Source: Phycisphaerae bacterium
GTDB taxonomy: Bacteria > Planctomycetota > Phycisphaerae > Phycisphaerales > Phycisphaeraceae
Reading direction: 5' to 3'
DNA length: 64,000 nt
Assembly: GCA_030425705.1 (NCBI GenBank)
Contig: JAUHZU010000001.1
Coordinates: forward strand, 496,001-560,000
Below, in pieces: positions 1 through 64,000 of this stretch (position 1 is its first letter; each line of letters opens with the position of its first letter). Below the pieces are notes generated by a model. The model was given only the letters and a program-made list of their open reading frames with translations. It was not told the origin of the DNA and made no database searches. The position numbers and the translations under genes are program-made.

Positions 1-972
1 CCCGGGCAGGACATCGAACCCCCGCTCGGCCAGGCCATCCCGCCAGTGCCGGGTGTTCGCCTCGAGCTTGTCCCGAAGGGCGGTCGAGCCGCTGAGCATC
101 TCCAGACACTTGATCGAGGCGTTCACGATGCTCGGCGCCACCGTGTTCGAGAACAGGTACGGCCGGGACCGCTGGCGCAACAGCTCGACGATCTCTTTTT
201 TCGCCGAGGTGTACCCGCCCGATGCGCCGCCCAGGGCCTTGCCCAGGGTGCCGGTGATGATGTCGACCCGGTCCATGACCCCGCAGTGCTCGTGCGTGCC
301 CCGGCCGGTCTTGCCGACAAAGCCTACGGCGTGGGAGTCGTCGACCATGACCAGCGCGCTGTACTTGTCCGCCAGGTCGCAGACACCTTCGAGGTTGGCG
401 AGGTAGCCGTCCATCGAGAACACGCCGTCGGTCGCGATGAGCTTGTAGCGTGCCCCGGCCTCGGTCGCCTCCTTAAGCTTGGCTTCGAGGTCGGCCATGT
501 CGTTGTTCTTGTAGCGGTACCGCATCGCCTTACAAAGACGGACGCCGTCGATGATCGACGCATGGTTCAGCTCGTCGCTGATGACCGCGTCTTCCTTGGT
601 GAGCAGTGTCTCGAAGAGCCCGCCGTTGGCGTCGAAGCAGGAGGTGTAGAGGATCGTGTCCTCCATGCCGAGGAACTCGGAGATCTTCTGCTCGAGTGTC
701 TTGTGGATCTGCTGGGTGCCGCAGATGAAGCGGACCGACGCGAGGCCGTAGCCCCAGTCGTCGAAGCTGGCCTTGGCCGCGGCGATGATGTCGGGGTGGT
801 CGGCGAGCCCGAGGTAGTTGTTCGCGCACATATTCAGCACGGGCGTGTCGCTGCTCGTCACACCGACGCGCGCGTCCTGCGGCGAGGTGATGACCCGCTC
901 GTGCTTGTAGAGCCCGGCGTTCTTGATGTCGTCGAGGGTGGTCTGCAGGTGCTGCTGGAAGTCGCCGTACAT
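1..972 (-). CDS. kbl: 2-amino-3-ketobutyrate CoA ligase (glycine C-acetyltransferase), C-terminus cut by window edge
   Basis: PLP enzyme that cleaves 2-amino-3-ketobutyrate with CoA to give glycine and acetyl-CoA, the second step of threonine breakdown. The visible 324 residues begin [10 protein letters not shown] at an ATG and run out of the window in frame; the family is usually just under 400 residues, so about 70 C-terminal residues are missing. Family features that can be read are [10 protein letters not shown] near the N-terminus, the [11 protein letters not shown] motif, the VDDSHAVGF motif and the PLP-lysine region GTLGKALGG. It lies 124 bases downstream of tdh on the same strand, the usual tdh-kbl partnership in which Tdh hands its unstable product to Kbl. 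No separate promoter is obvious in the gap. Confidence 0.95.
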
Positions 973-1096
973 GGTTTACTCGGGTTTCGGGTCTGGGGGT
1001 TTCGTGATGTCGCAGTCGTCCGCAGGCGAGGCATCGGGCAAGGTGTGGATGAGGTCGTTGGAGCTGCGGGGCAACATCCGAGACCCGGCGCCCGAC

Positions 1097-2131
1097 CTAC
1101 CACTTCAACACAACCTTCCCGCACTGGCCCGAGAGCATCGCGTCGAAGCCCTGCTGGAAGTCGTCGACGCCGAAGCGGTGGGTGATGACGGGCGACAGGT
1201 CGAGGCCGGACTTTACCATCGCGGCCATCTTGTACCAGGTCTCATACATCTCCCGGCCGTAGATGCCCTTGATCGTGAGCATATTGAAGACGACGGTGTT
1301 CCAGTCGATCGCCATGCCGTCTTCGGGGATGCCCAGCACGCTGATCTTCCCGCCGTGCGCCATGTTGGCGATCATGTCGGCGAAGGCGCGGGGGTTGCCG
1401 GACATCTCCAGCCCGACGTCGAACCCTTCGCGCATGCCGAGGGCCTGCTGGGCGTCTTTGATCGATGTGTTCGCGACGTTGACGGTGTGCGACGCGCCCA
1501 TAATCGCGGCGAGCGCGAGGCGGTAGTCGTTGATGTCGGTCACGACGATGTGCCGGGCCCCGGCGTGCTTGCAGATCGCCGCGGCCATGATGCCGATCGG
1601 CCCGGCCCCGGTGATGAGCACGTCTTCGCCCAGCAGGTCCCACTGCAGCGCGGTATGCGTTGCGTTGCCGAACGGGTCGAAGATCGACGCGACGTCGCGG
1701 TCGATGTCTTTGGGGTGCTCCCAGACGTTCGCGTTGGGGATGGCGACGTACTCGGCGAACGCGCCGGTGCGGTTCACGCCGATGCCCTTGGTGTCCTTGC
1801 ACAGGTGCCGACGGCCCGCGAGGCAGTTGCGGCAGCGCCCGCACACCACGTGCCCCTCGCCCGAGACGACCATGCCCGGCTTGAAGTCGTTGACGTTGCT
1901 GCCGACCTCGATGATCTCGCCGACGAACTCGTGGCCCACGACCATGGGGACGGGGATCGTCTTCCGCGCCCAGTCGTCCCACTTGTAGATATGCACGTCC
2001 GTGCCGCAGATCCCGGTGCGGTCGACCTTGATGAGGACATCATTGATGCCGATCTTCGGGACGGGCACGTCCTCCATCCAGATACCCTCTTCGGGCTTGG
2101 CTTTGACCAGTGCTTTCATCGTCTCAGGCAT
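1097..2131 (-). CDS. tdh: L-threonine 3-dehydrogenase
   Basis: Zinc- and NAD-dependent medium-chain dehydrogenase of 344 residues, full length, which oxidises threonine to 2-amino-3-ketobutyrate. The catalytic zinc site is visible as [12 protein letters not shown] and GHEFVGE, and the structural zinc site as [15 protein letters not shown]. The Rossmann glycine motif is [10 protein letters not shown]. It starts at ATG 2131 and is followed by kbl. A TATACT hexamer on the minus strand at 2160-2165 is a plausible -10 element, but no convincing -35 lies upstream of it. The gene is divergent from the leucine-controlled leuA leader; in E. coli tdh itself responds to leucine through Lrp, so shared leucine control is possible but is inference here. 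Confidence 0.96.
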
Positions 2132-2235
2132 CGCGGGGTCCTGTCGTGCGGGGTCGGGGAGTATAGCTGCATCACCCAGCGATTGTGGACCGTATCAACC
2201 CGTAGTCGCTGGCGCGTACGCGTCGGTTTCGTGCA

Positions 2236-2264
2236 TTGACACCCCGGAAGGGCAGGGGTATTCT
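2236..2264 (+). promoter_or_regulatory. sigma-70 promoter of the leu leader and leuA
   Basis: A consensus -35 TTGACA (2236-2241) is followed by a 17-base spacer and a -10 TATTCT (2259-2264). The expected transcription start, six to seven bases after the -10, falls at about 2270-2271, exactly on the ATG of the leader peptide. The leader would therefore be translated from an essentially leaderless mRNA. Confidence 0.8.
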
Positions 2265-2270
2265 CCGGAC

Positions 2271-2348
2271 ATGCAACGCGACCTGCTCCTTACCGGCGAC
2301 CTCGGCATCGGCCTCCTTGGGCTGCTGCTTATCCCGTCCGCCGGCTAG
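2271..2348 (+). CDS. leuL: leucine leader peptide (25 aa) controlling leuA
   Basis: Short ORF of 25 codons from ATG 2271 to TAG 2346-2348. Nine of the 25 residues are leucine and two are isoleucine, including the runs LLL, LL and LLL, using CTG, CTC and CTT codons. It sits directly under a consensus promoter and ends 34 bases before a strong intrinsic terminator, with leuA beginning 104 bases after its stop codon. This is the classic arrangement of translation-coupled attenuation: ribosome stalling at scarce leucyl-tRNA would prevent terminator formation. No Shine-Dalgarno is possible because the predicted transcript begins at the ATG; leaderless attenuation peptides are known in Actinobacteria. 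The symbol follows the enterobacterial name by function, not by sequence homology. Confidence 0.8.
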   Translation: MQRDLLLTGDLGIGLLGLLLIPSAG

Positions 2349-2410
2349 GGCACCGCGATCAACCACTGCGACGATCGATCCACCCCGCCGGCCGCCCGGC
2401 GGGGTTATTG
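2338..2410 (+). terminator. leuA transcription attenuator (terminator with competing segment)
   Basis: The terminator is a perfect 9-bp stem CCCCGCCGG (2383-2391), loop CCGC and CCGGCGGGG (2396-2404), followed by TTATTG. The end of the leader ORF carries a second copy of the left-arm heptamer CCGCCGG (2338-2344), which could pair with the right arm, and a self-complementary GCCGGC (2340-2345) that could pair with the same hexamer at 2387-2392. Either pairing would disrupt the terminator. A ribosome at the leader stop codon would cover this competing segment, whereas one stalled on the leucine codons upstream would leave it free. Confidence 0.75.
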
Positions 2411-2451
2411 TGTATGTCCCCGGGCCCCGGTCCCTTACCTTGAAGAACACC

Positions 2452-4020
2452 ATGCCAACACCCATCCGCATCTTCGACACGACCCTGCGCGACGGCGAGC
2501 AGTCGCCCGGGGCCTCGCTGAACCACGACGAGAAGGTCCAGATCGCCCGCCACCTCGAAGCGATGGGGGTGGACATCATCGAGGCCGGCTTCCCGATCAC
2601 CAGCCAGGGCGACTTCGAGGCCGTCAAGGCCATCGGTAAGGACCTGGCGCAATCCACGGTCTGTGGGCTCGCCCGCTGTATCAACGCCGACATCGAGCGC
2701 GCGGCCGAGGCCCTCAAGAACGCGCACAACCCCCGGATCCACGTCTTCTGCGCGACCTCGAACATCCACCTCGAGCACAAGTTCGGCAAGCCGTTCGAGG
2801 CGATCCTCGAGATGTCCGTCAAGGGCGTGGAGAAGGCGAAGCAGTACGTCGACGACATCGAGTTCAGCCCGGAGGACGGTAGCCGGACCGGCATCGACGA
2901 ACTGGAGCAGATCACCCGCGCCGCCATCCAGGCCGGCGCGACTACGATCAACATCCCGGATACGGTGGGCTATTCGATGCCGGCCGAGTACGGCGCGATC
3001 TTCTCCCAGCTCCGCGAGCGTATCCCGGAGATCGACCGGGACGGGATCATCCTCTCGGCGCACTGCCACAACGACCTGGGCGTGGCCGTGGCCAACTCGC
3101 TGGCCGCGGTCGAGGGCGGGGCGCGGCAGGTCGAGTGCACGATCAACGGCATCGGCGAGCGCGCGGGCAACGCCGCGCTCGAAGAGATCGTGATGGCCCT
3201 GCGGACCCGCGCCGACTTCTACGGCAAGTACACGACCGCGATCGATGCCTCGAAGATCTACCACGCCAGCCGGATGGTCTCGACGCTGACCGGCCTCGCG
3301 GTGCAGCGGAACAAGGCCGTCGTCGGTCAGAATGCGTTCGCCCACGAAGCGGGCATCCACCAGGACGGGATGCTGAAGAACCGCAACACCTACGAGATCA
3401 TGGACCCGCGCGACATCGGGGTGCCCGAGAGCAAGCTGGTCTTGGGCAAGCACTCGGGCCGGCACGCCCTGGCGGACCGGATCAAGGAGCTGGGCTATGC
3501 CGTGGACGACGAGACGCTCGAGCGGGTGTACCACGACTTCAAGGAGCTGGCGGACAAGAAGAAGGACGTCTACGACGAAGACATCGAGGCGTTGCTGGAC
3601 CAGGGGCTGAGCGATGGCAAGGAGCAGTATGAGCTGGTGCGGTTCCACGTGACCGCGGGGACCGAGCAGACGTCGATGGCGTACGTGATGCTCAAGACCC
3701 CCGACGGCGAGATGAAGGGCGACACCGCGCACGGCTTCGGCCCGATCGAGGCGGTGCTCGCGGCGGTGCAGCGCATCGCCGGCGTGGATGCCCGGCTGGA
3801 GGAGTACGCCTCGCGCGCGCTCACCGGCGGGACGGAGGCGATGGGTGAGGCGAACGTGCGCATCAGCAGCGCCGGGCGGATGGCGCGGGGGCGGGGGGTG
3901 TCGACCGACATCATCGAGGCGGTGGTGATCGCGTTTGTCACGGCGATCAACCGGATCGCCGCAATGGGGCCGGCACCCGAGACACACGAGGGCGACACCG
4001 CCGGGTTCGCTTCGCCATGA
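2452..4020 (+). CDS. leuA: 2-isopropylmalate synthase
   Basis: Condenses acetyl-CoA with 2-ketoisovalerate in the first committed step of leucine synthesis. The protein has 522 residues from ATG 2452, matching the usual length of the long LeuA form with its C-terminal leucine-binding regulatory domain. The catalytic TIM barrel shows [13 protein letters not shown] near the N-terminus, the metal-binding [12 protein letters not shown] and [14 protein letters not shown]. The reading frame is open further upstream to 2236, but that part overlaps the leader and attenuator and has no family similarity, so ATG 2452 was chosen. It is regulated by the attenuator upstream. Its stop overlaps the following methyltransferase start (ATGA). 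Confidence 0.96.
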
Positions 4021-4682
4021 GCCGGTCCGAGTTCGGCGAGATCGCGCGGGAGCACTACCGCCGGCGGGACTACGTCGGGCTGTTCGAGACGTTTTACGCC
4101 AACGTCGGCGGCGATCCGAGCCGCGTGCCTTGGGCGGACCTGCGGCCCCACGATGCGATGCTGCGTTGGCTCGACGGCCAGCCCGCCCCGGCACCGGGCC
4201 AACGCGCGGCGGTCGTCGGCTGCGGCTTGGGGGACGACGCGATCGCCCTGGCCGAGCGGGGCTACCACACGCTGGGCTTCGACATCGCGCCGACCGCGAT
4301 CGACTGGGCCGGCCAGCGATTCAGCCACGAGCGCCTGCGGTTTGAGGTGGCCGACCTGTTCACGCTGCCGCAGGCCCTGCTCGGGGCGTTTGACCTGGTC
4401 GTTGAAATCTACACCTTCCAGTCCCTGCCCCTTGCGGTCCGGCCGGCGGCGATGGACCATGCCGCTTCGCTGGTCGCGCCGGGCGGCCGGCTGCTGGTGA
4501 TCTGCCGTGGCCGCAACGCGGACGAGCCCGCGACGAAGCTGCCGTTCCCGCTGCAGCGGTCGGAGCTTGCACGGTTCACGGACGCGTGCGGCCTGGCCGA
4601 AACGCGTTTCGAGGACTTCATGGATCAGCAGGACCCGCCGGTCCGTCGCTTCCTGGCCGAGTACCGCCGGCCGGCGGATTAG
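4017..4682 (+). CDS. class I SAM-dependent methyltransferase
   Basis: A 221-residue protein with a Rossmann methyltransferase core. Motif I is VVGCGLGDDAIALAE, followed by the acidic strand end GFDIAPTAIDWA and, later, the post-motif stretch FDLVVEIYTFQSL. The size and order of motifs resemble small-molecule methyltransferases of the thiopurine or tellurite type, but the substrate cannot be told. Its ATG overlaps the leuA stop by four bases, so it is probably translationally coupled to leuA and would share leucine attenuation. It has no obvious role in leucine synthesis. Confidence 0.8.
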   Translation: MSRSEFGEIAREHYRRRDYVGLFETFYANVGGDPSRVPWADLRPHDAMLRWLDGQPAPAPGQRAAVVGCGLGDDAIALAERGYHTLGFDIAPTAIDWAGQRFSHERLRFEVADLFTLPQALLGAFDLVVEIYTFQSLPLAVRPAAMDHAASLVAPGGRLLVICRGRNADEPATKLPFPLQRSELARFTDACGLAETRFEDFMDQQDPPVRRFLAEYRRPAD

Positions 4683-4724
4683 CGGGTGAGGGCGGCGGCA
4701 CCCGGACTGAAAAGGATGCTCACG

Positions 4725-5288
4725 ATGCTTGGTTTTATCCTGCCCGTCGCCGACGGCATTACGCTGCGCCTGGTCGAGCCGCGGCACGCGGAAGAGATGT
4801 ACGCGCTGGTGGATGCGAACCGCGAGCACATCGCGCGGTGGATGCCTTGGCCGGACCACACCAAGTCGCCGGACGATGCGCGGGCGTATGCCGAGCGGGT
4901 GCTGCGCGAGTTCGCGGAGCACAAGGCGATCGGCCTGAGCATCCTGGTCGACGGGAAGATCGCCGGCGGGACGGGCTGGACCGACTGGAAAGACACGACG
5001 GATGTGCTCGGTGTCCGGCACGCGTCGGCAGACATCGGTTACTGGATCGCGGCGGAACACCTGGGCAAAGGGATCGTGACGCGCTGTGTCCAGACGCTGA
5101 CCCGTCACGCGTTCGAGGAGTACGACCTGCACCGTCTGACGATCCGTGCCGAGCCGGAGAACGCCAAGAGCTGGAAGGTCGCCGAGCGGGCCGGCTACAC
5201 CCGGGAGGGCACGATGCACGGCGTCTGCCGGTTCCGTGAGCGTTGGATCGACCACCACCTGTACGCCCGGATCAACCCGTCCCACTAG
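4725..5288 (+). CDS. GNAT family N-acetyltransferase, RimJ/RimL type
   Basis: Protein of 187 residues from ATG 4725. It begins MLGFILPVADGITLRLVEPR, a typical opening of the RimJ/RimL group that acetylates protein N-termini or small amines. The acetyl-CoA-binding region appears as DIGYWIAAEHLGKGIVTRC, followed by HRLTIRAEPENAKSWKVAE and GYTREG, the normal order in this family. An AAAGG at 4711-4715 gives a nine-base spacing to ATG 4725; ATG 4716 and GTG 4686 are alternative in-frame starts. The substrate is unknown. Confidence 0.85.
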   Translation: MLGFILPVADGITLRLVEPRHAEEMYALVDANREHIARWMPWPDHTKSPDDARAYAERVLREFAEHKAIGLSILVDGKIAGGTGWTDWKDTTDVLGVRHASADIGYWIAAEHLGKGIVTRCVQTLTRHAFEEYDLHRLTIRAEPENAKSWKVAERAGYTREGTMHGVCRFRERWIDHHLYARINPSH

Positions 5289-5303
5289 GGCGGCTGCCGG
5301 CGG

Positions 5304-5327
5304 CCGGGGGGCTTTGGCCCGGTGTTT
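5304..5327 (+). terminator. possible intrinsic terminator after the GNAT gene
   Basis: CCGGG (5304-5308) can pair with CCCGG (5318-5322), followed by TGTTTTGGGTGTTT. The stem is short and the T-tract is interrupted, so this is a weak call. It lies 15 bases after the acetyltransferase stop codon. Confidence 0.35.
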
Positions 5328-5485
5328 TGGGTGTTTCCGGGCCGCTTACGAGACCTGAATAATAGTGGCGGGCCTCGCTGGCCGATGATTGTGGATAGAC
5401 GGGGCCGCCGCCCCGAGCGCCGCATTCGGGCTAGAGTATCGGAGGGTTGGCACGGAAGCCGCCCACGGAGCCCATGGAGAACAGG

Positions 5486-6925
5486 ATGGCCACCACCGCC
5501 GCGAAGACCCCGGACCGCCCCAAAACCACATCCGCCGACCAACAGACCAAGCAGTTTGTGCTGGACACCAACGTCCTGCTGCACAACCCCAAGTCGCTGT
5601 ACATGTTTGACGACAACCACGTCGTCATCCCCTTCACCGTCCTCAGCGAGCTGGACAAGTTCAAGAAGAACAACGACGACACCGGCCGATCCGCCCGCGA
5701 GGTGATCCGCCAGCTCGACGCGTTGCGCGCGAAGGGGACCCTCGCCGACGGTGTCGAGTGGAACGGGCACGGCGGGACCGTGCGCGTGGAGTTCGCCGAC
5801 CTGTCGACCTGCAAGAAACGCCCGGACTGGTTTGTCGAGGACACCCCGGACAACCGCATCATCGGCGTGGCGTGGACGCTGACCCAGCAGGGCAAGCGCA
5901 CGGTGATGATCACCAAGGACATCAACGTCCGGCTGAAGTCCGACGCGCTGGGCATCCAGACCGAGGACTTCGAGGCGGAGAAGGTCGACATCGACCACCT
6001 CTACGCCGGCTACCGCACGCTCGCGGTGCCCAGCGAGGTGATCGACCAGCTCTACGAAGAGAAGCAGATCGAACTGGACACGATCCGCCCGTACCTGACC
6101 GAAGAGCAGTCGGATGGCTCGACGGTGGAGGTGAAGGTCCACGCGAACCAGTTCGTGCAGCTCCGCGACCAGTTCGATGAGTCGCACACCGGGCTCGCGC
6201 GTCTGCTGGCCGACACGGACCACCTGATCCCGATCCAGGGCCCGCGTCGGCCGGTGTCTGGCATCATCCCGCGCAACGTGCAGCAGACGATGGCGATGGA
6301 CCTGCTGATGGACGACGAGGTGAAGCTCGTCACGCTGCTGGGGATGGCCGGCTCGGGCAAGACGCTGCTGGCGATCGCGGCGGGGCTGAGCAAGACCTTC
6401 CACGAGCCGCGGTACGACAAGCTGCTGGTGGCCCGGCCGATCATGCCGATGGGCCGTGATATCGGCTACCTGCCCGGCGACAAGGACGAGAAGCTCGGCG
6501 CGTGGATGCAGCCGATCTTTGACAACCTCGCCTACCTGCTCTCGACCCGCGGCGCCGACGCGCAGCACGCCGACTCCAAGCCCGTCGAGCAGCGGATCAA
6601 CGAGTTGACCGCCTCGGGCAAGCTGGTGATGGAGCCGTTGACCTACATCCGCGGCCGGTCGATCCCACACCAGTTCCTGATCGTCGACGAGGCGCAGAAC
6701 CTGACGCCCCACGAGGTGAAGACGATCGTCTCCCGTGTGGGCGAGGGGACCAAGATCGTGCTGACCGGCGACGTCGCGCAGATCGATAACCCCTACCTCG
6801 ACGCGTCGAGCAACGGGCTGTCATACATGGTCGAGCGGTTCAAGGGCCAGCCCCTGTCCGGGCACATCACGCTCGCGCGCAGCGAGCGGAGCGCCCTCGC
6901 GTCGCTCGCGGCCGACCTGTTGTAG
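5486..6925 (+). CDS. PIN domain - PhoH family ATPase (PhoH2 type)
   Basis: Fusion of an N-terminal PIN nuclease domain with a C-terminal PhoH ATPase, about 479 residues. The PIN domain opens with FVLDTNVLLHNP and carries later acidic clusters such as VEDTPDNRIIGVAW and TKDINVRLK. The PhoH half shows Walker A GMAGSGKTLLA near residue 287 and Walker B FLIVDEAQNLT near residue 398, followed by LTGDVAQIDNPY. Characterised PhoH2 proteins are ATP-dependent RNA helicase/ribonucleases. ATG 5486 was chosen because GGAG (5476-5479) precedes it by six bases; ATG 5474 and TTG 5447 are in-frame alternatives. Confidence 0.92.
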   Translation: MATTAAKTPDRPKTTSADQQTKQFVLDTNVLLHNPKSLYMFDDNHVVIPFTVLSELDKFKKNNDDTGRSAREVIRQLDALRAKGTLADGVEWNGHGGTVRVEFADLSTCKKRPDWFVEDTPDNRIIGVAWTLTQQGKRTVMITKDINVRLKSDALGIQTEDFEAEKVDIDHLYAGYRTLAVPSEVIDQLYEEKQIELDTIRPYLTEEQSDGSTVEVKVHANQFVQLRDQFDESHTGLARLLADTDHLIPIQGPRRPVSGIIPRNVQQTMAMDLLMDDEVKLVTLLGMAGSGKTLLAIAAGLSKTFHEPRYDKLLVARPIMPMGRDIGYLPGDKDEKLGAWMQPIFDNLAYLLSTRGADAQHADSKPVEQRINELTASGKLVMEPLTYIRGRSIPHQFLIVDEAQNLTPHEVKTIVSRVGEGTKIVLTGDVAQIDNPYLDASSNGLSYMVERFKGQPLSGHITLARSERSALASLAADLL

Positions 6926-6992
6926 ACGCCGGCGACCGGGCGGTGATGAAACGTGCCCCGCCGCCGGCCCGTCGTTGGGTTGAGTGTGACGC

Positions 6993-9359
6993 ATGGCCAA
7001 GCCGAAAACCAGCCCGACCCCCGCACACGCGCCGGCCCGGCCGGACCACCACGGCCCGATGGTCGCCCCGCCCGACGAGCGCAATCCCCGCCGACGCGGC
7101 CGACGCCTGCTCCGGCTGGTGTTCTTCCTGATCCTGCTGCTGATCGTACTCGTCGTCGCCGGGCCCAAACTCCTCAGCACCGGCCCCGGCACGCGGCTGC
7201 TGCTGGCGCAGGTCAACCGTCGGATCGACGGCAACCTCCAGGCCCAGTCGCTCTCCATTGCCTGGTTCTCCGGCCAGCGGCTGGACGGCGTCAGCTACAC
7301 CTCGGCCGACGGTGCGCAGCACATCACCGCGGGGAGCATCGACCTGCCCGACGCGACCCTCTGGGCCCTGCTCACCGGCGACCGTGACCTCGGCGTCGTC
7401 CGCGTCCGCGACCTGCACGGGACCACGACCGAACTGCCGCCCCAGCCCCCCGCGCCCCCGGCGGACCCGAGCGACCGGCCCCCGAACCGCGGCACAGGCA
7501 GCACCCCGCCGAAGGCATCGCCCGGCTGGATGCGCGGGCTGTCGCTCGAACTCACCGTCGATGGGCTCGACTGGCACTACGCCGCGATCGACCGTGACAC
7601 GATCGAGGTCGCGACGCCGCGGCTGACGCTGCAGGTGCCCGGCGACGGCGCGGTGCACCTGCAGAGCGCCGGGACCGTACGGCAGGGCGACGAGACCGGG
7701 CGCTTCGTCATCGACGCCAAGGCGACGCGCCTGATCGATGTCTACGGCCACGCGCAGGTGATGCAGGCCGAGTACGCCGTCGACGTCACTCTGCAGCAGG
7801 TGCCGGTGGACGTCGCGTCGCGTGTGTTCGGCACACCGCAGCGCGCGGCGGCGGTGTTGGGCGGCCGTGCGTTCACGGTCGAGGCCGAGGTCCAGGGCCC
7901 GGTCGATGAGCTGACCGCCGCGATGCGTGTGGATGCCGAGCACCTGCTGGCCGAGTTCGTGCTCCTAAGCGAAGGGGATGCGCTGACGCTCGGGCCGAGG
8001 TCCAGCGCCCGGTGGACGCTGACCCCCGAGGGGTATGCCGCGCTCATGCCCGAGAGCCGATACGCGCTTGAGGCCCCGGTCGTATGGAACATGCAGCAGC
8101 CGCAGCTGGTCATCCCCACCGGCGGCGGGTCGGTGGATACCGCGTCGATCACGCTCCGCGCAGCGCTGCGTGCCGAGGGTGCGGCGCTGGTCGACGCCGA
8201 GGGAGGACGCATCCCGCTGACCGGGCTGCGGCTGGGGCTCGCGACCGATGCGCTGGGCACTCAGCTTGTCGCACGGTTCGAGGCGCAGGCGCGCGCGGCA
8301 GAGGATGCCGACGCGTCCGAGGCGACACCTCCTCTGACCGGGAAGCTCACCATCACCGAGCCGCTGGGCGACACACCGCAGGCGGCCCTGCGCCTGGACG
8401 ACGTACCCACCGCTTTGATCGAGGCGGTGATGGGTGGCCGGGGCGGGCTGGTCGCGGCGCTGGGCCCGACGGTGCAGACCGCCACGGCGCGGGGCCGGTT
8501 TGCGGCCGGCCGGCTCGCGGAGGCGACGCTCTTCGCCAACTGGGACGAGCAGGGCGCGGGCCCGGTCGAGGGGGCGCTGGCCGTCATGCCCCCGGCGACG
8601 TTCGTGATCGACGAGCAGGGCCACGTTACCTCGGAAGACGGACGCGACATCGCGCTGCAGCTCCACGTCACCCCCGCTTTGGGCGACTACTGGCTGGGCC
8701 AGCTCCACCCCGTGTTGTTTGATGCGCAGAGCGCCGACCGGCCGATCCGAGTCACGCTCGACGGGTCGTCGCTGCGCCTGCCGGTGTCGGGGGACTGGAA
8801 GTCATCGGCCTTGATGGACGCCAGCATCGACCTGGGCACGCTGCGGTTCGGTGCGGGGAGCCTGCTGGCGAAGGTCGTGGCGTGGGCGGGGCACGACGGG
8901 GAGCAGGCGAGCTTCCGGCCCGCAGCGGTGACGCTGCGCGAGGGCGAGCTGCGCTACCGCGACCTCGCGTTTGCCGTGGGCAACGTCGAGATGGGTTTCG
9001 AGGGCGCGGTGGACCTGCCCGAGCAGCGGCTGGTCGAGATGGTCGCCCGGGTGCCCGCCGGGTCGCTGCTCAAGGTGTTCCAGGACCTGGAAGGCGTCGT
9101 CGAGCCGGACGACGCGCTGCTGATCCCGATGCGCGGCCCGATCCGTCAGCCGGATGTGGATACGCGGCAGTTCCAGCAGGAGATCGTGCGGCTGCTGTCC
9201 GCCGCGCCGCGTCGTCGTGTCGAGCGGGAGATCGACGACCTGCTGGAGCGGGTGCGTGAATCGGCCGGCGACGGCGCGGGGGCCCGCGGGGTGGACGCGG
9301 TGGAGGATGCGCTCCGCCTGCTCCTGGGCGGCAAGCGCGAGCAGCCCGCCCCCGAGTAG
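6993..9359 (+). CDS. large membrane-anchored AsmA/TamB-like protein
   Basis: A 788-residue protein with a short basic, proline-rich cytoplasmic N-terminus, one membrane segment around residues 39-58 (LVFFLILLLIVLVVAG) and a long periplasmic beta-rich region. After the membrane segment comes a stretch like NRRIDGNLQAQSLSIAWFSG, the pattern seen at the start of AsmA-like proteins, in which repeated strands form a lipid-conducting groove. A proline-rich linker lies around residues 145-170, and the C-terminus has MRGPIRQPDVDTRQF followed by a helical tail. A role in envelope lipid transport or outer-membrane homeostasis is an inference from the family. It starts 67 bases after the PhoH gene. Confidence 0.65.
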   Translation: MAKPKTSPTPAHAPARPDHHGPMVAPPDERNPRRRGRRLLRLVFFLILLLIVLVVAGPKLLSTGPGTRLLLAQVNRRIDGNLQAQSLSIAWFSGQRLDGVSYTSADGAQHITAGSIDLPDATLWALLTGDRDLGVVRVRDLHGTTTELPPQPPAPPADPSDRPPNRGTGSTPPKASPGWMRGLSLELTVDGLDWHYAAIDRDTIEVATPRLTLQVPGDGAVHLQSAGTVRQGDETGRFVIDAKATRLIDVYGHAQVMQAEYAVDVTLQQVPVDVASRVFGTPQRAAAVLGGRAFTVEAEVQGPVDELTAAMRVDAEHLLAEFVLLSEGDALTLGPRSSARWTLTPEGYAALMPESRYALEAPVVWNMQQPQLVIPTGGGSVDTASITLRAALRAEGAALVDAEGGRIPLTGLRLGLATDALGTQLVARFEAQARAAEDADASEATPPLTGKLTITEPLGDTPQAALRLDDVPTALIEAVMGGRGGLVAALGPTVQTATARGRFAAGRLAEATLFANWDEQGAGPVEGALAVMPPATFVIDEQGHVTSEDGRDIALQLHVTPALGDYWLGQLHPVLFDAQSADRPIRVTLDGSSLRLPVSGDWKSSALMDASIDLGTLRFGAGSLLAKVVAWAGHDGEQASFRPAAVTLREGELRYRDLAFAVGNVEMGFEGAVDLPEQRLVEMVARVPAGSLLKVFQDLEGVVEPDDALLIPMRGPIRQPDVDTRQFQQEIVRLLSAAPRRRVEREIDDLLERVRESAGDGAGARGVDAVEDALRLLLGGKREQPAPE

Positions 9360-9469
9360 CCACATCACGCTGCGGCAGAGTTGCTCTCCACTGTTTCTCT
9401 AACCGAAGGAGCGGCGTATCAGAGGACCGGCCCCATGCGTGCGGCGCTGAATCCCCGTACGCTTTAGCC

Positions 9470-10687
9470 ATGCAGTACCGCCGATTCGGCCGAACCAACC
9501 TGTCCATGCCCGTCCTCTCGACCGGCGGGATGCGCTACCAGGACGGCTGGAAAGACAAGCCGCTCGGCGAGGTCGACCCCGCCGTCCACCGCAACCTCGA
9601 AGCGACCCTTGCCCGCTCCATCGAGGCCGGCATAAACCACATCGAGACGGCCCGCGGTTACGGGGTCAGCGAGCGGCAGCTCGGCGTAGTGCTGCCGACC
9701 TACCCGCGCGACGAGCTGATCGTGCAGACCAAGGTCGCGCCGGAGGCGGACCCCGATGTCTTTGTCGCGCACGTCCACGAGTCGCTCGAGCGGCTGCAGC
9801 TCGACCACGTGGACCTGCTCGGGCTGCACGGCATCAACAACGCGGAGATCCTGGGCTGGTCGCTCCGGCCGGGCGGGTGCCTCGCCGCGGCGCGCGAGCT
9901 GCAGCGGCAGGGCAAGTGCCGGTGGGTCGGCTTCTCGACCCACGCGCCGCTGGAGATCATCCTGCGCGCGATCGAGACCGACGCGACGCACCACGGCCAC
10001 ATCGGGTTCGACTACGTCAACCTGCACTGGTACACGATTTTCCAGCGCAACTGGCCGGCGATCGAGGCGGCGACGGCCCGCGACATGGGCGTGTTCATCA
10101 TCAGCCCGTCGGACAAGGGCGGGATGCTCTACAAACCCAGCGACGACTTCGCCGCGCTGTGCGACCCGCTGCACCCGATCGTGTTCAACGACCTGTGGAC
10201 GCTGCGTCGGCCCGAGGTGCACACGATCAGCGTGGGTTCGGCCCGGCCAGGGGATTACGACCTGCACCTCGAAGCGGTGGGACGGCTGGGCCAGGCCGAG
10301 CCGCTGACGGCCCCGATCTACCAGCGGCTATGCGGGCGCATGCGCGAGCGGTGCGGGATCGACTCGCCCGAGGCGATGTCGCCGGGGCTGCCGGGTGACG
10401 CGCAGACGCCCGGCGGGCTGAACCTGGAGGTGCTCTTGTGGCTGCGTCACCTCGCGGTCGGCTGGGGCATGACCGAGTACGCGACCATGCGGTTCAACCT
10501 GTTCGGCAGCGGCGGGCACTGGTTCCCCGGGCAGCCCGCGGCCGAGGCGTTGGCGGGCGTGACCGACGCGGAGCTGCGCGATGCCGTGGCCGGCCACCCC
10601 CACGCCGACGCGATCCCCGCGCTGGTGCGCGAGGCCGTGGACCTCCTGGCGGGGGCCCCCGTGAAGCGGCTCAGCGAGGGCGGCTAG
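9470..10687 (+). CDS. aldo/keto reductase
   Basis: A 405-residue protein of the aldo/keto reductase superfamily. It opens MQYRRFGRTNLSMPVLSTGG and carries the barrel motifs HIETARGYGVSERQLG, IVQTKVAP, and LLGLHGINN, which supply the expected Tyr, Lys and His of the catalytic tetrad. The tetrad aspartate, normally in DTAxxYG, is glutamate here. Related proteins often have a C-terminal ferredoxin-like Cys cluster; the C-terminal 100 residues here show no such cluster. The substrate is unknown. No strong promoter is visible in the 110 bases upstream. Confidence 0.85.
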   Translation: MQYRRFGRTNLSMPVLSTGGMRYQDGWKDKPLGEVDPAVHRNLEATLARSIEAGINHIETARGYGVSERQLGVVLPTYPRDELIVQTKVAPEADPDVFVAHVHESLERLQLDHVDLLGLHGINNAEILGWSLRPGGCLAAARELQRQGKCRWVGFSTHAPLEIILRAIETDATHHGHIGFDYVNLHWYTIFQRNWPAIEAATARDMGVFIISPSDKGGMLYKPSDDFAALCDPLHPIVFNDLWTLRRPEVHTISVGSARPGDYDLHLEAVGRLGQAEPLTAPIYQRLCGRMRERCGIDSPEAMSPGLPGDAQTPGGLNLEVLLWLRHLAVGWGMTEYATMRFNLFGSGGHWFPGQPAAEALAGVTDAELRDAVAGHPHADAIPALVREAVDLLAGAPVKRLSEGG

Positions 10688-10702
10688 GCGCGGCGGGCCG
10701 GG

Positions 10703-11743
10703 CTAAAAGATCATCATGAGCAGCGCGGCGAGCCCGTACTGCGTCGCGATGCGTCCGACGATGATAAAGACGATCAGGACCCGCAGCTCGGTGACGTCCA
10801 GGTCCAGCAGCTTGATGCACATCGCGCACATCAGGCCGAGGTAGATAAACCAGTTGAAGAGGATGGCGAGGAACCCGTACCCGCCGGTGGCGATGTCGAA
10901 CGCGAAGAACACGGCCGCGAGGACCTCGCCGACGAGCAGGACGATGGCGGCGATCTTGAGGATGACCGAGAAGATCTCGCCAAACGCTGCGCCGAAGAGC
11001 TGGACCAGGATGATCAGGCCGACGAACAGCAGCACGCCGTTAAGGACGAACGAGCCGGCCGCGTCGATGGTCTGATAGATCATGACCTGCGGCGTGGTGA
11101 GTGCGGCTTGGTTGTGCCCCTGGCCGGTGAGACTCGGCGATGCCGGCGCGAGGAGCAGGATGTTGAACAAGGCGAATACCGCGCCGACCGCCAGGAGGAT
11201 GGCGGGCAGCTTGTAGTCCATGAACCGGTGGTGCCGGGCGGTCTCGGCGGCGATCTCGTCCTGGTCGACCCGCCGGCGGGCACTGAGCGCGGCGGTGCCC
11301 ACGGCGGTGGCGGCCATGAGCGGGCCCGGCCCAGCCGCGCGGCCGGTGTCTGTCGGCTCGGTGTCGTCCGGTTCGTCCGGGGCGTTGACGACGCTGGTCT
11401 GGATGCGTTCGCCCTGTTTGAGGTTGAACCCGCAGTTGAGGCAGATCACCGCGCGGTCGCTGATCTTGCTGTTGCAGGCCGGGCACTTGCCATCATTCGC
11501 GGGGACGGCGACGGGCTCGGGGGCGTCGGGGTGCCGTTCGTCCTCGCCCAGGTCCAGCTCGTACGTGCCGTCGTCGGTGACGGGGGTGTCCAGCCGGATG
11601 CCGGGCAGGCCCGGCGCGTCGGGGACCTCGAAGCGCGCCCCACATTTCCGGCACTCGACCGCTCGCCCGACGAGTTGGGTGTCCCACCGGTAGCCCTTGC
11701 CGCAGCCGGGGCAGGAGACGCGTTGTGGATCGATGTCGCTCAT
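10703..11743 (-). CDS. zinc-ribbon polytopic membrane protein, unknown function
   Basis: A 346-residue protein. The N-terminus is an MJ0042-type zinc finger (CPGCGKGY and CRKCGARFEVP). A second zinc ribbon follows around residues 95-118 (CPACNSKI and CLNCGFNLKQGE). The C-terminal half, from about residue 180, has about five hydrophobic segments, for example LPAILLAVGAVFALFNILLL and FLAILFNWFIYLGLMCAMCI. This zinc-ribbon-plus-membrane arrangement is common in Planctomycetes, but the function is unknown. It is convergent with the aldo/keto reductase and divergent from the DegT gene. Confidence 0.8.
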   Translation of the reverse strand: MSDIDPQRVSCPGCGKGYRWDTQLVGRAVECRKCGARFEVPDAPGLPGIRLDTPVTDDGTYELDLGEDERHPDAPEPVAVPANDGKCPACNSKISDRAVICLNCGFNLKQGERIQTSVVNAPDEPDDTEPTDTGRAAGPGPLMAATAVGTAALSARRRVDQDEIAAETARHHRFMDYKLPAILLAVGAVFALFNILLLAPASPSLTGQGHNQAALTTPQVMIYQTIDAAGSFVLNGVLLFVGLIILVQLFGAAFGEIFSVILKIAAIVLLVGEVLAAVFFAFDIATGGYGFLAILFNWFIYLGLMCAMCIKLLDLDVTELRVLIVFIIVGRIATQYGLAALLMMIF

Positions 11744-11812
11744 GAGTGGGGCGGTCTGGGGCGTGCAGACTCCACCACCCGGCGGCGGCTGTCAACCCGC
11801 TCGGCCCGTCGG

Positions 11813-11841
11813 TTGGCTCGGGCCCGGTGCGCCGGTATTCT
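11813..11841 (+). promoter_or_regulatory. sigma-70 promoter of the DegT aminotransferase gene
   Basis: A -35 TTGGCT (11813-11818), a 17-base spacer and a -10 TATTCT (11836-11841) lie 34 bases before ATG 11876. The -10 hexamer is the same as that of the leu leader promoter. Confidence 0.6.
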
Positions 11842-11875
11842 GCACCGTTCAACCTCACGGAAGCGCAGCACCGAC

Positions 11876-12988
11876 ATGGCCGTCCCCCTCTACGCTCTCA
11901 TCGACAACAACCTGCCCCGCATGGCCGAGTTCCGCGAGGCCTTCACCGAGGTCGCCGGCTCGGGCCAGTTCATCCTCGGCCCGATGGTCGCGGACTTCGA
12001 GCGGCAGCTCGCCGACTACTGCGGCGTCGGGCACGCCATCGGCGTCGGGTCGGGGACCGATGCGCTGGTGATCTCGCTGATGGCGTTGGGCGTCGGGCCC
12101 GGCGATGAGGTGATCACCTCGCCGCTCTCGTATGTGCACACCGCCGGGAGCATCCTCCGGCTGGGGGCGACGCCGGTCTTCTGCGACATCAACCCGCGGA
12201 CGTACAACCTGGCGATCAACTCGCTGGAGGGCTGTGTCACCGAGCGGACCAAGGCCGTCGTCCCCGTCCACCTGTACGGGCAGATGTGCAAGATGGGCCC
12301 GATCATGGAGATTGCCGGCCGGCACGGGTTCAAGGTGCTGGAGGACGGCGACCAGGCGATCGGCGCGCGGTACGATGGCCGGCTGGCGGGCACGATCGGC
12401 GACCTGGGGATCTTCAGCTTCTTCCCGACCAAGAACCTTGCGGCGATGGGCGACGCCGGCGCGGTCGTCACCGACGACGACGCGTTGGCCGAGAAGGTCC
12501 GCAAGCTCCGCGTCCACGGGCTCGAGCCGGGCTACACCGTGCACGACCTGGGCGGGAACTTCCGTCTGGACGCGATCCAGGCGCGGGTGCTCTCGATCAA
12601 GCTGCCGGACCTCGAGGAGCAGAACCAGCGCCGCCGTGAGCTGGCCGACCGGTACGCCCGCCACCTGGACGACCTGCCGCTGTCCACACCGATGGAGGCG
12701 GACGACCGGCTGCACACCTACAACCACTACACCGTGCGCGTGCGGTCGGGGGGGCGCGACGCGTTGGCCGGGCACCTGGACGCCTGCGAGATCGGCAACC
12801 GCGTGTACTACCCGCGCCCGCTGCACCTGCTGCCTTGCTTCGAGCACCTGGGCTACGCCCCCGGCTCGCTGCCCGTTGCCGAGCAGGCGTCGCAGGAGGT
12901 CCTGAGTCTGCCGATCTACCCGGAGATGACCCGCGCCCAGCAGGACGAGGTGGTCGAAGCGGTGCGCGACTACTTCCGCGCGGAGTAG
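11876..12988 (+). CDS. DegT/DnrJ/EryC1/StrS family aminotransferase
   Basis: PLP-dependent sugar aminotransferase of 370 residues. It begins MAVPLYALIDNNLPRMAEF and shows GQFILGPMVADFERQLADYC, GVGSGTDALVISLMALG, and the PLP-lysine region FSFFPTKNLAAMGDAGAVVT. The C-terminal HTYNHYTVRV and YYPRPLHLLPCF stretches are typical of the family, which aminates nucleotide-linked keto-sugars for surface glycans or secondary metabolites. The frame is open upstream to 11108, but that part is antisense to the zinc-ribbon gene, and ATG 11876 fits the promoter and the family start. It is followed two bases later by the Mla-like ATPase. Confidence 0.92.
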   Translation: MAVPLYALIDNNLPRMAEFREAFTEVAGSGQFILGPMVADFERQLADYCGVGHAIGVGSGTDALVISLMALGVGPGDEVITSPLSYVHTAGSILRLGATPVFCDINPRTYNLAINSLEGCVTERTKAVVPVHLYGQMCKMGPIMEIAGRHGFKVLEDGDQAIGARYDGRLAGTIGDLGIFSFFPTKNLAAMGDAGAVVTDDDALAEKVRKLRVHGLEPGYTVHDLGGNFRLDAIQARVLSIKLPDLEEQNQRRRELADRYARHLDDLPLSTPMEADDRLHTYNHYTVRVRSGGRDALAGHLDACEIGNRVYYPRPLHLLPCFEHLGYAPGSLPVAEQASQEVLSLPIYPEMTRAQQDEVVEAVRDYFRAE

Positions 12989-12989
12989 G

Positions 12990-13910
12990 ATGCGCAGCCC
13001 CGGAGCCATGATGACCCCGCCGACCGAAGACAGCCCGGCCGCGATGAACGGGACGACGCCTCTAGGCGATCCTACGGGTGAAGTGTTGGCGGACCCGATC
13101 GCCGAGCTGCGGGATGTGCACAAGGCCTTCGGCCCGGAGCCCGTGCTCGGCGGCGTCAACCTCGCGTTCCAACGCGGCGAGATCACCGTCATCCTCGGCC
13201 CCTCGGGCACGGGCAAGAGCGTCCTGCTCAAGCACATCGTCGGCCTCATCAAGCCCGACCACGGCGAGGTCTACTTCGACGGCGAGCGCGTCGACCGCAT
13301 GCGCGAGGCCGAGCTGGTCGCGATCCGCAAACGCATCGGCTACATGTTCCAGCTCGGGGCGCTGTTCGACTCGATGACCGTCGGCCAGAACGTCGCTTTC
13401 CCCCTGATCGAACACACCGACCAGGACCCCGCCCAGCGGCGGGCGAGTGTGCAGCACGTGCTGGACCTTGTCGGTCTCGGGGACATGCTTGAGAAGATGC
13501 CTACCGAGCTGTCCGGCGGGCAGCAGCGCCGGGTCGCGCTGGCGCGGGCCGTGGTGTTGCACCCGGCGCTGGTGCTGTACGATGAGCCGACGACGGGCCT
13601 GGACCCCGTCCGCGCGGACGTCATCAACGAACTGATCCTGGCCTTGGCGAAGACGATGGGTGTGAGCAGCATCGTGGTAACCCACGACATGGCCTCGGCC
13701 AACAAGGTCGCCGACCGCATGATCCTCCTCCACGAGGGGCGGGTGATCTGCGACGGTCGGCCCGAGCAGTTCCGCGCTTCGGACAACGCCGTCGTCCAGC
13801 GTTTTATCCACGGCGAAGCGGACGAGGCCGACCTCGCGGCGATCCGGCGGGCGTTCCGTAACGAGTCCGCGAACCCGACCCTCTTCGAGCAGCCGGAGGC
13901 ACGGGCATGA
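12990..13910 (+). CDS. ABC transporter ATPase of the MlaF (MCE lipid transport) type
   Basis: A 306-residue ATP-binding subunit. After an N-terminal extension of about 35 residues comes the ABC core: Walker A GPSGTGKSVLLKHI, Q-loop MFQLGALFDSMTVGQNVAFP, signature LSGGQQRRVALARA and Walker B LVLYDEPTTGLDP. The Q-loop wording GALFDSMTVGQNVAFPL is characteristic of MlaF/MkL proteins that energise phospholipid or sterol transport with MCE proteins. The next gene encodes an MCE protein, which supports this. ATG 12990, 13008 and 13011 are all possible starts; GGAG lies four bases before 12990 and five before 13011. No MlaE-type permease is adjacent. Confidence 0.9.
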   Translation: MRSPGAMMTPPTEDSPAAMNGTTPLGDPTGEVLADPIAELRDVHKAFGPEPVLGGVNLAFQRGEITVILGPSGTGKSVLLKHIVGLIKPDHGEVYFDGERVDRMREAELVAIRKRIGYMFQLGALFDSMTVGQNVAFPLIEHTDQDPAQRRASVQHVLDLVGLGDMLEKMPTELSGGQQRRVALARAVVLHPALVLYDEPTTGLDPVRADVINELILALAKTMGVSSIVVTHDMASANKVADRMILLHEGRVICDGRPEQFRASDNAVVQRFIHGEADEADLAAIRRAFRNESANPTLFEQPEARA

Positions 13911-14989
13911 CCGAGCGTCGCAAACAGAACCGTGAACGCCGACACAACATCGCCGTCGGCCTGACCGCCTTCCTCGCGCTGGCGGGCCTGGGGTTTCTGC
14001 TGTTCAGCTTCGGCTACCTGCCGGGCTTCCTCGACAGCGGCTACCGCGTCACGCTTGAGCTCGACAACGCCGCGGGCCTGCACGACTCCAGCCGCGTCAC
14101 CCTCGCGGGCTACCAGATCGGCCTGGTCGAGGAGGTCGAGCTGGTCTCGCCCGGCCCCGGCGAATCGACACGGGCCCGCGTTGTCCTCCGGATCCGCGAC
14201 GAGATCGACATCCCCGAGAACGTCACCGTCCGCATCGAGACGCCGATCTTCGGCGGCGGGCCCACCGTCGTGCTGATGCCCAGCGGACCGAGCACCGTGA
14301 CCCTGCCCAAGGACGGCACCGCGCAGCTCCCCGAAGCTAGCGTCGTCAACGCGCTGATGCAGCTCGAAGTCGTCAGCACCGACATCAACGAGCTCAAGGA
14401 GGCGTGGGTCGAGGTCGGCGGGCACCTCAATACGATGTTCGATGAAGACGCGGACAACAGCACGCCCAACCTGCCGCGGGTGGTGCTGGCGTTGGAAGAA
14501 CGGCTGGTCCAGATGGAGCGCGTGCTCGACGGGGCGGAGCGGTGGACCGGCAACGCGGCGCTGCTGGACGACGTGACCCAGACCGCCGAGAACCTGCGCG
14601 AGCTGTCCGAGACGCTCGACGACCGTGTCGCGGGGCTCGAAGAACGCTACGTCGCGCTCGCCGACGAGATGTCGGCCCTCCTCGCCGACGCCGGGCAGGC
14701 CGTGGAGCACGCAGACGAAGCGATCGAACAGGCGGAGACCTCGATGGTGAACGTCGAGGCGCGGATGGTCGCGTTGGCCGACGATGCCTCGCAGACGATG
14801 TCGGCGATCGACGCGCTGGTCGCCCAGGCCTCCGCCGAGGACAGCACGCTCGGCCTGCTGCTCAACGACCCGTCGCTCTACGAGAACCTGGACGACACCG
14901 CCGAGCGCCTGCAGTTGCTGGTCGACGAGGCCCGGCTGCTGATCGCCAAGTGGAAGGCCGAGGGGCTGCCGCTCAACGTCTTCGACTGA
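13907..14989 (+). CDS. MlaD-type MCE domain protein
   Basis: A 360-residue protein with a basic cytoplasmic N-terminus, one membrane anchor around residues 16-36 (VGLTAFLALAGLGFLLFSFG) and then an MCE domain (YRVTLELDNAAGLHDSSRV, VTLAGYQIGLVEEVEL). The long C-terminal region, from about residue 145, is helical and acidic with coiled-coil character. MCE proteins bind lipids in the periplasm and thread them between membranes. Its ATG overlaps the stop of the ATPase gene (ATGA), so the two are translationally coupled. The permease partner would have to be encoded elsewhere. Confidence 0.85.
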   Translation: MTERRKQNRERRHNIAVGLTAFLALAGLGFLLFSFGYLPGFLDSGYRVTLELDNAAGLHDSSRVTLAGYQIGLVEEVELVSPGPGESTRARVVLRIRDEIDIPENVTVRIETPIFGGGPTVVLMPSGPSTVTLPKDGTAQLPEASVVNALMQLEVVSTDINELKEAWVEVGGHLNTMFDEDADNSTPNLPRVVLALEERLVQMERVLDGAERWTGNAALLDDVTQTAENLRELSETLDDRVAGLEERYVALADEMSALLADAGQAVEHADEAIEQAETSMVNVEARMVALADDASQTMSAIDALVAQASAEDSTLGLLLNDPSLYENLDDTAERLQLLVDEARLLIAKWKAEGLPLNVFD

Positions 14990-15016
14990 GCGGAGCGCCG
15001 ACACCGGTAGCGAGCC

Positions 15017-16282
15017 ATGAAGTACGCGATCGTGATCCTGGGCGGTGCCGCCGACGAGCCGCAGCCGGAGCTGGACGGCCGGACCCCGCTGGAACACGCG
15101 GAGCTCCCCGTCGTGCGTGGGCTCTGCGAGGCCGGCCGACTCGGGCGCGTCCGTTTCCTGCCCGACGACGCGAAGCCGCCGCTGCCGGCTGGTGCCGCGG
15201 CGGCGATGTTCGCGCTTCTGGGCTACGACCCCGGCCGACGCTACCCCGGCCAGGCGCCGCTGGGCGCGATCGGCCTCCGGCTGCCGGTCCAGCCGGACGA
15301 CTGGGTGTTCAACCTCTCCTTGCTGTCGGTCCTCGACGGTGTGGTCCAGCCCGAGTCGGCCGTGTCCGTCCCGCCGGAAGAAGCGCGGGAGCTGCTCGCC
15401 GCGCTGCTCGACCCGCTCGGCCTGTCGGGTTGCACACTGCATGCGGGACACGCCAGTGGAGCCGGCGTACAGCCCGCGCACCTGCTTGTCATGCCCGCGG
15501 ACCACCCCGAGCGCTGCGCGTGGTCCGAGGCCGTCGCGCATCGGCCCGAGGACATCGCCGGCCTCCCGCTGAAGAAAGCGATGCCGGTCGGCGGCGCGGC
15601 GGGCGAACGGCTGCAGCAGTGGGTGACGCAGAGCCAGGCCGTCCTCGCGGAGCACCCGCTCAACCGCGCCCGCGTGGAGATGGGCGAGCCGCCGGTCACC
15701 CACCTCTGGCTCTGGGGGCAGGGTACGCTCGACCCCCAGCCCGCGGCGGGCCGGCCCATGCGCCCCTGGCCGGAGAAGTTCGGCCGGTCGGCGTTCCTCC
15801 TTGCCACCGACCCGGCGGTGTGCGGGGTCGCGCTCCGCGCAGGCATCGAGACCGAACTCGTCGCGCTCGACCCGTCACATGACGCCGGCAGCGCAACGCT
15901 CGGCGAACGCGCGGCACAGGCCGTCGCCGAGCACGACGTCGTGATCGTCTATACCGACGCGCCCTGCGCCGCGTCCCTCTCGGCCGGCCCCGCAGACAAG
16001 TCCCGCGCGATCGAGCTCGCCGAGCAGCACCTGCTCAAGCCCGTGCATTACGCGCTCTCGGCCCAGCCCGGCCCGCACCGCCTGCTCGTCACGCCGCTGC
16101 ACACCACCGCCCTGCGCACCCAGCGCGAACAGTCCGGCCCCGTCCCGTTCCTCGTCGCCGGCGAAAAGATCACCACCGTCGTCCCGCGACCGTTCACCGA
16201 GGCCGCCGCCGAACACGCCGACCTCCAGGTCGCCTTCGGCCACGAGCTGATGGAGTTCTTCCTCAAGGGCGGCGTCCGCTAG
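15017..16282 (+). CDS. ApgM-family protein (phosphoglycerate mutase-like) with degraded active-site motifs
   Basis: A 421-residue protein that aligns by eye over its whole length with archaeal-type cofactor-independent phosphoglycerate mutases (ApgM). The N-terminus MKYAIVILGGAADEPQPEL, the RTPLEHAELP stretch, LLGYDPGRRYPGQAPLGAIG and the C-terminal GPVPFLVAGEKIT are clear family landmarks. However, residues the family needs for metal binding and catalysis appear lost: the GDG near the start is GGA, the GSDVAN nucleophile motif is GAAAAM, the metal-binding DEAGH-like motif is CAASLS, and the DHPTP-like motif is LHTTA. It is therefore probably not a working mutase. It follows the MCE gene by 27 bases. 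The reading frame is intact, so this is a diverged protein and not a decayed gene. Confidence 0.75.
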   Translation: MKYAIVILGGAADEPQPELDGRTPLEHAELPVVRGLCEAGRLGRVRFLPDDAKPPLPAGAAAAMFALLGYDPGRRYPGQAPLGAIGLRLPVQPDDWVFNLSLLSVLDGVVQPESAVSVPPEEARELLAALLDPLGLSGCTLHAGHASGAGVQPAHLLVMPADHPERCAWSEAVAHRPEDIAGLPLKKAMPVGGAAGERLQQWVTQSQAVLAEHPLNRARVEMGEPPVTHLWLWGQGTLDPQPAAGRPMRPWPEKFGRSAFLLATDPAVCGVALRAGIETELVALDPSHDAGSATLGERAAQAVAEHDVVIVYTDAPCAASLSAGPADKSRAIELAEQHLLKPVHYALSAQPGPHRLLVTPLHTTALRTQREQSGPVPFLVAGEKITTVVPRPFTEAAAEHADLQVAFGHELMEFFLKGGVR

Positions 16283-16384
16283 GCCAATTCTTCCGACTAC
16301 GATGTAAACCGATGGTCCCGGCGGGGTCTGTTTGGTACGCTCGCGACCGGAACGCCCAGCCGCGCTCAATCCAAGGAGAACCCC

Positions 16385-17776
16385 ATGCCCCAGCAACCCA
16401 GCCGCACACAGTCCACGCAGGGCATCACCCGCCGCGAGGTGTTGGCGACCGGCTCCCTCGCCGCGCTCGCGATGATCGCCCCGACCTCCTACGCCTGGGC
16501 GCAGGGCGGCGGCGACAAGCTCAACCTCGGGCTCATCGGCGTCGGCGGACGCGGCGGCGCCAACATGGGCGGCGTCCGATCCGAAAACATCATCGCCCTC
16601 TGCGACATCAACCCCGAACCGCTCAACGCCGCGCTCGGCCGCTTCCCCGACGCCGAGCCCTACACCGACTGGCGCGAGCTGCTCGAGAACGACGCGCTCG
16701 ACGGCGTCGTCGTCTCCACCGCCGACCACCACCACGCCCTCGCCTCCGTCGCCGCGATGCGCAAGGGCCTGCACGTCTACAGCGAAAAACCCCTGGGCCA
16801 CACCGTCTACGAGGCCCGTGTCATGCAGGACACCTACAACGCCCGACGCGGCGACATCGCCACCCAGATGGGCACGCAGATCCACGCCAACGGCAACTAC
16901 CGCCGCGTCGTCGAGATGGTCCAGGCCGGCGCGATCGGCCCGGTCAAAGAAGCACACGTCTGGTGCAGCCGATCCATCAACCCCGTCAACCCCGTCGTCC
17001 TCCCCGAGCAGCCCATCCCCGACGGCTTCGACTGGAACGCCTGGCTCGGCCCCGCACCCGACCGCCCGTACCACACCGACTACTGGCGCGGCGGCAACCT
17101 CAACTGGAACCGGCGCTGGGACTTCGGCAACGGCGTCCTCGGCGACATGGGCAGCCACCTCATCGACCTGCCCTACTGGGCCCTTGCACTCGACCGCCCG
17201 ACTTCCGTTCACTCCGTCGGCCCCGATCCGGACGAACACGCCTGCCCGCCCTGGCAGGAAGTCACATGGGAACACCCCGAGCGCGGCGAAGGCCCGCACC
17301 AGCGCGCCTGCAAGGTCGTCTGGTACCACGGCCCCGAGGGCATGCAGCGCCGCAGCGAATACCTCCAGCCCATGGTCGGCGACGACACCAACATCAACCA
17401 GTGGGGCATCGGCGTCGCCTTCGTCGGCGAGACCGGACAGGTCCTCACCGCCGACTACGGCAAGTACGTCCTCAGCCCCTCTGCCGAGTTCGCCGACTAC
17501 CAGCGCCCCGAGCAGACCATCCCCGACTCGCTTGGCCACTACAACGAGTGGCTCCACGCCTGCAAGGGCGGCGAAGAATCCCTCTGCAACTTCGACTACT
17601 CCGGCAAACTCATCGAGCACAACCTCCTGGGCAACGCCGCCCACCGCGCCAACGCCGGCAAACTCGCCTGGGACGCCGAACGCTTCGCCTTCCCCAACAA
17701 CCCCGACGCCGACCAATACCTCACCAAGACCTACCGCGACGGCTGGGAACTCCAGACCGACGCCGCGCAGAACTAA
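16385..17776 (+). CDS. Tat-exported Gfo/Idh/MocA family oxidoreductase
   Basis: A 463-residue protein with a Tat signal peptide (TRREVLATGSLAALAMIAP) followed by a Rossmann domain (LNLGLIGVGGRGGANMGG) and the family motif YSEKPLGHTVYEARV. The central region has NRRWDFGNGVLGDMGSHLID, the usual substrate-domain motif. Such exported Gfo/Idh/MocA proteins are abundant in Planctomycetes and oxidise or remodel sugars in the periplasm with NAD(P). An AAGGAG lies eight bases before ATG 16385. The next gene encodes a DUF1080 protein, a frequent partner in glycoside breakdown through 3-keto sugars. Confidence 0.9.
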   Translation: MPQQPSRTQSTQGITRREVLATGSLAALAMIAPTSYAWAQGGGDKLNLGLIGVGGRGGANMGGVRSENIIALCDINPEPLNAALGRFPDAEPYTDWRELLENDALDGVVVSTADHHHALASVAAMRKGLHVYSEKPLGHTVYEARVMQDTYNARRGDIATQMGTQIHANGNYRRVVEMVQAGAIGPVKEAHVWCSRSINPVNPVVLPEQPIPDGFDWNAWLGPAPDRPYHTDYWRGGNLNWNRRWDFGNGVLGDMGSHLIDLPYWALALDRPTSVHSVGPDPDEHACPPWQEVTWEHPERGEGPHQRACKVVWYHGPEGMQRRSEYLQPMVGDDTNINQWGIGVAFVGETGQVLTADYGKYVLSPSAEFADYQRPEQTIPDSLGHYNEWLHACKGGEESLCNFDYSGKLIEHNLLGNAAHRANAGKLAWDAERFAFPNNPDADQYLTKTYRDGWELQTDAAQN

Positions 17777-17788
17777 CCCCAACAGGGG

Positions 17789-17907
17789 GACAGGCATTCC
17801 TGCCTGTCATTCGGCAAAGCCGAAATCTCCCCCGGTGGGGCGGGCGTCTCGCCTGCATTGCTTCGGTGGGATGGGCGTCCCGCCCGCCATCACGGCGAAG
17901 CCGTGAG
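17789..17907 (+). repeat. cluster of dual-hairpin intergenic repeats (REP-like)
   Basis: The spacer between the two exported sugar proteins carries at least two full and one partial repeat unit. Unit one has palindrome GACAGGCATTCCTGCCTGTC (17789-17808) followed by hairpin TTCGGCAAAGCCGAA (17810-17824). A partial unit GGTGGGGCGGGCGTCTCGCC starts at 17834. Unit three has GGTGGGATGGGCGTCCCGCC (from 17865) followed by CACGGCGAAGCCGTG (17891-17905). Each full unit is a GC palindrome plus a small trinucleotide-loop hairpin. A further copy lies after the next gene. Confidence 0.75.
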
Positions 17908-17934
17908 TTTCAACTTCAACCCAAGGACTCCACC

Positions 17935-18717
17935 ATGCCCAATGAAAACACCCACCCCCTCACCCGCCGCACCCTCCTCGGCACCGCGGGCCTCGCCTCC
18001 ATCGCCCTCACCGGCGTCGCCCTCCCCGCCCGCGGCGACGGCCACGAAGCCGACAACGCCGAAGGCCTCCCCGGCCCTGAAGGCCCACACGCTTTTGTCG
18101 ACGGCACCGGCCACGGCTGGCGCACCCTCGGACCCGACGACTTCGCCAACGTCAACTGCCACGAAGACACCTGGGGCTGGCGCGACGACACCCTCTACTG
18201 CACCGGCAACCCCGTCGGCGTCCTCCGCTCCGCGCAAACCTACACCAACTTCGAGATCGTCCTCGAATGGAACCACCGCCAAGAAGCCGGCAACTCCGGC
18301 CTCTTCGTCTGGACCCCCGAAGACGTCATCGAACGCATGACCGCCGAACCCAAGCCCGGCCTCCCCACCGGCATCGAGGTCCAGATCCTCGACACCCGCT
18401 ACAACCCCGCCCAACAAGGTACCTGGTTCACCTCCCACGGCGACGTCTTCCCCGTCGGCCAGACCATGACCCCCTTCCCGCCCCTCTCCAACAACGGCCA
18501 GGGCCCGCGCTCCTTCCCCTCCGAAGACCGCGTGCGTGACCACGGCCACTGGAACCACTACTACGTCCGAGCCATCAACGGCGAGATCCGCCTCTGGGTC
18601 AACGGCAAAGAAGTCTCCGGCGGCAACGAGTGCTCCACCACCTCCGGCTACATCTGCCTCGAATCCGAAGGCGCCCCCATCGAGTTCCGAAACATCCGAC
18701 TCCGAGAACTGGCGTAA
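17935..18717 (+). CDS. Tat-exported DUF1080 (3-keto-disaccharide hydrolase-like) protein
   Basis: A 260-residue protein with a Tat signal (LTRRTLLGTAGLASIALTGV) and a single concanavalin-like beta-sandwich domain. Typical DUF1080 stretches are GWRTLGPDDFANVNC, FEIVLEWNHRQEAGNSGLFV, GIEVQILDTRYN and GEIRLWVNGKEVSGG. The family binds or hydrolyses glycans, and members cleave 3-keto-glucosides, so it probably acts on the product of the preceding oxidoreductase. The start ATG 17935 was chosen because it begins the Tat signal. Dual-hairpin repeats flank it on both sides. Confidence 0.88.
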   Translation: MPNENTHPLTRRTLLGTAGLASIALTGVALPARGDGHEADNAEGLPGPEGPHAFVDGTGHGWRTLGPDDFANVNCHEDTWGWRDDTLYCTGNPVGVLRSAQTYTNFEIVLEWNHRQEAGNSGLFVWTPEDVIERMTAEPKPGLPTGIEVQILDTRYNPAQQGTWFTSHGDVFPVGQTMTPFPPLSNNGQGPRSFPSEDRVRDHGHWNHYYVRAINGEIRLWVNGKEVSGGNECSTTSGYICLESEGAPIEFRNIRLRELA

Positions 18718-18725
18718 ATTCCAAC

Positions 18726-18765
18726 GGTGGGATAGGCGTCCCGCCTGTCATTCGGCGAAGCCGAA
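18726..18765 (+). repeat. dual-hairpin intergenic repeat, additional copy
   Basis: GGTGGGATAGGCGTCCCGCC followed by TGTCA and the hairpin TTCGGCGAAGCCGAA (18751-18765). It has the same two-part structure as the cluster at 17789-17907 and lies 8 bases after the DUF1080 stop codon. Confidence 0.7.
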
Positions 18766-18785
18766 CCCCCGAAGAAGAACCTCAT

Positions 18786-18852
18786 GCAAAGGCGCAAAGC
18801 CGCAGAGTAAGACAGTTTTTTGCCACAGATGGACGCAGATCAACGCAGATGG
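18786..18852 (+). repeat. left inverted repeat with 10-base tandem units
   Basis: The core at 18815-18851 contains CAGATGGACG, CAGATCAACG and CAGATGGATG in direct succession, so the arm is itself a degenerate 10-base tandem repeat. It is followed by the island gene and mirrored at 19457-19494. Confidence 0.65.
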
Positions 18853-18962
18853 ATGCGTTCGGTGTCGGGTAGATGTTCCGAGGAGACTGCCGTTGTGTAG
18901 TATGTTTGGGCCGAATTGGCACTCGATTGACTGAGCGGATGAGTACTCAGAGGTGTTCCATC

Positions 18963-19433
18963 ATGTCGACAAAGCAACCACTAAAGAAGGTCACACTGAG
19001 TGATCTATCCAAGGCAGCATGTCAGTTCGGAGTTTGTGACTTGCCGTCTCAGAGGTATGCCGACTGCTTAGTAATCAAGTTCGACGGTGAGGCGGGGAAC
19101 TCGCATGAACACTGCGGGACTTTCCGATTCATGTCTGCAATGATCGCAGCGGGGGTTGCCGCATGGTCACCCTCAACTGTTGTCCTAGATCTAACTAACT
19201 TGATTTATGACTGGGGGGATGAGATGGCGACCATACTCGGCGGACTCCCGCTCCCTACCGCAATAATTGTCGCTGATTGCAATCGAGAAGGGCTAACAAG
19301 TCTTGTCGAGTATGAGATGGACGGAACTGTGAGTGACTGGCTGTTTGACACACTAGAAGAAGCGTTGGCAGCATGTGCTTGCAAGTATGCGGTCGAGATT
19401 AGTAAACCGATGCATAACTCGGAACTGGAATGA
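18963..19433 (+). CDS. unknown protein inside AT-richer island
   Basis: A 156-residue protein from ATG 18963 (in-frame alternatives at 18939 and 18873). I do not recognise it with certainty. The middle part has strands and a helix of the form VVLDLTNLIYDWGDEMATIL followed by PTAIIVADCNREGL, reminiscent of a small alpha/beta fold such as STAS, but this is weak. It has no signal peptide or membrane segment, and several cysteines (for example AACACKYA). Codon use is far less GC-biased than in its neighbours, suggesting recent acquisition. GAGG lies nine bases before ATG 18963. Confidence 0.65.
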   Translation: MSTKQPLKKVTLSDLSKAACQFGVCDLPSQRYADCLVIKFDGEAGNSHEHCGTFRFMSAMIAAGVAAWSPSTVVLDLTNLIYDWGDEMATILGGLPLPTAIIVADCNREGLTSLVEYEMDGTVSDWLFDTLEEALAACACKYAVEISKPMHNSELE

Positions 19434-19455
19434 TACATCAGTCATTAGATAATCA

Positions 19456-19526
19456 ACATCCACGTTGATCCGCGTCCATCTGCGGCTAAAAAACGGCCTC
19501 CCTCCGCGACCTCCGCGCCTCTGCGG
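19456..19526 (-). repeat. right inverted repeat of the island
   Basis: Read on the minus strand this copy gives GTTTTTTAGCCGCAGATGGA and then CGCGGATCAACGTGGATG (core 19457-19494), matching the left arm with scattered differences. It begins 23 bases after the stop codon of the island gene. Confidence 0.65.
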
Positions 19527-19540
19527 TGCAACCCCGCCCC

Positions 19541-19750
19541 CTACGCCGCATCCAGCCGCCGGGCCTCGCCCACCTTCGCCGGCTCCACCACCCGCTCCAT
19601 TGGCTTCGTCGCTTGAATCTGCCTTCGCACCGCGTACTTCTCCCGCCCGGGGGCCAGCAGCCCCGGCCGCGCCAGGACCTGCTCCAGCCAGCGGTCCTTC
19701 AGCTCCCGTGCAAACGCCTCCTGCTTCGGGTCAAACTTCTGCGATGCCAT
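19541..19750 (-). CDS. small protein of unknown function (69 aa)
   Basis: A 69-residue, strongly charged and probably helical protein beginning MASQKFDPKQEAFARELKDR and containing a PGREKYAVRRQ stretch. It resembles short conserved hypothetical proteins but I cannot assign it. It is the last gene of a minus-strand run, 41 bases downstream of the desuccinylase-like gene. No membrane segment, signal peptide or known motif is visible. The well-formed start and charged composition make it more likely real than chance. Confidence 0.5.
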   Translation of the reverse strand: MASQKFDPKQEAFARELKDRWLEQVLARPGLLAPGREKYAVRRQIQATKPMERVVEPAKVGEARRLDAA

Positions 19751-19791
19751 GATTGGACCTGCGAGCCAACGGGCCGTTTGTCAGCCAAGGA

Positions 19792-20898
19792 CTAGTTTTC
19801 GCCGCTCTCATCCTCCCCTGCGTCGCTGACCAGGACGTTGGTGCCGAGTTGGTCGTGGGTGCGTTGGTGGAGGGATTCTTCCGGGAGGTTGTGGCGGGCG
19901 CGTTCGATCTTTTTGAGCGAGCCCTTCTTGGCGTAGGCGAGGTGGCAGATGGGGTCGCCGGGGGCGACGGAGGGGAGGGTGGTCATGCCCAGGACGACGC
20001 CGTCGCGGGGGGCGGTGATGGTGTTGTGCTCGTGGCCCAGGAGGGAGGTGTTGGTGGCGATGGGCTCGTCTTTCTCGACGGTGTCGCCGGGGCCGACGTG
20101 GAATGCGAGGAACCCGCCGTGCTGGGCGCGGACCCACTGGGTCTTGTCGGCCTCGAGGACGTAAGCGGGCTCGGTGGGTTGGCCGTCGACCATGCCCAGG
20201 TGGATGAGGCAGTTGCGGACGCCGCGGGTGGCGTATTCGACGACGGTGGGCTCGACCTTCCAGACCTCGCCGGCCTCGAGGATGAGGGTGGGGCAGCCGT
20301 GCTCGCAGGCGGCGCGTCGGAGCGAGCCCTTGGGGGCCTTGCCGGAGATGATGAGCTCGGTGCCGAAGGCGCGGGCGAAGTCGGCGAGGGCCTTGTTCTT
20401 GAGGTTCGCGCGGACGTTGGGGAAGTTGGTGCGTCGGACGGCGGCGGTGTGGAGGTCGATGCCGTAGTCGCAGCGCTTGACGACCTGGGTAAACACGGCG
20501 TGTGCGAGCCGGCTGGCGAGGGAGCCGGTGGGCGAGCCGGGGAAGGAGCGGTTGAGGTCGCGGCGGTCGGGGAGGTAGCGGGAGTGCCGCTCGAAGCCCA
20601 GGACGTTGACGACGGGGACGAGGACGAGTGCGCCGCGTGTGAGTGTGAAGACGCCGTCGACGATGAGTTCGCGGATGGCGCCGGTGCCGTTGATTTCGTC
20701 GCCGTGGACGGCGGCGGTGACGAAGACGGTGGGGCCGGGCTGTTTGGCGCGTCGGACGTGGATGGGGATGCGGATGTCCATGCCGGCGTAGGACTCGGAG
20801 ACGGTGATGGAGACGTCGCCGCGCTGACCGGGGGCGATGTGGGTGTCGCCCCATTGGCCGATGTCGGTGGGGGTGTTGGGGGTGTCTTGTTTAGACAT
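19792..20898 (-). CDS. succinylglutamate desuccinylase/aspartoacylase family zinc amidohydrolase
   Basis: A 368-residue M14-like carboxypeptidase/aspartoacylase protein. Zinc ligands can be placed in AAVHGDEINGTGAI (His and Glu) and DYGIDLHTAAV (His), and the catalytic glutamate in LILEAGEVWKVEP. The C-terminal HGGFLAFHVGPGDTVEKDEP and TAPRDGVVLG form the beta-rich lid domain of this family. It lies downstream of rimB and rimK on the same strand. This trio (ATP-grasp ligase, retropepsin-like protease, AstE-like hydrolase) recurs in many genomes and probably adds and removes amino-acid tags from a target. Its substrate is not known. Confidence 0.88.
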   Translation of the reverse strand: MSKQDTPNTPTDIGQWGDTHIAPGQRGDVSITVSESYAGMDIRIPIHVRRAKQPGPTVFVTAAVHGDEINGTGAIRELIVDGVFTLTRGALVLVPVVNVLGFERHSRYLPDRRDLNRSFPGSPTGSLASRLAHAVFTQVVKRCDYGIDLHTAAVRRTNFPNVRANLKNKALADFARAFGTELIISGKAPKGSLRRAACEHGCPTLILEAGEVWKVEPTVVEYATRGVRNCLIHLGMVDGQPTEPAYVLEADKTQWVRAQHGGFLAFHVGPGDTVEKDEPIATNTSLLGHEHNTITAPRDGVVLGMTTLPSVAPGDPICHLAYAKKGSLKKIERARHNLPEESLHQRTHDQLGTNVLVSDAGEDESGEN

Positions 20899-20981
20899 GT
20901 GGGGCGTTGGGGGATGGGCGGGACTCAGAAGAGTTTAGCTAGGAAGGCGCGGAGGGCAGGAAGGCAGGCAAGAACGAGTCG

Positions 20982-21455
20982 CTACTCTTCGTTTGTTTCG
21001 TATTCAGTTGGGAATCGGTCTGAGGTTTTCACGCCGTGGAACACGAGGTCGTCGTTCTCGTCGTAGATGAGGATTTCGCACCAGATTTCGGCGGTCGGCC
21101 AATCCACCTCGTTACGGGCCGACTCTGCGGTGTCTGACCATCCGCCTGACTTCCAATCGAACAGTGAGCCGGGAGTCCCGCTGCTCACAAACTTCTTGCC
21201 GTTGTCCGAGACGATGTATAGCACCACTTCGTAGGTGTGGCCGGGATCGCCGGGGTGGTCGATCTCGAAGTGCCCGCCGATCTCATCGCCTTCTAGCTTC
21301 CACTCGACGGTGGTCGCGTCCATCAAGTCGGTGGCATAGATCGGGGCGCTCGGGACGTTGTTCCCGCCGCAGGCGGTGAGCAGGCAGATACTCGTCAGCG
21401 CTAGGCAGAGCAGGCCTATCGGTCTAGTTCTCTGTTTGAGACTCCCATTCTTCAT
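20982..21455 (-). CDS. small predicted lipoprotein
   Basis: A 157-residue protein with a lipoprotein signal: basic MKNGSLKQRTRPIG, hydrophobic LLCLALTSICLLTACGG with the lipobox LTAC, then a beta-rich domain. The domain has WKLEGDEIGGHFEIDHPGD and a pair of tryptophan-rich segments (WKSGGWSDTA). It would be anchored in a membrane after lipidation. It has no recognised family. The start was placed at ATG 21455 because the longer frame upstream lacks signal features. It sits between rimK and the desuccinylase gene and is somewhat less GC-rich than they are. Confidence 0.65.
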   Translation of the reverse strand: MKNGSLKQRTRPIGLLCLALTSICLLTACGGNNVPSAPIYATDLMDATTVEWKLEGDEIGGHFEIDHPGDPGHTYEVVLYIVSDNGKKFVSSGTPGSLFDWKSGGWSDTAESARNEVDWPTAEIWCEILIYDENDDLVFHGVKTSDRFPTEYETNEE

Positions 21456-21523
21456 GTATATGCCTGCTTTCTTTTTGGTGGGTGGCCGGAGGCTCGCGGA
21501 CTCGACCCCGGTCACCCGCCGTC

Positions 21524-22732
21524 TCACAGCGTGTCTTCGAGCGAGTCGATAAGTTCGGGGTCGAGCTTGCGGACCTTGGGTTTACGTTTGCGTTGGCGTT
21601 TTTCGGGGACCAGGCCGCGCATGGAGTCGAGCTTGCCGTAGCAGAGCAGGCGGTCGTGGTCTTCGAGGACGCGTGAGCCCTTGGGGTTGGAGATGACGGA
21701 CTTGCCGCGGTTGAGGGTGAGGACGACGATGTCTTTGTCGCGGAGCCCCGAGCCGTCGATCGTTTTGCCGACGAGGTCCGAGCCCTCGTGGATGTTGATC
21801 TCGGCGACGCCGTAGCTGGCGGAGACGGTGAGGCGTTGTCGGACGTCGATATCGGGGAAGTCGACGCGGGCGGCGATGTAGTCGACCACCGCGCCGGCGA
21901 TGTCCAGGCCCGTCGCGGTCTCGATGCCCTCGAGCCCGGGCGAGGAGTTGACCTCCATGACCTGCGGCCCGGCGTTGCTTTCCAGCAGGTCCACCCCCGC
22001 GACACGCAGGCCGAGGATCTGTGCGGCGCGGACGGCGGTCTCTTCGTACTCCGGGGGCAGGGTGATGGCCTCGGTCCGGCCCCCGCGGTGGACGTTGCTG
22101 CGGAACTCGCTGCCCTGCGCGACGCGCCGCATGGCGGCGACGACGCGGTCGCCGACGACAAACGCGCGGACGTCCTTGCCCTTGCTCTCGGAGACGAACT
22201 GCTGGATGAGGACGTTCTGCTTCGCGCCCTGGAGCGTCTCGATGATGGCTTCGGCGACCTTGTTGGTCTCGGCGAGGATGACGCCGATGCCCTGGGTGCC
22301 CTCGAGGACCTTGATGACGACGGGCGCGCCGCCGACGCGCTCGATCGCGGGCAGCGCGTCCTTGCGGTCGCGGACGAACGCGGTGAGCGGGATGCCGATG
22401 TCGTGCTTGCTGAGGATCTGGAGGGAGCGGAGCTTGTCGCGCGAGTTGCTGATGCCGTTGGCGGAGTTGGGCGTGTAGACGTCCATCTGCTCGAACTGGC
22501 GGACGACTGCGGTGCCGAAGTAGGTGAGCGACGCGCCGATGCGGGGGAGGACGGCGTCGTAGGTGCTGAGTTGCTTGCCACGGAAGTAGAGGTCCGGCTC
22601 GGCGTGCTCGAGCTCGATGGCGAAGCGGAGGGTGCTCAGGACCTTGACCTGGTGGCCGCGCTGCTCGGCGGCCTGGCGGAGGCGCTGGGTGCTGTAGCAC
22701 TTGGGCGCGGTGGAGAGGATGCCTAGTTTCAT
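21524..22732 (-). CDS. rimK: RimK-type ATP-grasp amino-acid ligase with C-terminal TrkA_C/RCK_C-like domain
   Basis: ATP-grasp ligase of 402 residues. The N-terminal 290 residues match RimK: MKLGILSTAPKCYSTQRL, TPNSANGISNSRDKLRSLQI, VIKVLEGTQGIGVIL, KGKDVRAFVVGDRVVAAM and VMEVNSSPGLEGIE. RimK adds glutamate to the C-terminus of ribosomal protein S6. The extra C-terminal part has VAEINIHEGSDLVGKTI, VVLTLNRGKSVISNP and VLEDHDRLLCYG, the pattern of a TrkA_C/RCK_C ligand-binding domain, so activity may be controlled by a small ligand (inference). It ends in a very basic tail. It starts four bases after the rimB stop codon. Confidence 0.9.
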   Translation of the reverse strand: MKLGILSTAPKCYSTQRLRQAAEQRGHQVKVLSTLRFAIELEHAEPDLYFRGKQLSTYDAVLPRIGASLTYFGTAVVRQFEQMDVYTPNSANGISNSRDKLRSLQILSKHDIGIPLTAFVRDRKDALPAIERVGGAPVVIKVLEGTQGIGVILAETNKVAEAIIETLQGAKQNVLIQQFVSESKGKDVRAFVVGDRVVAAMRRVAQGSEFRSNVHRGGRTEAITLPPEYEETAVRAAQILGLRVAGVDLLESNAGPQVMEVNSSPGLEGIETATGLDIAGAVVDYIAARVDFPDIDVRQRLTVSASYGVAEINIHEGSDLVGKTIDGSGLRDKDIVVLTLNRGKSVISNPKGSRVLEDHDRLLCYGKLDSMRGLVPEKRQRKRKPKVRKLDPELIDSLEDTL

Positions 22733-22736
22733 GGGT

Positions 22737-23237
22737 TCACCCTGCTTTCGGGGGGGCTTGCGTGTCTTTCGAGGGATGGGACTTTTTCTTGCGCCGCCGG
22801 TCGCTGGCGAGGTACAGCCGGGCGGGGTTGACGACGAAGTCGCCGCGGAGCGCGGTGCGGCCGAGCAGCATCCGGCAGAGCATGCCCTTGCGGGAGACCA
22901 GGCTGATCTCGATCTCTTTCTCGACCCCGCCCAGCCGCATCGTCGTCCGGACGACCGGGCGGCGCTGGCGTTTGCCCGACGACGGCTTGACCACCGCCTC
23001 GCGCACGAGCGGGGCCTCAACCAGGATCGTCCTCATCTTCGGCCGTTCGCTGACGACGACCTCGAACCGGGCGTAGCCGTCGTCGATCTCCTCGAACTCG
23101 GCGACGTGCAGCGCGCTGGTCCGAGCCCCCGTGTCGACTTTCACCCGCACCCGGTCGATGCCCCAGTCGGGCAGCGCGATGTACTCCCGCCAGCCAACGG
23201 GGATCGGGGTGGGGGGCGTTGCAGGATCGGTCGGCAT
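22737..23237 (-). CDS. RimB-like retropepsin family (ATP-dependent zinc protease) protein
   Basis: A 166-residue protein of PF05618. The aspartyl-protease-like motif is VDTGARTSALHVAEF, and the second conserved block is MLCRMLLGRTALRGDFVVNP. Family members form retropepsin-like folds and, where studied, remove glutamates that RimK has added, making this the eraser partner. Start ATG 23237 was chosen over the longer frame to 23309 because it gives the normal length. It directly precedes rimK (four bases). Confidence 0.88.
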   Translation of the reverse strand: MPTDPATPPTPIPVGWREYIALPDWGIDRVRVKVDTGARTSALHVAEFEEIDDGYARFEVVVSERPKMRTILVEAPLVREAVVKPSSGKRQRRPVVRTTMRLGGVEKEIEISLVSRKGMLCRMLLGRTALRGDFVVNPARLYLASDRRRKKKSHPSKDTQAPPKAG

Positions 23238-23262
23238 TAAGGCAAGTATAGCCGTTGAGGCG

Positions 23263-24618
23263 CTATGGCCGGGAGTCTGAAGGGTTCCCCCACCCGTTGC
23301 CGTTTGCATCGTGTTTGCCGGGCCAGTCGGCCTGAGTGCCGTTTGCTTTGAGCATGGCGAGCTGGCGTTCGCCGATGCGGACCTTGAGGGTGACGTGGTC
23401 CGGGCCGTAGTCGCGTTCGAGGATGACCGCGCGGTTTTCGAGGAAGCTCAGGGTCTTGCCGTCGGCGTGCGGGACGGTGAAGTCCAGCGTCTGGGTCCGG
23501 CCGCGCGCGGCGGTGCGGACACGTTCGACGAGCTTGTCGATGCCGACGCCGGTCTTGGCGCTGATGGCGATCGCATCCGGGTGTTCACGGGTGAGCAGGA
23601 GCAGCTCGGCGTTGTCCTGGAGCTTGTCGGCCTTGTTGAGCACGAGCAGGCGTTCGTTGTCTTCCGCGCCGATGTCGTCGAGGACCTCGTAGACGGTTTC
23701 GAGCATCCGCCTGGCGTTGGGGTCGGCGGCGTCGAGGACGACCAGCAGCAGGTCGGCGTGGACGGCCTCTTCGAGCGTGGCCTTGAAGGAGGCGACGAGG
23801 TGGTGGGGGAGGTTGCGGACGAAGCCGACGGTGTCGGAGAGCATGACCGCGTCGCCGTCGCCGAGCTTCCAGACGCGGGTGCGGGTGGAGAGGGTGGCGA
23901 AGAGCTTGTCGTCGGCGTAGGCGCCGCCCTCGGTGACGGTGTTGAAGAGGGTGGATTTGCCGGCGTTGGTGTAGCCGACAAGCCCGACGGTGAAGTGGTC
24001 GAGGTTGCGTGCGGCGACCTCGCGGGACTTGCGCTGCTGGACGTCGGCGATCTCGCGCTGGAGCTGGGTCTTCTTGCGTTGGACGATGCGGCGGTCGATC
24101 TCGAGCTGCTGCTCGCCGGGGCCGCGGGTGCCGATGCCGGTGGGCGCGCCGCCGGTGATGGTGTCGAGGTGGGTCCACATCGCGCGGAGGCGGGGGTAGG
24201 TGTACTGGAGCTGCGCGAGCTCGACCTGGAGGCGGGCCTCGGCGGTGCGTGCCCGGCCGGCGAAGATGTCGAGGATCAGCTCGCTGCGGTCGAGCACCTT
24301 GCAGGCGACTTCCTTCTCGACCTTGGCGATCTGCGACGGGCTCAGGTCGTTCTCGAAGAGCACGACCTCGGCGTTGTGGAACTTGACCATCTCCGCCAGC
24401 TCGCGGACCTTGCCCTTGCCGATGAACGTGGCGGGGTCGGGCTTGATGCGTTTCTGCATCAGCTCGTCGACGACGACCGCGCCCGCGGTGTCCGCGAGGG
24501 ACCGCAGCTCGCCCAGCGGGTCGTGCGGGTCCAGCCCGTCGTTGGGCAGCAGCGCCGCGACGAGGACCGCGCGCTCCAAGGCGACGGCAACATTGTTTTC
24601 ACGTAATCCCTGTTCCAA
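23263..24618 (-). CDS. hflX: ribosome-associated GTPase HflX
   Basis: A 451-residue HflX. The N-terminal HflX domain shows ERAVLVAALLPND, FIGKGKVREL and VLFENDLSPSQ, followed by a coiled linker with TGIGTRGPGEQQLEIDRR. The G domain has G1 VGYTNAGKSTLFN, G3 DTVGF and G4 NKAD. HflX splits stalled ribosomes. The only start consistent with the family is TTG at 24618, preceded by AGGA with six bases of spacing; the frame upstream to 25014 shows no similarity. It lies between the HNH gene and rimB in a minus-strand run of ribosome- or protein-modification genes. Confidence 0.93.
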   Translation of the reverse strand: MEQGLRENNVAVALERAVLVAALLPNDGLDPHDPLGELRSLADTAGAVVVDELMQKRIKPDPATFIGKGKVRELAEMVKFHNAEVVLFENDLSPSQIAKVEKEVACKVLDRSELILDIFAGRARTAEARLQVELAQLQYTYPRLRAMWTHLDTITGGAPTGIGTRGPGEQQLEIDRRIVQRKKTQLQREIADVQQRKSREVAARNLDHFTVGLVGYTNAGKSTLFNTVTEGGAYADDKLFATLSTRTRVWKLGDGDAVMLSDTVGFVRNLPHHLVASFKATLEEAVHADLLLVVLDAADPNARRMLETVYEVLDDIGAEDNERLLVLNKADKLQDNAELLLLTREHPDAIAISAKTGVGIDKLVERVRTAARGRTQTLDFTVPHADGKTLSFLENRAVILERDYGPDHVTLKVRIGERQLAMLKANGTQADWPGKHDANGNGWGNPSDSRP

Positions 24619-24719
24619 GCCGGTTCCTGTTCTGCCACATGAAGGCGAGGCGAATGTGCCTTCACAGTCTATCCGACGCCCGGCGGGCCGATCCCCAAAA
24701 CCTCCAGCGCCGGGCCGGT

Positions 24720-25082
24720 TCAGGCCTGCCTGGGCCGGCGGACGGCGATGCGGCGGCCCGATTTCTGCTTGCGGACCCAGGACACAAAGCGGGCGATGCC
24801 CGGGTGGTCGGCGAGGGCCTGGACGGTGCAGTAGTCCTGTTCGAGCTGCTTCTCGGTGAGCTGGGCGTGGACCGTGCTGTGACAGGGGCGGCAGACCAGG
24901 GCGATCCGGCCGGTGCGTTCGTCGTGGCTGAACCGCTTGCGGCAGCTCGCCTGCCGATGGCGCTTGCGCGGGATGAGGTGGTGGCGGGTGAGCGTCAGCC
25001 CGACGCGGCGGCACAACGCGCAGCGGTCGCCGGCGGCGGGCGGGTCGGTGATGGATGGGTTGTTGGGCATCGTGATGTTCAC
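24720..25082 (-). CDS. HNH-type zinc-binding protein
   Basis: A protein of about 120 residues with an HNH-like arrangement: CALCRRVGLTLTRHHLIPR, then LVCRPCHSTVHAQLTEKQL. The paired CxxC motifs bind zinc and HHLIP with the later H give the catalytic triad of HNH nucleases. The GTG at 25082 overlaps the kinase stop codon (GTGA), implying translational coupling; ATG 25070 is an alternative. Basic tail, no other domain. Related stand-alone HNH proteins lie in many genomes without a known role, and the link to a kinase is unusual. Confidence 0.75.
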   Translation of the reverse strand: MNITMPNNPSITDPPAAGDRCALCRRVGLTLTRHHLIPRKRHRQASCRKRFSHDERTGRIALVCRPCHSTVHAQLTEKQLEQDYCTVQALADHPGIARFVSWVRKQKSGRRIAVRRPRQA

Positions 25083-26107
25083 CGCCGGTTCCGCACCGCG
25101 TCGGAGAGGGCCTGCAACGGGTCGATGTCCGGCTCGGGGGCGGGGCGGGGCTCGTCGCGTTGCAGCAGGGCGGCGGCCTGGCGCAGCCGACGGATCAGCC
25201 CCGGGTAATCGGCCGGGCGGTCCTCGGGCTCGAGCGCCATCATCGATATCACCAGCGCCGCCGACTCGGCGCCGATGTCACGCGCCAGGTCGCGCGGGTC
25301 GGGCGGGGGTACCTTGAACCGGCGGATGACCACGTCACGCGGCGTGCTGCCTTCCTGCTTGAACGGCGGCTGCCCGGTGAGCATGTGGTACAGCGAAGCG
25401 CCCAAGGAGTAGATGTCGGCCCGGTGGTCGGAGGTCTTGCCCTTCGCGATCTCCGGGGGCATGTAGTACGGGCTGCCCAGCACCTTGCCTTCGACCTGCT
25501 TGCTGGTGCGCTCGGCGAGCCCGAAGTCGATGACTTTCGCGCGCCCGGCACGGTCGAGCAGCAGGTTGCCGGGCTTGATGTCGCGGTGCATGAGCCCGAG
25601 CTTCTGGGCCGCATAGAGCCCCGCCGCGGTGTCGATGGTGATCTGCAGGGCGTGGGGCTCGTCGATCCGTCCGCGCTCGCGGATCAGCCCGAGCACGCTG
25701 CCGCCGTCGACCAGTTCCATGATGATGTAAGGCTGGCCCATGTCCTCGGACATGGCGTAGACCTGCGCGACGTTGGGGTGGTTGATCGACGCCTGGACGC
25801 GGGCCTCGCGGAGGGCCCCCTGGTAGAGGTCGTCGTCCTTGGAGGGCGGGGCGGAGACGATTTTGAGCGCGACCTGCCGGGCCAGCACCTCGTCGTAGGC
25901 GGTGTAGACCGATCCCATGGCCCCGGCCGCGATCCGCTTGAACAGGACGTACTGACCGATCTGGCAGGGCACCTGGAACGATGCCGAGCAGTGGGGGCAG
26001 TGCTCCCGGCCCAGGGGCTTGTAGGGCGTGATATCGATCACCTGCTTGCACGCGGTGCAGGTGATCTCCTTGATCCGGTTGACCTGGATTTCGCGGGGGG
26101 CGGTCAT
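25079..26107 (-). CDS. serine/threonine protein kinase with N-terminal zinc ribbon
   Basis: A 342-residue soluble Hanks-type kinase. The N-terminus is a zinc ribbon (C17, C20, C37, C40) and the kinase domain starts near residue 52. Essential residues are present: glycine-rich loop IAAGAMGSVY, Lys82 in VALKIV, HRDIKPGN with Asp176, and DFG with Asp194; the APE motif is PPE. Unlike many planctomycete kinases it has no transmembrane segment and no sensor domain. The end overlaps the HNH gene by four bases. Targets are unknown. Confidence 0.92.
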   Translation of the reverse strand: MTAPREIQVNRIKEITCTACKQVIDITPYKPLGREHCPHCSASFQVPCQIGQYVLFKRIAAGAMGSVYTAYDEVLARQVALKIVSAPPSKDDDLYQGALREARVQASINHPNVAQVYAMSEDMGQPYIIMELVDGGSVLGLIRERGRIDEPHALQITIDTAAGLYAAQKLGLMHRDIKPGNLLLDRAGRAKVIDFGLAERTSKQVEGKVLGSPYYMPPEIAKGKTSDHRADIYSLGASLYHMLTGQPPFKQEGSTPRDVVIRRFKVPPPDPRDLARDIGAESAALVISMMALEPEDRPADYPGLIRRLRQAAALLQRDEPRPAPEPDIDPLQALSDAVRNRR

Positions 26108-26177
26108 CTGGAGGGTTCCGGGGCGGTCCGGGCAGCCCGCATCTTACCGGATGCCAAGGGTGGACTTACGCGTTGGA

Positions 26178-26253
26178 CAAGCCGGGCCAGAGCGCCGCGC
26201 CGGCCCGGGTCGCCGATCTCACCCGGGCCGGCGCGGCGCTCTGGCCCGGCTTG
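26178..26253. repeat. 33-bp perfect inverted repeat with 10-base loop
   Basis: The left arm 26178-26210 is the exact reverse complement of the right arm 26221-26253, separated by CGCCGATCTC. The arms are almost entirely G and C. There is no T-tract on either side, so it does not look like an ordinary intrinsic terminator. It lies between divergent genes, 70 bases upstream of the kinase start and 13 bases upstream of the rpmB -35 element. Confidence 0.9.
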
Positions 26254-26266
26254 ATCGAAGTCGCCC

Positions 26267-26294
26267 TTGCCACCGCCCCTGAACCTGCTACACT
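26267..26294 (+). promoter_or_regulatory. sigma-70 promoter of rpmB
   Basis: The -35 TTGCCA (26267-26272), a 16-base spacer and an extended -10, TGC then TACACT (26289-26294), lie 56 bases before the rpmB start codon. Confidence 0.65.
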
Positions 26295-26350
26295 ACCCGG
26301 CTCGCTCGGCCCAGGCCGGGCCTTATTGCGCCTATTACCAGGGACCCGCT

Positions 26351-26632
26351 ATGCCCCGCGTCTGCGAATTTACCGGCAAACGAACGACCTCCGGCCGTAC
26401 CTATACCACCCGTGGTAAGGCCAAGTACCTCGGCGGGGTCGGTACCAAGGTCACCGGCAAGACCAAGCGGAAGTTCCGCCCGAACATCCAGACCGTCAAC
26501 GCGGTCATGGAAGACGGCTCGGTCCGCAAGGTCAAGGCCTCGACGCGGGCGATCCGCAACGGGCTGGTGACCAAGCCCCTCAAGCGTCGCTACGCCTACA
26601 AGGCCGACGCCGCCACCGAATCTGCCGGCTAA
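26351..26632 (+). CDS. rpmB: 50S ribosomal protein L28
   Basis: A 93-residue basic ribosomal protein. The opening MPRVCEFTGKRTTSGRTYT and the KRKFRPNIQTV stretch are diagnostic of L28. Only one cysteine of the usual zinc-binding set remains at the N-terminus (C5), so this is the zinc-free form. The C-terminal 25 residues extend slightly past the normal end. It is preceded by a clear promoter and is transcribed away from the kinase gene. Confidence 0.95.
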   Translation: MPRVCEFTGKRTTSGRTYTTRGKAKYLGGVGTKVTGKTKRKFRPNIQTVNAVMEDGSVRKVKASTRAIRNGLVTKPLKRRYAYKADAATESAG

Positions 26633-26708
26633 TCTCCGGCGTCCGCAGCCCGTTACAGGACAACGGGTTAGCACAAACACTGCATCGCAATTTGCCACGG
26701 CCTCGGCG

Positions 26709-26736
26709 TTGACTTTGCCCCGAACCGTGCTTTAAT
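26709..26736 (+). promoter_or_regulatory. sigma-70 promoter upstream of dnaG
   Basis: A -35 TTGACT (26709-26714), a 16-base spacer and a -10 TTTAAT (26731-26736). The expected start near 26743 leaves a leader of about 200 bases before the dnaG start codon. Confidence 0.65.
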
Positions 26737-26742
26737 TGAACA

Positions 26743-26935
26743 GACGATCTCTCCGCTGGAGGCACCAGCCGGCGAAGCCCGACGCACCGGGCTCGGCTGA
26801 CCCCACGCTCCAGCAGCTACCGTTGGGCGGGAACCGCAATCAGATCATGATGGCGTGAAGGCCAATCGAAGGAGGACCGCCCCGTGAGACGGGCGTTGGT
26901 TCCTTGCTGTCGATTCCACCCCCCCCGCACGGGTT
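26743..26935 (+). ncRNA. candidate structured leader RNA before dnaG
   Basis: The long stretch between promoter and dnaG can fold into a compound hairpin: GCTGGAG (26755-26761) with CTCCAGC (26808-26814), AGCCG (26767-26771) with CGGCT (26794-26798), and AGCCCG (26776-26781) with CGGGCT (26788-26793). Further on GGGCGG (26825-26830) pairs with CCGCCC (26877-26882), which overlaps a second possible hairpin CCCGT-GAG-ACGGG (26881-26893), so two alternative structures exist. A perfect AAGGAGG (26869-26875) lies in the loop of the first, eight bases before a GTG at 26884. It matches no riboswitch, 6S, SRP or tmRNA signature that I know. Confidence 0.4.
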
Positions 26936-26947
26936 GTGCCGAGCACC

Positions 26948-28912
26948 ATGAGCTTCCAAGGCAACGACGACAAGGAGCGGGTTCAGGCGGCGACGGACAT
27001 CGCCCGCCTGATCGGCGAGCACGTCCAGCTCCGGCCCAAGGGCCGGGAGCTGGCGGGGCTGTGCCCGTTCCACGACGACAAGAAGCCGTCGATGTACGTC
27101 TCGCCCGCCAAGCAGATCTACAAGTGCTTCTCCTGCGGGGCGGGGGGCGACTGCTTCACGTTCGTAATGGAGTACCACAAGCTGGACTTCCGCGAGGCGC
27201 TCAAGCACCTCGCCGACCGAGCCGGCATCGAGCTGACGCCGTACCGCAAGGGGGCGGAAGGCGTGCCCGGCCAGGCGGGCGACGGCGGGCAGATGCCCGC
27301 GCGCAAGCGGCTGCTTGAAGCGAACGCCCAGGCGCAGGACTACTTCCGCAAGCAGCTGGCCGACCCGGAGGTGGGGCGGACGGCCCGGGCGTACCTGAAC
27401 GAGCGCGGGATCAGCGACGAGATGGTCGAGCGGTTCCGGCTGGGCTACGCGCCCGGCGACCGGCACGCCCTCGCCGATGCGGTGCAGCGCAAGGGCCTGG
27501 ACCGGCCGGCCTTCGAGAACGCCGGGCTCATCGCCGAGTCCAAGTCCGGCCGCGGCTACTACGACAAGCTCCGGCACCGGCTGGTCTTCCCCATCGCCGA
27601 CGACATGGGCCGGCCGATCGCCTTCGGCGGACGCGTCCTGCCCGGCGGCGACCCCAACGACCCGACCCGCGACGCGAAGTACCTCAACAGCCCCGAGACC
27701 GCCGTCTTCAACAAGTCGCAGACGCTCTACGGGCTGGACCTGGCGAAGAAGGCGATCATCGGCAGCAAGCAGGCCGTCATCGTCGAGGGCTACACCGACG
27801 TGATCGCCTGCCATCAGCACGGCGTGGAGAACGTCGTGGCCGCGCTGGGCACGGCGTTTACCCACCAGCACGCCGCGAAGCTCCGCCGGTTCTGCGAGAC
27901 CGTCGTGCTCGTGTTCGACGGCGACGCGGCCGGCTACAAGGCCGCGGACCGCGCGGTCGAGGTGCTCATGACCGGCGAGATCGACGTGACCATCGCGATC
28001 CTCCCGGCCGGCGAAGACCCCGACACCCTGCTCGCCGCCGAGGGCGGGCTGGACCGCTGGTCGGCGCTGATCGCCCAGGCACCCGGGGCGATGGCGTACC
28101 TGCTGTCGCGGCTGGAAGACGACCTCGGCGAGGCCGGCTCGATCACCGGCCGGCAAGCCGTCAGCACCGAGTTCCTCAGCCGGCTGGCGCGGCACGGGCT
28201 GCTGGCGATGAACCCGATCCGCCGGGCGCTCGTGCTGACCCAGGTTGCGGCGCTGATGCACATGCCCGAGTCCGCGGTGCTGGAAGAGATCAAACGCCTC
28301 GCGCCGCGTCCTTCGGCCTACCCGCAGCACCCTGCCGAGGAAGCCGGATACGACGCCGGATCGGGTGAAGATTTCTCGCCGGTGGAACTGGCCGATGAGG
28401 CGGCAGGGTCTACTATTAGGGCGACCCGGATCGCGGAACGGCAACTGATCGGGTGCCTGCTGCGTCGCAACGAACTGTTCGAGCACACCCTCCCCGACGG
28501 CACGGATTTCTGCGAGGCGGTCATGGCCGGCGAACTGATCCCGAGCCACCGACTGGTCTACCACATGCTCCACGAACGGCTCTCCGAGGGCCGGGCGGTA
28601 TCGCTCGCGGGGCTGCTGGGCGACCTGGCCCAGGCGGGGCTGGATAACGAACGCCGGCTGGTCACGGAGGTAGACACGGAGCTGGACCGGCTGCTGGGGG
28701 ACGCGGAGGACCGGCTGGCGGAGCTGTTTGCGGCCGCGGCCCTGGCGGTGTATCGCGGCCGGACCCAGCGCGGGTACGAAGCCAGCCGTCAGAGCGTCAC
28801 GGCCGGTGCCGCGCCGTCCGGCGCATTGGAGCGGGCCGCGTTGGCCCAGCGGCTCCTGGAAGAACGACGGGGCGACGCCTCGCCGGGCCGGATCGCCCGG
28901 ACCCGAACCTGA
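26948..28912 (+). CDS. dnaG: DNA primase
   Basis: Replicative primase of 654 residues that makes RNA primers at the fork. The N-terminal zinc-binding domain has [10 protein letters not shown] (C39, H42) and [10 protein letters not shown] (C60, C63). The RNA polymerase/TOPRIM domain shows [15 protein letters not shown] near residue 279 and [17 protein letters not shown] near residue 320. The C-terminal region, from about residue 500, is helical and would bind the DnaB helicase. ATG 26948 was chosen; a GTG at 26936 is in frame. The next gene is rpoD, the usual macromolecular-synthesis pairing, with rpmB standing in the position where rpsU is often found. Confidence 0.95.
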
Positions 28913-29001
28913 CCTGCATCGGCGGCGACCGACCCGCTGCCACCTACGGATACAGAAGCAAGACCACTACACGGGGCCCTTCCCCCGACGACGGAGACAC
29001 G

Positions 29002-30771
29002 ATGCTGAAGCTTGACTACCTCAACCCCGCCGTCCGCGAACTGTTTGATCACGGGCACCAGGTCGGGATGATCACCTTCGACCAGCTCATCGCCTCGGTG
29101 CCCGACCGCTACGTCGAGCCCGACAAGGTGGACGAGATGCTGGTGCGCCTGCGTGCGATGCAGGTGGAGATGGTCAGCGCGATGGCGCTGCCCCTGGCGC
29201 AGCGCCCCTATGACAAGGAACAGCTCGGGCTGCGCGTCGAGGCGCTCGCCGCCGAACGCGCGGCCGAGGAGGAGGACGAGGCCGACGACGAAGTCGACGG
29301 CGACGGCGACAAGCTGCTCACCCCCGAGCAGGCCCGCGCCGAGCTGGCCGCCGCGCTCAACGAGCCGAGCAACAAGCGCATCGACGACCCCGTGCGGATG
29401 TACCTCACGCAGATGGGCGAGATCTCGCTCCTGACCCGCGACGAGGAGATCCGCCTGGCCAAGAAGATCGAGCTGTGCCGGTACATCTTCCGCCGCAAGG
29501 TGCTGGAGAACGACTACGCGATCGCCCAGAGCGTCGAGGTGCTCGAATTGGTCCACGCCGGCGACCTGCCGTTCGACCGGACGATGAAGATCTCGACCGC
29601 CGAGGAAAACGCGAAAGAGAAGATCGCCTCGCGCATCCCCAACAACCTCAAGACGGTCAAGCGGCTGCTGGAGATCAATCGGGAGCTGTGGGACCGCCTC
29701 GAGACCGAGGACCTGACCGACGACCAGGCCGACGCGATCCACGACCGCATCCTCGCGCACCGCCGCAAGATGGCGACGCTCATCGAGGAGCTGTCGCTGC
29801 GGACGAGCAAGGTCCAGCCGCTGCTCAAGAAGCTCGGCTCGATCTCAAAGAAGATGAACGAGCTGCGGGCCAACCTCGCCAAGGCCGAGCAGCACCCCGA
29901 CCGCTTCGACCCCGAAGACGTGATGGTGATGAACGAGGAGCTGGCCGGGCTCCGCTCGCTGGTGCTCGAGGAGCCGGACGAGCTCGAGGAGCGCGTCCGC
30001 GACATCCGCGTCGTGTTCGACGAGTACGAGTCGGCCAAGCGCGACCTGTCAGGCGGCAACCTCCGCCTGGTGGTCTCGATCGCCAAGAAGTACCGCAACC
30101 GCGGGCTGTCCTTCCTCGACATCATCCAGGAAGGCAACACCGGCCTGATGCGCGCGGTCGACAAGTACGAGTACAAACGCGGCTACAAGTTCTCGACCTA
30201 CGCGACGTGGTGGATCCGACAGGCCATCACCCGCGCCATCGCCGACCACGCCCGGACGATCCGTATCCCGGTGCACATGATCGAGACGATGAGCAAGCTG
30301 CGGAACATCCAGAAGAACCTGCTGCAGGAGTTCAGCCGCGAGCCCACCATCGAGGAGATCGCCGAGGCCGCGGACATGCCCGTCGTCGAGGCCCGCCGGG
30401 TGATGAAGATCAGCCGGCACCCCATCTCGCTGGACCGGCCCGTCGGCGAGTCCGAGGACTCGTACTTCGGCGACTTCATCGAGGACGAGTCGGCCAGCAA
30501 CCCGACCGACTCGGCGACCAGCGATATGCTCAAGCAGCGCATCGAGCAGGTGCTCAAGACCCTCACCTACCGCGAACGCGAGATCATCAAGCTCCGCTAC
30601 GGCATCGGCGACGGGTACACCTACACCCTCGAAGAGGTCGGCCGGATCTTCAAGGTCACCCGCGAGCGCGTCCGCCAGGTCGAGGCCAAGGCCATCCGCA
30701 AGCTGCAGCACCCTGTCCGCAGCCGCAAGCTCGTCGGCTTCATCGATGGCGAGGACGAGATCCTCGAGTAA
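29002..30771 (+). CDS. rpoD: primary sigma factor RpoD (sigma-70)
   Basis: A 589-residue group 1 sigma factor. Region 1.1 is followed by an acidic stretch ([16 protein letters not shown]), then region 1.2 [20 protein letters not shown], a long non-conserved insert of about 200 residues, region 2 [20 protein letters not shown] through [19 protein letters not shown], region 3 [19 protein letters not shown] and region 4 [20 protein letters not shown]. The region 2.4 and 4.2 residues are the standard ones for TTGACA and TATAAT recognition, which fits the promoters seen in this window. It lies 89 bases after dnaG. Confidence 0.97.
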
Positions 30772-30828
30772 GATATGGTTGGTCGGCCGCCGCCGGCCCA
30801 CGACATCCCGCTACCCCTGAGAAGGAGG

Positions 30829-30866
30829 CAGACCCACGCGAGCAGTTCGGCGTGGGTCTGTTGTTG
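30829..30866. terminator. bidirectional intrinsic terminator between rpoD and esterase gene
   Basis: Perfect 11-bp stem CAGACCCACGC (30829-30839) and GCGTGGGTCTG (30850-30860) with a ten-base loop. On the plus strand it is followed by TTGTTG; on the minus strand by CCTCCTTCTC. It lies between the convergent rpoD and esterase genes. Confidence 0.75.
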
Positions 30867-30873
30867 CGCCGTG

Positions 30874-31605
30874 CTACTCGCCGCGACGCTGCGCGAACAG
30901 CCAGGCCCACATCGCCTCGTCGCCGTAGGCGTTGCTCCAGGAGTTGTGCCCGACGCCTACGTACTCGGTCAGCCGGGCGTGCTCGCCGCCCGAGGCGTTC
31001 GCGTAGCGGATCATCCGGCGGGACTCGTCCACGGGGATCACGTTGTCCGCGTCGCCGTGGAACGCCCAGATCGGCAGCCGGCTGAGCCGACGGGCATCGA
31101 TAAACGACCCGCCACCGCAGATCGGCACCGCCGCGGCGTAACGCCCGGGGTTGCGCGCGACCAGCGCGAACGTCCCGTACCCGCCCATCGACAGCCCGGT
31201 CACGTAGATGCGGTCGGCATCGACGTTGTAGGCCGACTCGATGTGGTCCAGCAGCAGCTCGAGCGTCTGCACGTGGTCGGTCCACCAGGTGTCGGCCGGG
31301 CACTGCGGCGTGACGACGATCGCGCCGAAGTCGTGGCCGGCCTCGACCATGCGGGCCGGCCCCCAGGCCTTGACCCGGTCCAGGTCCTCGCCCCGCTCGC
31401 CCGCGCCGTGGAGGAACAGGATCACCGGCACCGGCTCACCCTCCGGGTCGTGCGCGGCGGGCACCGCGAGCAGGTAGTCCAGCGCGAGCGTCCGCTCCTG
31501 GGTCACCTCGATCCGCTCGGGCGTCTGGGCGGGCGGGTTATCCTGGGCGTGTGTGTTCATCACCGGCATAAGCAGTCCGCACGACAAGAGGAGGGGCTTG
31601 AGCAT
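30874..31605 (-). CDS. secreted alpha/beta hydrolase (esterase)
   Basis: A 243-residue protein with a signal peptide (MLKPLLLSCGLLMPVMNTHA) and an alpha/beta-hydrolase core. The oxyanion region is VILFLHGAGERGED, the nucleophile elbow GLSMGGYGTF, the acid GDADNVIP and the histidine GVGHNSWSNAY, so the triad is complete. The sequence resembles the phospholipase/carboxylesterase or polyhydroxybutyrate-depolymerase-like exported esterases of Planctomycetes. The substrate is not known; carbohydrate acyl esters are possible. Confidence 0.85.
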   Translation of the reverse strand: MLKPLLLSCGLLMPVMNTHAQDNPPAQTPERIEVTQERTLALDYLLAVPAAHDPEGEPVPVILFLHGAGERGEDLDRVKAWGPARMVEAGHDFGAIVVTPQCPADTWWTDHVQTLELLLDHIESAYNVDADRIYVTGLSMGGYGTFALVARNPGRYAAAVPICGGGSFIDARRLSRLPIWAFHGDADNVIPVDESRRMIRYANASGGEHARLTEYVGVGHNSWSNAYGDEAMWAWLFAQRRGE

Positions 31606-31703
31606 GGGCTCATGCTACCGCATCCCAGACCTTGCGCACAACAAACGCCGTGGTATACGCGGCGGAATCCGATGGACATCGGTTGTAGTAGCCCAAGCCG
31701 GAG

Positions 31704-32309
31704 TCAGGGCCGAGAGGCGACTACCGCTTCATCCGGCCGTGCACCCGCCTCGTCGTACTCGTCTTGCGTCGGGAAGACCAACCAAACCATGCCGGTCGTC
31801 TCGTCGTATTCCCAGCCATCGCGCGCTGTCGATTGCCCGGGCGGAGCGACCCGGCTGCTGCCGGTCATGGCGTTGACCGGCGGCCTCTGGAGATAGGGGC
31901 CGTAGGTGATATCGCCATCAGACGGTGGCAGGCCTTCGACGTTGGTCGCGTTCGTCAGTACACCCCAGTGGTTGTTTAGCTGGTCGAGCGTGGGGTAAGT
32001 CTCGTCGTGCTGGTTCGCATAGAGATGGATCTGCGACCGGGCGGTTCGGAGCTGTGAGACCGCACGCGAGTACCTCGGTGTCGAACACGACTGCATGTAT
32101 GACGCATTGACGATGCGTTCGAACGTGAAGCCCAACCCAAACAGGATGCTGAAAGTAACAATCGTTCGCCAAGGCAACTCGACCTTGTTTTTGGGATTTT
32201 CGCGATACGTTTCCGACAGCAGTGGATCAAACGCTCTACCACATTCCGGGCATCGCCCGGAAGCGGCCTGCCGAAGGTCGTAACGACACTTTCTGCAGTA
32301 CATACCCAT
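31704..32309 (-). CDS. zinc-ribbon protein with membrane segment and pseudopilin-like globular half
   Basis: A 201-residue protein with an unusual architecture. Residues 5-24 form a zinc ribbon (CRKCRYDLRQ and CPECGRAF). A membrane segment follows near residues 50-62 (IVTFSILFGLGFTFE). The remainder resembles the C-terminal domain of GspG-type pseudopilins: SRAVSQLRTARSQIHLYANQ, DETYPTLDQLNNHWGVL, YGPYLQRPPVNAMTGSS and DGWEYDETTGMVWL. The normal prepilin signal (FSLIE) is absent, so it cannot be processed or polymerised as a pilin. The gene is visibly less GC-rich than its neighbours. Function unknown. Confidence 0.7.
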   Translation of the reverse strand: MGMYCRKCRYDLRQAASGRCPECGRAFDPLLSETYRENPKNKVELPWRTIVTFSILFGLGFTFERIVNASYMQSCSTPRYSRAVSQLRTARSQIHLYANQHDETYPTLDQLNNHWGVLTNATNVEGLPPSDGDITYGPYLQRPPVNAMTGSSRVAPPGQSTARDGWEYDETTGMVWLVFPTQDEYDEAGARPDEAVVASRP

Positions 32310-32321
32310 CGTTGATCCCGC

Positions 32322-33287
32322 CTACGCCGCGTCGCGCATCGTGTCCGGGAAGTGGTTGACGCCGTTGAGCAGGGTCTGGCGGTAGTGGGCGCTGCCCAGC
32401 CACCACGGGCGTCTCAGCAACTGCTGCCAGAGGAACACGCGTGGGCCGACGTGGCCCAGCTCGCGGGTCTCGGCCTCGGCCAGGGCGTAGATCCGCCGCC
32501 GCTCGTCGCAGTTCTTCCAGAGCTGGTAACGCGGGGCGAGCTCGAGGTGGTTGGCGTAGTCCTCGGCGGTCTGGATGAACTCCCGGCCCTGGGCGAGGGT
32601 CGCGGTCACGCTGCGCGGGCCGCCGGCGTCGCGGACGGCGGTGAAGACGCGGGCGCTGAGCGTCGGGCGGACCTCGGCACAGAGCAGCCGGGCCTGCATC
32701 TCGTAGAACCAGGCGTAGCTGAGGTCGGTGCGGAACCCGCCGTAGTCGCTGAACAGCTCCTTGCGGAAGAAGCTCGCGGATAGGGGCATGAGCCCGGTGT
32801 CGTGCATGAGGAAGGACGCGAGCGATTCGGGGGCGCTGGCGGTGAGCTCGCCCAGGGATTCGTGCATCGGGCCGATGCGGTGCGCGTGGCCGACCAGCCA
32901 GTCGGGCTTGTCGCCGGTGGTCATGCGGGTGGCGGCCTCCTCGATCGCGTCGGGCAGGAGCACGTCGTCGGCCGCGAGAAAGCAGACGATCTCGCCGGTC
33001 GCGCGGGCGAGCGCGGCGTTGAGCGCCTCGGCGGGGCCCGAGTCCCACTCGCTCTGCCAGTGGGTGAGCTCGTCGTCGTAGCAGCGGAGGATGTCGATGC
33101 TGTCGTCGTCGGACCCGCCGTCCATCACGAGGACCTCGCAGTAGTCGTAGCCCTGGTCGAGGGCGGAGCAGATGGCCTGTTCGAGGAACTGGCCCTGGTT
33201 GAGCGAGGGGATGATGATCGAGACGCGGGGCTTGACCAGGCCGTCGCGCTGCGTGCGGGGGGCGGGTGCGAAGTCGGGTGCGGGCAT
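32322..33287 (-). CDS. GT2 family glycosyltransferase
   Basis: A 321-residue cytosolic glycosyltransferase with a GT-A fold. Motifs are RVSIIIPSLNQGQFLEQAI, VLVMDGGSDDDSIDILR, and the metal-binding region EIVCFLAADDVLLPDAIEEA. A further conserved patch is LMPLSASFFRKELFSDYGGF. ATG 33287 was preferred to 33377 because it begins just before the family start. It probably adds a sugar to a lipid-linked or surface polysaccharide; donor and acceptor are unknown. It is the first of several polysaccharide-type genes on this strand. Confidence 0.88.
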   Translation of the reverse strand: MPAPDFAPAPRTQRDGLVKPRVSIIIPSLNQGQFLEQAICSALDQGYDYCEVLVMDGGSDDDSIDILRCYDDELTHWQSEWDSGPAEALNAALARATGEIVCFLAADDVLLPDAIEEAATRMTTGDKPDWLVGHAHRIGPMHESLGELTASAPESLASFLMHDTGLMPLSASFFRKELFSDYGGFRTDLSYAWFYEMQARLLCAEVRPTLSARVFTAVRDAGGPRSVTATLAQGREFIQTAEDYANHLELAPRYQLWKNCDERRRIYALAEAETRELGHVGPRVFLWQQLLRRPWWLGSAHYRQTLLNGVNHFPDTMRDAA

Positions 33288-33519
33288 GGCGGGGGTCCGT
33301 TGCGTGGGGGGTCGGGCTCGTGGGGTCCGGCGACGGCTCGGCGGTTGCGCCTCTGCAGCAGATGTCGGGCGGATCACGGGCCGGATTAACCGCGCAGACG
33401 GAATAACCGGCAGGTTTTCACATTTCCGGTTACCGGCCGTGAGCCGTGCGGCGCGGCCCCATAAAAAACCGCCGCGGTGTGTCGCGGCGGCGGTCGTTGG
33501 GCGGTTGGATGGAGGCGCG

Positions 33520-34497
33520 TTACGCGGCGCGGTCGGGCTGGCGGTGCCGGAGCTTGTGCGCGAGCGTTTTGGCCGAGCGCAGCAGGGGTTCGCACACGCG
33601 GATCACCGGCTCGTGCCGGAGGTATCGCGCCCGAAGCGCCGCCTCCTGCGCCCGGAAGCGCTGGGTCTTGAGGAAGTACGACGGCGCGTAACGGCAGGCC
33701 TGCGCCGCGAGCATCGCTGACCGGCGGAACCGGCGGAGGTCTTCTTCGGTGACCCGCTGCGTGTCGTCGTCGAGGAGGTTCAGCAGGCGGACCCCGGCGG
33801 ACGGGTCGGTGCCGGGCAGCAGCCGGTCGATCAGCCCGTCGCGCAGATGGCGGAACGCGTCCGTGTGGAGTGGAGGAGTGCTCGGCTGTGCCGCTGCGGC
33901 CCCCTCGGTGCAGGGCCGGTCGAGCATCGCAAACCGGCAGATCAACGCGAGGCGGACCCACAGGTCGTAGTCTTCGCCCGGCCGACGGTCCCGCACGTTG
34001 CCGACCTCGAGCACGGCCGATCGGCGGAGCATGACGGTGCGGAAGTCGATGGGGTTCTCGAATCGAAGCGCCCAGCGCAGCTCTGCATCGTTCTGCGCGG
34101 CGGTGCCAGGTTCGGCCGACTCACGGGTGTCATGCGGCGGTGCCGCGAGGACGCCGACCTTCCGCTGGTCGAGGAGGGTGGCGGCCTGTCGGCTCAGCCG
34201 ATCCGGCTGGCTGAGGGTCTGTGCGTCGGCGATCGCGAGCAGTTCGGTCTTCGCGGAAGCGACCAGGTGTGCCAGCGCCTCGCCCTTGCCGAGGCGCGCG
34301 GTGCCGACGATCCGGCCGGGGAGGGCGTCGTTCAGCCGCCGGGCGATGGTCTCGGCGCTGCCGTCGGTCGAGCCGTTGTCCCACACGAGCAGTTCGTGCC
34401 GGGGATAGTCCTGCGCCGCGAGTGAGCCAAGCACGGCGTCGAGCGTTGGCCGGCTGTTGCGGACCACCATCAGCCAGGTCACGGGGGGGTGGGGCAT
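33520..34497 (-). CDS. GT2 family glycosyltransferase
   Basis: A 325-residue glycosyltransferase from ATG 34497. The GT-A opening is TWLMVVRNSRPTLDAVLGSL, followed by LLVWDNGSTDGSAETIARRL and LLAIADAQTLSQPDR in the metal site position. The C-terminal 100 residues are helical and basic with RYAPSYFLKTQRFRAQEAAL. The metal site has ADAQ where many family members have a DxD, so the donor contact may differ. ATG 34518 and 34662 are alternative in-frame starts. It lies 15 bases downstream of the membrane protein gene on the same strand. Confidence 0.82.
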   Translation of the reverse strand: MPHPPVTWLMVVRNSRPTLDAVLGSLAAQDYPRHELLVWDNGSTDGSAETIARRLNDALPGRIVGTARLGKGEALAHLVASAKTELLAIADAQTLSQPDRLSRQAATLLDQRKVGVLAAPPHDTRESAEPGTAAQNDAELRWALRFENPIDFRTVMLRRSAVLEVGNVRDRRPGEDYDLWVRLALICRFAMLDRPCTEGAAAAQPSTPPLHTDAFRHLRDGLIDRLLPGTDPSAGVRLLNLLDDDTQRVTEEDLRRFRRSAMLAAQACRYAPSYFLKTQRFRAQEAALRARYLRHEPVIRVCEPLLRSAKTLAHKLRHRQPDRAA

Positions 34498-34676
34498 GGT
34501 GCGGGCTCCCGGTTGCATGGTTTCGGTGATGCGGTTGGCAACGGTGCGCAGGGCATGTCGCGCAGGGATCGACCGCGCTCCGGCACGATTGCGTATCGAC
34601 GCCAGTCGCACCGGGGCATCGAAAGCCGGCCGGCCACGGGTTAGCGGACGTGGTTCGTACAAGCCGCCGACAGGAT

Positions 34677-36119
34677 TCAGATAGGGCGCATCATCACCGG
34701 GGGCGCATCGGCCTCGCCCTGCACCGCTTCCGACGCCGGGGCGGCTTCCGGTTCCGGGGCGGGTGGGCCGCCCTGGTCGAAGGCGTAGAGCCTGCCTTTG
34801 CGTTGCTGTTTCGCGAGCTTTTCGTCACGGCGGACCTGCTCGGCGTAGGCACGCTCGTCGGCGAGGGCCTGCTTCTGTTCCTCGGTCAGGCGTGGGGTGC
34901 GGCGGGTGCTCAGCCAGCCGACCGCGAGCAGCGCGGTACAGCCCAAGAGCGTGACCCGCGCGGGCTCGCCGAGCGCGAACCCCCCGGCGATCAAGAGCAG
35001 CAGCGGGACCGTGCCACAGGCGGCCGCGACCCCTCGTCCACGGGTGAGCATGAGCCCGACCGACACCGCGGCGCAGAAGAGCAGCGCGGCGTTGATCCCG
35101 ACCCAGAGGTCACCGACCAGGTCGACCACCTGGTCGTGGTGCGCCGGCGCATCGGCCCGCCCCTCAACCAGGCGGGCGAGTGTGCCGTGGGGCTGCATCT
35201 CGAACCGCAGCAGCGCGCCCATGTCGCGGAGCGAATGGTCCGCGAGCGCGGCGAAGTGTGTCGGGCTGTACGCGGTTGCGGGGTCGCGCTGCCAGACCGC
35301 GTCGGCGCGCCCCGCGGAGAGCTGGGCCCACGCGAGTGCCGGCGCGATGGAGAACGCAAGGAGGATCAAGGCGTGGGCCACCCGCTGCCGGACCGTACCG
35401 CGCATCAGGCAGAGCCACGCCGCGCCGAACCCCGCCAACCACGCTACGGGTGCCAGCAGCGCGCTGGCCGCGAGCAGGACCCCGGCCGGCCAGACATTGC
35501 CGGCATCGGCAGGGCGGTCCGGGTCCGATCGGCCGGCCAGGAAATACAGGGCGAGGATGATCAGTGCGCCCGCCAGACCCGCGGGGTGCAACGCCGCGCC
35601 CCAGGCCAGTACGCCGGGGTGGAGCGCCACCAGCGCGGCCGCCCCCAGCCCGGCGAGGTTGCGCCCGGTCAGGGCACGGACCACATGGAAGATCGCGACA
35701 ATCGCGACTACGCCGACCACGGCCTGCAGCAGCGGCAGAAGCCACATCGGCAGCCCGACCGCGTCCAGCGACCAGGCGACGAGCGGATACGTCGGCAGTG
35801 CGCCGTCCAGCGCCGCCGGCCCGGACTCCAGGAGTTGTCCGCCCTGCGTGATCCAGGGGGACGCCGCGTCCGCCGCGGTGTGCAGCGAGCCGAAGTACAG
35901 CAGCGCCACGCGGAGCACGATCCCGCTCAGCACAAGCACCGCCAACCACACCCGCGCCCCCAGTTCCTCGTCGATCTCGGTGTCGGGGCGGGTGGTGTCT
36001 CTTACCTCGGCGCAGTCGGCCCGCCGGCCCGCGCTCGGCGTAGGCGGCAGGGCGATCGGTTCGTCGACGACCGGCCGGTAGGCCGTCGTCGGTTCCGGGA
36101 TGTTGTGGATGGATGGCAT
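34677..36119 (-). CDS. polytopic membrane protein, GT39/ArnT-like (dolichyl-phosphate-sugar transferase superfamily)
   Basis: A 480-residue protein with a cytoplasmic N-terminus of about 55 residues and around ten membrane segments, for example VWLAVLVLSGIVLRVALLYF, LLPLLQAVVGVVAIVAIFHV and LIILALYFLAG. The first periplasmic loop carries TAADAASPWITQGGQLLESG and ALPTYPLVAWSLDAVGL, consistent with the large-loop glycosyltransferase superfamily that uses lipid-linked sugars, although the catalytic Asp motif is not clear. The C-terminus is a charged, glutamine- and lysine-rich tail. It lies in the glycosyltransferase cluster and probably modifies an exported glycan or protein. Confidence 0.6.
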   Translation of the reverse strand: MPSIHNIPEPTTAYRPVVDEPIALPPTPSAGRRADCAEVRDTTRPDTEIDEELGARVWLAVLVLSGIVLRVALLYFGSLHTAADAASPWITQGGQLLESGPAALDGALPTYPLVAWSLDAVGLPMWLLPLLQAVVGVVAIVAIFHVVRALTGRNLAGLGAAALVALHPGVLAWGAALHPAGLAGALIILALYFLAGRSDPDRPADAGNVWPAGVLLAASALLAPVAWLAGFGAAWLCLMRGTVRQRVAHALILLAFSIAPALAWAQLSAGRADAVWQRDPATAYSPTHFAALADHSLRDMGALLRFEMQPHGTLARLVEGRADAPAHHDQVVDLVGDLWVGINAALLFCAAVSVGLMLTRGRGVAAACGTVPLLLLIAGGFALGEPARVTLLGCTALLAVGWLSTRRTPRLTEEQKQALADERAYAEQVRRDEKLAKQQRKGRLYAFDQGGPPAPEPEAAPASEAVQGEADAPPVMMRPI

Positions 36120-36197
36120 CGCGCCCCTGATCTCGGCCGGACATCGTTGCATCGGCCGGAGACGCAGCGGGGTGTATGGGCCGACCGGCCCGGGCGA

Positions 36198-37430
36198 TCA
36201 AGTCGCTGCGGACGGGTCGCTTGGTTCGGCCTGTAACGGCTGGGTGGCCGGGGCCTGCATGGCGGCCATGGCCTGCACGCTCATGAGATACGCCAGCAGC
36301 GACTCGGCCCCCTGGTTGCGGTTCACGCCGTGCGGCGTGAGCCCGTCCTGGCAGCCGCCGGTCTCCGGGTGGATGAGGGACAGGTGCTGGTCGTTGTCGC
36401 CGAGGAACCAGGCGAAGCAGCGCGTGGCGTGGTCGCGCCAGCGTTGCTCGCCGGTGACCCGGTACGCCGTGGTGCAGGCCTCCACGAGGGCCGCGGCCTC
36501 CAGGGGCTGCTGGTCGTAGCGGGCGGGGCGTTCGTCGGCGCGATCGCGGCGGTACCAGCCGTCGTTGCCGATGACGCTGAGGTGTCCGTGCTCGGGGTCG
36601 GTCTGGACCTGCAGCAGCCAGGCCAGGGTCTGCAGACCGATGTCGGTGTAGTCGGTGCGTTGCAGCCGGCGGCCGGCCAACAGCAGGGCCAGCGGCAGAC
36701 GCGCGTTGTCGTACGTCACCGTGGGTTCCCACCAGGGCCACGCCGGCTCGGTGAACGCGTGATAGCTTGCCGCGAGCCGTTCGGCGTGTTGCTGGAACCG
36801 CGCGGTCGCCGCATCGTCACCCCGGCCGGGTTCGCTGCCCAGCCAGGCATCGAGCCCGAGGATCAGGAACGCCCAGCTCCGCAGCGAGTCCAGCTTCGCG
36901 GTGCCTGGCAGCGCCGACCGGAACAGCTGTGCGGATAATGCGCGCTGGTGCGCGAGCGGTGCCTCGCCCGCCGCCACCCCCAATGCCCACAGCGCGCGTC
37001 CCTGCGCGTCGTTGCTGCCGATCGGCTCGAGCCAACGACGGTCGTACCCCATGAAGTTGCGGATGCGCTGCGTGTCCGGCGAGACCGCATAGCTCACAAA
37101 CATCAGATACCGGTTGACCAGTTGCTCTGCGGTCAGGGGCAGCCCGATCAGGTCCTCGGCGCGGAACCGGACGGCGGCGATGAGGGCCCGGGCGTTGTCG
37201 TCGACGCAGTAGCCGTGCTGCGGGTCGGGCTGCGCAAGGCGTGCGTGCTGAAACAGCCCGGTGTCGTCGGTCATCGCGAGCAGCTGCCGGGCATCGATGC
37301 GGGGGGGATCAGGCACGGTGACTGGCTCCGTGTCGACAGAGAAGGGCGCGACCGGTGGGGCATCGGCGGCAGGCAGCGCGGAAGGCAAGTGAACGGTCCG
37401 GTAATCCCGGACGACGGTCTGTGAGGGCAA
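36198..37430 (-). CDS. stand-alone alpha/alpha-toroid (six-hairpin) protein, glycosyltransferase-associated
   Basis: A 410-residue protein. The core motif LLAMTDDTGLFQHARLAQPD followed by GYCVDDNARALIAA is the signature of the toroid domain that is often fused to GT4 glycosyltransferases. The rest is a series of helical hairpins with conserved aromatic motifs (WPWWEPTVTYDNARLPLALL and CFAWFLGDNDQ). No glycosyltransferase domain is present in this protein, so it acts alone or with a separate GT. The start is TTG 37430, preceded by AGGGG with a six-base spacing. Whether it is a hydrolase or a sugar-binding domain is not known. Confidence 0.65.
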   Translation of the reverse strand: MPSQTVVRDYRTVHLPSALPAADAPPVAPFSVDTEPVTVPDPPRIDARQLLAMTDDTGLFQHARLAQPDPQHGYCVDDNARALIAAVRFRAEDLIGLPLTAEQLVNRYLMFVSYAVSPDTQRIRNFMGYDRRWLEPIGSNDAQGRALWALGVAAGEAPLAHQRALSAQLFRSALPGTAKLDSLRSWAFLILGLDAWLGSEPGRGDDAATARFQQHAERLAASYHAFTEPAWPWWEPTVTYDNARLPLALLLAGRRLQRTDYTDIGLQTLAWLLQVQTDPEHGHLSVIGNDGWYRRDRADERPARYDQQPLEAAALVEACTTAYRVTGEQRWRDHATRCFAWFLGDNDQHLSLIHPETGGCQDGLTPHGVNRNQGAESLLAYLMSVQAMAAMQAPATQPLQAEPSDPSAAT

Positions 37431-37607
37431 GGAACGCCCCTAAGGTCAATACCCGATCTTTCCCATCAGAAAACATGAAGTTCCACGGGGATCGAAACGA
37501 TGAAAACGGGGTCGGGTTCGACCGCCTCGGGCCCGGCCATCCGGGGGCGTTTCACAGATTCAAAACATGAACGGTGGCCAACGTGCGGGTCACAGGGAGT
37601 TTCTTCG

Positions 37608-39605
37608 ATGCAGAGTACCTCTGAGGGGGGGGCAATGTCGAGAGAGGCAGCAGGTCAACTAAGCAAGCAGCGTGTCCTTCAGTGCGAGACGCTGCCCACC
37701 CTACCGGTCGTCGCGATGGAGCTGCTGGAAAAAACCAGCAACCCCGATGTCTCGATTAACGAGATCGCGGAGCTGATCCAGAACGACCCCGGCCTGGCCG
37801 GCAAGGTCCTCAAGACCGTGAACTCGAGCTTCTACGGGCTGCCCAAGCCCTGCCCGTCGATCGACCGAGCGATCGGCATGCTCGGGCTGCGCGCGGTCAA
37901 GTCGCTGGTCCTCGGCTTCAGCATGGTGAACCTCACCGGCGAGATCGACGAGCGCCTGGACATGGACGCGTTCTGGCGCCGCACCATCCTCGGATCCGCC
38001 GCGGCCCGCCAGGTCGCTAAGCGTGCCGGGGTCGGCGAGCCGGACGAGGCATTTGCCTCCGCGCTGTTCCAGGACATGGGCATGCTGGCGATCTACGCCG
38101 CCGCGCCCACGGCCTACGCGCGGATGGTCGAGCAGGCGGGTGCGTTCCACGCCGACCTGTTCGTCGCCGAGCAGGAACGCTGGGGGTTCAACCACACGAC
38201 GATCGGTGCGGAGCTGGCCGAGCAGTGGCGGATGCCCGAGCAGATCGTGGCCTCGATCCGATACCACCACAACCCGTGGGATGCGACCGAGCACACCACG
38301 ATGGTCCGCACGGTCGCGCTGGGCGCGCTGATCGCGCGGGTCGTCGACGAAGGGTCGGAGGGCGAGGCCTTTACCGAGCTGACCGACCGCGCCTCGGCGT
38401 GGTTTGGTTGGCAGCAGCCGGACCTGGTGGCGCTCCTCGAAGGCGTGACCAAGGCCAGCCGGGAGGTGGCACGCCTGCTCGGGAAGTCGATCGGGCAACT
38501 GCCCGACACGCAGGCGTTGCTCGCCACCGCGAACCAGCGGCTGGTCGAGCAGCAGATCCAGGTGCAGCGCGAGGCCGACACGTTCCAGCAGCAGGCCAAG
38601 GCCTTCGAGCAGGCCGCGACCACCGACGGGCTGACCGGCATCGCCAACCGCAAGCGTTTTGACGAGGTCGTCGAGGCCGCCATGCAGGACGCGGAGTCGG
38701 CGGGCGAGCCGCTGGCCGTGCTCTTCAGCGACGCGGACAAGTTCAAGCTGGTCAACGACAACTACGGGCACCACGCCGGGGACCTGGTGCTGATCGAGCT
38801 GGCGCGTCGCCTGACCGACGCGCTCGGCGACCGGGGAACGGTCTGCCGGTACGGCGGCGAGGAGTTCGCGGTCGTCCTGCCGGGGATGTCGCTCGGACCC
38901 GCCTCGGAGGTTGGCGAAGAGCTGCGCCGGGCGATCGCCGACAGCCCGTTCGACCTGGCCGAGGTCCCCAACTGCCCGGACCGGCTCGACCGGACGGTGA
39001 GTGTCGGCGTCGCCGCCTGGGAGCCGGGCCAGCCGATGGTCGCCGCCGAGGAACTCGTGCAGCGAGCGGACAAGGCGGTGTATCTCGCGAAGGAAAGCGG
39101 GCGGAACAACGTCAAACGCTGGGGCATCGATCTTGACGAGACCGGTGGAGCCGAGGCGTCGGATACCGCCGAGGTGCTGCCGGACCTGAGCCTGCCGCAA
39201 CAGCGGCTGCGTGTGCTGATGATCGAGGACGACGCGCTCGCCGCCCGGCTGCTGCAGACCGCCTTCGAGAAGCTGGGCTATGTCGATGTGACCCTCGCAC
39301 GCAACGGCACCAACGCCGTGGAGGTCCTGCGCGACTCGCTGCGTCCGAACGCCGCGCCGCTGGACCTGGTCGTCAGCGACCTGAATGTCACCGGGTTTAC
39401 CGGGCTTCAGATCCTCAAAGCCCTGAAGGGTAACCCGAAGTTCAAGTCGATCCCGGTGGTCATCCTGACGGCCGAGGAAGACACGTCGCAGCTCCAGGCG
39501 TGCCGGGAGGCCGGGGCCGCGTCGATCCACAACAAGCTGGAGGTCTGCGTCTCGCTGCAGGCCTGGTGCGAGGGCATCCTCGAGCCGCTGCGGAAGGCGG
39601 CCTAG
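37608..39605 (+). CDS. HDOD-GGDEF-REC signalling protein (diguanylate cyclase)
   Basis: A 665-residue protein of three domains. Residues 20-250 are an HDOD domain (LPTLPVVAMELLEKTSNPDV, KVLKTVNSSFYGLP and IRYHHNPWD). Residues 340-510 are a GGDEF domain with active-site YGGEEF, preceded by TTDGLTGIANRKRFDEVV and FSDADKFKLVNDNYGHHAGD, so it should make cyclic di-GMP. Residues 540-665 are a receiver domain (VLMIEDDALAARLL, phosphoacceptor in LVVSDLNVTGFTG). The receiver sits at the C-terminus, opposite to the usual order. ATG 37608 has AGGGAG eight bases upstream; the frame is open from 37500. Divergent from the toroid gene. Confidence 0.9.
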   Translation: MQSTSEGGAMSREAAGQLSKQRVLQCETLPTLPVVAMELLEKTSNPDVSINEIAELIQNDPGLAGKVLKTVNSSFYGLPKPCPSIDRAIGMLGLRAVKSLVLGFSMVNLTGEIDERLDMDAFWRRTILGSAAARQVAKRAGVGEPDEAFASALFQDMGMLAIYAAAPTAYARMVEQAGAFHADLFVAEQERWGFNHTTIGAELAEQWRMPEQIVASIRYHHNPWDATEHTTMVRTVALGALIARVVDEGSEGEAFTELTDRASAWFGWQQPDLVALLEGVTKASREVARLLGKSIGQLPDTQALLATANQRLVEQQIQVQREADTFQQQAKAFEQAATTDGLTGIANRKRFDEVVEAAMQDAESAGEPLAVLFSDADKFKLVNDNYGHHAGDLVLIELARRLTDALGDRGTVCRYGGEEFAVVLPGMSLGPASEVGEELRRAIADSPFDLAEVPNCPDRLDRTVSVGVAAWEPGQPMVAAEELVQRADKAVYLAKESGRNNVKRWGIDLDETGGAEASDTAEVLPDLSLPQQRLRVLMIEDDALAARLLQTAFEKLGYVDVTLARNGTNAVEVLRDSLRPNAAPLDLVVSDLNVTGFTGLQILKALKGNPKFKSIPVVILTAEEDTSQLQACREAGAASIHNKLEVCVSLQAWCEGILEPLRKAA

Positions 39606-39623
39606 CCGAGCAAGGACGATCAC

Positions 39624-40511
39624 TTGGGCGCACGGACCGTCATCATCTCCGATACCCACCTGGCCTGCGGCCGGCGTGGCGCAGGGTCCGCGCGATTGCT
39701 CCGCGCGCTCTGGCAGGGGGCGGACGAGCTGATCGTCAACGGCGACGTGGCCGAGCTCAGCGATGCGCGCTGGCGCGTCCATGCCGCACGGCAGGTCCTC
39801 GAGCTGACCGACCTCTGCGAGCAGGACGGCGTCAAGCTCACGTTCCTGTCCGGCAACCACGACCCGCTCATCACCGACCGGCGGTACCTGCGGCTGCACC
39901 ACGGGGAAGTTTTCCTCACGCACGGCGACATGCTGCACCCGGCGATCTCGCCCTGGGTCAGCGACGCCCACAAGCTCCGGCTGCTCCACGCCGACGCGAT
40001 CGCCAGTCTGCAGGCCCGGCAGCAGGGCTGCACCATCGATGAGCAGGCGCAGGCGGTCCAGCACGTCGCCAACCAGAAGTGGGACCAGCTCGCGGTCCAC
40101 GATCATGCGCCACGCGGCAGGGTCCGGAAGTCGATCGCGCACGCCGCGAAGTGTGCACGGGTCCTGTGGTTCTGGCACCGTTTGCCCCACCTGGCATCTA
40201 AGTTCGCCGAACAATTCGCGCCCGAGTGCCGGTACTTCATCTTCGGTCACTTCCACCGCGCCGGGGTCTGGCACCTCGGCGGCCGGACGATCATCAATAC
40301 CGGGTCGTACCACGCGCCGTGCAGGCCGCATGCCGTCGTGATCCAGGACCAGTCGCTTGCCCTGCACCGCGTGCGCTTCGGCCCGGCGGGGCACCGGATG
40401 GAGGACGTCCCGCGGTTCACGGCCGAGCTGTGCTCCGATGCACAGGCGATACCGGGCACCACCCGCGAGCGTCGCGCTCGGCGGGCACGCGGCAAGCAGC
40501 GCGCGGCCTGA
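39624..40511 (+). CDS. calcineurin-like metallophosphoesterase
   Basis: A 295-residue two-metal phosphoesterase. All five blocks can be read: ISDTHLACG (Asp-x-His), VNGDVAEL (Gly-Asp), GNHD, LTHGDMLHP and FGHFHRAGVW. The order and size resemble LpxH-like UDP-diacylglucosamine pyrophosphatases and related cytosolic phosphatases, but assignment to a substrate is not possible from this. The start is TTG 39624 with AAGGA at 39612-39616. The C-terminus is a basic tail (RRARRARGKQRAA). It follows the GGDEF gene by 18 bases. Confidence 0.82.
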   Translation: MGARTVIISDTHLACGRRGAGSARLLRALWQGADELIVNGDVAELSDARWRVHAARQVLELTDLCEQDGVKLTFLSGNHDPLITDRRYLRLHHGEVFLTHGDMLHPAISPWVSDAHKLRLLHADAIASLQARQQGCTIDEQAQAVQHVANQKWDQLAVHDHAPRGRVRKSIAHAAKCARVLWFWHRLPHLASKFAEQFAPECRYFIFGHFHRAGVWHLGGRTIINTGSYHAPCRPHAVVIQDQSLALHRVRFGPAGHRMEDVPRFTAELCSDAQAIPGTTRERRARRARGKQRAA

Positions 40512-40538
40512 GGTGGGTACAGATACTCGTTAGTGCAG

Positions 40539-40561
40539 CAAAAAGCCGCCATGCTGGCGGC
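40539..40561 (-). terminator. intrinsic terminator for the HD-GYP gene
   Basis: Read on the minus strand, GCCGCCA, loop GCA, TGGCGGC (40561 to 40545) is followed by TTTTTGCTGC. The 7-bp stem and T-run lie just after the HD-GYP stop codon. On the plus strand there is no T-tract, so it acts on the minus strand only. Confidence 0.8.
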
Positions 40562-40588
40562 CTTGCGGTTCCGTTTGGTTGTTGTAGC

Positions 40589-42193
40589 TCAGGCGGCCTG
40601 GCTGGCGAGGCCTTCGTGGTGGCGGACCAGCTCGTCGAACTCGGTGAAGTCCAGCCCGACAAAGGGCCCGGTCAGCCGCGGGTCGAACTGTGAGCCGGCA
40701 CACCGGAGGATCTCCTCCAGCACCTGGGCGCGCGGCATCCCTTTGCGGTATGAGCGGGTCGAGCTCATGGCGTCGAACGTGTCGGCGACCGCGAGGATCC
40801 GGCCGTACAGCGGGATGTTCTCGCCCGACAACCGGTCGGGGTAGCCCCGTCCGTCCCACCGCTCGTGGTGGTAGAGCACGCCGTCGAGTACGTCCTCCAT
40901 CTTCGGGATGCCCTTGAGGATGTTGTACCCGACGCGCGGGTGGCGCTTGATCTGTTCGTACTCCTCGTCGGTCAGCTTGCCGGCCTTGCACAGCACGGCC
41001 TCGGGCACGCCGATCTTGCCCACGTCATGGACCAGCCCCGCGATGCGGATGCGTTCGACCTCGGCGTCGGACAGACCGATCGCGCGGGCCAGCTGCACGC
41101 CCATGTGGGCCACGCGTTCCGAGTGGCCGTAGGTGTAGGGGTCTTTCGCGTCCAGCGCCGCGGAGACGGCTTCCAGCGTGCCGATAAACATCATCTGTTG
41201 CTCGTTGAATCGTGCGGCGTTTTCATGGAACGTCCCGAGGAACGACGCGATCGCGTCGAGGAGCTGCGTGTCGTTGCTGGTCGCTTCCGCATCGGGACCG
41301 GTCTTCCCCCCGGCCAGGACGACACCGATCACCTGCCCGTCGTGGTAGATCGGGTCCAGGATGATCTCGGTCTGCGTCAGGTCCGCCAGCGGGTGTGCGC
41401 CCGGCTGCAGCAGCTTGCTCCAGCTGTCCGTGCTCCAGGAGGCGACCAGCTCATCGACGAGCTGTTTGAACCGCCCGTGGTCCGCGGGCAGCTCGCCGGC
41501 CACGACACAGTGGTCGGTCAGTTCGGGTACGCTCGAACTGTTGCCACGGAAGTGGGCCGCGACCCACCCGAAGCTCTGCGTCTCACAGACCTGGTTGCAT
41601 ACCGATTCGGTGATCAGCCGCGGCGCATCGAGCGTGCTCATCGACCGGCCCAGGCGGTAGAGCAGCGTGATGTTCTCGAAGCTCTGGCCGAGCTGTTCGG
41701 TCAGGTCTTCGGCCGCGAAGCGGTGCTCGTCCATCGTCCGCAGGTCGGACAGGCTCCAGGTCAGCGCCTGGCATAGACTCGTCAGCTCGGTGGGCTTCTG
41801 CCGCTTGATCGTGCTGAGCCCGAGGCGTGCCTCGTCCGGGTCCACGCCATCGGCCTTGCAGCGTTCTTCGAAGCCGGTGTCTTCGGTTGCACGCCGGGTC
41901 AGGGCCAGTGCGCCGAACGCATGGCGTGCGCTATTGCTCTCCGTGATCCGGAGCAGGAAGACGCCGGGCTCCAGCTCAACGGGGCCGGTCTCGCTGTCGC
42001 TGAGCGCGAGCGTGATCTTGCCGACGAGCGACCGCCGCGTCAGCCAGGCATAGCTGTGCGCGTCCGGCTGGACGGAGCACGGGGTCTTGCCTTCCGGGGT
42101 GGGGCGATAGACCGCCAGCCCGAGGTCGTGGCAGCGGCGCGTAAACGTCTGCGTCGCGTAGTCGGTGAAGGATCGTGTAAGACTGCCCTGCAT
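40589..42193 (-). CDS. HD-GYP domain cyclic di-GMP phosphodiesterase with GAF-like sensor region
   Basis: A 534-residue protein. Residues 170-330 form a GAF-like domain after a divergent N-terminal region; the HD-GYP domain starts near residue 345 with GTLEAVSAALDAKDPYTYGH. Metal and catalytic motifs are intact: HDVGKIGVPE, HHERWDGRGYPD and VADTFDAMSS. It should hydrolyse cyclic di-GMP, opposing the GGDEF protein encoded nearby. It lies 24 bases downstream of the CheY-like gene, probably in the same transcript, and ends at a clear terminator. Confidence 0.92.
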   Translation of the reverse strand: MQGSLTRSFTDYATQTFTRRCHDLGLAVYRPTPEGKTPCSVQPDAHSYAWLTRRSLVGKITLALSDSETGPVELEPGVFLLRITESNSARHAFGALALTRRATEDTGFEERCKADGVDPDEARLGLSTIKRQKPTELTSLCQALTWSLSDLRTMDEHRFAAEDLTEQLGQSFENITLLYRLGRSMSTLDAPRLITESVCNQVCETQSFGWVAAHFRGNSSSVPELTDHCVVAGELPADHGRFKQLVDELVASWSTDSWSKLLQPGAHPLADLTQTEIILDPIYHDGQVIGVVLAGGKTGPDAEATSNDTQLLDAIASFLGTFHENAARFNEQQMMFIGTLEAVSAALDAKDPYTYGHSERVAHMGVQLARAIGLSDAEVERIRIAGLVHDVGKIGVPEAVLCKAGKLTDEEYEQIKRHPRVGYNILKGIPKMEDVLDGVLYHHERWDGRGYPDRLSGENIPLYGRILAVADTFDAMSSTRSYRKGMPRAQVLEEILRCAGSQFDPRLTGPFVGLDFTEFDELVRHHEGLASQAA

Positions 42194-42217
42194 CGGCGCG
42201 GGCCTCCAGACGGGGGG

Positions 42218-42625
42218 TCAGTGGAGCTGTTCCTGGACATGGTCCAGGAGCTGACGTGGGCTGAACGGCTTGTCCATCACCAGCCGGATCCCGGTCTTCG
42301 CGATCTCGGCGACCGAGAGCTTGTGCCCGCGGGCGGTCAGCATGATGATCGGGATCTCGGCGGTCGCGTCGTCCTCGCTCAGCCGCTGGCTCATCTGGAA
42401 GCCGGACATGACCGGCATCTCGTAGTCGGTCACGATCAGTGACGGCCGGTGTTCCTGCGCCAGGGCCAACGCGTCCTGGCCGTTCGAGGCCTCGAGCACG
42501 TGGTGCCCCGCCTTGCGCAGCTTGTTACCGACGAGCAGGCGGATGTGCGGCTCGTCGTCGGCGATCAGGATCGTGTGACCCTGAGCGGTGGAGGTGTCGG
42601 TGTTGGGCTGGGCCTGTGTGTCCAT
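42218..42625 (-). CDS. single-domain response regulator (CheY-like)
   Basis: A 135-residue receiver. It shows ILIADDEPHIRLLV, the phosphoacceptor in LIVTDYEMPVMSG, the threonine in IIMLTARGHK and the lysine in VMDKPFSPRQLL. No output domain is attached. The histidine kinase that begins 138 bases away on the other strand is its likely partner and the HD-GYP protein downstream its likely effector; both are inferences from position. ATG 42625 was chosen because the frame upstream is unrelated. Confidence 0.92.
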   Translation of the reverse strand: MDTQAQPNTDTSTAQGHTILIADDEPHIRLLVGNKLRKAGHHVLEASNGQDALALAQEHRPSLIVTDYEMPVMSGFQMSQRLSEDDATAEIPIIMLTARGHKLSVAEIAKTGIRLVMDKPFSPRQLLDHVQEQLH

Positions 42626-42736
42626 GGTCGTTCCTTGCCCCCCGGGGTGTATCGACGGATTAGGGGGACGGGTTAATCCATGCCGGTGGCACGGGATCGG
42701 GTTCAGTACCGGCTGTAGAGCGCCGATAGCAGCCGA

Positions 42737-42752
42737 GGCCGGTTTTCCGGCC
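42737..42752 (+). promoter_or_regulatory. hairpin abutting the kinase ribosome binding site
   Basis: GGCCGG, loop TTTT, CCGGCC (42737-42752) is a perfect 6-bp stem directly followed by GGAGG (42753-42757), five bases before ATG 42763. It could restrict or protect the ribosome binding site of the operon's first gene. Confidence 0.4.
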
Positions 42753-42762
42753 GGAGGCACCT

Positions 42763-44628
42763 ATGGAGCGAGAGCCCACCGCAGAATCCGCGCCGGACAT
42801 CCAGGCCGACCCCGAGACTGAACCCCGTGTCACCGGGCGCGGTTGCGGGGAGGCCCTGACCTGGCCGATCGGGGCCGCGTTCTTATCGGTCCTGGTCCTG
42901 ACCTTCGGGGCCGGCGTCTGGTGGATGTCGCAGAGCGCGGCGAAACAGTCGCAGGACGCCGCACTGGACCGGGCCGAGTCCATGGCCGACCAGCTCTCGG
43001 TGACCGCCGAGCCATTGCTCGCCGCGGGCGAGTTGTCCGCGGTCCGCCGGCTGCTGAGCGAGACCGCGCTGCAGAACGACTTGGATGTCTGCCAACTCAC
43101 GCTGTCCGACGGCCGCGCCCTCGTCGACGCCGATCAGGCAAAGCCGCAGATGACGGTCATCCCGGCGTCCTGGCCCTCGGCCGCGGTGGCCGAGCCGCAG
43201 TCGCGTGTTGTAGCGGGCCGGGCCTTCGTGACCCGCCCGGTGCCCGTGCCCGGCCGGGGCGACGCCGAGTTGCAGATCGAGATGGCGCTGCCCGTCGGCA
43301 CGGCGACGCTGGGCCCCGCGTTGCCGGGGGCCGGCGTGATCGGCGCGATCGGGCTGATCGGCATGCTGCTGGTCTACCGCAAGCTGCGTTCACGGCTGGG
43401 TGTGCTGACAATGATCCGCGGGGCGCTCCGCGATGCGGAAGCCGGCGCGGACCTCGATGGGCTGCGGCTAAACCCGAAGTGGTCGCACGAAGCGGCGGGG
43501 TGGAACCGGATCCTCGACCACCAGGCGGCCCGCACGCGCGAGGCCATCGACGAACAGATCGACAGCATCGGGCAGCGCGTCGGCAGCGGCGGGGCGCTGG
43601 AGGCCGGCTGCGACGGGCTCGGCCAGGGGCTGGCGGTCTTCGACGCGCTCGGGCACATGGCCTACGCCAACGGCGCCGCCTGCGCCGCGATGGGGTGGGA
43701 CCGCGACGAGGCCATCGGCGCACCGCTTACGAACATCGCGATCGAAGAAGACATCCAGGAGGCGGTGAGCCGGGCCTTCACCGGGCACGGCCCCGCCCGG
43801 GCCACGATCGAACGCGAACGCAAGGCCGGCGAGACAACCAACGTGCTCCGGCACACCGTGCGCCCGATCGGGACCGGTGAAACCGCCGGCGCGCTGCTGC
43901 TGATCGAGGACATCACCCAGCAGCGCGTCGCCGAGGCTTCGCGTCACGACTTTGTTGCGCAGGCCACCCACGAGCTGCGCACGCCGCTGACGAACATCCG
44001 CATGTACCTCGAGACCGCGCAGGAAGACGGCGCGGACGACATGGCCGTGATGAGCGAGTGCCTGAACGTGATCGGCCGTGAGTCGCAGCGGCTCGAGCGG
44101 CTGGTCGGCGAGATGCTCTCGGTCTCCGAGATCGAGGCCGGGGCGATCGCGCTGAAGCGGGACGACATCCGTCTGGACGCGCTGTTCAAGCAGCTCGAAG
44201 CCGACTTCGCGGCCCAGGCCGAGGAACAGAAGATCGACCTGACCTTCGACCTGCCGCCGAAGCTGCCGGTGGTGCAGGGCGACCGGGACAAGTTCGCGGT
44301 GGTCCTGCAGAACCTGCTGGGCAACGCCGTGAAGTACTCCCCCGACGGTGGGGAGGTCCGCGTGCATGTCGAGGCCGCCTCGGGCGAGCTGCGCATCGAG
44401 GTCTCCGACACGGGCATCGGCATCAGCGAGGAAGACCAGAAGCGTGTGTTCGAGAAGTTCACCCGCGCCAACGACCCGCGCATCGGCGACATCACCGGCT
44501 CGGGCCTGGGGCTCGCGCTCGCACGTGAGATCGTCCGGCTGCACGGCGGGGACCTCACCGTCGAGTCCGAACTCAACCAGGGCAGCACCTTCCGTGTCGT
44601 CCTGCCCATCCAGGGCGAGGGGGCCTAG
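42763..44628 (+). CDS. membrane sensor histidine kinase with PAS domain
   Basis: A 621-residue kinase. Two membrane segments (about residues 36-57 and 182-204) flank a periplasmic domain of some 125 residues. A PAS domain follows (LAVFDALGHMAYANGAACAA), then the dimerisation domain with phospho-accepting His403 in ATHELRTPLTNIRM, and a complete ATPase domain: N box QNLLGNAVKYSPDGG, DTGIGIS, EKFTRANDP and GSGLGLALAREIV. There is no attached receiver. GGAGG lies five bases before ATG 42763. The next gene, for a STAS protein, starts three bases after its stop, and then the secretion/pilus genes, so the kinase heads that operon. Confidence 0.93.
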   Translation: MEREPTAESAPDIQADPETEPRVTGRGCGEALTWPIGAAFLSVLVLTFGAGVWWMSQSAAKQSQDAALDRAESMADQLSVTAEPLLAAGELSAVRRLLSETALQNDLDVCQLTLSDGRALVDADQAKPQMTVIPASWPSAAVAEPQSRVVAGRAFVTRPVPVPGRGDAELQIEMALPVGTATLGPALPGAGVIGAIGLIGMLLVYRKLRSRLGVLTMIRGALRDAEAGADLDGLRLNPKWSHEAAGWNRILDHQAARTREAIDEQIDSIGQRVGSGGALEAGCDGLGQGLAVFDALGHMAYANGAACAAMGWDRDEAIGAPLTNIAIEEDIQEAVSRAFTGHGPARATIERERKAGETTNVLRHTVRPIGTGETAGALLLIEDITQQRVAEASRHDFVAQATHELRTPLTNIRMYLETAQEDGADDMAVMSECLNVIGRESQRLERLVGEMLSVSEIEAGAIALKRDDIRLDALFKQLEADFAAQAEEQKIDLTFDLPPKLPVVQGDRDKFAVVLQNLLGNAVKYSPDGGEVRVHVEAASGELRIEVSDTGIGISEEDQKRVFEKFTRANDPRIGDITGSGLGLALAREIVRLHGGDLTVESELNQGSTFRVVLPIQGEGA

Positions 44629-44631
44629 GCC

Positions 44632-44970
44632 GTGCCCGGACCGACCGAGATCCAACACGGCGCGGTGCTGGTGCTGCGGCCCGAGGGCCCGCTGGTCCAG
44701 GACGACGCGCAGGCGCTGCGGGACCGGGCGCTGCAGGCCGCGGGGCCGACGCTCGGCCGGCTCGCCATCGACATGGTCGAGGCGAAGTACGTCGACAGCG
44801 CCGGGCTGGAAGCCATGCTCGACATCGCCGAGAAGCTGGCCGGCTGCGGGCAGACGCTCCGGCTGGCGGGCACGGTCCCGACCGTCCGCGAGGTGCTGGA
44901 GATCACCGGGCTGTCCCAGCGTTTCGAGTACCACGACGACACGACCGCCGCGGTCAGGAGTTTCCTTTGA
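44632..44970 (+). CDS. STAS domain protein (anti-sigma factor antagonist-like)
   Basis: A 112-residue single STAS domain. It begins at GTG 44632, with GAGGGGG upstream. The conserved phosphorylatable serine motif is AKYVDSAGLEAMLDIAEKL, as in SpoIIAA-type antagonists, which in other bacteria are switched by a serine kinase and phosphatase. It is the second gene of the secretion/pilus operon and its stop codon overlaps the GspE start (TTGA), so it is coupled to it. No anti-sigma or serine kinase gene is adjacent, so the partner is unknown. It may regulate the machinery or the kinase. Confidence 0.85.
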   Translation: MPGPTEIQHGAVLVLRPEGPLVQDDAQALRDRALQAAGPTLGRLAIDMVEAKYVDSAGLEAMLDIAEKLAGCGQTLRLAGTVPTVREVLEITGLSQRFEYHDDTTAAVRSFL

Positions 44971-46736
44971 AGCTTCGTGCCCCCCAGAAACGGCTCGGCG
45001 AACTACTGATCGACGCGGGCCTGCTCACCGACGAGCAGCTCGCGCAGGCGCTGACCCTGCAGAAGCGCGGCGGCCGGATGCTCGGCGACGTGCTGACCGA
45101 GGAGGGGATGGTCTCCGGCTCGGCGTTGGTGAACGTGTTGGCCGATCAGCTCGGGATCCGGGGCGTCACGCTGCGTCCGGGCCTGATCGACACGTCGCTG
45201 CTGACGCAGATCGGGCAGGAAGAAGCCATGCGGCTCAAGGCCGTGCCGATGTTCCGTGTTCGGGACACGATGACCGTGGCGATGGCGCAGCCCCAGTCCC
45301 TGCCGACGATCGACCGTCTTCGGCAGCTCACGGGGTGCAAGATCCGCCCGGTGTTGGCGCTGCCCAAGAACATCGAGAACTTCATCGAGCGCCACGCGGG
45401 CGAGAACCTCGATGTCGACGACTTCCTGGCCAAGCTCAGCCAGTCGGACAACGTCGAGGTCATCGAGCGTGAAGACACCAACGACGAACCCGCCGCGAAC
45501 CTGGACCGGCTGATCGAGGGCAGCCCGATCGTCAACCTCGTCAATGTGGCGCTGCTCCAGGCCGTGAAGGACGGCGCCAGCGACATCCACATCGAGCCCG
45601 ACCGGAAAGGCACCCGGATCCGGTACCGCATCGACGGGGTGATGCGAGAGCTGATGAAGCCGCCCGCCGGGATGCACGCCGCGATCGTGTCGCGTGTCAA
45701 GGTCGTCGGCAAGATGGACATCGCCGAGAAACGCCTGCCCCAGGAAGGCCGTGTGCGGATCGTGGCCGAGGGCCGGGACGTGGACCTGCGCGTCTCGTCG
45801 ATCCCGACGCTGCTGGGCGAGAAGCTGGTCATCCGCCTGCTGGACAAGTCGAACCTGAACGTGCGGATGGAGCAGCTGGGCTTCCGAGCCGAGGCGCTGA
45901 CGACCTTCCGCCGGATGCTGCGACAGCCGTACGGCCTCGTGCTGGTCACCGGCCCGACGGGCAGCGGCAAAACGACAACGCTCTACTCCGCGCTCGACCT
46001 GTTGCGTGGGCCGGAGGTCAACCTGGTGACCGTCGAAGACCCCGTCGAGTACCAGATGGACCTGATCAATCAGATCCACGTCAACGACGCGGTGGGGCTG
46101 ACGTTCGGCAGAGCGCTGCGCTCGATCCTGCGGCAGGACCCGGACATCATCATGGTCGGCGAGATCCGCGACGAGGAGACCGCGCGTGTCGCCGTGCAGG
46201 CCGCGCTAACTGGCCACCTGGTGCTCGCGACGCTGCACACCAACGATGCGCCGGGCGCCGTGTCTCGCCTGCTGGATATGGGGATCGAGTCGTACCTGCT
46301 CTCGGGCGCGTTGGTGGGCGTGGTCGCGCAGCGGCTGGCGCGCAAGGTCTGCCCCGAGTGCCAGACGAAGTATTACCCCGATCCGGAGATCCTCGCCGAG
46401 GCGGGCATCCCCGACAAGGTCGGGCGTGCCTTCCGCAAGGGCGCGGGCTGCCGGGCGTGTCACGACACCGGGTTCAAGGGTCGGGTCGGCGTGTACGAGG
46501 TGATGGAAGCGACCTCGCCGATCCGCCGTCTGATCCACCGCGCCGCCGCGGCGCACGAGCTGCGTGACAAGGCCAAGGCCGAGGGCGGCACGACCCTTCA
46601 GGAAGAGGGTGTCGCGTTGGCGCTGTCGGGCGCGACCTCGCTGGAAGAGATCATCCGCGTCACCCGGATCGAGGGGATCGAGCTCGAGTCGGACGCGGCT
46701 GCGGACGGCCCGGGTGAAGGGAAGGTGGCGGCATGA
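44967..46736 (+). CDS. GspE/PilB family secretion and pilus assembly ATPase
   Basis: A 589-residue hexameric ATPase. The N-terminal MshEN domain (KRLGELLIDAGLLTDEQLAQ) is followed by the catalytic half: Walker A GPTGSGKTTTLYSALD, Asp box VEDPVEYQMDLINQIHVN, Walker B DPDIIMVGEIRDEETA and His box TLHTNDAPGAVSRLL. The zinc-binding tetracysteine is CPEC and CRAC with about 40 residues between. It powers assembly of pseudopilins or pili at the inner membrane. The start is TTG 44967, six bases after AGGAG, overlapping the STAS stop. Confidence 0.96.
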   Translation: MKLRAPQKRLGELLIDAGLLTDEQLAQALTLQKRGGRMLGDVLTEEGMVSGSALVNVLADQLGIRGVTLRPGLIDTSLLTQIGQEEAMRLKAVPMFRVRDTMTVAMAQPQSLPTIDRLRQLTGCKIRPVLALPKNIENFIERHAGENLDVDDFLAKLSQSDNVEVIEREDTNDEPAANLDRLIEGSPIVNLVNVALLQAVKDGASDIHIEPDRKGTRIRYRIDGVMRELMKPPAGMHAAIVSRVKVVGKMDIAEKRLPQEGRVRIVAEGRDVDLRVSSIPTLLGEKLVIRLLDKSNLNVRMEQLGFRAEALTTFRRMLRQPYGLVLVTGPTGSGKTTTLYSALDLLRGPEVNLVTVEDPVEYQMDLINQIHVNDAVGLTFGRALRSILRQDPDIIMVGEIRDEETARVAVQAALTGHLVLATLHTNDAPGAVSRLLDMGIESYLLSGALVGVVAQRLARKVCPECQTKYYPDPEILAEAGIPDKVGRAFRKGAGCRACHDTGFKGRVGVYEVMEATSPIRRLIHRAAAAHELRDKAKAEGGTTLQEEGVALALSGATSLEEIIRVTRIEGIELESDAAADGPGEGKVAA

Positions 46737-47977
46737 AGCTCGCGTACCAGGCCATCAACCAGCAGGGCGTCGCGGTCAACGACCGGCTCGAAGCGGCGAG
46801 TATCGAGGAGGCGTCCGAGTCGCTGCGTTCGCGCGGGCTGTTCGTCACCGAGATCCTGCCCGAAGAAGAATCGAGCACGTCGTCCGCGAAATCGGGCACC
46901 GGCGCGGCAGGCGGGGCCCGCAAGGGCGGGAAGACCCGCCGTCTGCGCGAGGTGGCGATGTTCTCGCGTCAGCTGCAGGTCCTGGTCTCGACCGGCACGC
47001 CGCTGGCCGATGCCGTCGCCGCGCTCGAGCGACAGACCCGGGAGGGCGCGTTCCGCAGCGTCATCGCCACGATCCGCCGCGACGTCGAAGAGGGCTCGCC
47101 CCTGAGTCTGGCGCTCGCGCAGCACCCGGCCTACTTCGACGAGGTCTACCGCAACGTCGTGCTGGCCGGCGAATCCTCCGGCTCGCTCGACGGGATGCTC
47201 GACCGCCTGGCAACGCTCAGCCGGAAGCAGGCCCAGCTCCGCGGGCAGCTCACCGGCGCGATGGTGTACCCCGCGCTGCTGATCGTGATCTCGATCACGG
47301 TGACGGTGATCATGCTGACGCTGGTGCTCCCGCGGTTTACCGGCTTGTTCGAGACCTTAGATGCGCCGCTGCCCGCGACCACCGAAGCGCTCATGTGGGC
47401 GTCGGGGCTGCTGCGTGCGTACTGGTGGGCGTTCGTGCTGGTCCTCGCGGCCGGGGCGGGCGGGATGGTCGGCTGGCTGCGCAGCGAGCAGGGCGCGCGC
47501 TGGTGGGACCGGGTCCTGGTCTCGGTGCCGAAGGTGTCGGTGCTGACGCGCTCGTTCGCTACGGCCAAGATCGCTCGCCTCATGGGCGTGCTCGTCGAGT
47601 GCAACATCCCGCTGCTCGAAGCGATCCAGCTCTCGCAGAAGGCGACCGGCAACAGCGTCTACACGGAGCTGATGCAGCAGGCCGAGCAGACCGTCGTCAG
47701 CGGCGAGCTCGCCAGCTCCGCGTTCAGCGATCCGAAGCTGATCGACCCGGCGTTCTACGAAGCGGTCCGCAACGGCGAGCAGTCCGGCAAGCTCGGGCCG
47801 CTGCTGCTGACCGTCGCCGACTTCCTGGACGAGGACAACGATGTCCGCCTGCGCTCGGCCACGAGCCTGATCGAGCCGTTGATCCTGATCGTGCTTGGCC
47901 TGGTGGTCGGTGGGATCGCGATCAGCATGTTCCTGCCGTTGTTTGACCTGACCGCGACCGCGGGGGGGGCCGGCTGA
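46733..47977 (+). CDS. GspF/PilC family inner-membrane platform protein
   Basis: A 414-residue integral membrane protein with the duplicated GspF domain. Motifs are REVAMFSRQLQVLVSTGTPL and VLTRSFATAKIARLMGVLVE at the start of each repeat. Membrane segments are near residues 170-200 (MVYPALLIVISITVTVIML) and the C-terminus (LILIVLGLVVGGIAISMFLP). It forms the platform that links the ATPase to the pilus or pseudopilus. Start ATG overlaps the GspE stop (ATGA). Confidence 0.95.
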   Translation: MKLAYQAINQQGVAVNDRLEAASIEEASESLRSRGLFVTEILPEEESSTSSAKSGTGAAGGARKGGKTRRLREVAMFSRQLQVLVSTGTPLADAVAALERQTREGAFRSVIATIRRDVEEGSPLSLALAQHPAYFDEVYRNVVLAGESSGSLDGMLDRLATLSRKQAQLRGQLTGAMVYPALLIVISITVTVIMLTLVLPRFTGLFETLDAPLPATTEALMWASGLLRAYWWAFVLVLAAGAGGMVGWLRSEQGARWWDRVLVSVPKVSVLTRSFATAKIARLMGVLVECNIPLLEAIQLSQKATGNSVYTELMQQAEQTVVSGELASSAFSDPKLIDPAFYEAVRNGEQSGKLGPLLLTVADFLDEDNDVRLRSATSLIEPLILIVLGLVVGGIAISMFLPLFDLTATAGGAG

Positions 47978-49032
47978 TGAAGCACTGGGCACGGCAACCC
48001 GGGTTGATCGGGCTGGACATCGGGCGGCGGACGGTCAAGGCCGCGCAGCTCACCCGCCGTGGGAAACGGTGGGCGTCGCACGCCTTGGCGGTGTTCGCGC
48101 GTCGGCAGGCCGACGCGCCGGTCTCTGAGAACGAGGCGGTGTACATCGCCGACGTGCTCCGTCGGCGCGGGTTCCGCGGCGGGCGGGTCGCGTTGTCCGC
48201 GCCGCAGGAGGCGCTGGTCTCGTCGCTGCTGGAGCTGCCGCCCGCTAATGCCTCGGTCCCGCGCGAACGGATCGTGCGGATGGAGATCGCCCGGGTCCAG
48301 CGGGTCGCGCCGGACGGGCTGACCTGCTGCTGGTCGGAGCTGCCGTCCAGCGAACACGCCGGGACGAGCACGCAGGCGCTGTGCTGGGGCCTGGTGCATG
48401 AGAAGGCCGCGCCGCTGATCGACACACTCGGGCGTGCGGGGCTTGAGGCCACGCGCGTCGAGCCCGGGTCGATCGCGTTGCAACGCGGCTGTGCGCAGAT
48501 GTTGTCCGCCGCGGACCGGATCTCGGCCATCGCGGACCTCGGCGCCGGCGGTGTCCGGCTCGTGCTGCTGCACCAGGGCCGGGTGGTCCACGAACGCCTG
48601 CTGCCCGACTGCGGCGCGTCCGCCCTGGTCGCGGCGCTCTCCGAGAAGCTGGAGACCCCGCCGGTCCTGGCCGAGCGGGCGATGCACCGGTTCGGGGTCG
48701 ACAAGGAGGCGGCGGGCACGGCGTTGGCCGTGGAAACCGCGTCCACGATCAACAACCTGGTCGACAACATGATCGAGCAGGTCTCGCTGTCGTTCTCGTT
48801 CGTCAGCCACCAATACCCCAGCGCCGAGCTCGGGCCGCTGCTGCTGACGGGCGGGATCGCGGGCCTGCCGGGCCTCGCCGCCGCGATGGCCGAGGGGATG
48901 GAGCTGCAGGTCGTACCGATCACGCCCGGCGTTGTCGTGGATGCGGTGGATGTCACGTCGGACTCGCTCGACGCGTCGCTGCTGACCGCGATCGGGCTGG
49001 CGATGGGGCAGGGGGTGAGCCATGGCCGATAG
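47977..49032 (+). CDS. PilM-like actin-fold pilus assembly protein
   Basis: A 351-residue protein of the PilM/GspL-cytoplasmic family. It starts GLIGLDIGRRTVKAAQLTRR, an actin-like ATP-binding motif, with a second motif at ISAIADLGAGGVRLVLLHQG and a third at LGPLLLTGGIAGLPGLAAAM. PilM binds the short N-terminal tail of PilN at the membrane. Start and stop codons of this gene and the preceding one share a base (TGATG). The next gene encodes PilN and starts within its C-terminal codons. Confidence 0.88.
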   Translation: MKHWARQPGLIGLDIGRRTVKAAQLTRRGKRWASHALAVFARRQADAPVSENEAVYIADVLRRRGFRGGRVALSAPQEALVSSLLELPPANASVPRERIVRMEIARVQRVAPDGLTCCWSELPSSEHAGTSTQALCWGLVHEKAAPLIDTLGRAGLEATRVEPGSIALQRGCAQMLSAADRISAIADLGAGGVRLVLLHQGRVVHERLLPDCGASALVAALSEKLETPPVLAERAMHRFGVDKEAAGTALAVETASTINNLVDNMIEQVSLSFSFVSHQYPSAELGPLLLTGGIAGLPGLAAAMAEGMELQVVPITPGVVVDAVDVTSDSLDASLLTAIGLAMGQGVSHGR

Positions 49033-49615
49033 CAACCTCCTGCCGCGGCGGTATCTGGAACAACGGGCGACGCGCTCGGCCCGCCGGCTCTGGGCGGCGC
49101 TGGTCGTGTGCTGTGCCGTCGGCACGGCGAGCGCGGTGGGCTGGTCCCTGATGGAGAGCGCTCCCGCGGGGACCGAGGGGTACGTCCAGCAGCTCGCACA
49201 GATCGAACACCGACACGAGGCCTCGCGTCAAGAGGCCTCGGCGCTGGCGTCTCAGCTCGCGGCGGACCAGCGGGAGAGCGCCGCGATCGACGCGGTGGCC
49301 GGCCAGCCGGACTGGCGGGGCCTGCTGCTGCGGATCGCGGGTGTGCTGGGCGACCGCGCGATGCTGACCGCCTGCCGGTTCGGCGCGGGCGACACGCTGC
49401 GCCTCCCGCCGGAGGCCGGGCCCGACGCGAGCGACCCGTCGTCGGCGTGGCTGGTGTTGGGCGGCGTCGCGCAGGCCTACCAGGACGTGCCCGCGTTGGT
49501 GCTTCGTCTCGAGGAGATGGGGCTGTTTAGCCGGGTTGTGCTGATTGAAACGACGCCCCAGGCGTTTGGTGGCGAAGAACGTATCGGCTTCCGCATCGCC
49601 TGCCGCGCCCGCTAA
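49022..49615 (+). CDS. PilN-like inner-membrane assembly protein
   Basis: A 197-residue protein with a cytoplasmic tail that starts MADSNLLPRRYLEQR, the typical PilN tail (NLLP) that PilM binds. It has one membrane segment (LWAALVVCCAVGTASAVGW), a coiled coil (QIEHRHEASRQEASALASQL) and a C-terminal ferredoxin-like domain. It overlaps the PilM gene by 11 bases. It forms a dimer with PilO across the membrane. Confidence 0.82.
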   Translation: MADSNLLPRRYLEQRATRSARRLWAALVVCCAVGTASAVGWSLMESAPAGTEGYVQQLAQIEHRHEASRQEASALASQLAADQRESAAIDAVAGQPDWRGLLLRIAGVLGDRAMLTACRFGAGDTLRLPPEAGPDASDPSSAWLVLGGVAQAYQDVPALVLRLEEMGLFSRVVLIETTPQAFGGEERIGFRIACRAR

Positions 49616-49629
49616 CGATAAGAACGAAG

Positions 49630-50196
49630 ATGGCTCTGGACACCAACATGCTGTCGGGCGCGAAGCTGACCCACGCGGTGGGGGCCGTGCTGTGCCTGTC
49701 GCTGCTCGGCACGGGCTACCAGTTCGGTGTCCGGCCGATGCTGTCGCAGGGCAAGACGCCCGCGGACTGGGCCGCCGAGGTCGACGACGCGCAGGCCGAG
49801 GCCGCGCTGCAAGAAGCCACGGTGCAGCGGCTGTCGCGCGAGCTGGAGATGAGCCAACGCGAGCTCGCGTCGCGCCCGATGCAGTTGCTCGCGGCCTCCG
49901 AGGTGAACCGTCGGCTCGCGGCGCTGTCGGACCTGGCGGAGGCACACGGCCTGACGCTCGCGAGCAGCCAGCCGGGCACCGAGACCGCGCTGACCTACTA
50001 CGCCTACGTCCCGATCACGCTGGGGGGGCAGGGCGGGTTCGCCCAGGTCGTGGGGTTCCTGGGCGCGCTCAGCGAGACCTTCCCCGATGTCGGGGTGCAC
50101 GCCTTCGACATGACCCGCGGGCAGGTCGCCGGCGGCCGGTTCACCCTGACCCTGAACTGGTACGTCCGGCCGTCACAGACCGCGGTCGCGAACTAA
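49630..50196 (+). CDS. PilO-like inner-membrane assembly protein
   Basis: A 188-residue bitopic protein. A membrane segment is near residues 15-30 (VGAVLCLSLLGTGYQFGV), then a coiled coil (AEAALQEATVQRLSRELEMS) and a globular domain with LTYYAYVPITLGGQGGFAQV. The order matches PilO, the partner of PilN. Directly downstream of the PilN gene by 14 bases and upstream of the PilP/GspC-like gene. Confidence 0.8.
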   Translation: MALDTNMLSGAKLTHAVGAVLCLSLLGTGYQFGVRPMLSQGKTPADWAAEVDDAQAEAALQEATVQRLSRELEMSQRELASRPMQLLAASEVNRRLAALSDLAEAHGLTLASSQPGTETALTYYAYVPITLGGQGGFAQVVGFLGALSETFPDVGVHAFDMTRGQVAGGRFTLTLNWYVRPSQTAVAN

Positions 50197-50211
50197 CCCG
50201 AGGACGACGCG

Positions 50212-50793
50212 ATGAGCAAGAAGCTGACCCGCCAACGCAAGTGGCTGCTGGGTGTGATGGGCTTGGGGATCGCCGCGGTGGTCGTCGACCGCACGCTGAT
50301 GGGCGACCCGACGGCCGCGAACGCCTCGTCTGCCGCGGCCGACTCCGAAGCGCTGCTGATCGACGCCGCCGATCGTGAAGCGGACGCGCCTGTACCCGTG
50401 GCAGCCCCGGTCGCGCCGGGCGAGGGCCCGCTGGACCTCAGCGACTTCTCCGAACGGCTCGCGGGCCTGACGCCGCTGGGCCAGGACGCCAGCGCCGATC
50501 GGGCCGACGCGTTCGCGCCGCCGGCCGCGTGGGTGGTTCAGCCGCTCGCACAGCCCGAACCCGGTGAGCCGCAGGCCGTGTCTGCCGTCCTTACCCCCGC
50601 CGAGTTCGAGCGGCGGCACGAGCTCAACGGCACGATGCGGGCCGACGGCATGCAGATCGCCGTGCTCGACACCAAGCCGTACCGCGTCGGGCAGATCGTC
50701 GATGGCTACGTCCTGCGGCACGTCGCGAGCCGGCTGGCCGTGTGGGAGTGTCAGGAGACCGGCGAATCGGTCGTGCTGCGGGAGTCCGAATAA
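50212..50793 (+). CDS. PilP/GspC-like assembly protein
   Basis: A 193-residue protein with a membrane segment (WLLGVMGLGIAAVVVDRTL) near the N-terminus, a long Ala/Pro/Asp-rich linker and a small C-terminal beta domain. The C-terminal stretch LNGTMRADGMQIAVLDTKPY followed by VGQIVDGYVLRHVASRLAVW resembles the GspC HR domain or PilP, which contacts the secretin. It is not a lipoprotein, unlike most PilP proteins, so GspC-like is the better name. It closes the assembly part of the operon. Confidence 0.65.
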   Translation: MSKKLTRQRKWLLGVMGLGIAAVVVDRTLMGDPTAANASSAAADSEALLIDAADREADAPVPVAAPVAPGEGPLDLSDFSERLAGLTPLGQDASADRADAFAPPAAWVVQPLAQPEPGEPQAVSAVLTPAEFERRHELNGTMRADGMQIAVLDTKPYRVGQIVDGYVLRHVASRLAVWECQETGESVVLRESE

Positions 50794-50930
50794 CGCGATT
50801 ATGCGGGTTCTTGTCGGCCTGGATTAAGCCGGCCATGCGACACGCCGATGCACGGGGTAGGCCCTTGGATAGGCCCGGAACGAACTGCCCGCGGGGGCGC
50901 ACATCACCCACTATGTCCTGGAGGCATCCC

Positions 50931-51413
50931 ATGCAGACCGCCCTGACTCACCGCCGCGCCGCCGGCTTCAGTTTGATCGAACTCGTCATCGTCGTGGTGA
51001 TCATCGGGATCATCGGCGCGATCGCCATCCCCCGCCTCAGCCGCGGTGCGGCCGGCGCGAACGACTCGGCCCTGGTCGGTGACTTGGCCGTGCTCCGCAA
51101 CGCGATCGACCTCTACGCCACCGAGCACGGCGGGACCTACCCGACCATCGGCGACATCGCCGACCAGCTCACGCAGTACACCGACGCGGACGGCGACACC
51201 TCCGCGACCAAGACCGCGACGCATATCTACGGCCCCTACATCCGTAAGATCCCCGCCCTGGTGGTAGGTGCCGAATCCGGCAGCAACACCTTCACCGCGA
51301 CGGCGGGCACCTCCGGCTTCGGCTGGGTCTACGATCAGGCGACCGGTGAGATTCATGCCAACACCGGCGCCGCTGAAAAAGACGCTTCGGGTACCGCGTA
51401 CAGCGCGTACTAA
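50931..51413 (+). CDS. GspG-type major pseudopilin (first copy)
   Basis: A 160-residue pseudopilin. The prepilin peptidase site is in AAGFSLIELVIVVVIIGIIG (cleavage after the Gly), with the Glu at position 5 of the mature protein. The globular half contains LRNAIDLYATEHGGTYPTIG, IYGPYIRKIPALVVG and FGWVYDQATGEIHAN. GGAGG (50920-50924) lies six bases before ATG 50931. A strong terminator follows 31 bases after the stop codon, so this gene can be expressed at a higher level than those below. It is a duplicate of the next gene. Confidence 0.93.
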   Translation: MQTALTHRRAAGFSLIELVIVVVIIGIIGAIAIPRLSRGAAGANDSALVGDLAVLRNAIDLYATEHGGTYPTIGDIADQLTQYTDADGDTSATKTATHIYGPYIRKIPALVVGAESGSNTFTATAGTSGFGWVYDQATGEIHANTGAAEKDASGTAYSAY

Positions 51414-51444
51414 AAATCAGGCGGTCCGACGCCACCGAACACTC

Positions 51445-51483
51445 GGCCGCCGATGGGTTCCCGCAACCCCGGCGGCCTTTTCT
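51445..51483 (+). terminator. intrinsic terminator between the two GspG-type genes
   Basis: GGCCGCC (51445-51451) pairs with GGCGGCC (51471-51477), and an inner stem GGGTT with AACCC lies within, followed by TTTTCT. The start codon of the next pseudopilin comes immediately after the T-run (51484) or 15 bases later (51499). Confidence 0.85.
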
Positions 51484-52017
51484 ATGCCCCGACCACGCAT
51501 GGCTACACCGACCCCGCCAACCCGCAGCCGGCATGCATCGCGTTGTGGCTTCAGCCTCATCGAGCTGGTCATCGTGGTCATGATCATCGGGATCATCGGC
51601 GCGATCGCGGTCCCCCGGCTCAGCCGGGGCGCGCGGGGCGCGAACCTCGCACGGACGGTCAACGACCTCGCGGTGATGAACAAGGCCCTCGAGCACTACG
51701 CCGCCGAGCACGGCGGGGCGTACCCGTCCGCCGCGAAGTTCGTGGGCCCGCTCATGACCGGCTACAGCGATGCCGCCGGCAACCACTCCGATTCGCCGAG
51801 CACGACTTATCTCTTCGGGCCGTACCTCCGCGCCGTCCCCGCCGCCGTCGCCGGGAAGAACCCCGGGTCCAACGTGATCGGCGCGGACCCCGACAGCGCC
51901 GCGGGCTGGCTCTACGACCCCGCGAGCGGGCAGGTCTACCTGAACCGGGGCGTGGTCCGCACCGGCCTGCAGATCCAGGTGCCGCTCACCGACAAGGACC
52001 TGGAGCTGATCCCCTGA
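51484..52017 (+). CDS. GspG-type pseudopilin (second copy)
   Basis: A 177-residue pseudopilin (172 if it starts at ATG 51499). The prepilin signal is CGFSLIELVIVVMIIGIIGA and the following PRLSRGARGAN matches the first copy (PRLSRGAAGAN), showing recent duplication. The globular part has the same plan: MNKALEHYAAEHGGAYPSAA, YLFGPYLRAVPAAVAG and AGWLYDPASGQVYLN. The start lies right after the terminator T-run and has no clear Shine-Dalgarno, so its expression probably depends on readthrough of that terminator. Confidence 0.88.
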   Translation: MPRPRMATPTPPTRSRHASRCGFSLIELVIVVMIIGIIGAIAVPRLSRGARGANLARTVNDLAVMNKALEHYAAEHGGAYPSAAKFVGPLMTGYSDAAGNHSDSPSTTYLFGPYLRAVPAAVAGKNPGSNVIGADPDSAAGWLYDPASGQVYLNRGVVRTGLQIQVPLTDKDLELIP

Positions 52018-52031
52018 CCGCCCGCACCGCC

Positions 52032-52514
52032 ATGACGCAGCACGCACCACGAGCTTTGACCGCGGGCAGACCCCTGCGCCACCGCCGCGCGTTCTCGCTG
52101 GTAGAGCTGGTCATCACGCTCGTGCTGATCGGGACGCTCGCGGCGCTCGCGGTCCCGCGTTTTGCCAACGCCTCGGCCAACCGCCGGGTCGAGTCCGCCG
52201 CGCAGCGTGTCCTCGCCGATTGCCGGTACGCCCAGGCCCGCGCCCGCGCGACCAGCGACAACTACACCGTCAGCTTCATCTCCGAGACCGCCTACAGGCT
52301 GTCCGACGACGGCAAACGCCACACGCGCACGACCGACCTGTCGGCCGAGCCCTACGGCGTGGCATACAACGCGACACTCCGCGACGGCGGCACGGCCATC
52401 ACGTTCAACGGCTTCGGGATGCCGAGCACCGGCGGCACGATCGTGCTGGCCAGCCGCGGGTACTCGGTGACCCTCCAGATCGACGCGGTCACCGGGGAGG
52501 TCACCCGGCCATGA
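52032..52514 (+). CDS. GspH-type minor pseudopilin
   Basis: A 160-residue minor pseudopilin. Prepilin signal RRAFSLVELVITLVLIGTLA, followed by PRFANASANRRVESAAQRVL, typical of GspH/FimT. The globular beta domain has YTVSFISETAYRLSDDGK and ITFNGFGMPSTGGTIVLAS, the C-terminal pattern of the family. Its stop overlaps the ATG of the next gene (ATGA). Confidence 0.88.
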   Translation: MTQHAPRALTAGRPLRHRRAFSLVELVITLVLIGTLAALAVPRFANASANRRVESAAQRVLADCRYAQARARATSDNYTVSFISETAYRLSDDGKRHTRTTDLSAEPYGVAYNATLRDGGTAITFNGFGMPSTGGTIVLASRGYSVTLQIDAVTGEVTRP

Positions 52515-54226
52515 GGCAAACCACCCCCCAACCCACCCGCCGGCGCTCGGCCTTCTCCCTCCTGGAGATGGTGCTGAGTCTCACCGTCCTGGCCGTGGCC
52601 TTCGCGGCGGTGGGCTCGGTCTTCGTCCTCGCGGCCAAGGTGATGCCGGACCCCGACTCGGCCGAGGCTGCGGAAGTGGACCAGTCCCGCGTGCTGACAC
52701 GGATCTTCGAGGACCTCGAAGCCGCCCGCCACATCACCGCCGGCAGCGCGAAAGGCGTCACGTTCGTCGTCGACGACCGGACCGGCGACGGGCTGCCCGA
52801 CCGCCTGGCCTACGCCTGGTCGGGCAAAGCCGGCGACCCGCTGACCCTGACGATCAACGGGTCGGACCCGGTCACGGTCGCGGAGGATGTCCAGCAGTTC
52901 ATGTTGAGCGGAACGACCGACACGCGGGTCGACATGGTCCCGGTCGTGAACGAGGTAAGCGACGAGCAGGCCTGGTACAGCTACACGGCCGCTTCGATTG
53001 CGCAAACCGCATCCATCACCGAGCGGATACAGGTCGGCCAGGTCATCTGCCCGGAGTTACCCAACGGCACGACGGAGTTCACCGTCTCCCGGGTGCGGTT
53101 TCGGGCTCGGCGGAACGGGGGCAGCGACGGCACCGTGCAGGTGTGTGTCCGGCCGATCGATATGGAGACCAGCACACTCGACACCGCCGTCGCGCACGTC
53201 TCGCTGGACGAGAGCACGTTCGGCGCGTCGTACGACTGGGTCGAAGTCGTGTTCGACAGCCCCACCGGTATCAGCCCCGCGTACTGCGCGGCGGTGACCT
53301 ACGACTGGTCCGCCGGCACGGCCGCGGCAGACATTGAGTATGACCAGGCGGGTGGGGCCATGCTGATGCAGAAAAACAGCACCAGTACGCCCTGGGTGAT
53401 CCACCCGGCACAGGGCATGCTGACGGAGGTGTATGGCACCTACACGTTCAGCATGCCGGGGGTGGAACTGCGGCGGACCGTGGTGACCCATGTCGGGGTC
53501 GCGCTGCAGATCGGCACGGGCACGGCCCAGACCGCCACGGCCCGGCTGTACCGCGAGCCGGGGCTGCACAGCGCGGTCTGGGACGCGGGGTTCGACGCCT
53601 CGCCGGCCACGCTGGACCTGGACGGCAACGGCGCGGACTGGGCGTTCCAGTCCGGAGGCGCGGCCGGCGCATTCAGCGAAGGGTGCTGGAAGGTCGACGG
53701 CGTGCTCTACACACAGCCGACTCACGCGTTCGACGAGCCATTGGTGGTCGACCTGGTCATGGGGGCGACGGCCGCGGGCCGATCGGGCGCGTTGTTCCAG
53801 ATCAACGCGGACCAGTCCGGCGGCGAGGCCGTGCCCCTCACGGTGCGTGCGGGCCTGGACGGCGACGGCCAGTTCTGCGTGCGGGTCTACGACGCCGAGG
53901 CCCTGGACCGCCCGCGTCTGGATGTCGCCGGGCTCGGGGCGAACCCGCCCCGGGTCCGTCTGTTGGTAGTGCCCTCAGACAACGCCGTCGGGGTCCTGAT
54001 CAACGGCCAGCCGGCCGGGAGCTTTACCTACGACACCGTATCGGCGGGGGGGCTGCCGGGGCTCGCACGGATGAGCGAGGCGACAGACGGGTTCTTCGAC
54101 GAGGTTACGATCCGCGTCGGCGCTTCGGCCGTCGTCACCACACCCGCCGGCCAAGAAACAGACTCCGGCACCGCAGATGGCGACGGCCTTGTCGGCGGGC
54201 TGATCAACGGGCTGCTGGGGCGATAA
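52511..54226 (+). CDS. GspJ-like minor pseudopilin with large beta-sandwich insertion
   Basis: A 571-residue protein, about three times the size of a normal GspJ. The prepilin signal is RSAFSLLEMVLSLTVLAVAF, followed by a pilin helix and a beta strand region (ITAGSAKGVTFVVDDRTGDG). From about residue 165 it continues with extracellular-style domains: VRFRARRNGGSDGTVQVCVR with VSLDESTFGASYDWVEVVFD, and, near the C-terminus, PRVRLLVVPSDNAVGVLING, which looks like a LamG-type sheet. These would sit at the tip of the pseudopilus and could bind glycans or other ligands (inference). Its ATG overlaps the GspH stop. Confidence 0.78.
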   Translation: MRQTTPQPTRRRSAFSLLEMVLSLTVLAVAFAAVGSVFVLAAKVMPDPDSAEAAEVDQSRVLTRIFEDLEAARHITAGSAKGVTFVVDDRTGDGLPDRLAYAWSGKAGDPLTLTINGSDPVTVAEDVQQFMLSGTTDTRVDMVPVVNEVSDEQAWYSYTAASIAQTASITERIQVGQVICPELPNGTTEFTVSRVRFRARRNGGSDGTVQVCVRPIDMETSTLDTAVAHVSLDESTFGASYDWVEVVFDSPTGISPAYCAAVTYDWSAGTAAADIEYDQAGGAMLMQKNSTSTPWVIHPAQGMLTEVYGTYTFSMPGVELRRTVVTHVGVALQIGTGTAQTATARLYREPGLHSAVWDAGFDASPATLDLDGNGADWAFQSGGAAGAFSEGCWKVDGVLYTQPTHAFDEPLVVDLVMGATAAGRSGALFQINADQSGGEAVPLTVRAGLDGDGQFCVRVYDAEALDRPRLDVAGLGANPPRVRLLVVPSDNAVGVLINGQPAGSFTYDTVSAGGLPGLARMSEATDGFFDEVTIRVGASAVVTTPAGQETDSGTADGDGLVGGLINGLLGR

Positions 54227-54249
54227 AGGACAACAACCACAGGCGAGCG

Positions 54250-54753
54250 ATGCGTTCCATCACCCGACATCCCACGAGCCGCCGAGGCATCAGTCTGATC
54301 GAGACGGTGGTGGCGCTGATCGTGCTGTCGGGCGCGATGGTGGCGACGCTGAACACGGTCGCGTCCGCGCGCGCGTCGCAGGCGATGGTCGGGCAACGCG
54401 CCCAGGCACGCCTGCTCGCGGAGTCCATGCTGCAGGAGGTGCTCGCGCAGCCCTACGCCGAGGCCGGCTCGACCACGCTGGGCCCGGACGCCGGCGAGAC
54501 CGGCAACAACCGCCGCGACGGGTTCGACGATGTCGACGACTACGACGGGTGGGCCGGCGCCGTCAGCTCGCCGGACGGCACGCCGCTCACGGGCTTCGAG
54601 GGCTACTCGGTCCGTATCGAGGTGCGTTGGGTGGACCCGGATGGGCTGACGGACGCTTTGAACCATGACGCGGGCGTGAAGCAGGTCGTGGCCTCGATCG
54701 CCATCGGCAAGCGTCCGCTGGTCGAGCTGCAGGGGTGGGCCGTCGCACCGTGA
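54250..54753 (+). CDS. GspI/PilV-type minor pseudopilin
   Basis: A 167-residue minor pseudopilin. Prepilin signal RRGISLIETVVALIVLSGAM, then ATLNTVASARASQAMVGQRA and the helix RLLAESMLQEVLAQPYAE, the standard GspI helix. The C-terminal half has DDYDGWAGAVSSPDGTPLTG and YSVRIEVRWVDPD. GTG of the next gene overlaps its stop (GTGA), as is common in these minor pilin operons. Confidence 0.85.
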   Translation: MRSITRHPTSRRGISLIETVVALIVLSGAMVATLNTVASARASQAMVGQRAQARLLAESMLQEVLAQPYAEAGSTTLGPDAGETGNNRRDGFDDVDDYDGWAGAVSSPDGTPLTGFEGYSVRIEVRWVDPDGLTDALNHDAGVKQVVASIAIGKRPLVELQGWAVAP

Positions 54754-55766
54754 GCCGTACCCCCCCCCGAGCGTGTGCATCGGCCCGCCGCGCCCGGCGA
54801 CAGCGCGGGACGGTGTACCTGCTGGTGTTGTCGCTGACCGCGATGCTCGTGGCCGTGGGGGTCACGGCGGTGACGGTCGGCCGGATCGACCTCCAGTCGA
54901 CCCGGCTGGAGGAGGACCAGGCCGACGCCCGGCTGCTCGCGCACGCGATGATCGAGGTGGTCCGGCTGCGGCTCGAAGACGACGACGGCTGGCGGAATCG
55001 ATACACGAACCATACCTGGACGGCGAGCTACCAGGTCGGCAGCGCGTCGTACCGGTTCAAGCTGGTCGACGAGCAGGACGGCAGCCTCAGCGACGACCCG
55101 GCCGACCCCGCCCGGCTGTATGTCCAGGCCGATGCGGGCGACGCCAGCCGGGTCTACAGCGTCCTGCTCCGCGACGGCAAGACGCTGACGGGCACGTTCC
55201 AGGTGTTGGCATCCAACGACGATGCCGCGGAAGAAGACTCGGTTGGCCAGAACGTGACCAACTACACCTACATGCTCATCGGAGACAACGGGGTGATTAA
55301 TGTCACGGCCGCGGTCCGGTTCGACAAACTCCCGGTCAAGCTGGGCGAACGGGTGATTACCGCCGAGGTCCAGTTCACTTCGATGGATAGCCAGGCGGGT
55401 GCGACGACGATAACCGTTTGGGCCGAGGCGGATGACGACGCGGATCAGTTTTCGACCGGGCTCTGGGATATCGGCAACCGAGAGCGCACCACGATGCAGA
55501 CCGCCTGGTCCCCCGGGGCCTGGGGGGCGGGGGAACGCGCCGCCGCGCAGCGGACGCCGAACCTCGCGGCGTTGATGCAGGAGGTCATCGACCGCCCGGG
55601 CTGGGACGAAGGCAAGGCGGTCGCGTTCTTCCTTGAAGGCACGGGCGTGCGGAACGTGCGTACCCGGGACCACGGTGTGGCCACCGCCCCGGTGCTGCAC
55701 CTGACCTACACCGCGCCGGGTTTGTCGGTGGATTACACGACGCTCCGCCGGGAGCTGGCCGAGTAG
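54750..55766 (+). CDS. GspK/PilX-like protein with extracellular adhesion-type domain
   Basis: A 338-residue protein. The N-terminus has a basic tail and then RGTVYLLVLSLTAMLVAVGV with TAVTVGRIDLQSTRLEEDQA, a PilX/GspK-like helix without the usual Glu at position 5. The rest is beta-rich; the C-terminal domain (from about residue 205: AEVQFTSMDSQAGATTITVW, then TAWSPGAWGAGERAAAQRTP and LMQEVIDRPGW) is a domain found widely in secreted proteins and not in classical GspK. It may work as a pilus-tip adhesin or tip cap (inference). It starts at GTG 54750, overlapping the GspI stop. Confidence 0.7.
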   Translation: MSRTPPRACASARRARRQRGTVYLLVLSLTAMLVAVGVTAVTVGRIDLQSTRLEEDQADARLLAHAMIEVVRLRLEDDDGWRNRYTNHTWTASYQVGSASYRFKLVDEQDGSLSDDPADPARLYVQADAGDASRVYSVLLRDGKTLTGTFQVLASNDDAAEEDSVGQNVTNYTYMLIGDNGVINVTAAVRFDKLPVKLGERVITAEVQFTSMDSQAGATTITVWAEADDDADQFSTGLWDIGNRERTTMQTAWSPGAWGAGERAAAQRTPNLAALMQEVIDRPGWDEGKAVAFFLEGTGVRNVRTRDHGVATAPVLHLTYTAPGLSVDYTTLRRELAE

Positions 55767-55819
55767 CGGTACTGCGGCCCGGGATTAAAAAGAAACCTGT
55801 TCTCCCGCCTGAAACCCTA

Positions 55820-55847
55820 TTGCACACGGGCCGCGGTGGTGTACGCT
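55820..55847 (+). promoter_or_regulatory. possible promoter of the haloperoxidase-like gene
   Basis: A -35 TTGCAC (55820-55825), a 16-base spacer and a -10 TACGCT (55842-55847), 55 bases before ATG 55902. The -10 is imperfect but the spacing is good. Confidence 0.4.
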
Positions 55848-55901
55848 AGGGGTAGTCCCTGCCAGTTGTAGCGGCGGGGCGATCCCCGTTGAGGAGTGGA
55901 C

Positions 55902-57338
55902 ATGACATTGCGGTTTGTACAAGCGGTCCCGCGCTGGATCGCCTCGGCCTGCGTGGTGGCGGCGGGGGCCTGCCCGGCGATGGGCGACGAGGTGCTGGAC
56001 TGGAACCAGTTCGCCACCGAGATGATCATCACCGACACCACCGTGCAGAACCCCGGCATGGTGACGCGTTCGCTGGCCATGATGAACCTGGCGATCTACG
56101 ACAGTCTCGCCACGACCTCGGGCACGCAGTCGTTCTACACCTACGACGGCTCGGTGACGGCCCTGGCGGGCAACGCCTCGGCGCAGGCGGCGGCGATCCA
56201 GTCGGCCTACACCGTGCTCAGCTCGGTCTACGGCGACCAGCAGGCGTCGCTCGACAGCTACCTGAGCACGAGTCTCGCGGCGCTCGGCTCCAGCACGCAG
56301 GTGACCAACGGGATTCAGCTCGGCACGCAGATCGGCCAGGCCATCATCGCCGAGCGCGCCAACGACGGCTTCGACGCGATGGTCCAGTACACGCCCAGCA
56401 CCGCGCCGGGCTACTGGCAGCCGGACCCGGTGAACCCCGGCCAGGAGGCATGGGGCCCGGCGTGGGGCAGCGTGCAGACCTTTGCGCTGCAGTCGCCCGG
56501 CTCCTTCTCGCCCGGGCCGAGCCCGGGGCTGGAGACCCAGGCCTACGCCGACGCGTACAACGAGGTGCTGATGCTGGGCGCCTACGATTCGGCGAGCCGC
56601 ACGGCCGAGCAGACGGAGATCGGCCTGTTCTGGGCGTACGACCGGCTGGGCATGGGCACGCCGATGGTGCTCTACAACGACATCCTGCGCACCGTCGCGG
56701 TCCAGCAGGGCAATACGCTGCAGCAGAACGCCCAGCTCTTCGCGCAGGCCACCGTCGCGATGGCCGACGCGGGCGTGGTCGCCTGGGACTCGAAGTTTGA
56801 GTTCGACCTCTGGCGTCCGGTCACGGGCATCCGCCGGGGCGACGAGGACGGCAACGCCGACACCACCGCCGACGAGGACTGGACCCCGCTGGGCGCACCC
56901 AACGGCGAGACACTCATCGGATTTACCCCGCCGTTCCCGACCTATCTCTCCGGCCACGCGACCTTCGGCGGCGCGCTCTTCGGCACGCTGATCGAGTTCT
57001 ACGGCACCGACGACATCGCGTTCACCATCTCCTCCGAAGAGCTGGAACACCTGCTCGCGAACCCGGACCTGATGGCGCTCTATGGCCTGGACCTCGACGA
57101 CAGCGAACGCACCTTCGCGTCCTTCAGCGAGGCGATGGCGGAGAACGGCCGCAGCCGGGTCTACCTCGGCATCCACTGGAACTACGACGACACCGTCGGG
57201 CAGGAGACCGGCCAACTGGTCGCGCAGGCGATCACGGGCGGCCCGTTCGTCGCGGTGCCCGAACCGGCGTCGGCCGTGCTCCTGGCGCTGGGGCTGCTGG
57301 GGCTGGGCACATCACGCAGGCGTCGCGCAGTCGCCTGA
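55902..57338 (+). CDS. vanadium-dependent haloperoxidase/PAP2-family protein with PEP-CTERM anchor
   Basis: A 478-residue exported protein. A signal peptide (FVQAVPRWIASACVVAAGA) precedes an all-helical core with the vanadate/phosphate pocket of the family: KFEFDLWRPVTGIR (Lys and Arg), YLSGHATFGGALFG (Ser-Gly-His) and GRSRVYLGIHWNYDDTVG (Arg and His). Such enzymes oxidise halides with hydrogen peroxide, or act as acid phosphatases. The C-terminus VPEPASAVLLALGLLGLGTS followed by RRRR is a classical PEP-CTERM signal, cleaved by an exosortase and linking the protein to the cell surface or exopolysaccharide. ATG 55902 has GAGGAG five bases upstream. Confidence 0.9.
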   Translation: MTLRFVQAVPRWIASACVVAAGACPAMGDEVLDWNQFATEMIITDTTVQNPGMVTRSLAMMNLAIYDSLATTSGTQSFYTYDGSVTALAGNASAQAAAIQSAYTVLSSVYGDQQASLDSYLSTSLAALGSSTQVTNGIQLGTQIGQAIIAERANDGFDAMVQYTPSTAPGYWQPDPVNPGQEAWGPAWGSVQTFALQSPGSFSPGPSPGLETQAYADAYNEVLMLGAYDSASRTAEQTEIGLFWAYDRLGMGTPMVLYNDILRTVAVQQGNTLQQNAQLFAQATVAMADAGVVAWDSKFEFDLWRPVTGIRRGDEDGNADTTADEDWTPLGAPNGETLIGFTPPFPTYLSGHATFGGALFGTLIEFYGTDDIAFTISSEELEHLLANPDLMALYGLDLDDSERTFASFSEAMAENGRSRVYLGIHWNYDDTVGQETGQLVAQAITGGPFVAVPEPASAVLLALGLLGLGTSRRRRAVA

Positions 57339-57473
57339 GTCGGCACGGGGTGTTGCGGTGCCATCACGGGGGGCGTGTGCTTGCACCGGCAGCGCGCAAT
57401 CAAGTGAGCCCGGATAGAATGGGTGTCCGATCGTGCCGCCTGATTCCAGCCGGCCAGCACCCAAGGACCCCCC

Positions 57474-58592
57474 ATGCCTGCCGTTGATGTTGCGTCGCCT
57501 GTCCGGATCACTGGGCACGCGCTCGTGTTTTTTGCGTTCGATATCGGGTTCCAGGTCGACCTCGAGACCGCCGAGCCGCTGCTGCAGGACGCGACGCGCC
57601 GACGCGTGGTCCGTGCCCGCCGGCCCGCGCCGCTGTGGTTCGACTACAACCCGCCGCCGCTGGGCGTCGTCATCGCGGGGTCGCCTGTGCAGGTCGGCGA
57701 GACCGAGACCGACCCGAGCACCGACGTGCTGGTGTACGACTTCGGCGCGGCGCTGATCACCTACCGCCTGCCGCTGCCCGCGACGCTGGGCGACCTGCCC
57801 CGGCTGGGTTCGGAGCTGTACGACCACGCCGCGCTTGAGGCCGATGCGCGGGAGCGCGCGGGCCGGCTGATGGAATCGATCCGCCCGGCGATCGAGCGCC
57901 CGCGCCTGTCGGACGCGGTGGAGGACTACGCCGTCTTCGCCGTGACGGGCTGGGAGGGCGATGCCGAGCCGAAGACGATGTTCGAGGCGAACCGCCCGCT
58001 GCTCGCCCACGCGATCGAGGCGGAGCTGATCCGGCTGTCCGAAGAACAGACGGTACGTACGACCGAGGGCGTCCTGTCGTACTCCGAGGCGGACCTCGCG
58101 GTGATCGGGTGGAACGCCGCGGTGCTGTTCGATCCCGCGCCGGAGGACGTGGTCGCGGTGCTGCAGCACGCGAACATCGAGCTGCTTGAGCTGCGCGTGC
58201 TCGACCAGGAGCTCGACGCGATCTTGGACCACGCGGACGAGGCGTTCGCCGACCTGACCAAGACCCGGCTCTGGCCGAGCTTCGTGCCCGGCAGCCTGCT
58301 CCGCCGGACCGCAACGGCGCAGACCGACGCGGCCGTGATGTTCGAAGGCGTCAACAACGCGATCAAGCTGCTCGGGCACCAGTACCTCGCCCGGCTGTAC
58401 CGGCTGGCCGCGGACCGGATGGACCTGCCCGCCTGGCAGACGAGCGTTCAACGCAAGCTCGACGCGACCGAGAGCATCTATCAGAAGATGTCTGAGACGA
58501 CCTCGATCCGCCGGCTCGAGGTGCTCGAGTGGGTCATCATCCTGCTGATCACGATCTCGATCCTGCTGCCGTTCACGCCCTGGTACTACTGA
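57474..58592 (+). CDS. RMD1/DUF155-like tail-anchored membrane protein
   Basis: A 372-residue protein of unknown function. Most of it is soluble, with ARRPAPLWFDYNPPPLGVVI near residue 50 and a helical central domain (ILDHADEAFADLTKTRLWPS). The C-terminus has RRLEVLEWVIILLITISILL, a single membrane segment that lies in the same place as in RMD1/DUF155 proteins. Related mitochondrial and bacterial proteins have roles in translation or membrane organisation, but a specific role cannot be given here. It sits alone between the haloperoxidase-like gene and the divergent sugar cluster. Confidence 0.6.
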   Translation: MPAVDVASPVRITGHALVFFAFDIGFQVDLETAEPLLQDATRRRVVRARRPAPLWFDYNPPPLGVVIAGSPVQVGETETDPSTDVLVYDFGAALITYRLPLPATLGDLPRLGSELYDHAALEADARERAGRLMESIRPAIERPRLSDAVEDYAVFAVTGWEGDAEPKTMFEANRPLLAHAIEAELIRLSEEQTVRTTEGVLSYSEADLAVIGWNAAVLFDPAPEDVVAVLQHANIELLELRVLDQELDAILDHADEAFADLTKTRLWPSFVPGSLLRRTATAQTDAAVMFEGVNNAIKLLGHQYLARLYRLAADRMDLPAWQTSVQRKLDATESIYQKMSETTSIRRLEVLEWVIILLITISILLPFTPWYY

Positions 58593-58624
58593 CACACCCG
58601 GCAGTGAACAAGACGGCGGGACGT

Positions 58625-59761
58625 TCAAGTCACGAGCTTCGCGCCGTCGTCGATCGCGCACACCGCCGACCAGGGTGGGGGACTGTCTGCCGGCGTGAGG
58701 TGGCTGAGCAGGTCGCCGCGGTAGCGCTCGGCGTCGGTGCCGCGTACCAGGTGGATCGTGATCCCGCCGAAGCCCCCGCCCGAGAGCCGGGCCCCGACGC
58801 AGCGGGCGTCTTGCGCCGCATATTCGACGATGCGGTCCAGCTCCGGGCAGCTGTTTCGGAAGTGGTGCCGGCTGCTGTCGTGCGACTCGAACATCAGCCG
58901 GCCGACGCGCTCGACATCGCCGCGCCCGAGCGCATCGATCGCGTCGCGGACACGCTGGTTCTCGCCGAGGATGTGCTTCGCACAGCCGTAGGCCTCGGCC
59001 GGCATCGCAGGGCGGTGTTTGTCGAGCTGCTCGAGCGATGCTTCGCGCAGGGTCGCGACGCCCATCGCCTCCGCGGCCGCCTCGCACGACCGCCGTCGGT
59101 CGTTGTACTCCACCGTCAGGTCGTGCTTCACGCCCGAGTCCACCGCGACGAAGACCCAGCCCGGCGGCAGGGGGGCTGTGTCGGTCGCGCCGCTCGCGAA
59201 GTCGGTGAGCAGCAGGTGGTCGCGTTGCCCGCACAGGGAGGAGAGCTGGTCGAGCATGCCCGTCTGCGCGCCGACCGCGCGGGACTCCGCCCACTGGCCG
59301 ATGCGCGCGAGTTCGATGGGCGGCAGGTCGAGTTGCATCATCGACACCAGCCCGGTCAACACCGCCATCTCCAGGGCCGCGGAGCTCGACACGCCCGCGG
59401 ACCGCGGCACCGCGGAGTCGACTAGCAGCGCGAAGCCGGGGACCGTGTGCCCGCGCTCCTGCAGCGCGGTGGCCAGGCCGAGCAGGTAGTTGGCCCAGTG
59501 CCCGCGCGGGGCAAACGCGAGCGGGGCGGTGAGCGGGAAGCGTTCGGGCGGCGTGTCGAACGCGGTGCTGGCGAGCAGAGCCACCGGCTCATCGAGCGGG
59601 GCCATCGCCGCGTCACACCGGAAACCCACGGCACACGACAGGGTGAGACCGGCGTTGTAGTCGGTGTGGTTGCCCAGCACCTCGATGCGCCCCGGGGCCG
59701 AGGCGACGACGGTCGGCGGGCGCTGGTAGATCGCCTCGAAGGACGCGGGCAGGTGGCTCAT
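58625..59761 (-). CDS. galK: galactokinase
   Basis: GHMP-family kinase of 378 residues that phosphorylates galactose at C1. Motif 1 is APGRIEVLGNHTDYNAG, the second (phosphate-binding) VPRSAGVSSSAALEMAVLTG, and the third VGARLSGGGFGGITIHLV, all typical of the family. The first motif has Asn where E. coli GalK has Glu (GEHTDYN); this variant is common in bacterial galactokinase-like proteins. It lies 40 bases downstream of the YjfF-like permease gene on the same strand, so it is probably part of the transporter operon and acts on its imported sugar. Confidence 0.9.
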   Translation of the reverse strand: MSHLPASFEAIYQRPPTVVASAPGRIEVLGNHTDYNAGLTLSCAVGFRCDAAMAPLDEPVALLASTAFDTPPERFPLTAPLAFAPRGHWANYLLGLATALQERGHTVPGFALLVDSAVPRSAGVSSSAALEMAVLTGLVSMMQLDLPPIELARIGQWAESRAVGAQTGMLDQLSSLCGQRDHLLLTDFASGATDTAPLPPGWVFVAVDSGVKHDLTVEYNDRRRSCEAAAEAMGVATLREASLEQLDKHRPAMPAEAYGCAKHILGENQRVRDAIDALGRGDVERVGRLMFESHDSSRHHFRNSCPELDRIVEYAAQDARCVGARLSGGGFGGITIHLVRGTDAERYRGDLLSHLTPADSPPPWSAVCAIDDGAKLVT

Positions 59762-59801
59762 GGCGTTCGGCGGGGTGGGCGGGGTCCGTGCGGCAGCGGT
59801 A

Positions 59802-60845
59802 TCAATGCGCGGACGCGGGGTGCCGGCTCTGGATCGCGCGCTGGAAGACGAGGAACGCCAGCAGCAGCCCGCCGATGACCAGCGGGAACACCGCGTCGTT
59901 GAAGTTGCCGAACTGGATGATACTGCGGATCGTGGCGTAGGTGAGCAGGCCGATCAGCGTGCCGATGACCGAGCCGCGTCCGCCGGTGAGCAGCGTGCCG
60001 CCGATGACGACGACGGCGATGGCGTCGAGCTCGACGAGTTCGCCGGCGCTGGGCCGGCCGCTCTTGGTGTAGACCACATGCGCGACCGCGGCGAGCGCGG
60101 CGCAGAACCCGCTGACGGCGTAGACCGCGGCCTCGGTCAGCCGGACGGGCAGGCCCATGAGCTTGGCGCTGTCCGGGCTGCCGCCGATCGCGTAGCACGT
60201 CCGCCCCATGCGGGTCCAGCGGAGCATGGCCCAGCCGACGCCGATGACCGCCAGGAGCAGCAGGGTCTCGCTGGGGAGTCTTCGCGGGAGGACGCTGCCG
60301 ATGACGGGCCACTCGCCCATGGGCTTGGCGATGTGTGTGGTCGCCCACCGGCCGATCGCGGTGAGCTGCGGGTGGCCGGAGAGCGCCTTTCCTTCCGCGC
60401 TGATGGCGAAGGCCGCGCCGCGGGCGATGAACATGCCGGCGAGGGTAACGAGGAACGCCGGCACGCGGAGGCGGTTGATCACGACCCCCTGCACCGCGCC
60501 GAAGCCCGTGCCGATCAGCAGCCCGACGCCCGCCGCGGCCGGGAACGACCACGCGGGCCCCTCGGGGTGCATGAGCGACGCGACGGTGACCGCCACCAGC
60601 GCGAGCACCGCGCCGACGGACAGGTCGATCCCGCCGGTGAGGATAACCAGGGTCATGCCGACGGCCATGATGCCCAGCGCAGCGTTGGGCCCCTGGACCA
60701 TGTTGATGAAGTTGTTCTGGCTGACGAAGCGCGGGCCGAACGCGAGGAGCCCGCCCAGCAGCATGGCGAGCAGGACCAGCGGGGTCGCGGCGGCGGCGAG
60801 CCGGTCGGGCCGGAGCAGGTAGGTTTTGGCGTTGTTCAGGTTCAC
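59802..60845 (-). CDS. yjfF: sugar ABC transporter permease (YjfF-like)
   Basis: A 347-residue permease of the RbsC/BPD_transp_2 family with about eight membrane segments. Motifs are MTLVILTGGIDLSVGAVLAL and the EAA-like AIAVVVIGGTLLTGGRGSVI. It lies second among paired permease genes after YtfR, the order seen in the E. coli galactofuranose system YtfQ-R-T-YjfF. The gene starts with ATG overlapping the YtfT-like stop (60842-60845). The symbol is given by order and similarity; substrate is not proven. Confidence 0.82.
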   Translation of the reverse strand: MNLNNAKTYLLRPDRLAAAATPLVLLAMLLGGLLAFGPRFVSQNNFINMVQGPNAALGIMAVGMTLVILTGGIDLSVGAVLALVAVTVASLMHPEGPAWSFPAAAGVGLLIGTGFGAVQGVVINRLRVPAFLVTLAGMFIARGAAFAISAEGKALSGHPQLTAIGRWATTHIAKPMGEWPVIGSVLPRRLPSETLLLLAVIGVGWAMLRWTRMGRTCYAIGGSPDSAKLMGLPVRLTEAAVYAVSGFCAALAAVAHVVYTKSGRPSAGELVELDAIAVVVIGGTLLTGGRGSVIGTLIGLLTYATIRSIIQFGNFNDAVFPLVIGGLLLAFLVFQRAIQSRHPASAH

Positions 60846-61867
60846 GCCGTCAGCTCCCGGCGTCGCTGGAGGTAGTCGGCCAGGGCCTGCCGCAGCGCGG
60901 GGGCCTGGACGAGGCAGATCGCCAGCACGATCAGCCCCTTGTAGAGCGGTGTCACGTCACTGTCGACACCGATGGCCTGGAGCATCTGCGTCAGGAGCTG
61001 GATGAGGACCGCGCCGATGACGGTGCCCAGCAGCGTGAAGCGTCCGCCGGTCAGCATGGTGCCGCCGATGACGACGGCCATGATGGCGTCCAGCTCCCAG
61101 TACTTGCCGGTGTTGACCGCGTGGGAGAGGTGGTAGTTGCTGGCCCAGAGCAGGCCGGCGACCGCGGAGAGCACGCCCGCCAACGCATAGACCAGGAGCA
61201 GGACGCGCGCGACCGGCACGCCGGCGAGCCGGGCGGACTGCGGGTTGTCGCCGGTCGCCTCGATGAGCATGCCCAGCGCGCTGACACGGACGAGCACGAT
61301 CACCCCGACCGCCACCGCGGCGCTGACCCAGACGATCACCGGCAGGCCCAGCAGCGTCCCGTTGCCCAGCCAGTCGAACGTGGCGTGCTCGAACTGAAGC
61401 TGCGTGGTGTTGCCCATGATGAGGCGGGCGATGCCCCGGCCGGCGACCATGAACGCGAGCGTCGCGACGATCGGCTGGATGCCGAATTTACTGATCATCA
61501 CGCCGTTGAACAGACCGCAGAGCAGGCCGGCCCCGATGACCGCGGGCACGGCGACCGCCACGGCCGCGCCGCCCGCGTAGCTCGTGCAGGCCCAGGCCGT
61601 CGCCGCGGCGCCGATCGCTGCGGCGGTGCCGACGGAGAGGTCGACCCCCCGCGTCGCGATGACCAGGCACATCCCCAGCGCCGGGAGCATGATGTAGACC
61701 GAGAGTTGAAGCGTTAGCACCAGCGGCCCGCGGAGCTGGCCGTCCGTGACCGACAGGTGGTAGAACCCGGGGTTGACGACCGCGTTGATCAGCAGCAGCA
61801 GGAGCACCGCCGCGATCGGCCAGATCAGGCGCGTCATCAGTTGGTGGAGCGATCCTTTTTGGTTCAT
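60842..61867 (-). CDS. ytfT: sugar ABC transporter permease (YtfT-like)
   Basis: A 341-residue inner-membrane permease of the same family as the next gene. Motifs are LGMCLVIATRGVDLSVGTAA and ELDAIMAVVIGGTMLTGGRF. It overlaps the ATPase gene upstream and the second permease downstream by four bases (ATGA at both junctions), so the three are translationally coupled. The pairing of two different permeases is typical of galactofuranose and related systems. Confidence 0.82.
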   Translation of the reverse strand: MNQKGSLHQLMTRLIWPIAAVLLLLLINAVVNPGFYHLSVTDGQLRGPLVLTLQLSVYIMLPALGMCLVIATRGVDLSVGTAAAIGAAATAWACTSYAGGAAVAVAVPAVIGAGLLCGLFNGVMISKFGIQPIVATLAFMVAGRGIARLIMGNTTQLQFEHATFDWLGNGTLLGLPVIVWVSAAVAVGVIVLVRVSALGMLIEATGDNPQSARLAGVPVARVLLLVYALAGVLSAVAGLLWASNYHLSHAVNTGKYWELDAIMAVVIGGTMLTGGRFTLLGTVIGAVLIQLLTQMLQAIGVDSDVTPLYKGLIVLAICLVQAPALRQALADYLQRRRELTA

Positions 61868-63441
61868 GCGTCACCCCCCGCCGCGGATAGCGTGGGCTGG
61901 TCGGGGCTCGGGGCGTTGGCGCGGTCGGCCCGGGCGATGACGTCCATCACGCCACTGACCGTCAGCTCGTCGCCGGACAGCTCGCCGACCACGCGCTGGT
62001 CGCGGAGCACCAGGACGCGGTGGCAGTCGCGCGTGACTTCTTCGAGCTCGGTGGCGATGAACACGACGGCGACGCCCTCGGCCGCGCGCTTGGCGATGAG
62101 CGCCTCGATCTCCGCTTTCGCGCCGATGTCGATCCCGCGGGTCGGCTCGTCGAGGATCAGCACGCGCGGGTGCATCGCGAGCCAGCGGGCGAGGACCGCC
62201 TTCTGCTGGTTCCCGCCGCTGAGCTGGCCGATGGGTTTCTCGCCGTCGGGCGTGCGGATGCCCAGGGCCTTGATGTAGCCGTCCGCCAGGTCGGTCTGAC
62301 GCTTGCGGGACAGCGGCCTGAGCCAGCCGCGCCTGGCCTGCAGCGCGAGCGCGATGTTTTCTCTCACCGACAGCGACGGGCAGATGCCCTCGGTCTTGCG
62401 TTCCTCGGGGACGAACGCGATGCCCCTGGCGATCGCCTGCCGTGGCGAGGTCCACTGCGTTGTCTGGCCGTCCATGGTGACGCTCCCGGTCGAGGCGCGG
62501 TCGGCCCCGAACAGCAGCCGGGCGAGCTCCGTCCGGCCCGAGCCGAGCAGGCCCGCGAGCCCGAGACTCTCGCCGGCGCGGAGCTGCAGCGAGACCGGGT
62601 CGAGGGCGCCGGTCCGCCCCAGCCCCGTCGCGGTGAGCACGGTCTGCACCGACCCGTCCGAGGCGGGCTTCGCGGCGTGCTTGTCCGAGAGCTTGCGGAC
62701 CTCGTCAATGTCCCGCCCGAGCATGTGCCCGACCAGCTCGAGCTGCGGCAGGCCGGATGTCTCCCACGTCCCGACGTACTTCCCGCCGCGCAGCACGGTG
62801 ATGCGGTCGCTCACGGCGTAGACCTGGTCCAGAAAGTGCGTGACAAACACGATGCCCAGCCCCTGCCCACGCAGCCGGCCCATGAGCGCGAGCAGCCGCG
62901 CGACTTCCGCCTTGTCGAGACTGCTGGTGGGCTCGTCGAGCACAAGCACCTTCGAGTCGCCGGCGATGGCCCGCGCGATCGCGACGAGCTGCTGCACCCC
63001 GATCGGCAGGCTCGACACCGGCGCGGTGACGTCCGCCTCGACCCCGACGCGCTCCAACTGCTTGCGGGCCTCGCGCTTGGCACGGCCCCAGTCGATCGGG
63101 CCGATGCGCCCGCCGCGCCGCGGCTCGTGGCCGAGCACCAGGTTCTCCGCGACGCTGAGCTGCGGCAGCAGGTTGACCTCCTGATACACGGTCTGGATGC
63201 CAAGCTGCTGCGCGGCCTGCGGCGAAGACGGGGCGACCGGCCGGCCGTCGAGGATGAACTGCCCCGCGTCGGGCGGCATGACCCCGGTCAGGCACTTGAT
63301 CAGCGTGCTCTTGCCGGCCCCGTTCTCGCCGAGCAGCGCGTGCACCTCGCCGGGACGCACGTCAAAGTCCACCCCGTCGAGCGCGCGCACGCCGGGGAAG
63401 AGCTTGGTCAGGCCCGAGATGCGGAGCAGGGGGGGCGACAA
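61864..63441 (-). CDS. ytfR: sugar ABC transporter ATPase, two-domain (YtfR-like)
   Basis: A 525-residue ATPase with two nucleotide-binding domains. NBD1 has Walker A GENGAGKSTLIKCLTGV, Q-loop TVYQEVNLLPQLSVAENLVL, a signature replaced by LPIGVQQLVAIARAI, and Walker B KVLVLDEPTSSLD; NBD2 has LLGSGRTELARLLFGA, signature LSGGNQQKAVLARWLA and Walker B VLILDEPTRGID. The divergent first signature and the IDWGRAKREARK stretch are normal for YtfR-type proteins. The only in-frame start is TTG 63441, with no clear Shine-Dalgarno. Confidence 0.9.
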   Translation of the reverse strand: MSPPLLRISGLTKLFPGVRALDGVDFDVRPGEVHALLGENGAGKSTLIKCLTGVMPPDAGQFILDGRPVAPSSPQAAQQLGIQTVYQEVNLLPQLSVAENLVLGHEPRRGGRIGPIDWGRAKREARKQLERVGVEADVTAPVSSLPIGVQQLVAIARAIAGDSKVLVLDEPTSSLDKAEVARLLALMGRLRGQGLGIVFVTHFLDQVYAVSDRITVLRGGKYVGTWETSGLPQLELVGHMLGRDIDEVRKLSDKHAAKPASDGSVQTVLTATGLGRTGALDPVSLQLRAGESLGLAGLLGSGRTELARLLFGADRASTGSVTMDGQTTQWTSPRQAIARGIAFVPEERKTEGICPSLSVRENIALALQARRGWLRPLSRKRQTDLADGYIKALGIRTPDGEKPIGQLSGGNQQKAVLARWLAMHPRVLILDEPTRGIDIGAKAEIEALIAKRAAEGVAVVFIATELEEVTRDCHRVLVLRDQRVVGELSGDELTVSGVMDVIARADRANAPSPDQPTLSAAGGDA

Positions 63442-63498
63442 CAGGCAGGCCTACCGGTCAGCAAGGCGTGGGGAACAAACGCGGGATAGGGGCGCGGA

Positions 63499-64000
63499 TC
63501 AGTACTCGCGGGTCGGCAACGCTTCGGCCGCCTGCGATGCCTCGTACAGCTTGTCCTCGCTGATGATCCGGTGCGGCACGTCCTCATCGTCCATCAGCTG
63601 CCCGATGACCTCCATGACCTTTGGCCCCAGCAGCGGGTTGCACTCCACGGTCGCGCTCAGGTCGCCGGCGACCATGGACTCGAACGCGGCCTTCACGCCG
63701 TCGATCGAGATCACGATGATGTCTTCGCCCGGGTCCAGGCCCGCGCCCTTGATCGCCTCGATCGCGCCCAGGGCCATGTCGTCGTTGTGGGCGTAGACCA
63801 CGTCGAACTCCAGGTCCGCCCGCAGCAGCAGGGCGTTCATCACGTTCTTGCCCTCGGCCTGCTCGAACAGCGCCGACTGGCTCTCAACAATCGTGAACCC
63901 GTCATGTTCGTCGATGATCTCGGCGAAGCCCTTCTTCCGGTCGATCGCGGGGTCGGCACCGGGCGTGCCGGACAGCTCGACGATGCGTGCACCGCCGGGC
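63499..64000 (-). CDS. ytfQ: sugar ABC transporter substrate-binding protein (YtfQ-like), N-terminus outside window
   Basis: The C-terminal 166 or so residues of a periplasmic binding protein of the ribose-binding type. The visible part has GTPGADPAIDRKKGFAEIID at its beginning, as in YtfQ (galactofuranose-binding protein), then FDVVYAHNDDMALGAIEAIK, EDIIVISIDGVKAAFESMVA and DLSATVECNPLLGPKVMEV, the core ligand-binding strands. Its stop lies 57 bases before the YtfR start. The signal peptide and first half are beyond 64000. Confidence 0.85.
   Translation of the reverse strand, partial: PGGARIVELSGTPGADPAIDRKKGFAEIIDEHDGFTIVESQSALFEQAEGKNVMNALLLRADLEFDVVYAHNDDMALGAIEAIKGAGLDPGEDIIVISIDGVKAAFESMVAGDLSATVECNPLLGPKVMEVIGQLMDDEDVPHRIISEDKLYEASQAAEALPTREY

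Follow-up and report, generated by a model that had tools for sequence, protein, structure and literature searches.

The window, a 64,000-nucleotide stretch of DNA from a Phycisphaerae bacterium, carries immediately before leuA an element that is real and functional-looking, and whose best explanation is a ribosome-mediated attenuator with a leucine leader that is predicted to be leaderless. The element consists of recognizable parts conserved among relatives, with alternative pairings that covary, a recurrent placement of the leucine codons, and a switch from leucine to isoleucine where a similar element precedes cimA. We consider it very probable that it controls leuA as a transcription attenuator; transcription would then start at the leader, the leader would be translated, and readthrough would respond to leucine.

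The leuA upstream region and its relatives

A preliminary description of this DNA had proposed a promoter, a 25-codon ORF with nine leucines, a hairpin and a duplicated segment, all of which we found in place (Table 1). The ORF (2271-2348) translates as MQRDLLLTGDLGIGLLGLLLIPSAG*, with leucine at residues 5-7, 11, 15-16 and 18-20, and 6 nt separate the -10 box from the A of its ATG at 2271; the +1 is predicted to lie at or near A2271. The terminator hairpin, which begins 33 nt past the leader stop, has 10 pairs (9 of them G-C) and a loop of 4, is followed by TATTGTGTAT, and ends 46 nt before the leuA ATG. Its U-tract (TTATTG) is weak, and most of the relatives printed have a run of at least five T. 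The heptamer CCGCCGG is present twice, once close to the 3' end of the ORF (2338-2344) and once within the terminator's left arm. The leuA product scored 740 bits against NF002086 and 709 bits against TIGR00973, both above cut-off. A short ORF rich in codons for the end product precedes the biosynthetic gene both here (leucine, leuA) and at cimA (isoleucine), and a predicted intrinsic terminator, with a weak U-tract in the window, stands between leader and gene.

Table 1. Positions of the parts of the predicted leuA attenuator in the window, and of a candidate element before cimA
Feature	Position	Strand	Basis or remark
Promoter	-35 TTGACA 2236-2241, 17-nt spacer, -10 TATTCT 2259-2264	+	Sequence scan; same register in G001
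Leader ORF (leuL-like), 25 codons, 9 Leu, predicted leaderless	2271-2348	+	Stop TAG 2346-2348
Putative main control codons CTG CTG CTT, 6-8 codons upstream of stop	2322-2330	+	Leu peak in 54 elements; CTT enrichment
Predicted antiterminator 5' strand CGGC-UA-GGG, includes stop codon	2342-2350	+	Pairs with 2383-2385 and 2387-2390; fold and family-wide pairing, covariation
Predicted spacer hairpin (CGAUC ... GAUCG), inside antiterminator helix	2356-2377	+	Fold
Predicted intrinsic terminator hairpin	2382-2405	+	Left arm 2382-2391 (common to antiterminator), right arm 2396-2405; weak U-tract next
leuA, 2-isopropylmalate synthase, putative regulated gene	2452-4020	+	Profile scores
Own-genome cimA candidate attenuator	G000:C7:210703-210792 (L003:1362-1451)		Covariance model match

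A scan of both strands of positions 1500-4500 returned two promoter-like sites, where shuffles predict 0.2, with no further plus-strand promoter-like site, and two terminator-like sites, where they predict 1.0 (sd 0.9), so that a hairpin plus tail is by itself unremarkable in this region. Folding, which had been put forward as a check, bore out the terminator, which alone reaches -21.5 kcal/mol (z -3.28 against shuffles), and not the antiterminator piece (2342-2394; -16.4 kcal/mol), whose z is only -0.81 and which 43 of 200 shuffles equalled in stability. A T-box, a riboswitch or a known Rfam leader was rejected, none being found at gathering score: the two Rfam matches in window 2000-2600 fell far below it, and across five loci, L004 among them, only a tRNA reached it. 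Divergent minus-strand neighbors, which we take to be kbl (about 1-972) and tdh (1097-2131), lie within positions 1-2131, and a promoter-like sequence for that strand occupies 2189-2160.

Of the family f1 genomes searched, 34 of 37 have a LeuA with at least 60% identity, as do four of five from its sister family f6; the closest named proteins belong to Planctomycetota ZRK32 (67%, L044), a Phycisphaeraceae MAG (63%, L034) and a Phycisphaerales MAG (59%, L035). In a genome of the same genus (G001) the promoter boxes, leader, spacer and terminator are all kept, and similarity drops directly past the terminator. We then applied a strict rule calling for a 12-35-codon ORF in which leucines number four or more and make up at least 22%, followed 10-90 nt downstream by a hairpin and a T-rich tail. 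The rule was passed by 25 of 31 readable f1 leuA upstreams and by all four from f6; the leucine codons and terminator, on whose persistence in relatives the preliminary description had staked its reading, are thus conserved. A leader is visible by eye in five of the six f1 failures (L014, L019, L022, L032, L116), and the sixth, from G007, appears degenerate.

Across the phylum we sampled 148 genomes, 64 of which had LeuA at 1e-100, and read 55 additional upstreams. Twenty of these passed, including every one from families f26 (12/12) and f25 (3/3), and no strict-rule element was picked in the other 35, which take in all 10 from f38 and all five from f15. Altogether 55 of 100 leuA upstreams passed, compared with none of 100 reverse strands and two of 300 dinucleotide shuffles. 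This set excludes two loci with too little upstream sequence (L007 and L117; 25 and 41 nt), one gene cut by its contig (G022:C866), and two genomes in which no start motif was found (G191, G100); less one duplicate (G110), it yields 54 distinct elements. Among the named loci a start motif was found in 75 of 80, and the seven matches comprised six planctomycete contigs already among the 100 and one weak alphaproteobacterial case (L079).

With a covariance model made from 29 elements, 45 of 61 genomes gave matches at E<=0.01, several of the weak ones resembling ordinary gene-end terminators. We rejected matches of this kind (for example G003:C92, G053:C76 and G057:C1:3358503), as well as one in the window's own genome (C16:463423) that resembles a gene end with its terminator. 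Four genomes (G143, G093, G109 and G121; L183-L186) have two tandem units of leucine leader and terminator before leuA, a possible double attenuator. In three others (G166, G184 and G148; L166, L169 and L170) leucine-rich leaders have their stop codon within a small hairpin of their own (for example TTGCGCC-TTTA-GGCGCAA) and no terminator was picked, perhaps representing a divergent form.

Promoter spacing and the start of the leader

To ask where leader transcripts might begin, we compared the distance between predicted -10 boxes and start codons in the 32 close elements, namely those of f1, f6 and contigs L034, L035 and L044. The first in-frame ATG or GTG lies 6-12 nt past the predicted -10 in all 32, and in 28 of them the distance is 5-10 nt, compared with 8.1% of shuffled promoters (the promoter controls, like those for trpE below, are mononucleotide shuffles). 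A purine-rich motif near the start was seen in two of the 32 (L004, L033), in both cases within or adjoining the -10 box. The window's own genome has the strict promoter-ATG pattern seven times, compared with once in the control; at each of these sites (L121-L127) the start lies 5-8 nt past the -10 and opens a reading frame, and leaderless genes may be a normal feature of the organism. As far as promoter prediction can tell, the comparison supports the earlier proposal that the leader is leaderless.

It is nonetheless conceivable, if unlikely, that the same attenuator operates on an mRNA that starts further upstream, with the leader translated in some other way. Elements elsewhere in the phylum are compatible with such a 5' UTR: 13 of the 21 scored lie 15-61 nt from a -10-like box, five lie at 6-12 nt and three have no usable promoter, and G169 gave no promoter in the spacing scan. 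The attenuator is therefore wider-spread than the leaderless start. Against an upstream start for the window stand the uniform spacing of the close elements, the seven promoter-ATG sites of its own genome and the isoleucine leaders (at least two Ile) that precede cimA, 26 of 29 of which start 5-12 nt past a -10, compared with 11% in shuffles.

Putative control codons and the competing pairing

Across the 54 leaders leucine is frequent 6-13 codons upstream of the stop (0.44-0.74) and rare in the final three codons (0.02-0.07). In 32 elements the leader leucine codons are also skewed relative to leuA itself, with CUU making up 25.8% vs 7.5% and CUA 14.8% vs 1.7%.

The segment around the leader stop pairs better with the left arm of the terminator (median score 23 over 54 elements) than with the right (14), the left being better in 47 and the right in five. 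The stop segment is thus complementary to the left arm, which places the stop codon inside the antiterminator; the codon lies entirely within the best pairing in 38 of the 54. TAG ends 44 of the 54 leaders and five of the 33 leuA genes at the same loci. In the preliminary description the competing segment duplicates the left arm and would accordingly bind the right one. A competing pairing does exist, but as a general rule we rejected that version on the strength of the 47 elements that favor the left arm. The window is itself one of the five exceptions (ungapped scores of 22 to the right arm and 18 to the left), and both pairings are possible in it, the right being better because GCCGGC is self-complementary.

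Several controls bear on this pairing. The strand is typically CCGGAUAGGG vs CCCUGUCCGG in the window's group and GGUCUUAGG vs CCUGAGACC in family f26; between clades several antiterminator pairs have changed on both sides, and the right arm of the terminator differs as well. In an alignment of 29 of the 32 close elements, from which L016, L119 and L035 were omitted as divergent, a choice that favors the pairing percentages, 83.3% of antiterminator cells are paired vs at most 45.5% in slid versions, and 89.3% of terminator cells vs at most 59.8%. The antiterminator covariation score was equalled by none of 500 shuffles and its number of pair types by two; four pairs changed on both sides, a number that 64 of 500 shuffles equalled, and these shuffle comparisons take no account of relatedness. 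Paired with the left arm of the same element, stop segments scored 22.4, compared with 16.3 for the arms of all other elements and 13.9 for those of another clade; choosing pairings by best score inflates them, and the swap and slide controls answer this only in part. The spacer between the antiterminator strands has a mean z of -1.09 against shuffles (26 of 54 below -1, one above +1).

We modelled the switch by assuming that a ribosome covers about 13 nt downstream from the first base of its A-site codon and, when short of leucine, stalls at the last leucine at least five codons upstream of the stop. Given the position of the leucine cluster, a stalled ribosome would leave the stop segment free and a ribosome at the stop would hide it. 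With a stalled ribosome and the right arm not yet made, the antiterminator folded in 51 of 54 elements; with the ribosome at the stop, the terminator formed in 53 and the antiterminator in none. When the stalled complex was folded as full-length RNA, the terminator remained the most stable structure in 50 of 54, so that the switch would have to be kinetic and decided by timing. In the pre-terminator fold with no ribosome at all the antiterminator formed in 33 of 54, and readthrough of untranslated RNA might consequently occur in many species; the ribosome-free stop segment of the window is sequestered by the leader itself. In these models, a ribosome stalled at the control codons would release an antiterminator mutually exclusive with the terminator.

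Ribosome-mediated attenuation, as proposed in the preliminary description, is supported by this comparison through the excess of strict-rule elements over reverse strands, the covariation and the leucine geometry. RNA polymerase would start at or a few bases from the leader AUG, and ribosomes would load on the leaderless mRNA. With charged leucine tRNA plentiful, the ribosome would reach the UAG within the antiterminator strand and, parked there, cover that strand, leaving the left arm free to form the terminator and stop transcription before leuA. With leucine short, it would stall at CUG-CUG-CUU, 6-8 codons upstream of the stop, and the free stop segment could pair with the left arm while the right arm is still to be transcribed, allowing readthrough into leuA. 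The embedded stop codon makes for a compact design whose logic is readable from sequence.

Other biosynthetic genes and known attenuators

The leuA covariance model also matched, weakly (E 0.005), directly upstream of the HMGL paralogue cimA in the window's own genome, a citramalate synthase (TIGR00977, 609 bits). The leader there, MLQANAQIAAILAMTPPR*, likewise predicted to be leaderless, has TATCCT 6 nt upstream of its ATG and only two isoleucines; it fails the rule we applied to cimA, a leader with at least three isoleucines plus a terminator. This failure and the unremarkable antiterminator fold of the window lower our confidence in the attenuation reading very slightly. The rule was passed by 29 of 37 cimA upstreams (one of them, G023, appears spurious), compared with none of 37 reverse strands and two of 111 shuffles. 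When leaders were picked blind to composition, those before leuA (a pick in 36 of 38 upstreams) were 27.6% leucine and 3.9% isoleucine, and those before cimA (27 of 37) were 24.4% isoleucine and 4.8% leucine. That cimA appears to carry this scaffold re-coded for isoleucine is the strongest support for the attenuation reading. A swap of leucine for isoleucine between two homologous synthases amounts to a natural codon-swap experiment.

Other pathways gave varied results. Isolated cases of a leader and a terminator-like hairpin were seen before a DAHP synthase gene (phenylalanine-rich; L331, G026:C2:347878-347985) and before a gene that we take from its sequence to be ileS-like (isoleucine-rich; L325, G027:C27:63803-63891). 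At trpE, mini-ORFs with at least three tryptophans precede 7 of 18 genes, not all convincing, vs about 4% in shuffles; the seven include the window's own genome, where the ORF (L215; G000:C21, minus strand) reads MRNPTPPTRWACWRWPIG* and resembles those in G003, G009 and G011. The screen of these 18 upstreams for a leader with a terminator yielded one weak terminator-like hairpin (L210). At ilvB no leader with a terminator was picked in 12 upstreams, and 11 of the 12 have ORFs rich in valine, isoleucine and leucine that end at a TGAGCGG..CCGC stop motif, which was defined after inspection and without a control. The own-genome ilvB leader (L198, G000:C4; about 230-300 nt before position 1500), which contains branched-chain residues, reads MRLNRSALQIARANAVIAALILVM*, ends at TGAGCGGAAGACCCGC and matches no Rfam family; the mechanism at ilvB may differ. 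No leader with a terminator was found in 13 hisG upstreams screened (15 loci; one had a mini-ORF with at least three tryptophans) or in 10 screened for leuS (22 loci), and four leuC upstreams were read by eye only.

The ilvB leaders lend some credit to the idea that the leuA leader is translated and has its main effect post-transcriptionally or by way of Rho, its hairpin being just a processing or end site, since they carry a conserved stop-codon hairpin motif in the same genomes with no leader-plus-terminator pick; the weak U-tract of the window points the same way. We regard this as improbable, as hairpin and T-rich tail recur with covariation. It is less probable still that the ORF serves to make a small functional peptide and is followed by a constitutive intergenic terminator: the ORF is conserved and hydrophobic, but its sequences vary save for the leucine position and the RNA-constrained tail, the isoleucine-rich leader before cimA indicates that composition follows the pathway, and leuA begins 46 nt past a hairpin in a scanned region with no other plus-strand promoter. 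Chance coincidence of a leucine-rich ORF with a terminator can be set aside for practical purposes: leucine codons are common in GC-rich DNA and terminator-like sites alone occur near expectation, but the reverse-strand and shuffle counts, the conserved register and the covariation all speak against it.

Taking attenuation by a leucine leader as the reading for leuA, we lean, with some reserve, toward a modular regulon of amino-acid attenuators in Planctomycetota, in which one scaffold is re-coded for each pathway (leucine for leuA; isoleucine for cimA and one ileS-like gene; phenylalanine for one DAHP synthase), with terminator-poor kin at ilvB (valine, isoleucine, leucine) and trpE (tryptophan), leaderless loading, and a few tandem attenuators at leuA. 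The scaffold itself would consist, on the same cautious footing, of a leaderless control ORF, a stop codon in a one-helix antiterminator, a spacer hairpin and the terminator. If this is true, a leaderless start would load the first ribosome once the 5' end emerges, in place of the classical leader started at a Shine-Dalgarno sequence.

In enterobacteria, leuA is preceded by leuL, a leucine-rich leader that uses rare leucine control codons and a terminator/antiterminator switch. The planctomycete element resembles leuL-leuA in all three respects and differs in that its leader starts at the predicted 5' end and its stop codon forms part of the strand pairing directly with the left arm of the terminator. 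Excerpts on the S. typhimurium leu attenuator identify CUA as the control codons, whose replacement by CUG lowered sensitivity (PMC1183508); here CUU is enriched besides CUA.

Leaderless leader peptides are described in the available portion of a study of S. lividans for leuL1, leuL2, trpL and ilvL, with a hairpin and U-run after leuL2 and no typical intrinsic terminator for leuL1, which we take to be the leuA one (PMC8079986). The element reported here likewise has a leucine leader, predicted to be leaderless, and, unlike leuL1 as that portion presents it, has a conserved terminator and lies in another phylum. In the sections at hand, the actinobacterial LEU element is a pseudoknot in which leucine codons pair with the leuA Shine-Dalgarno sequence (PMC1262725). 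It shares with ours a leader of leucine codons before leuA; ours, in contrast to that account, places a terminator hairpin before the leuA ATG and a control strand at the leader stop, the conserved pairing joining stop segment and left arm. The ilvB-II and ilvB-OMG motifs, to go by the partial text, involve uORFs of ilvB rich in branched-chain residues (PMC10272879), and are alike in their mode of attenuation and unlike in gene and structure.

According to the extract available from a 2010 survey, its authors were aware of demonstrated leader-peptide systems in no groups other than Proteobacteria and Actinobacteria; they add candidates from Firmicutes (PMC2965389). A tally of short leader genes in Planctomycetes, judging from its accessible part, has reinitiation as its subject (PMC4833913), and the term leuA is absent from it; among the matches listed, the open-licence literature searched contained no planctomycete attenuator. 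A conserved set in Planctomycetota would put the leader-peptide mechanism in another phylum and would argue for coupled transcription and translation there. If 5' ends are confirmed, the leuA leader also tests how leaderless initiation supports attenuation. The mechanism itself is a variant on known leader-peptide attenuation, and what appears to be new is its breadth and modularity.
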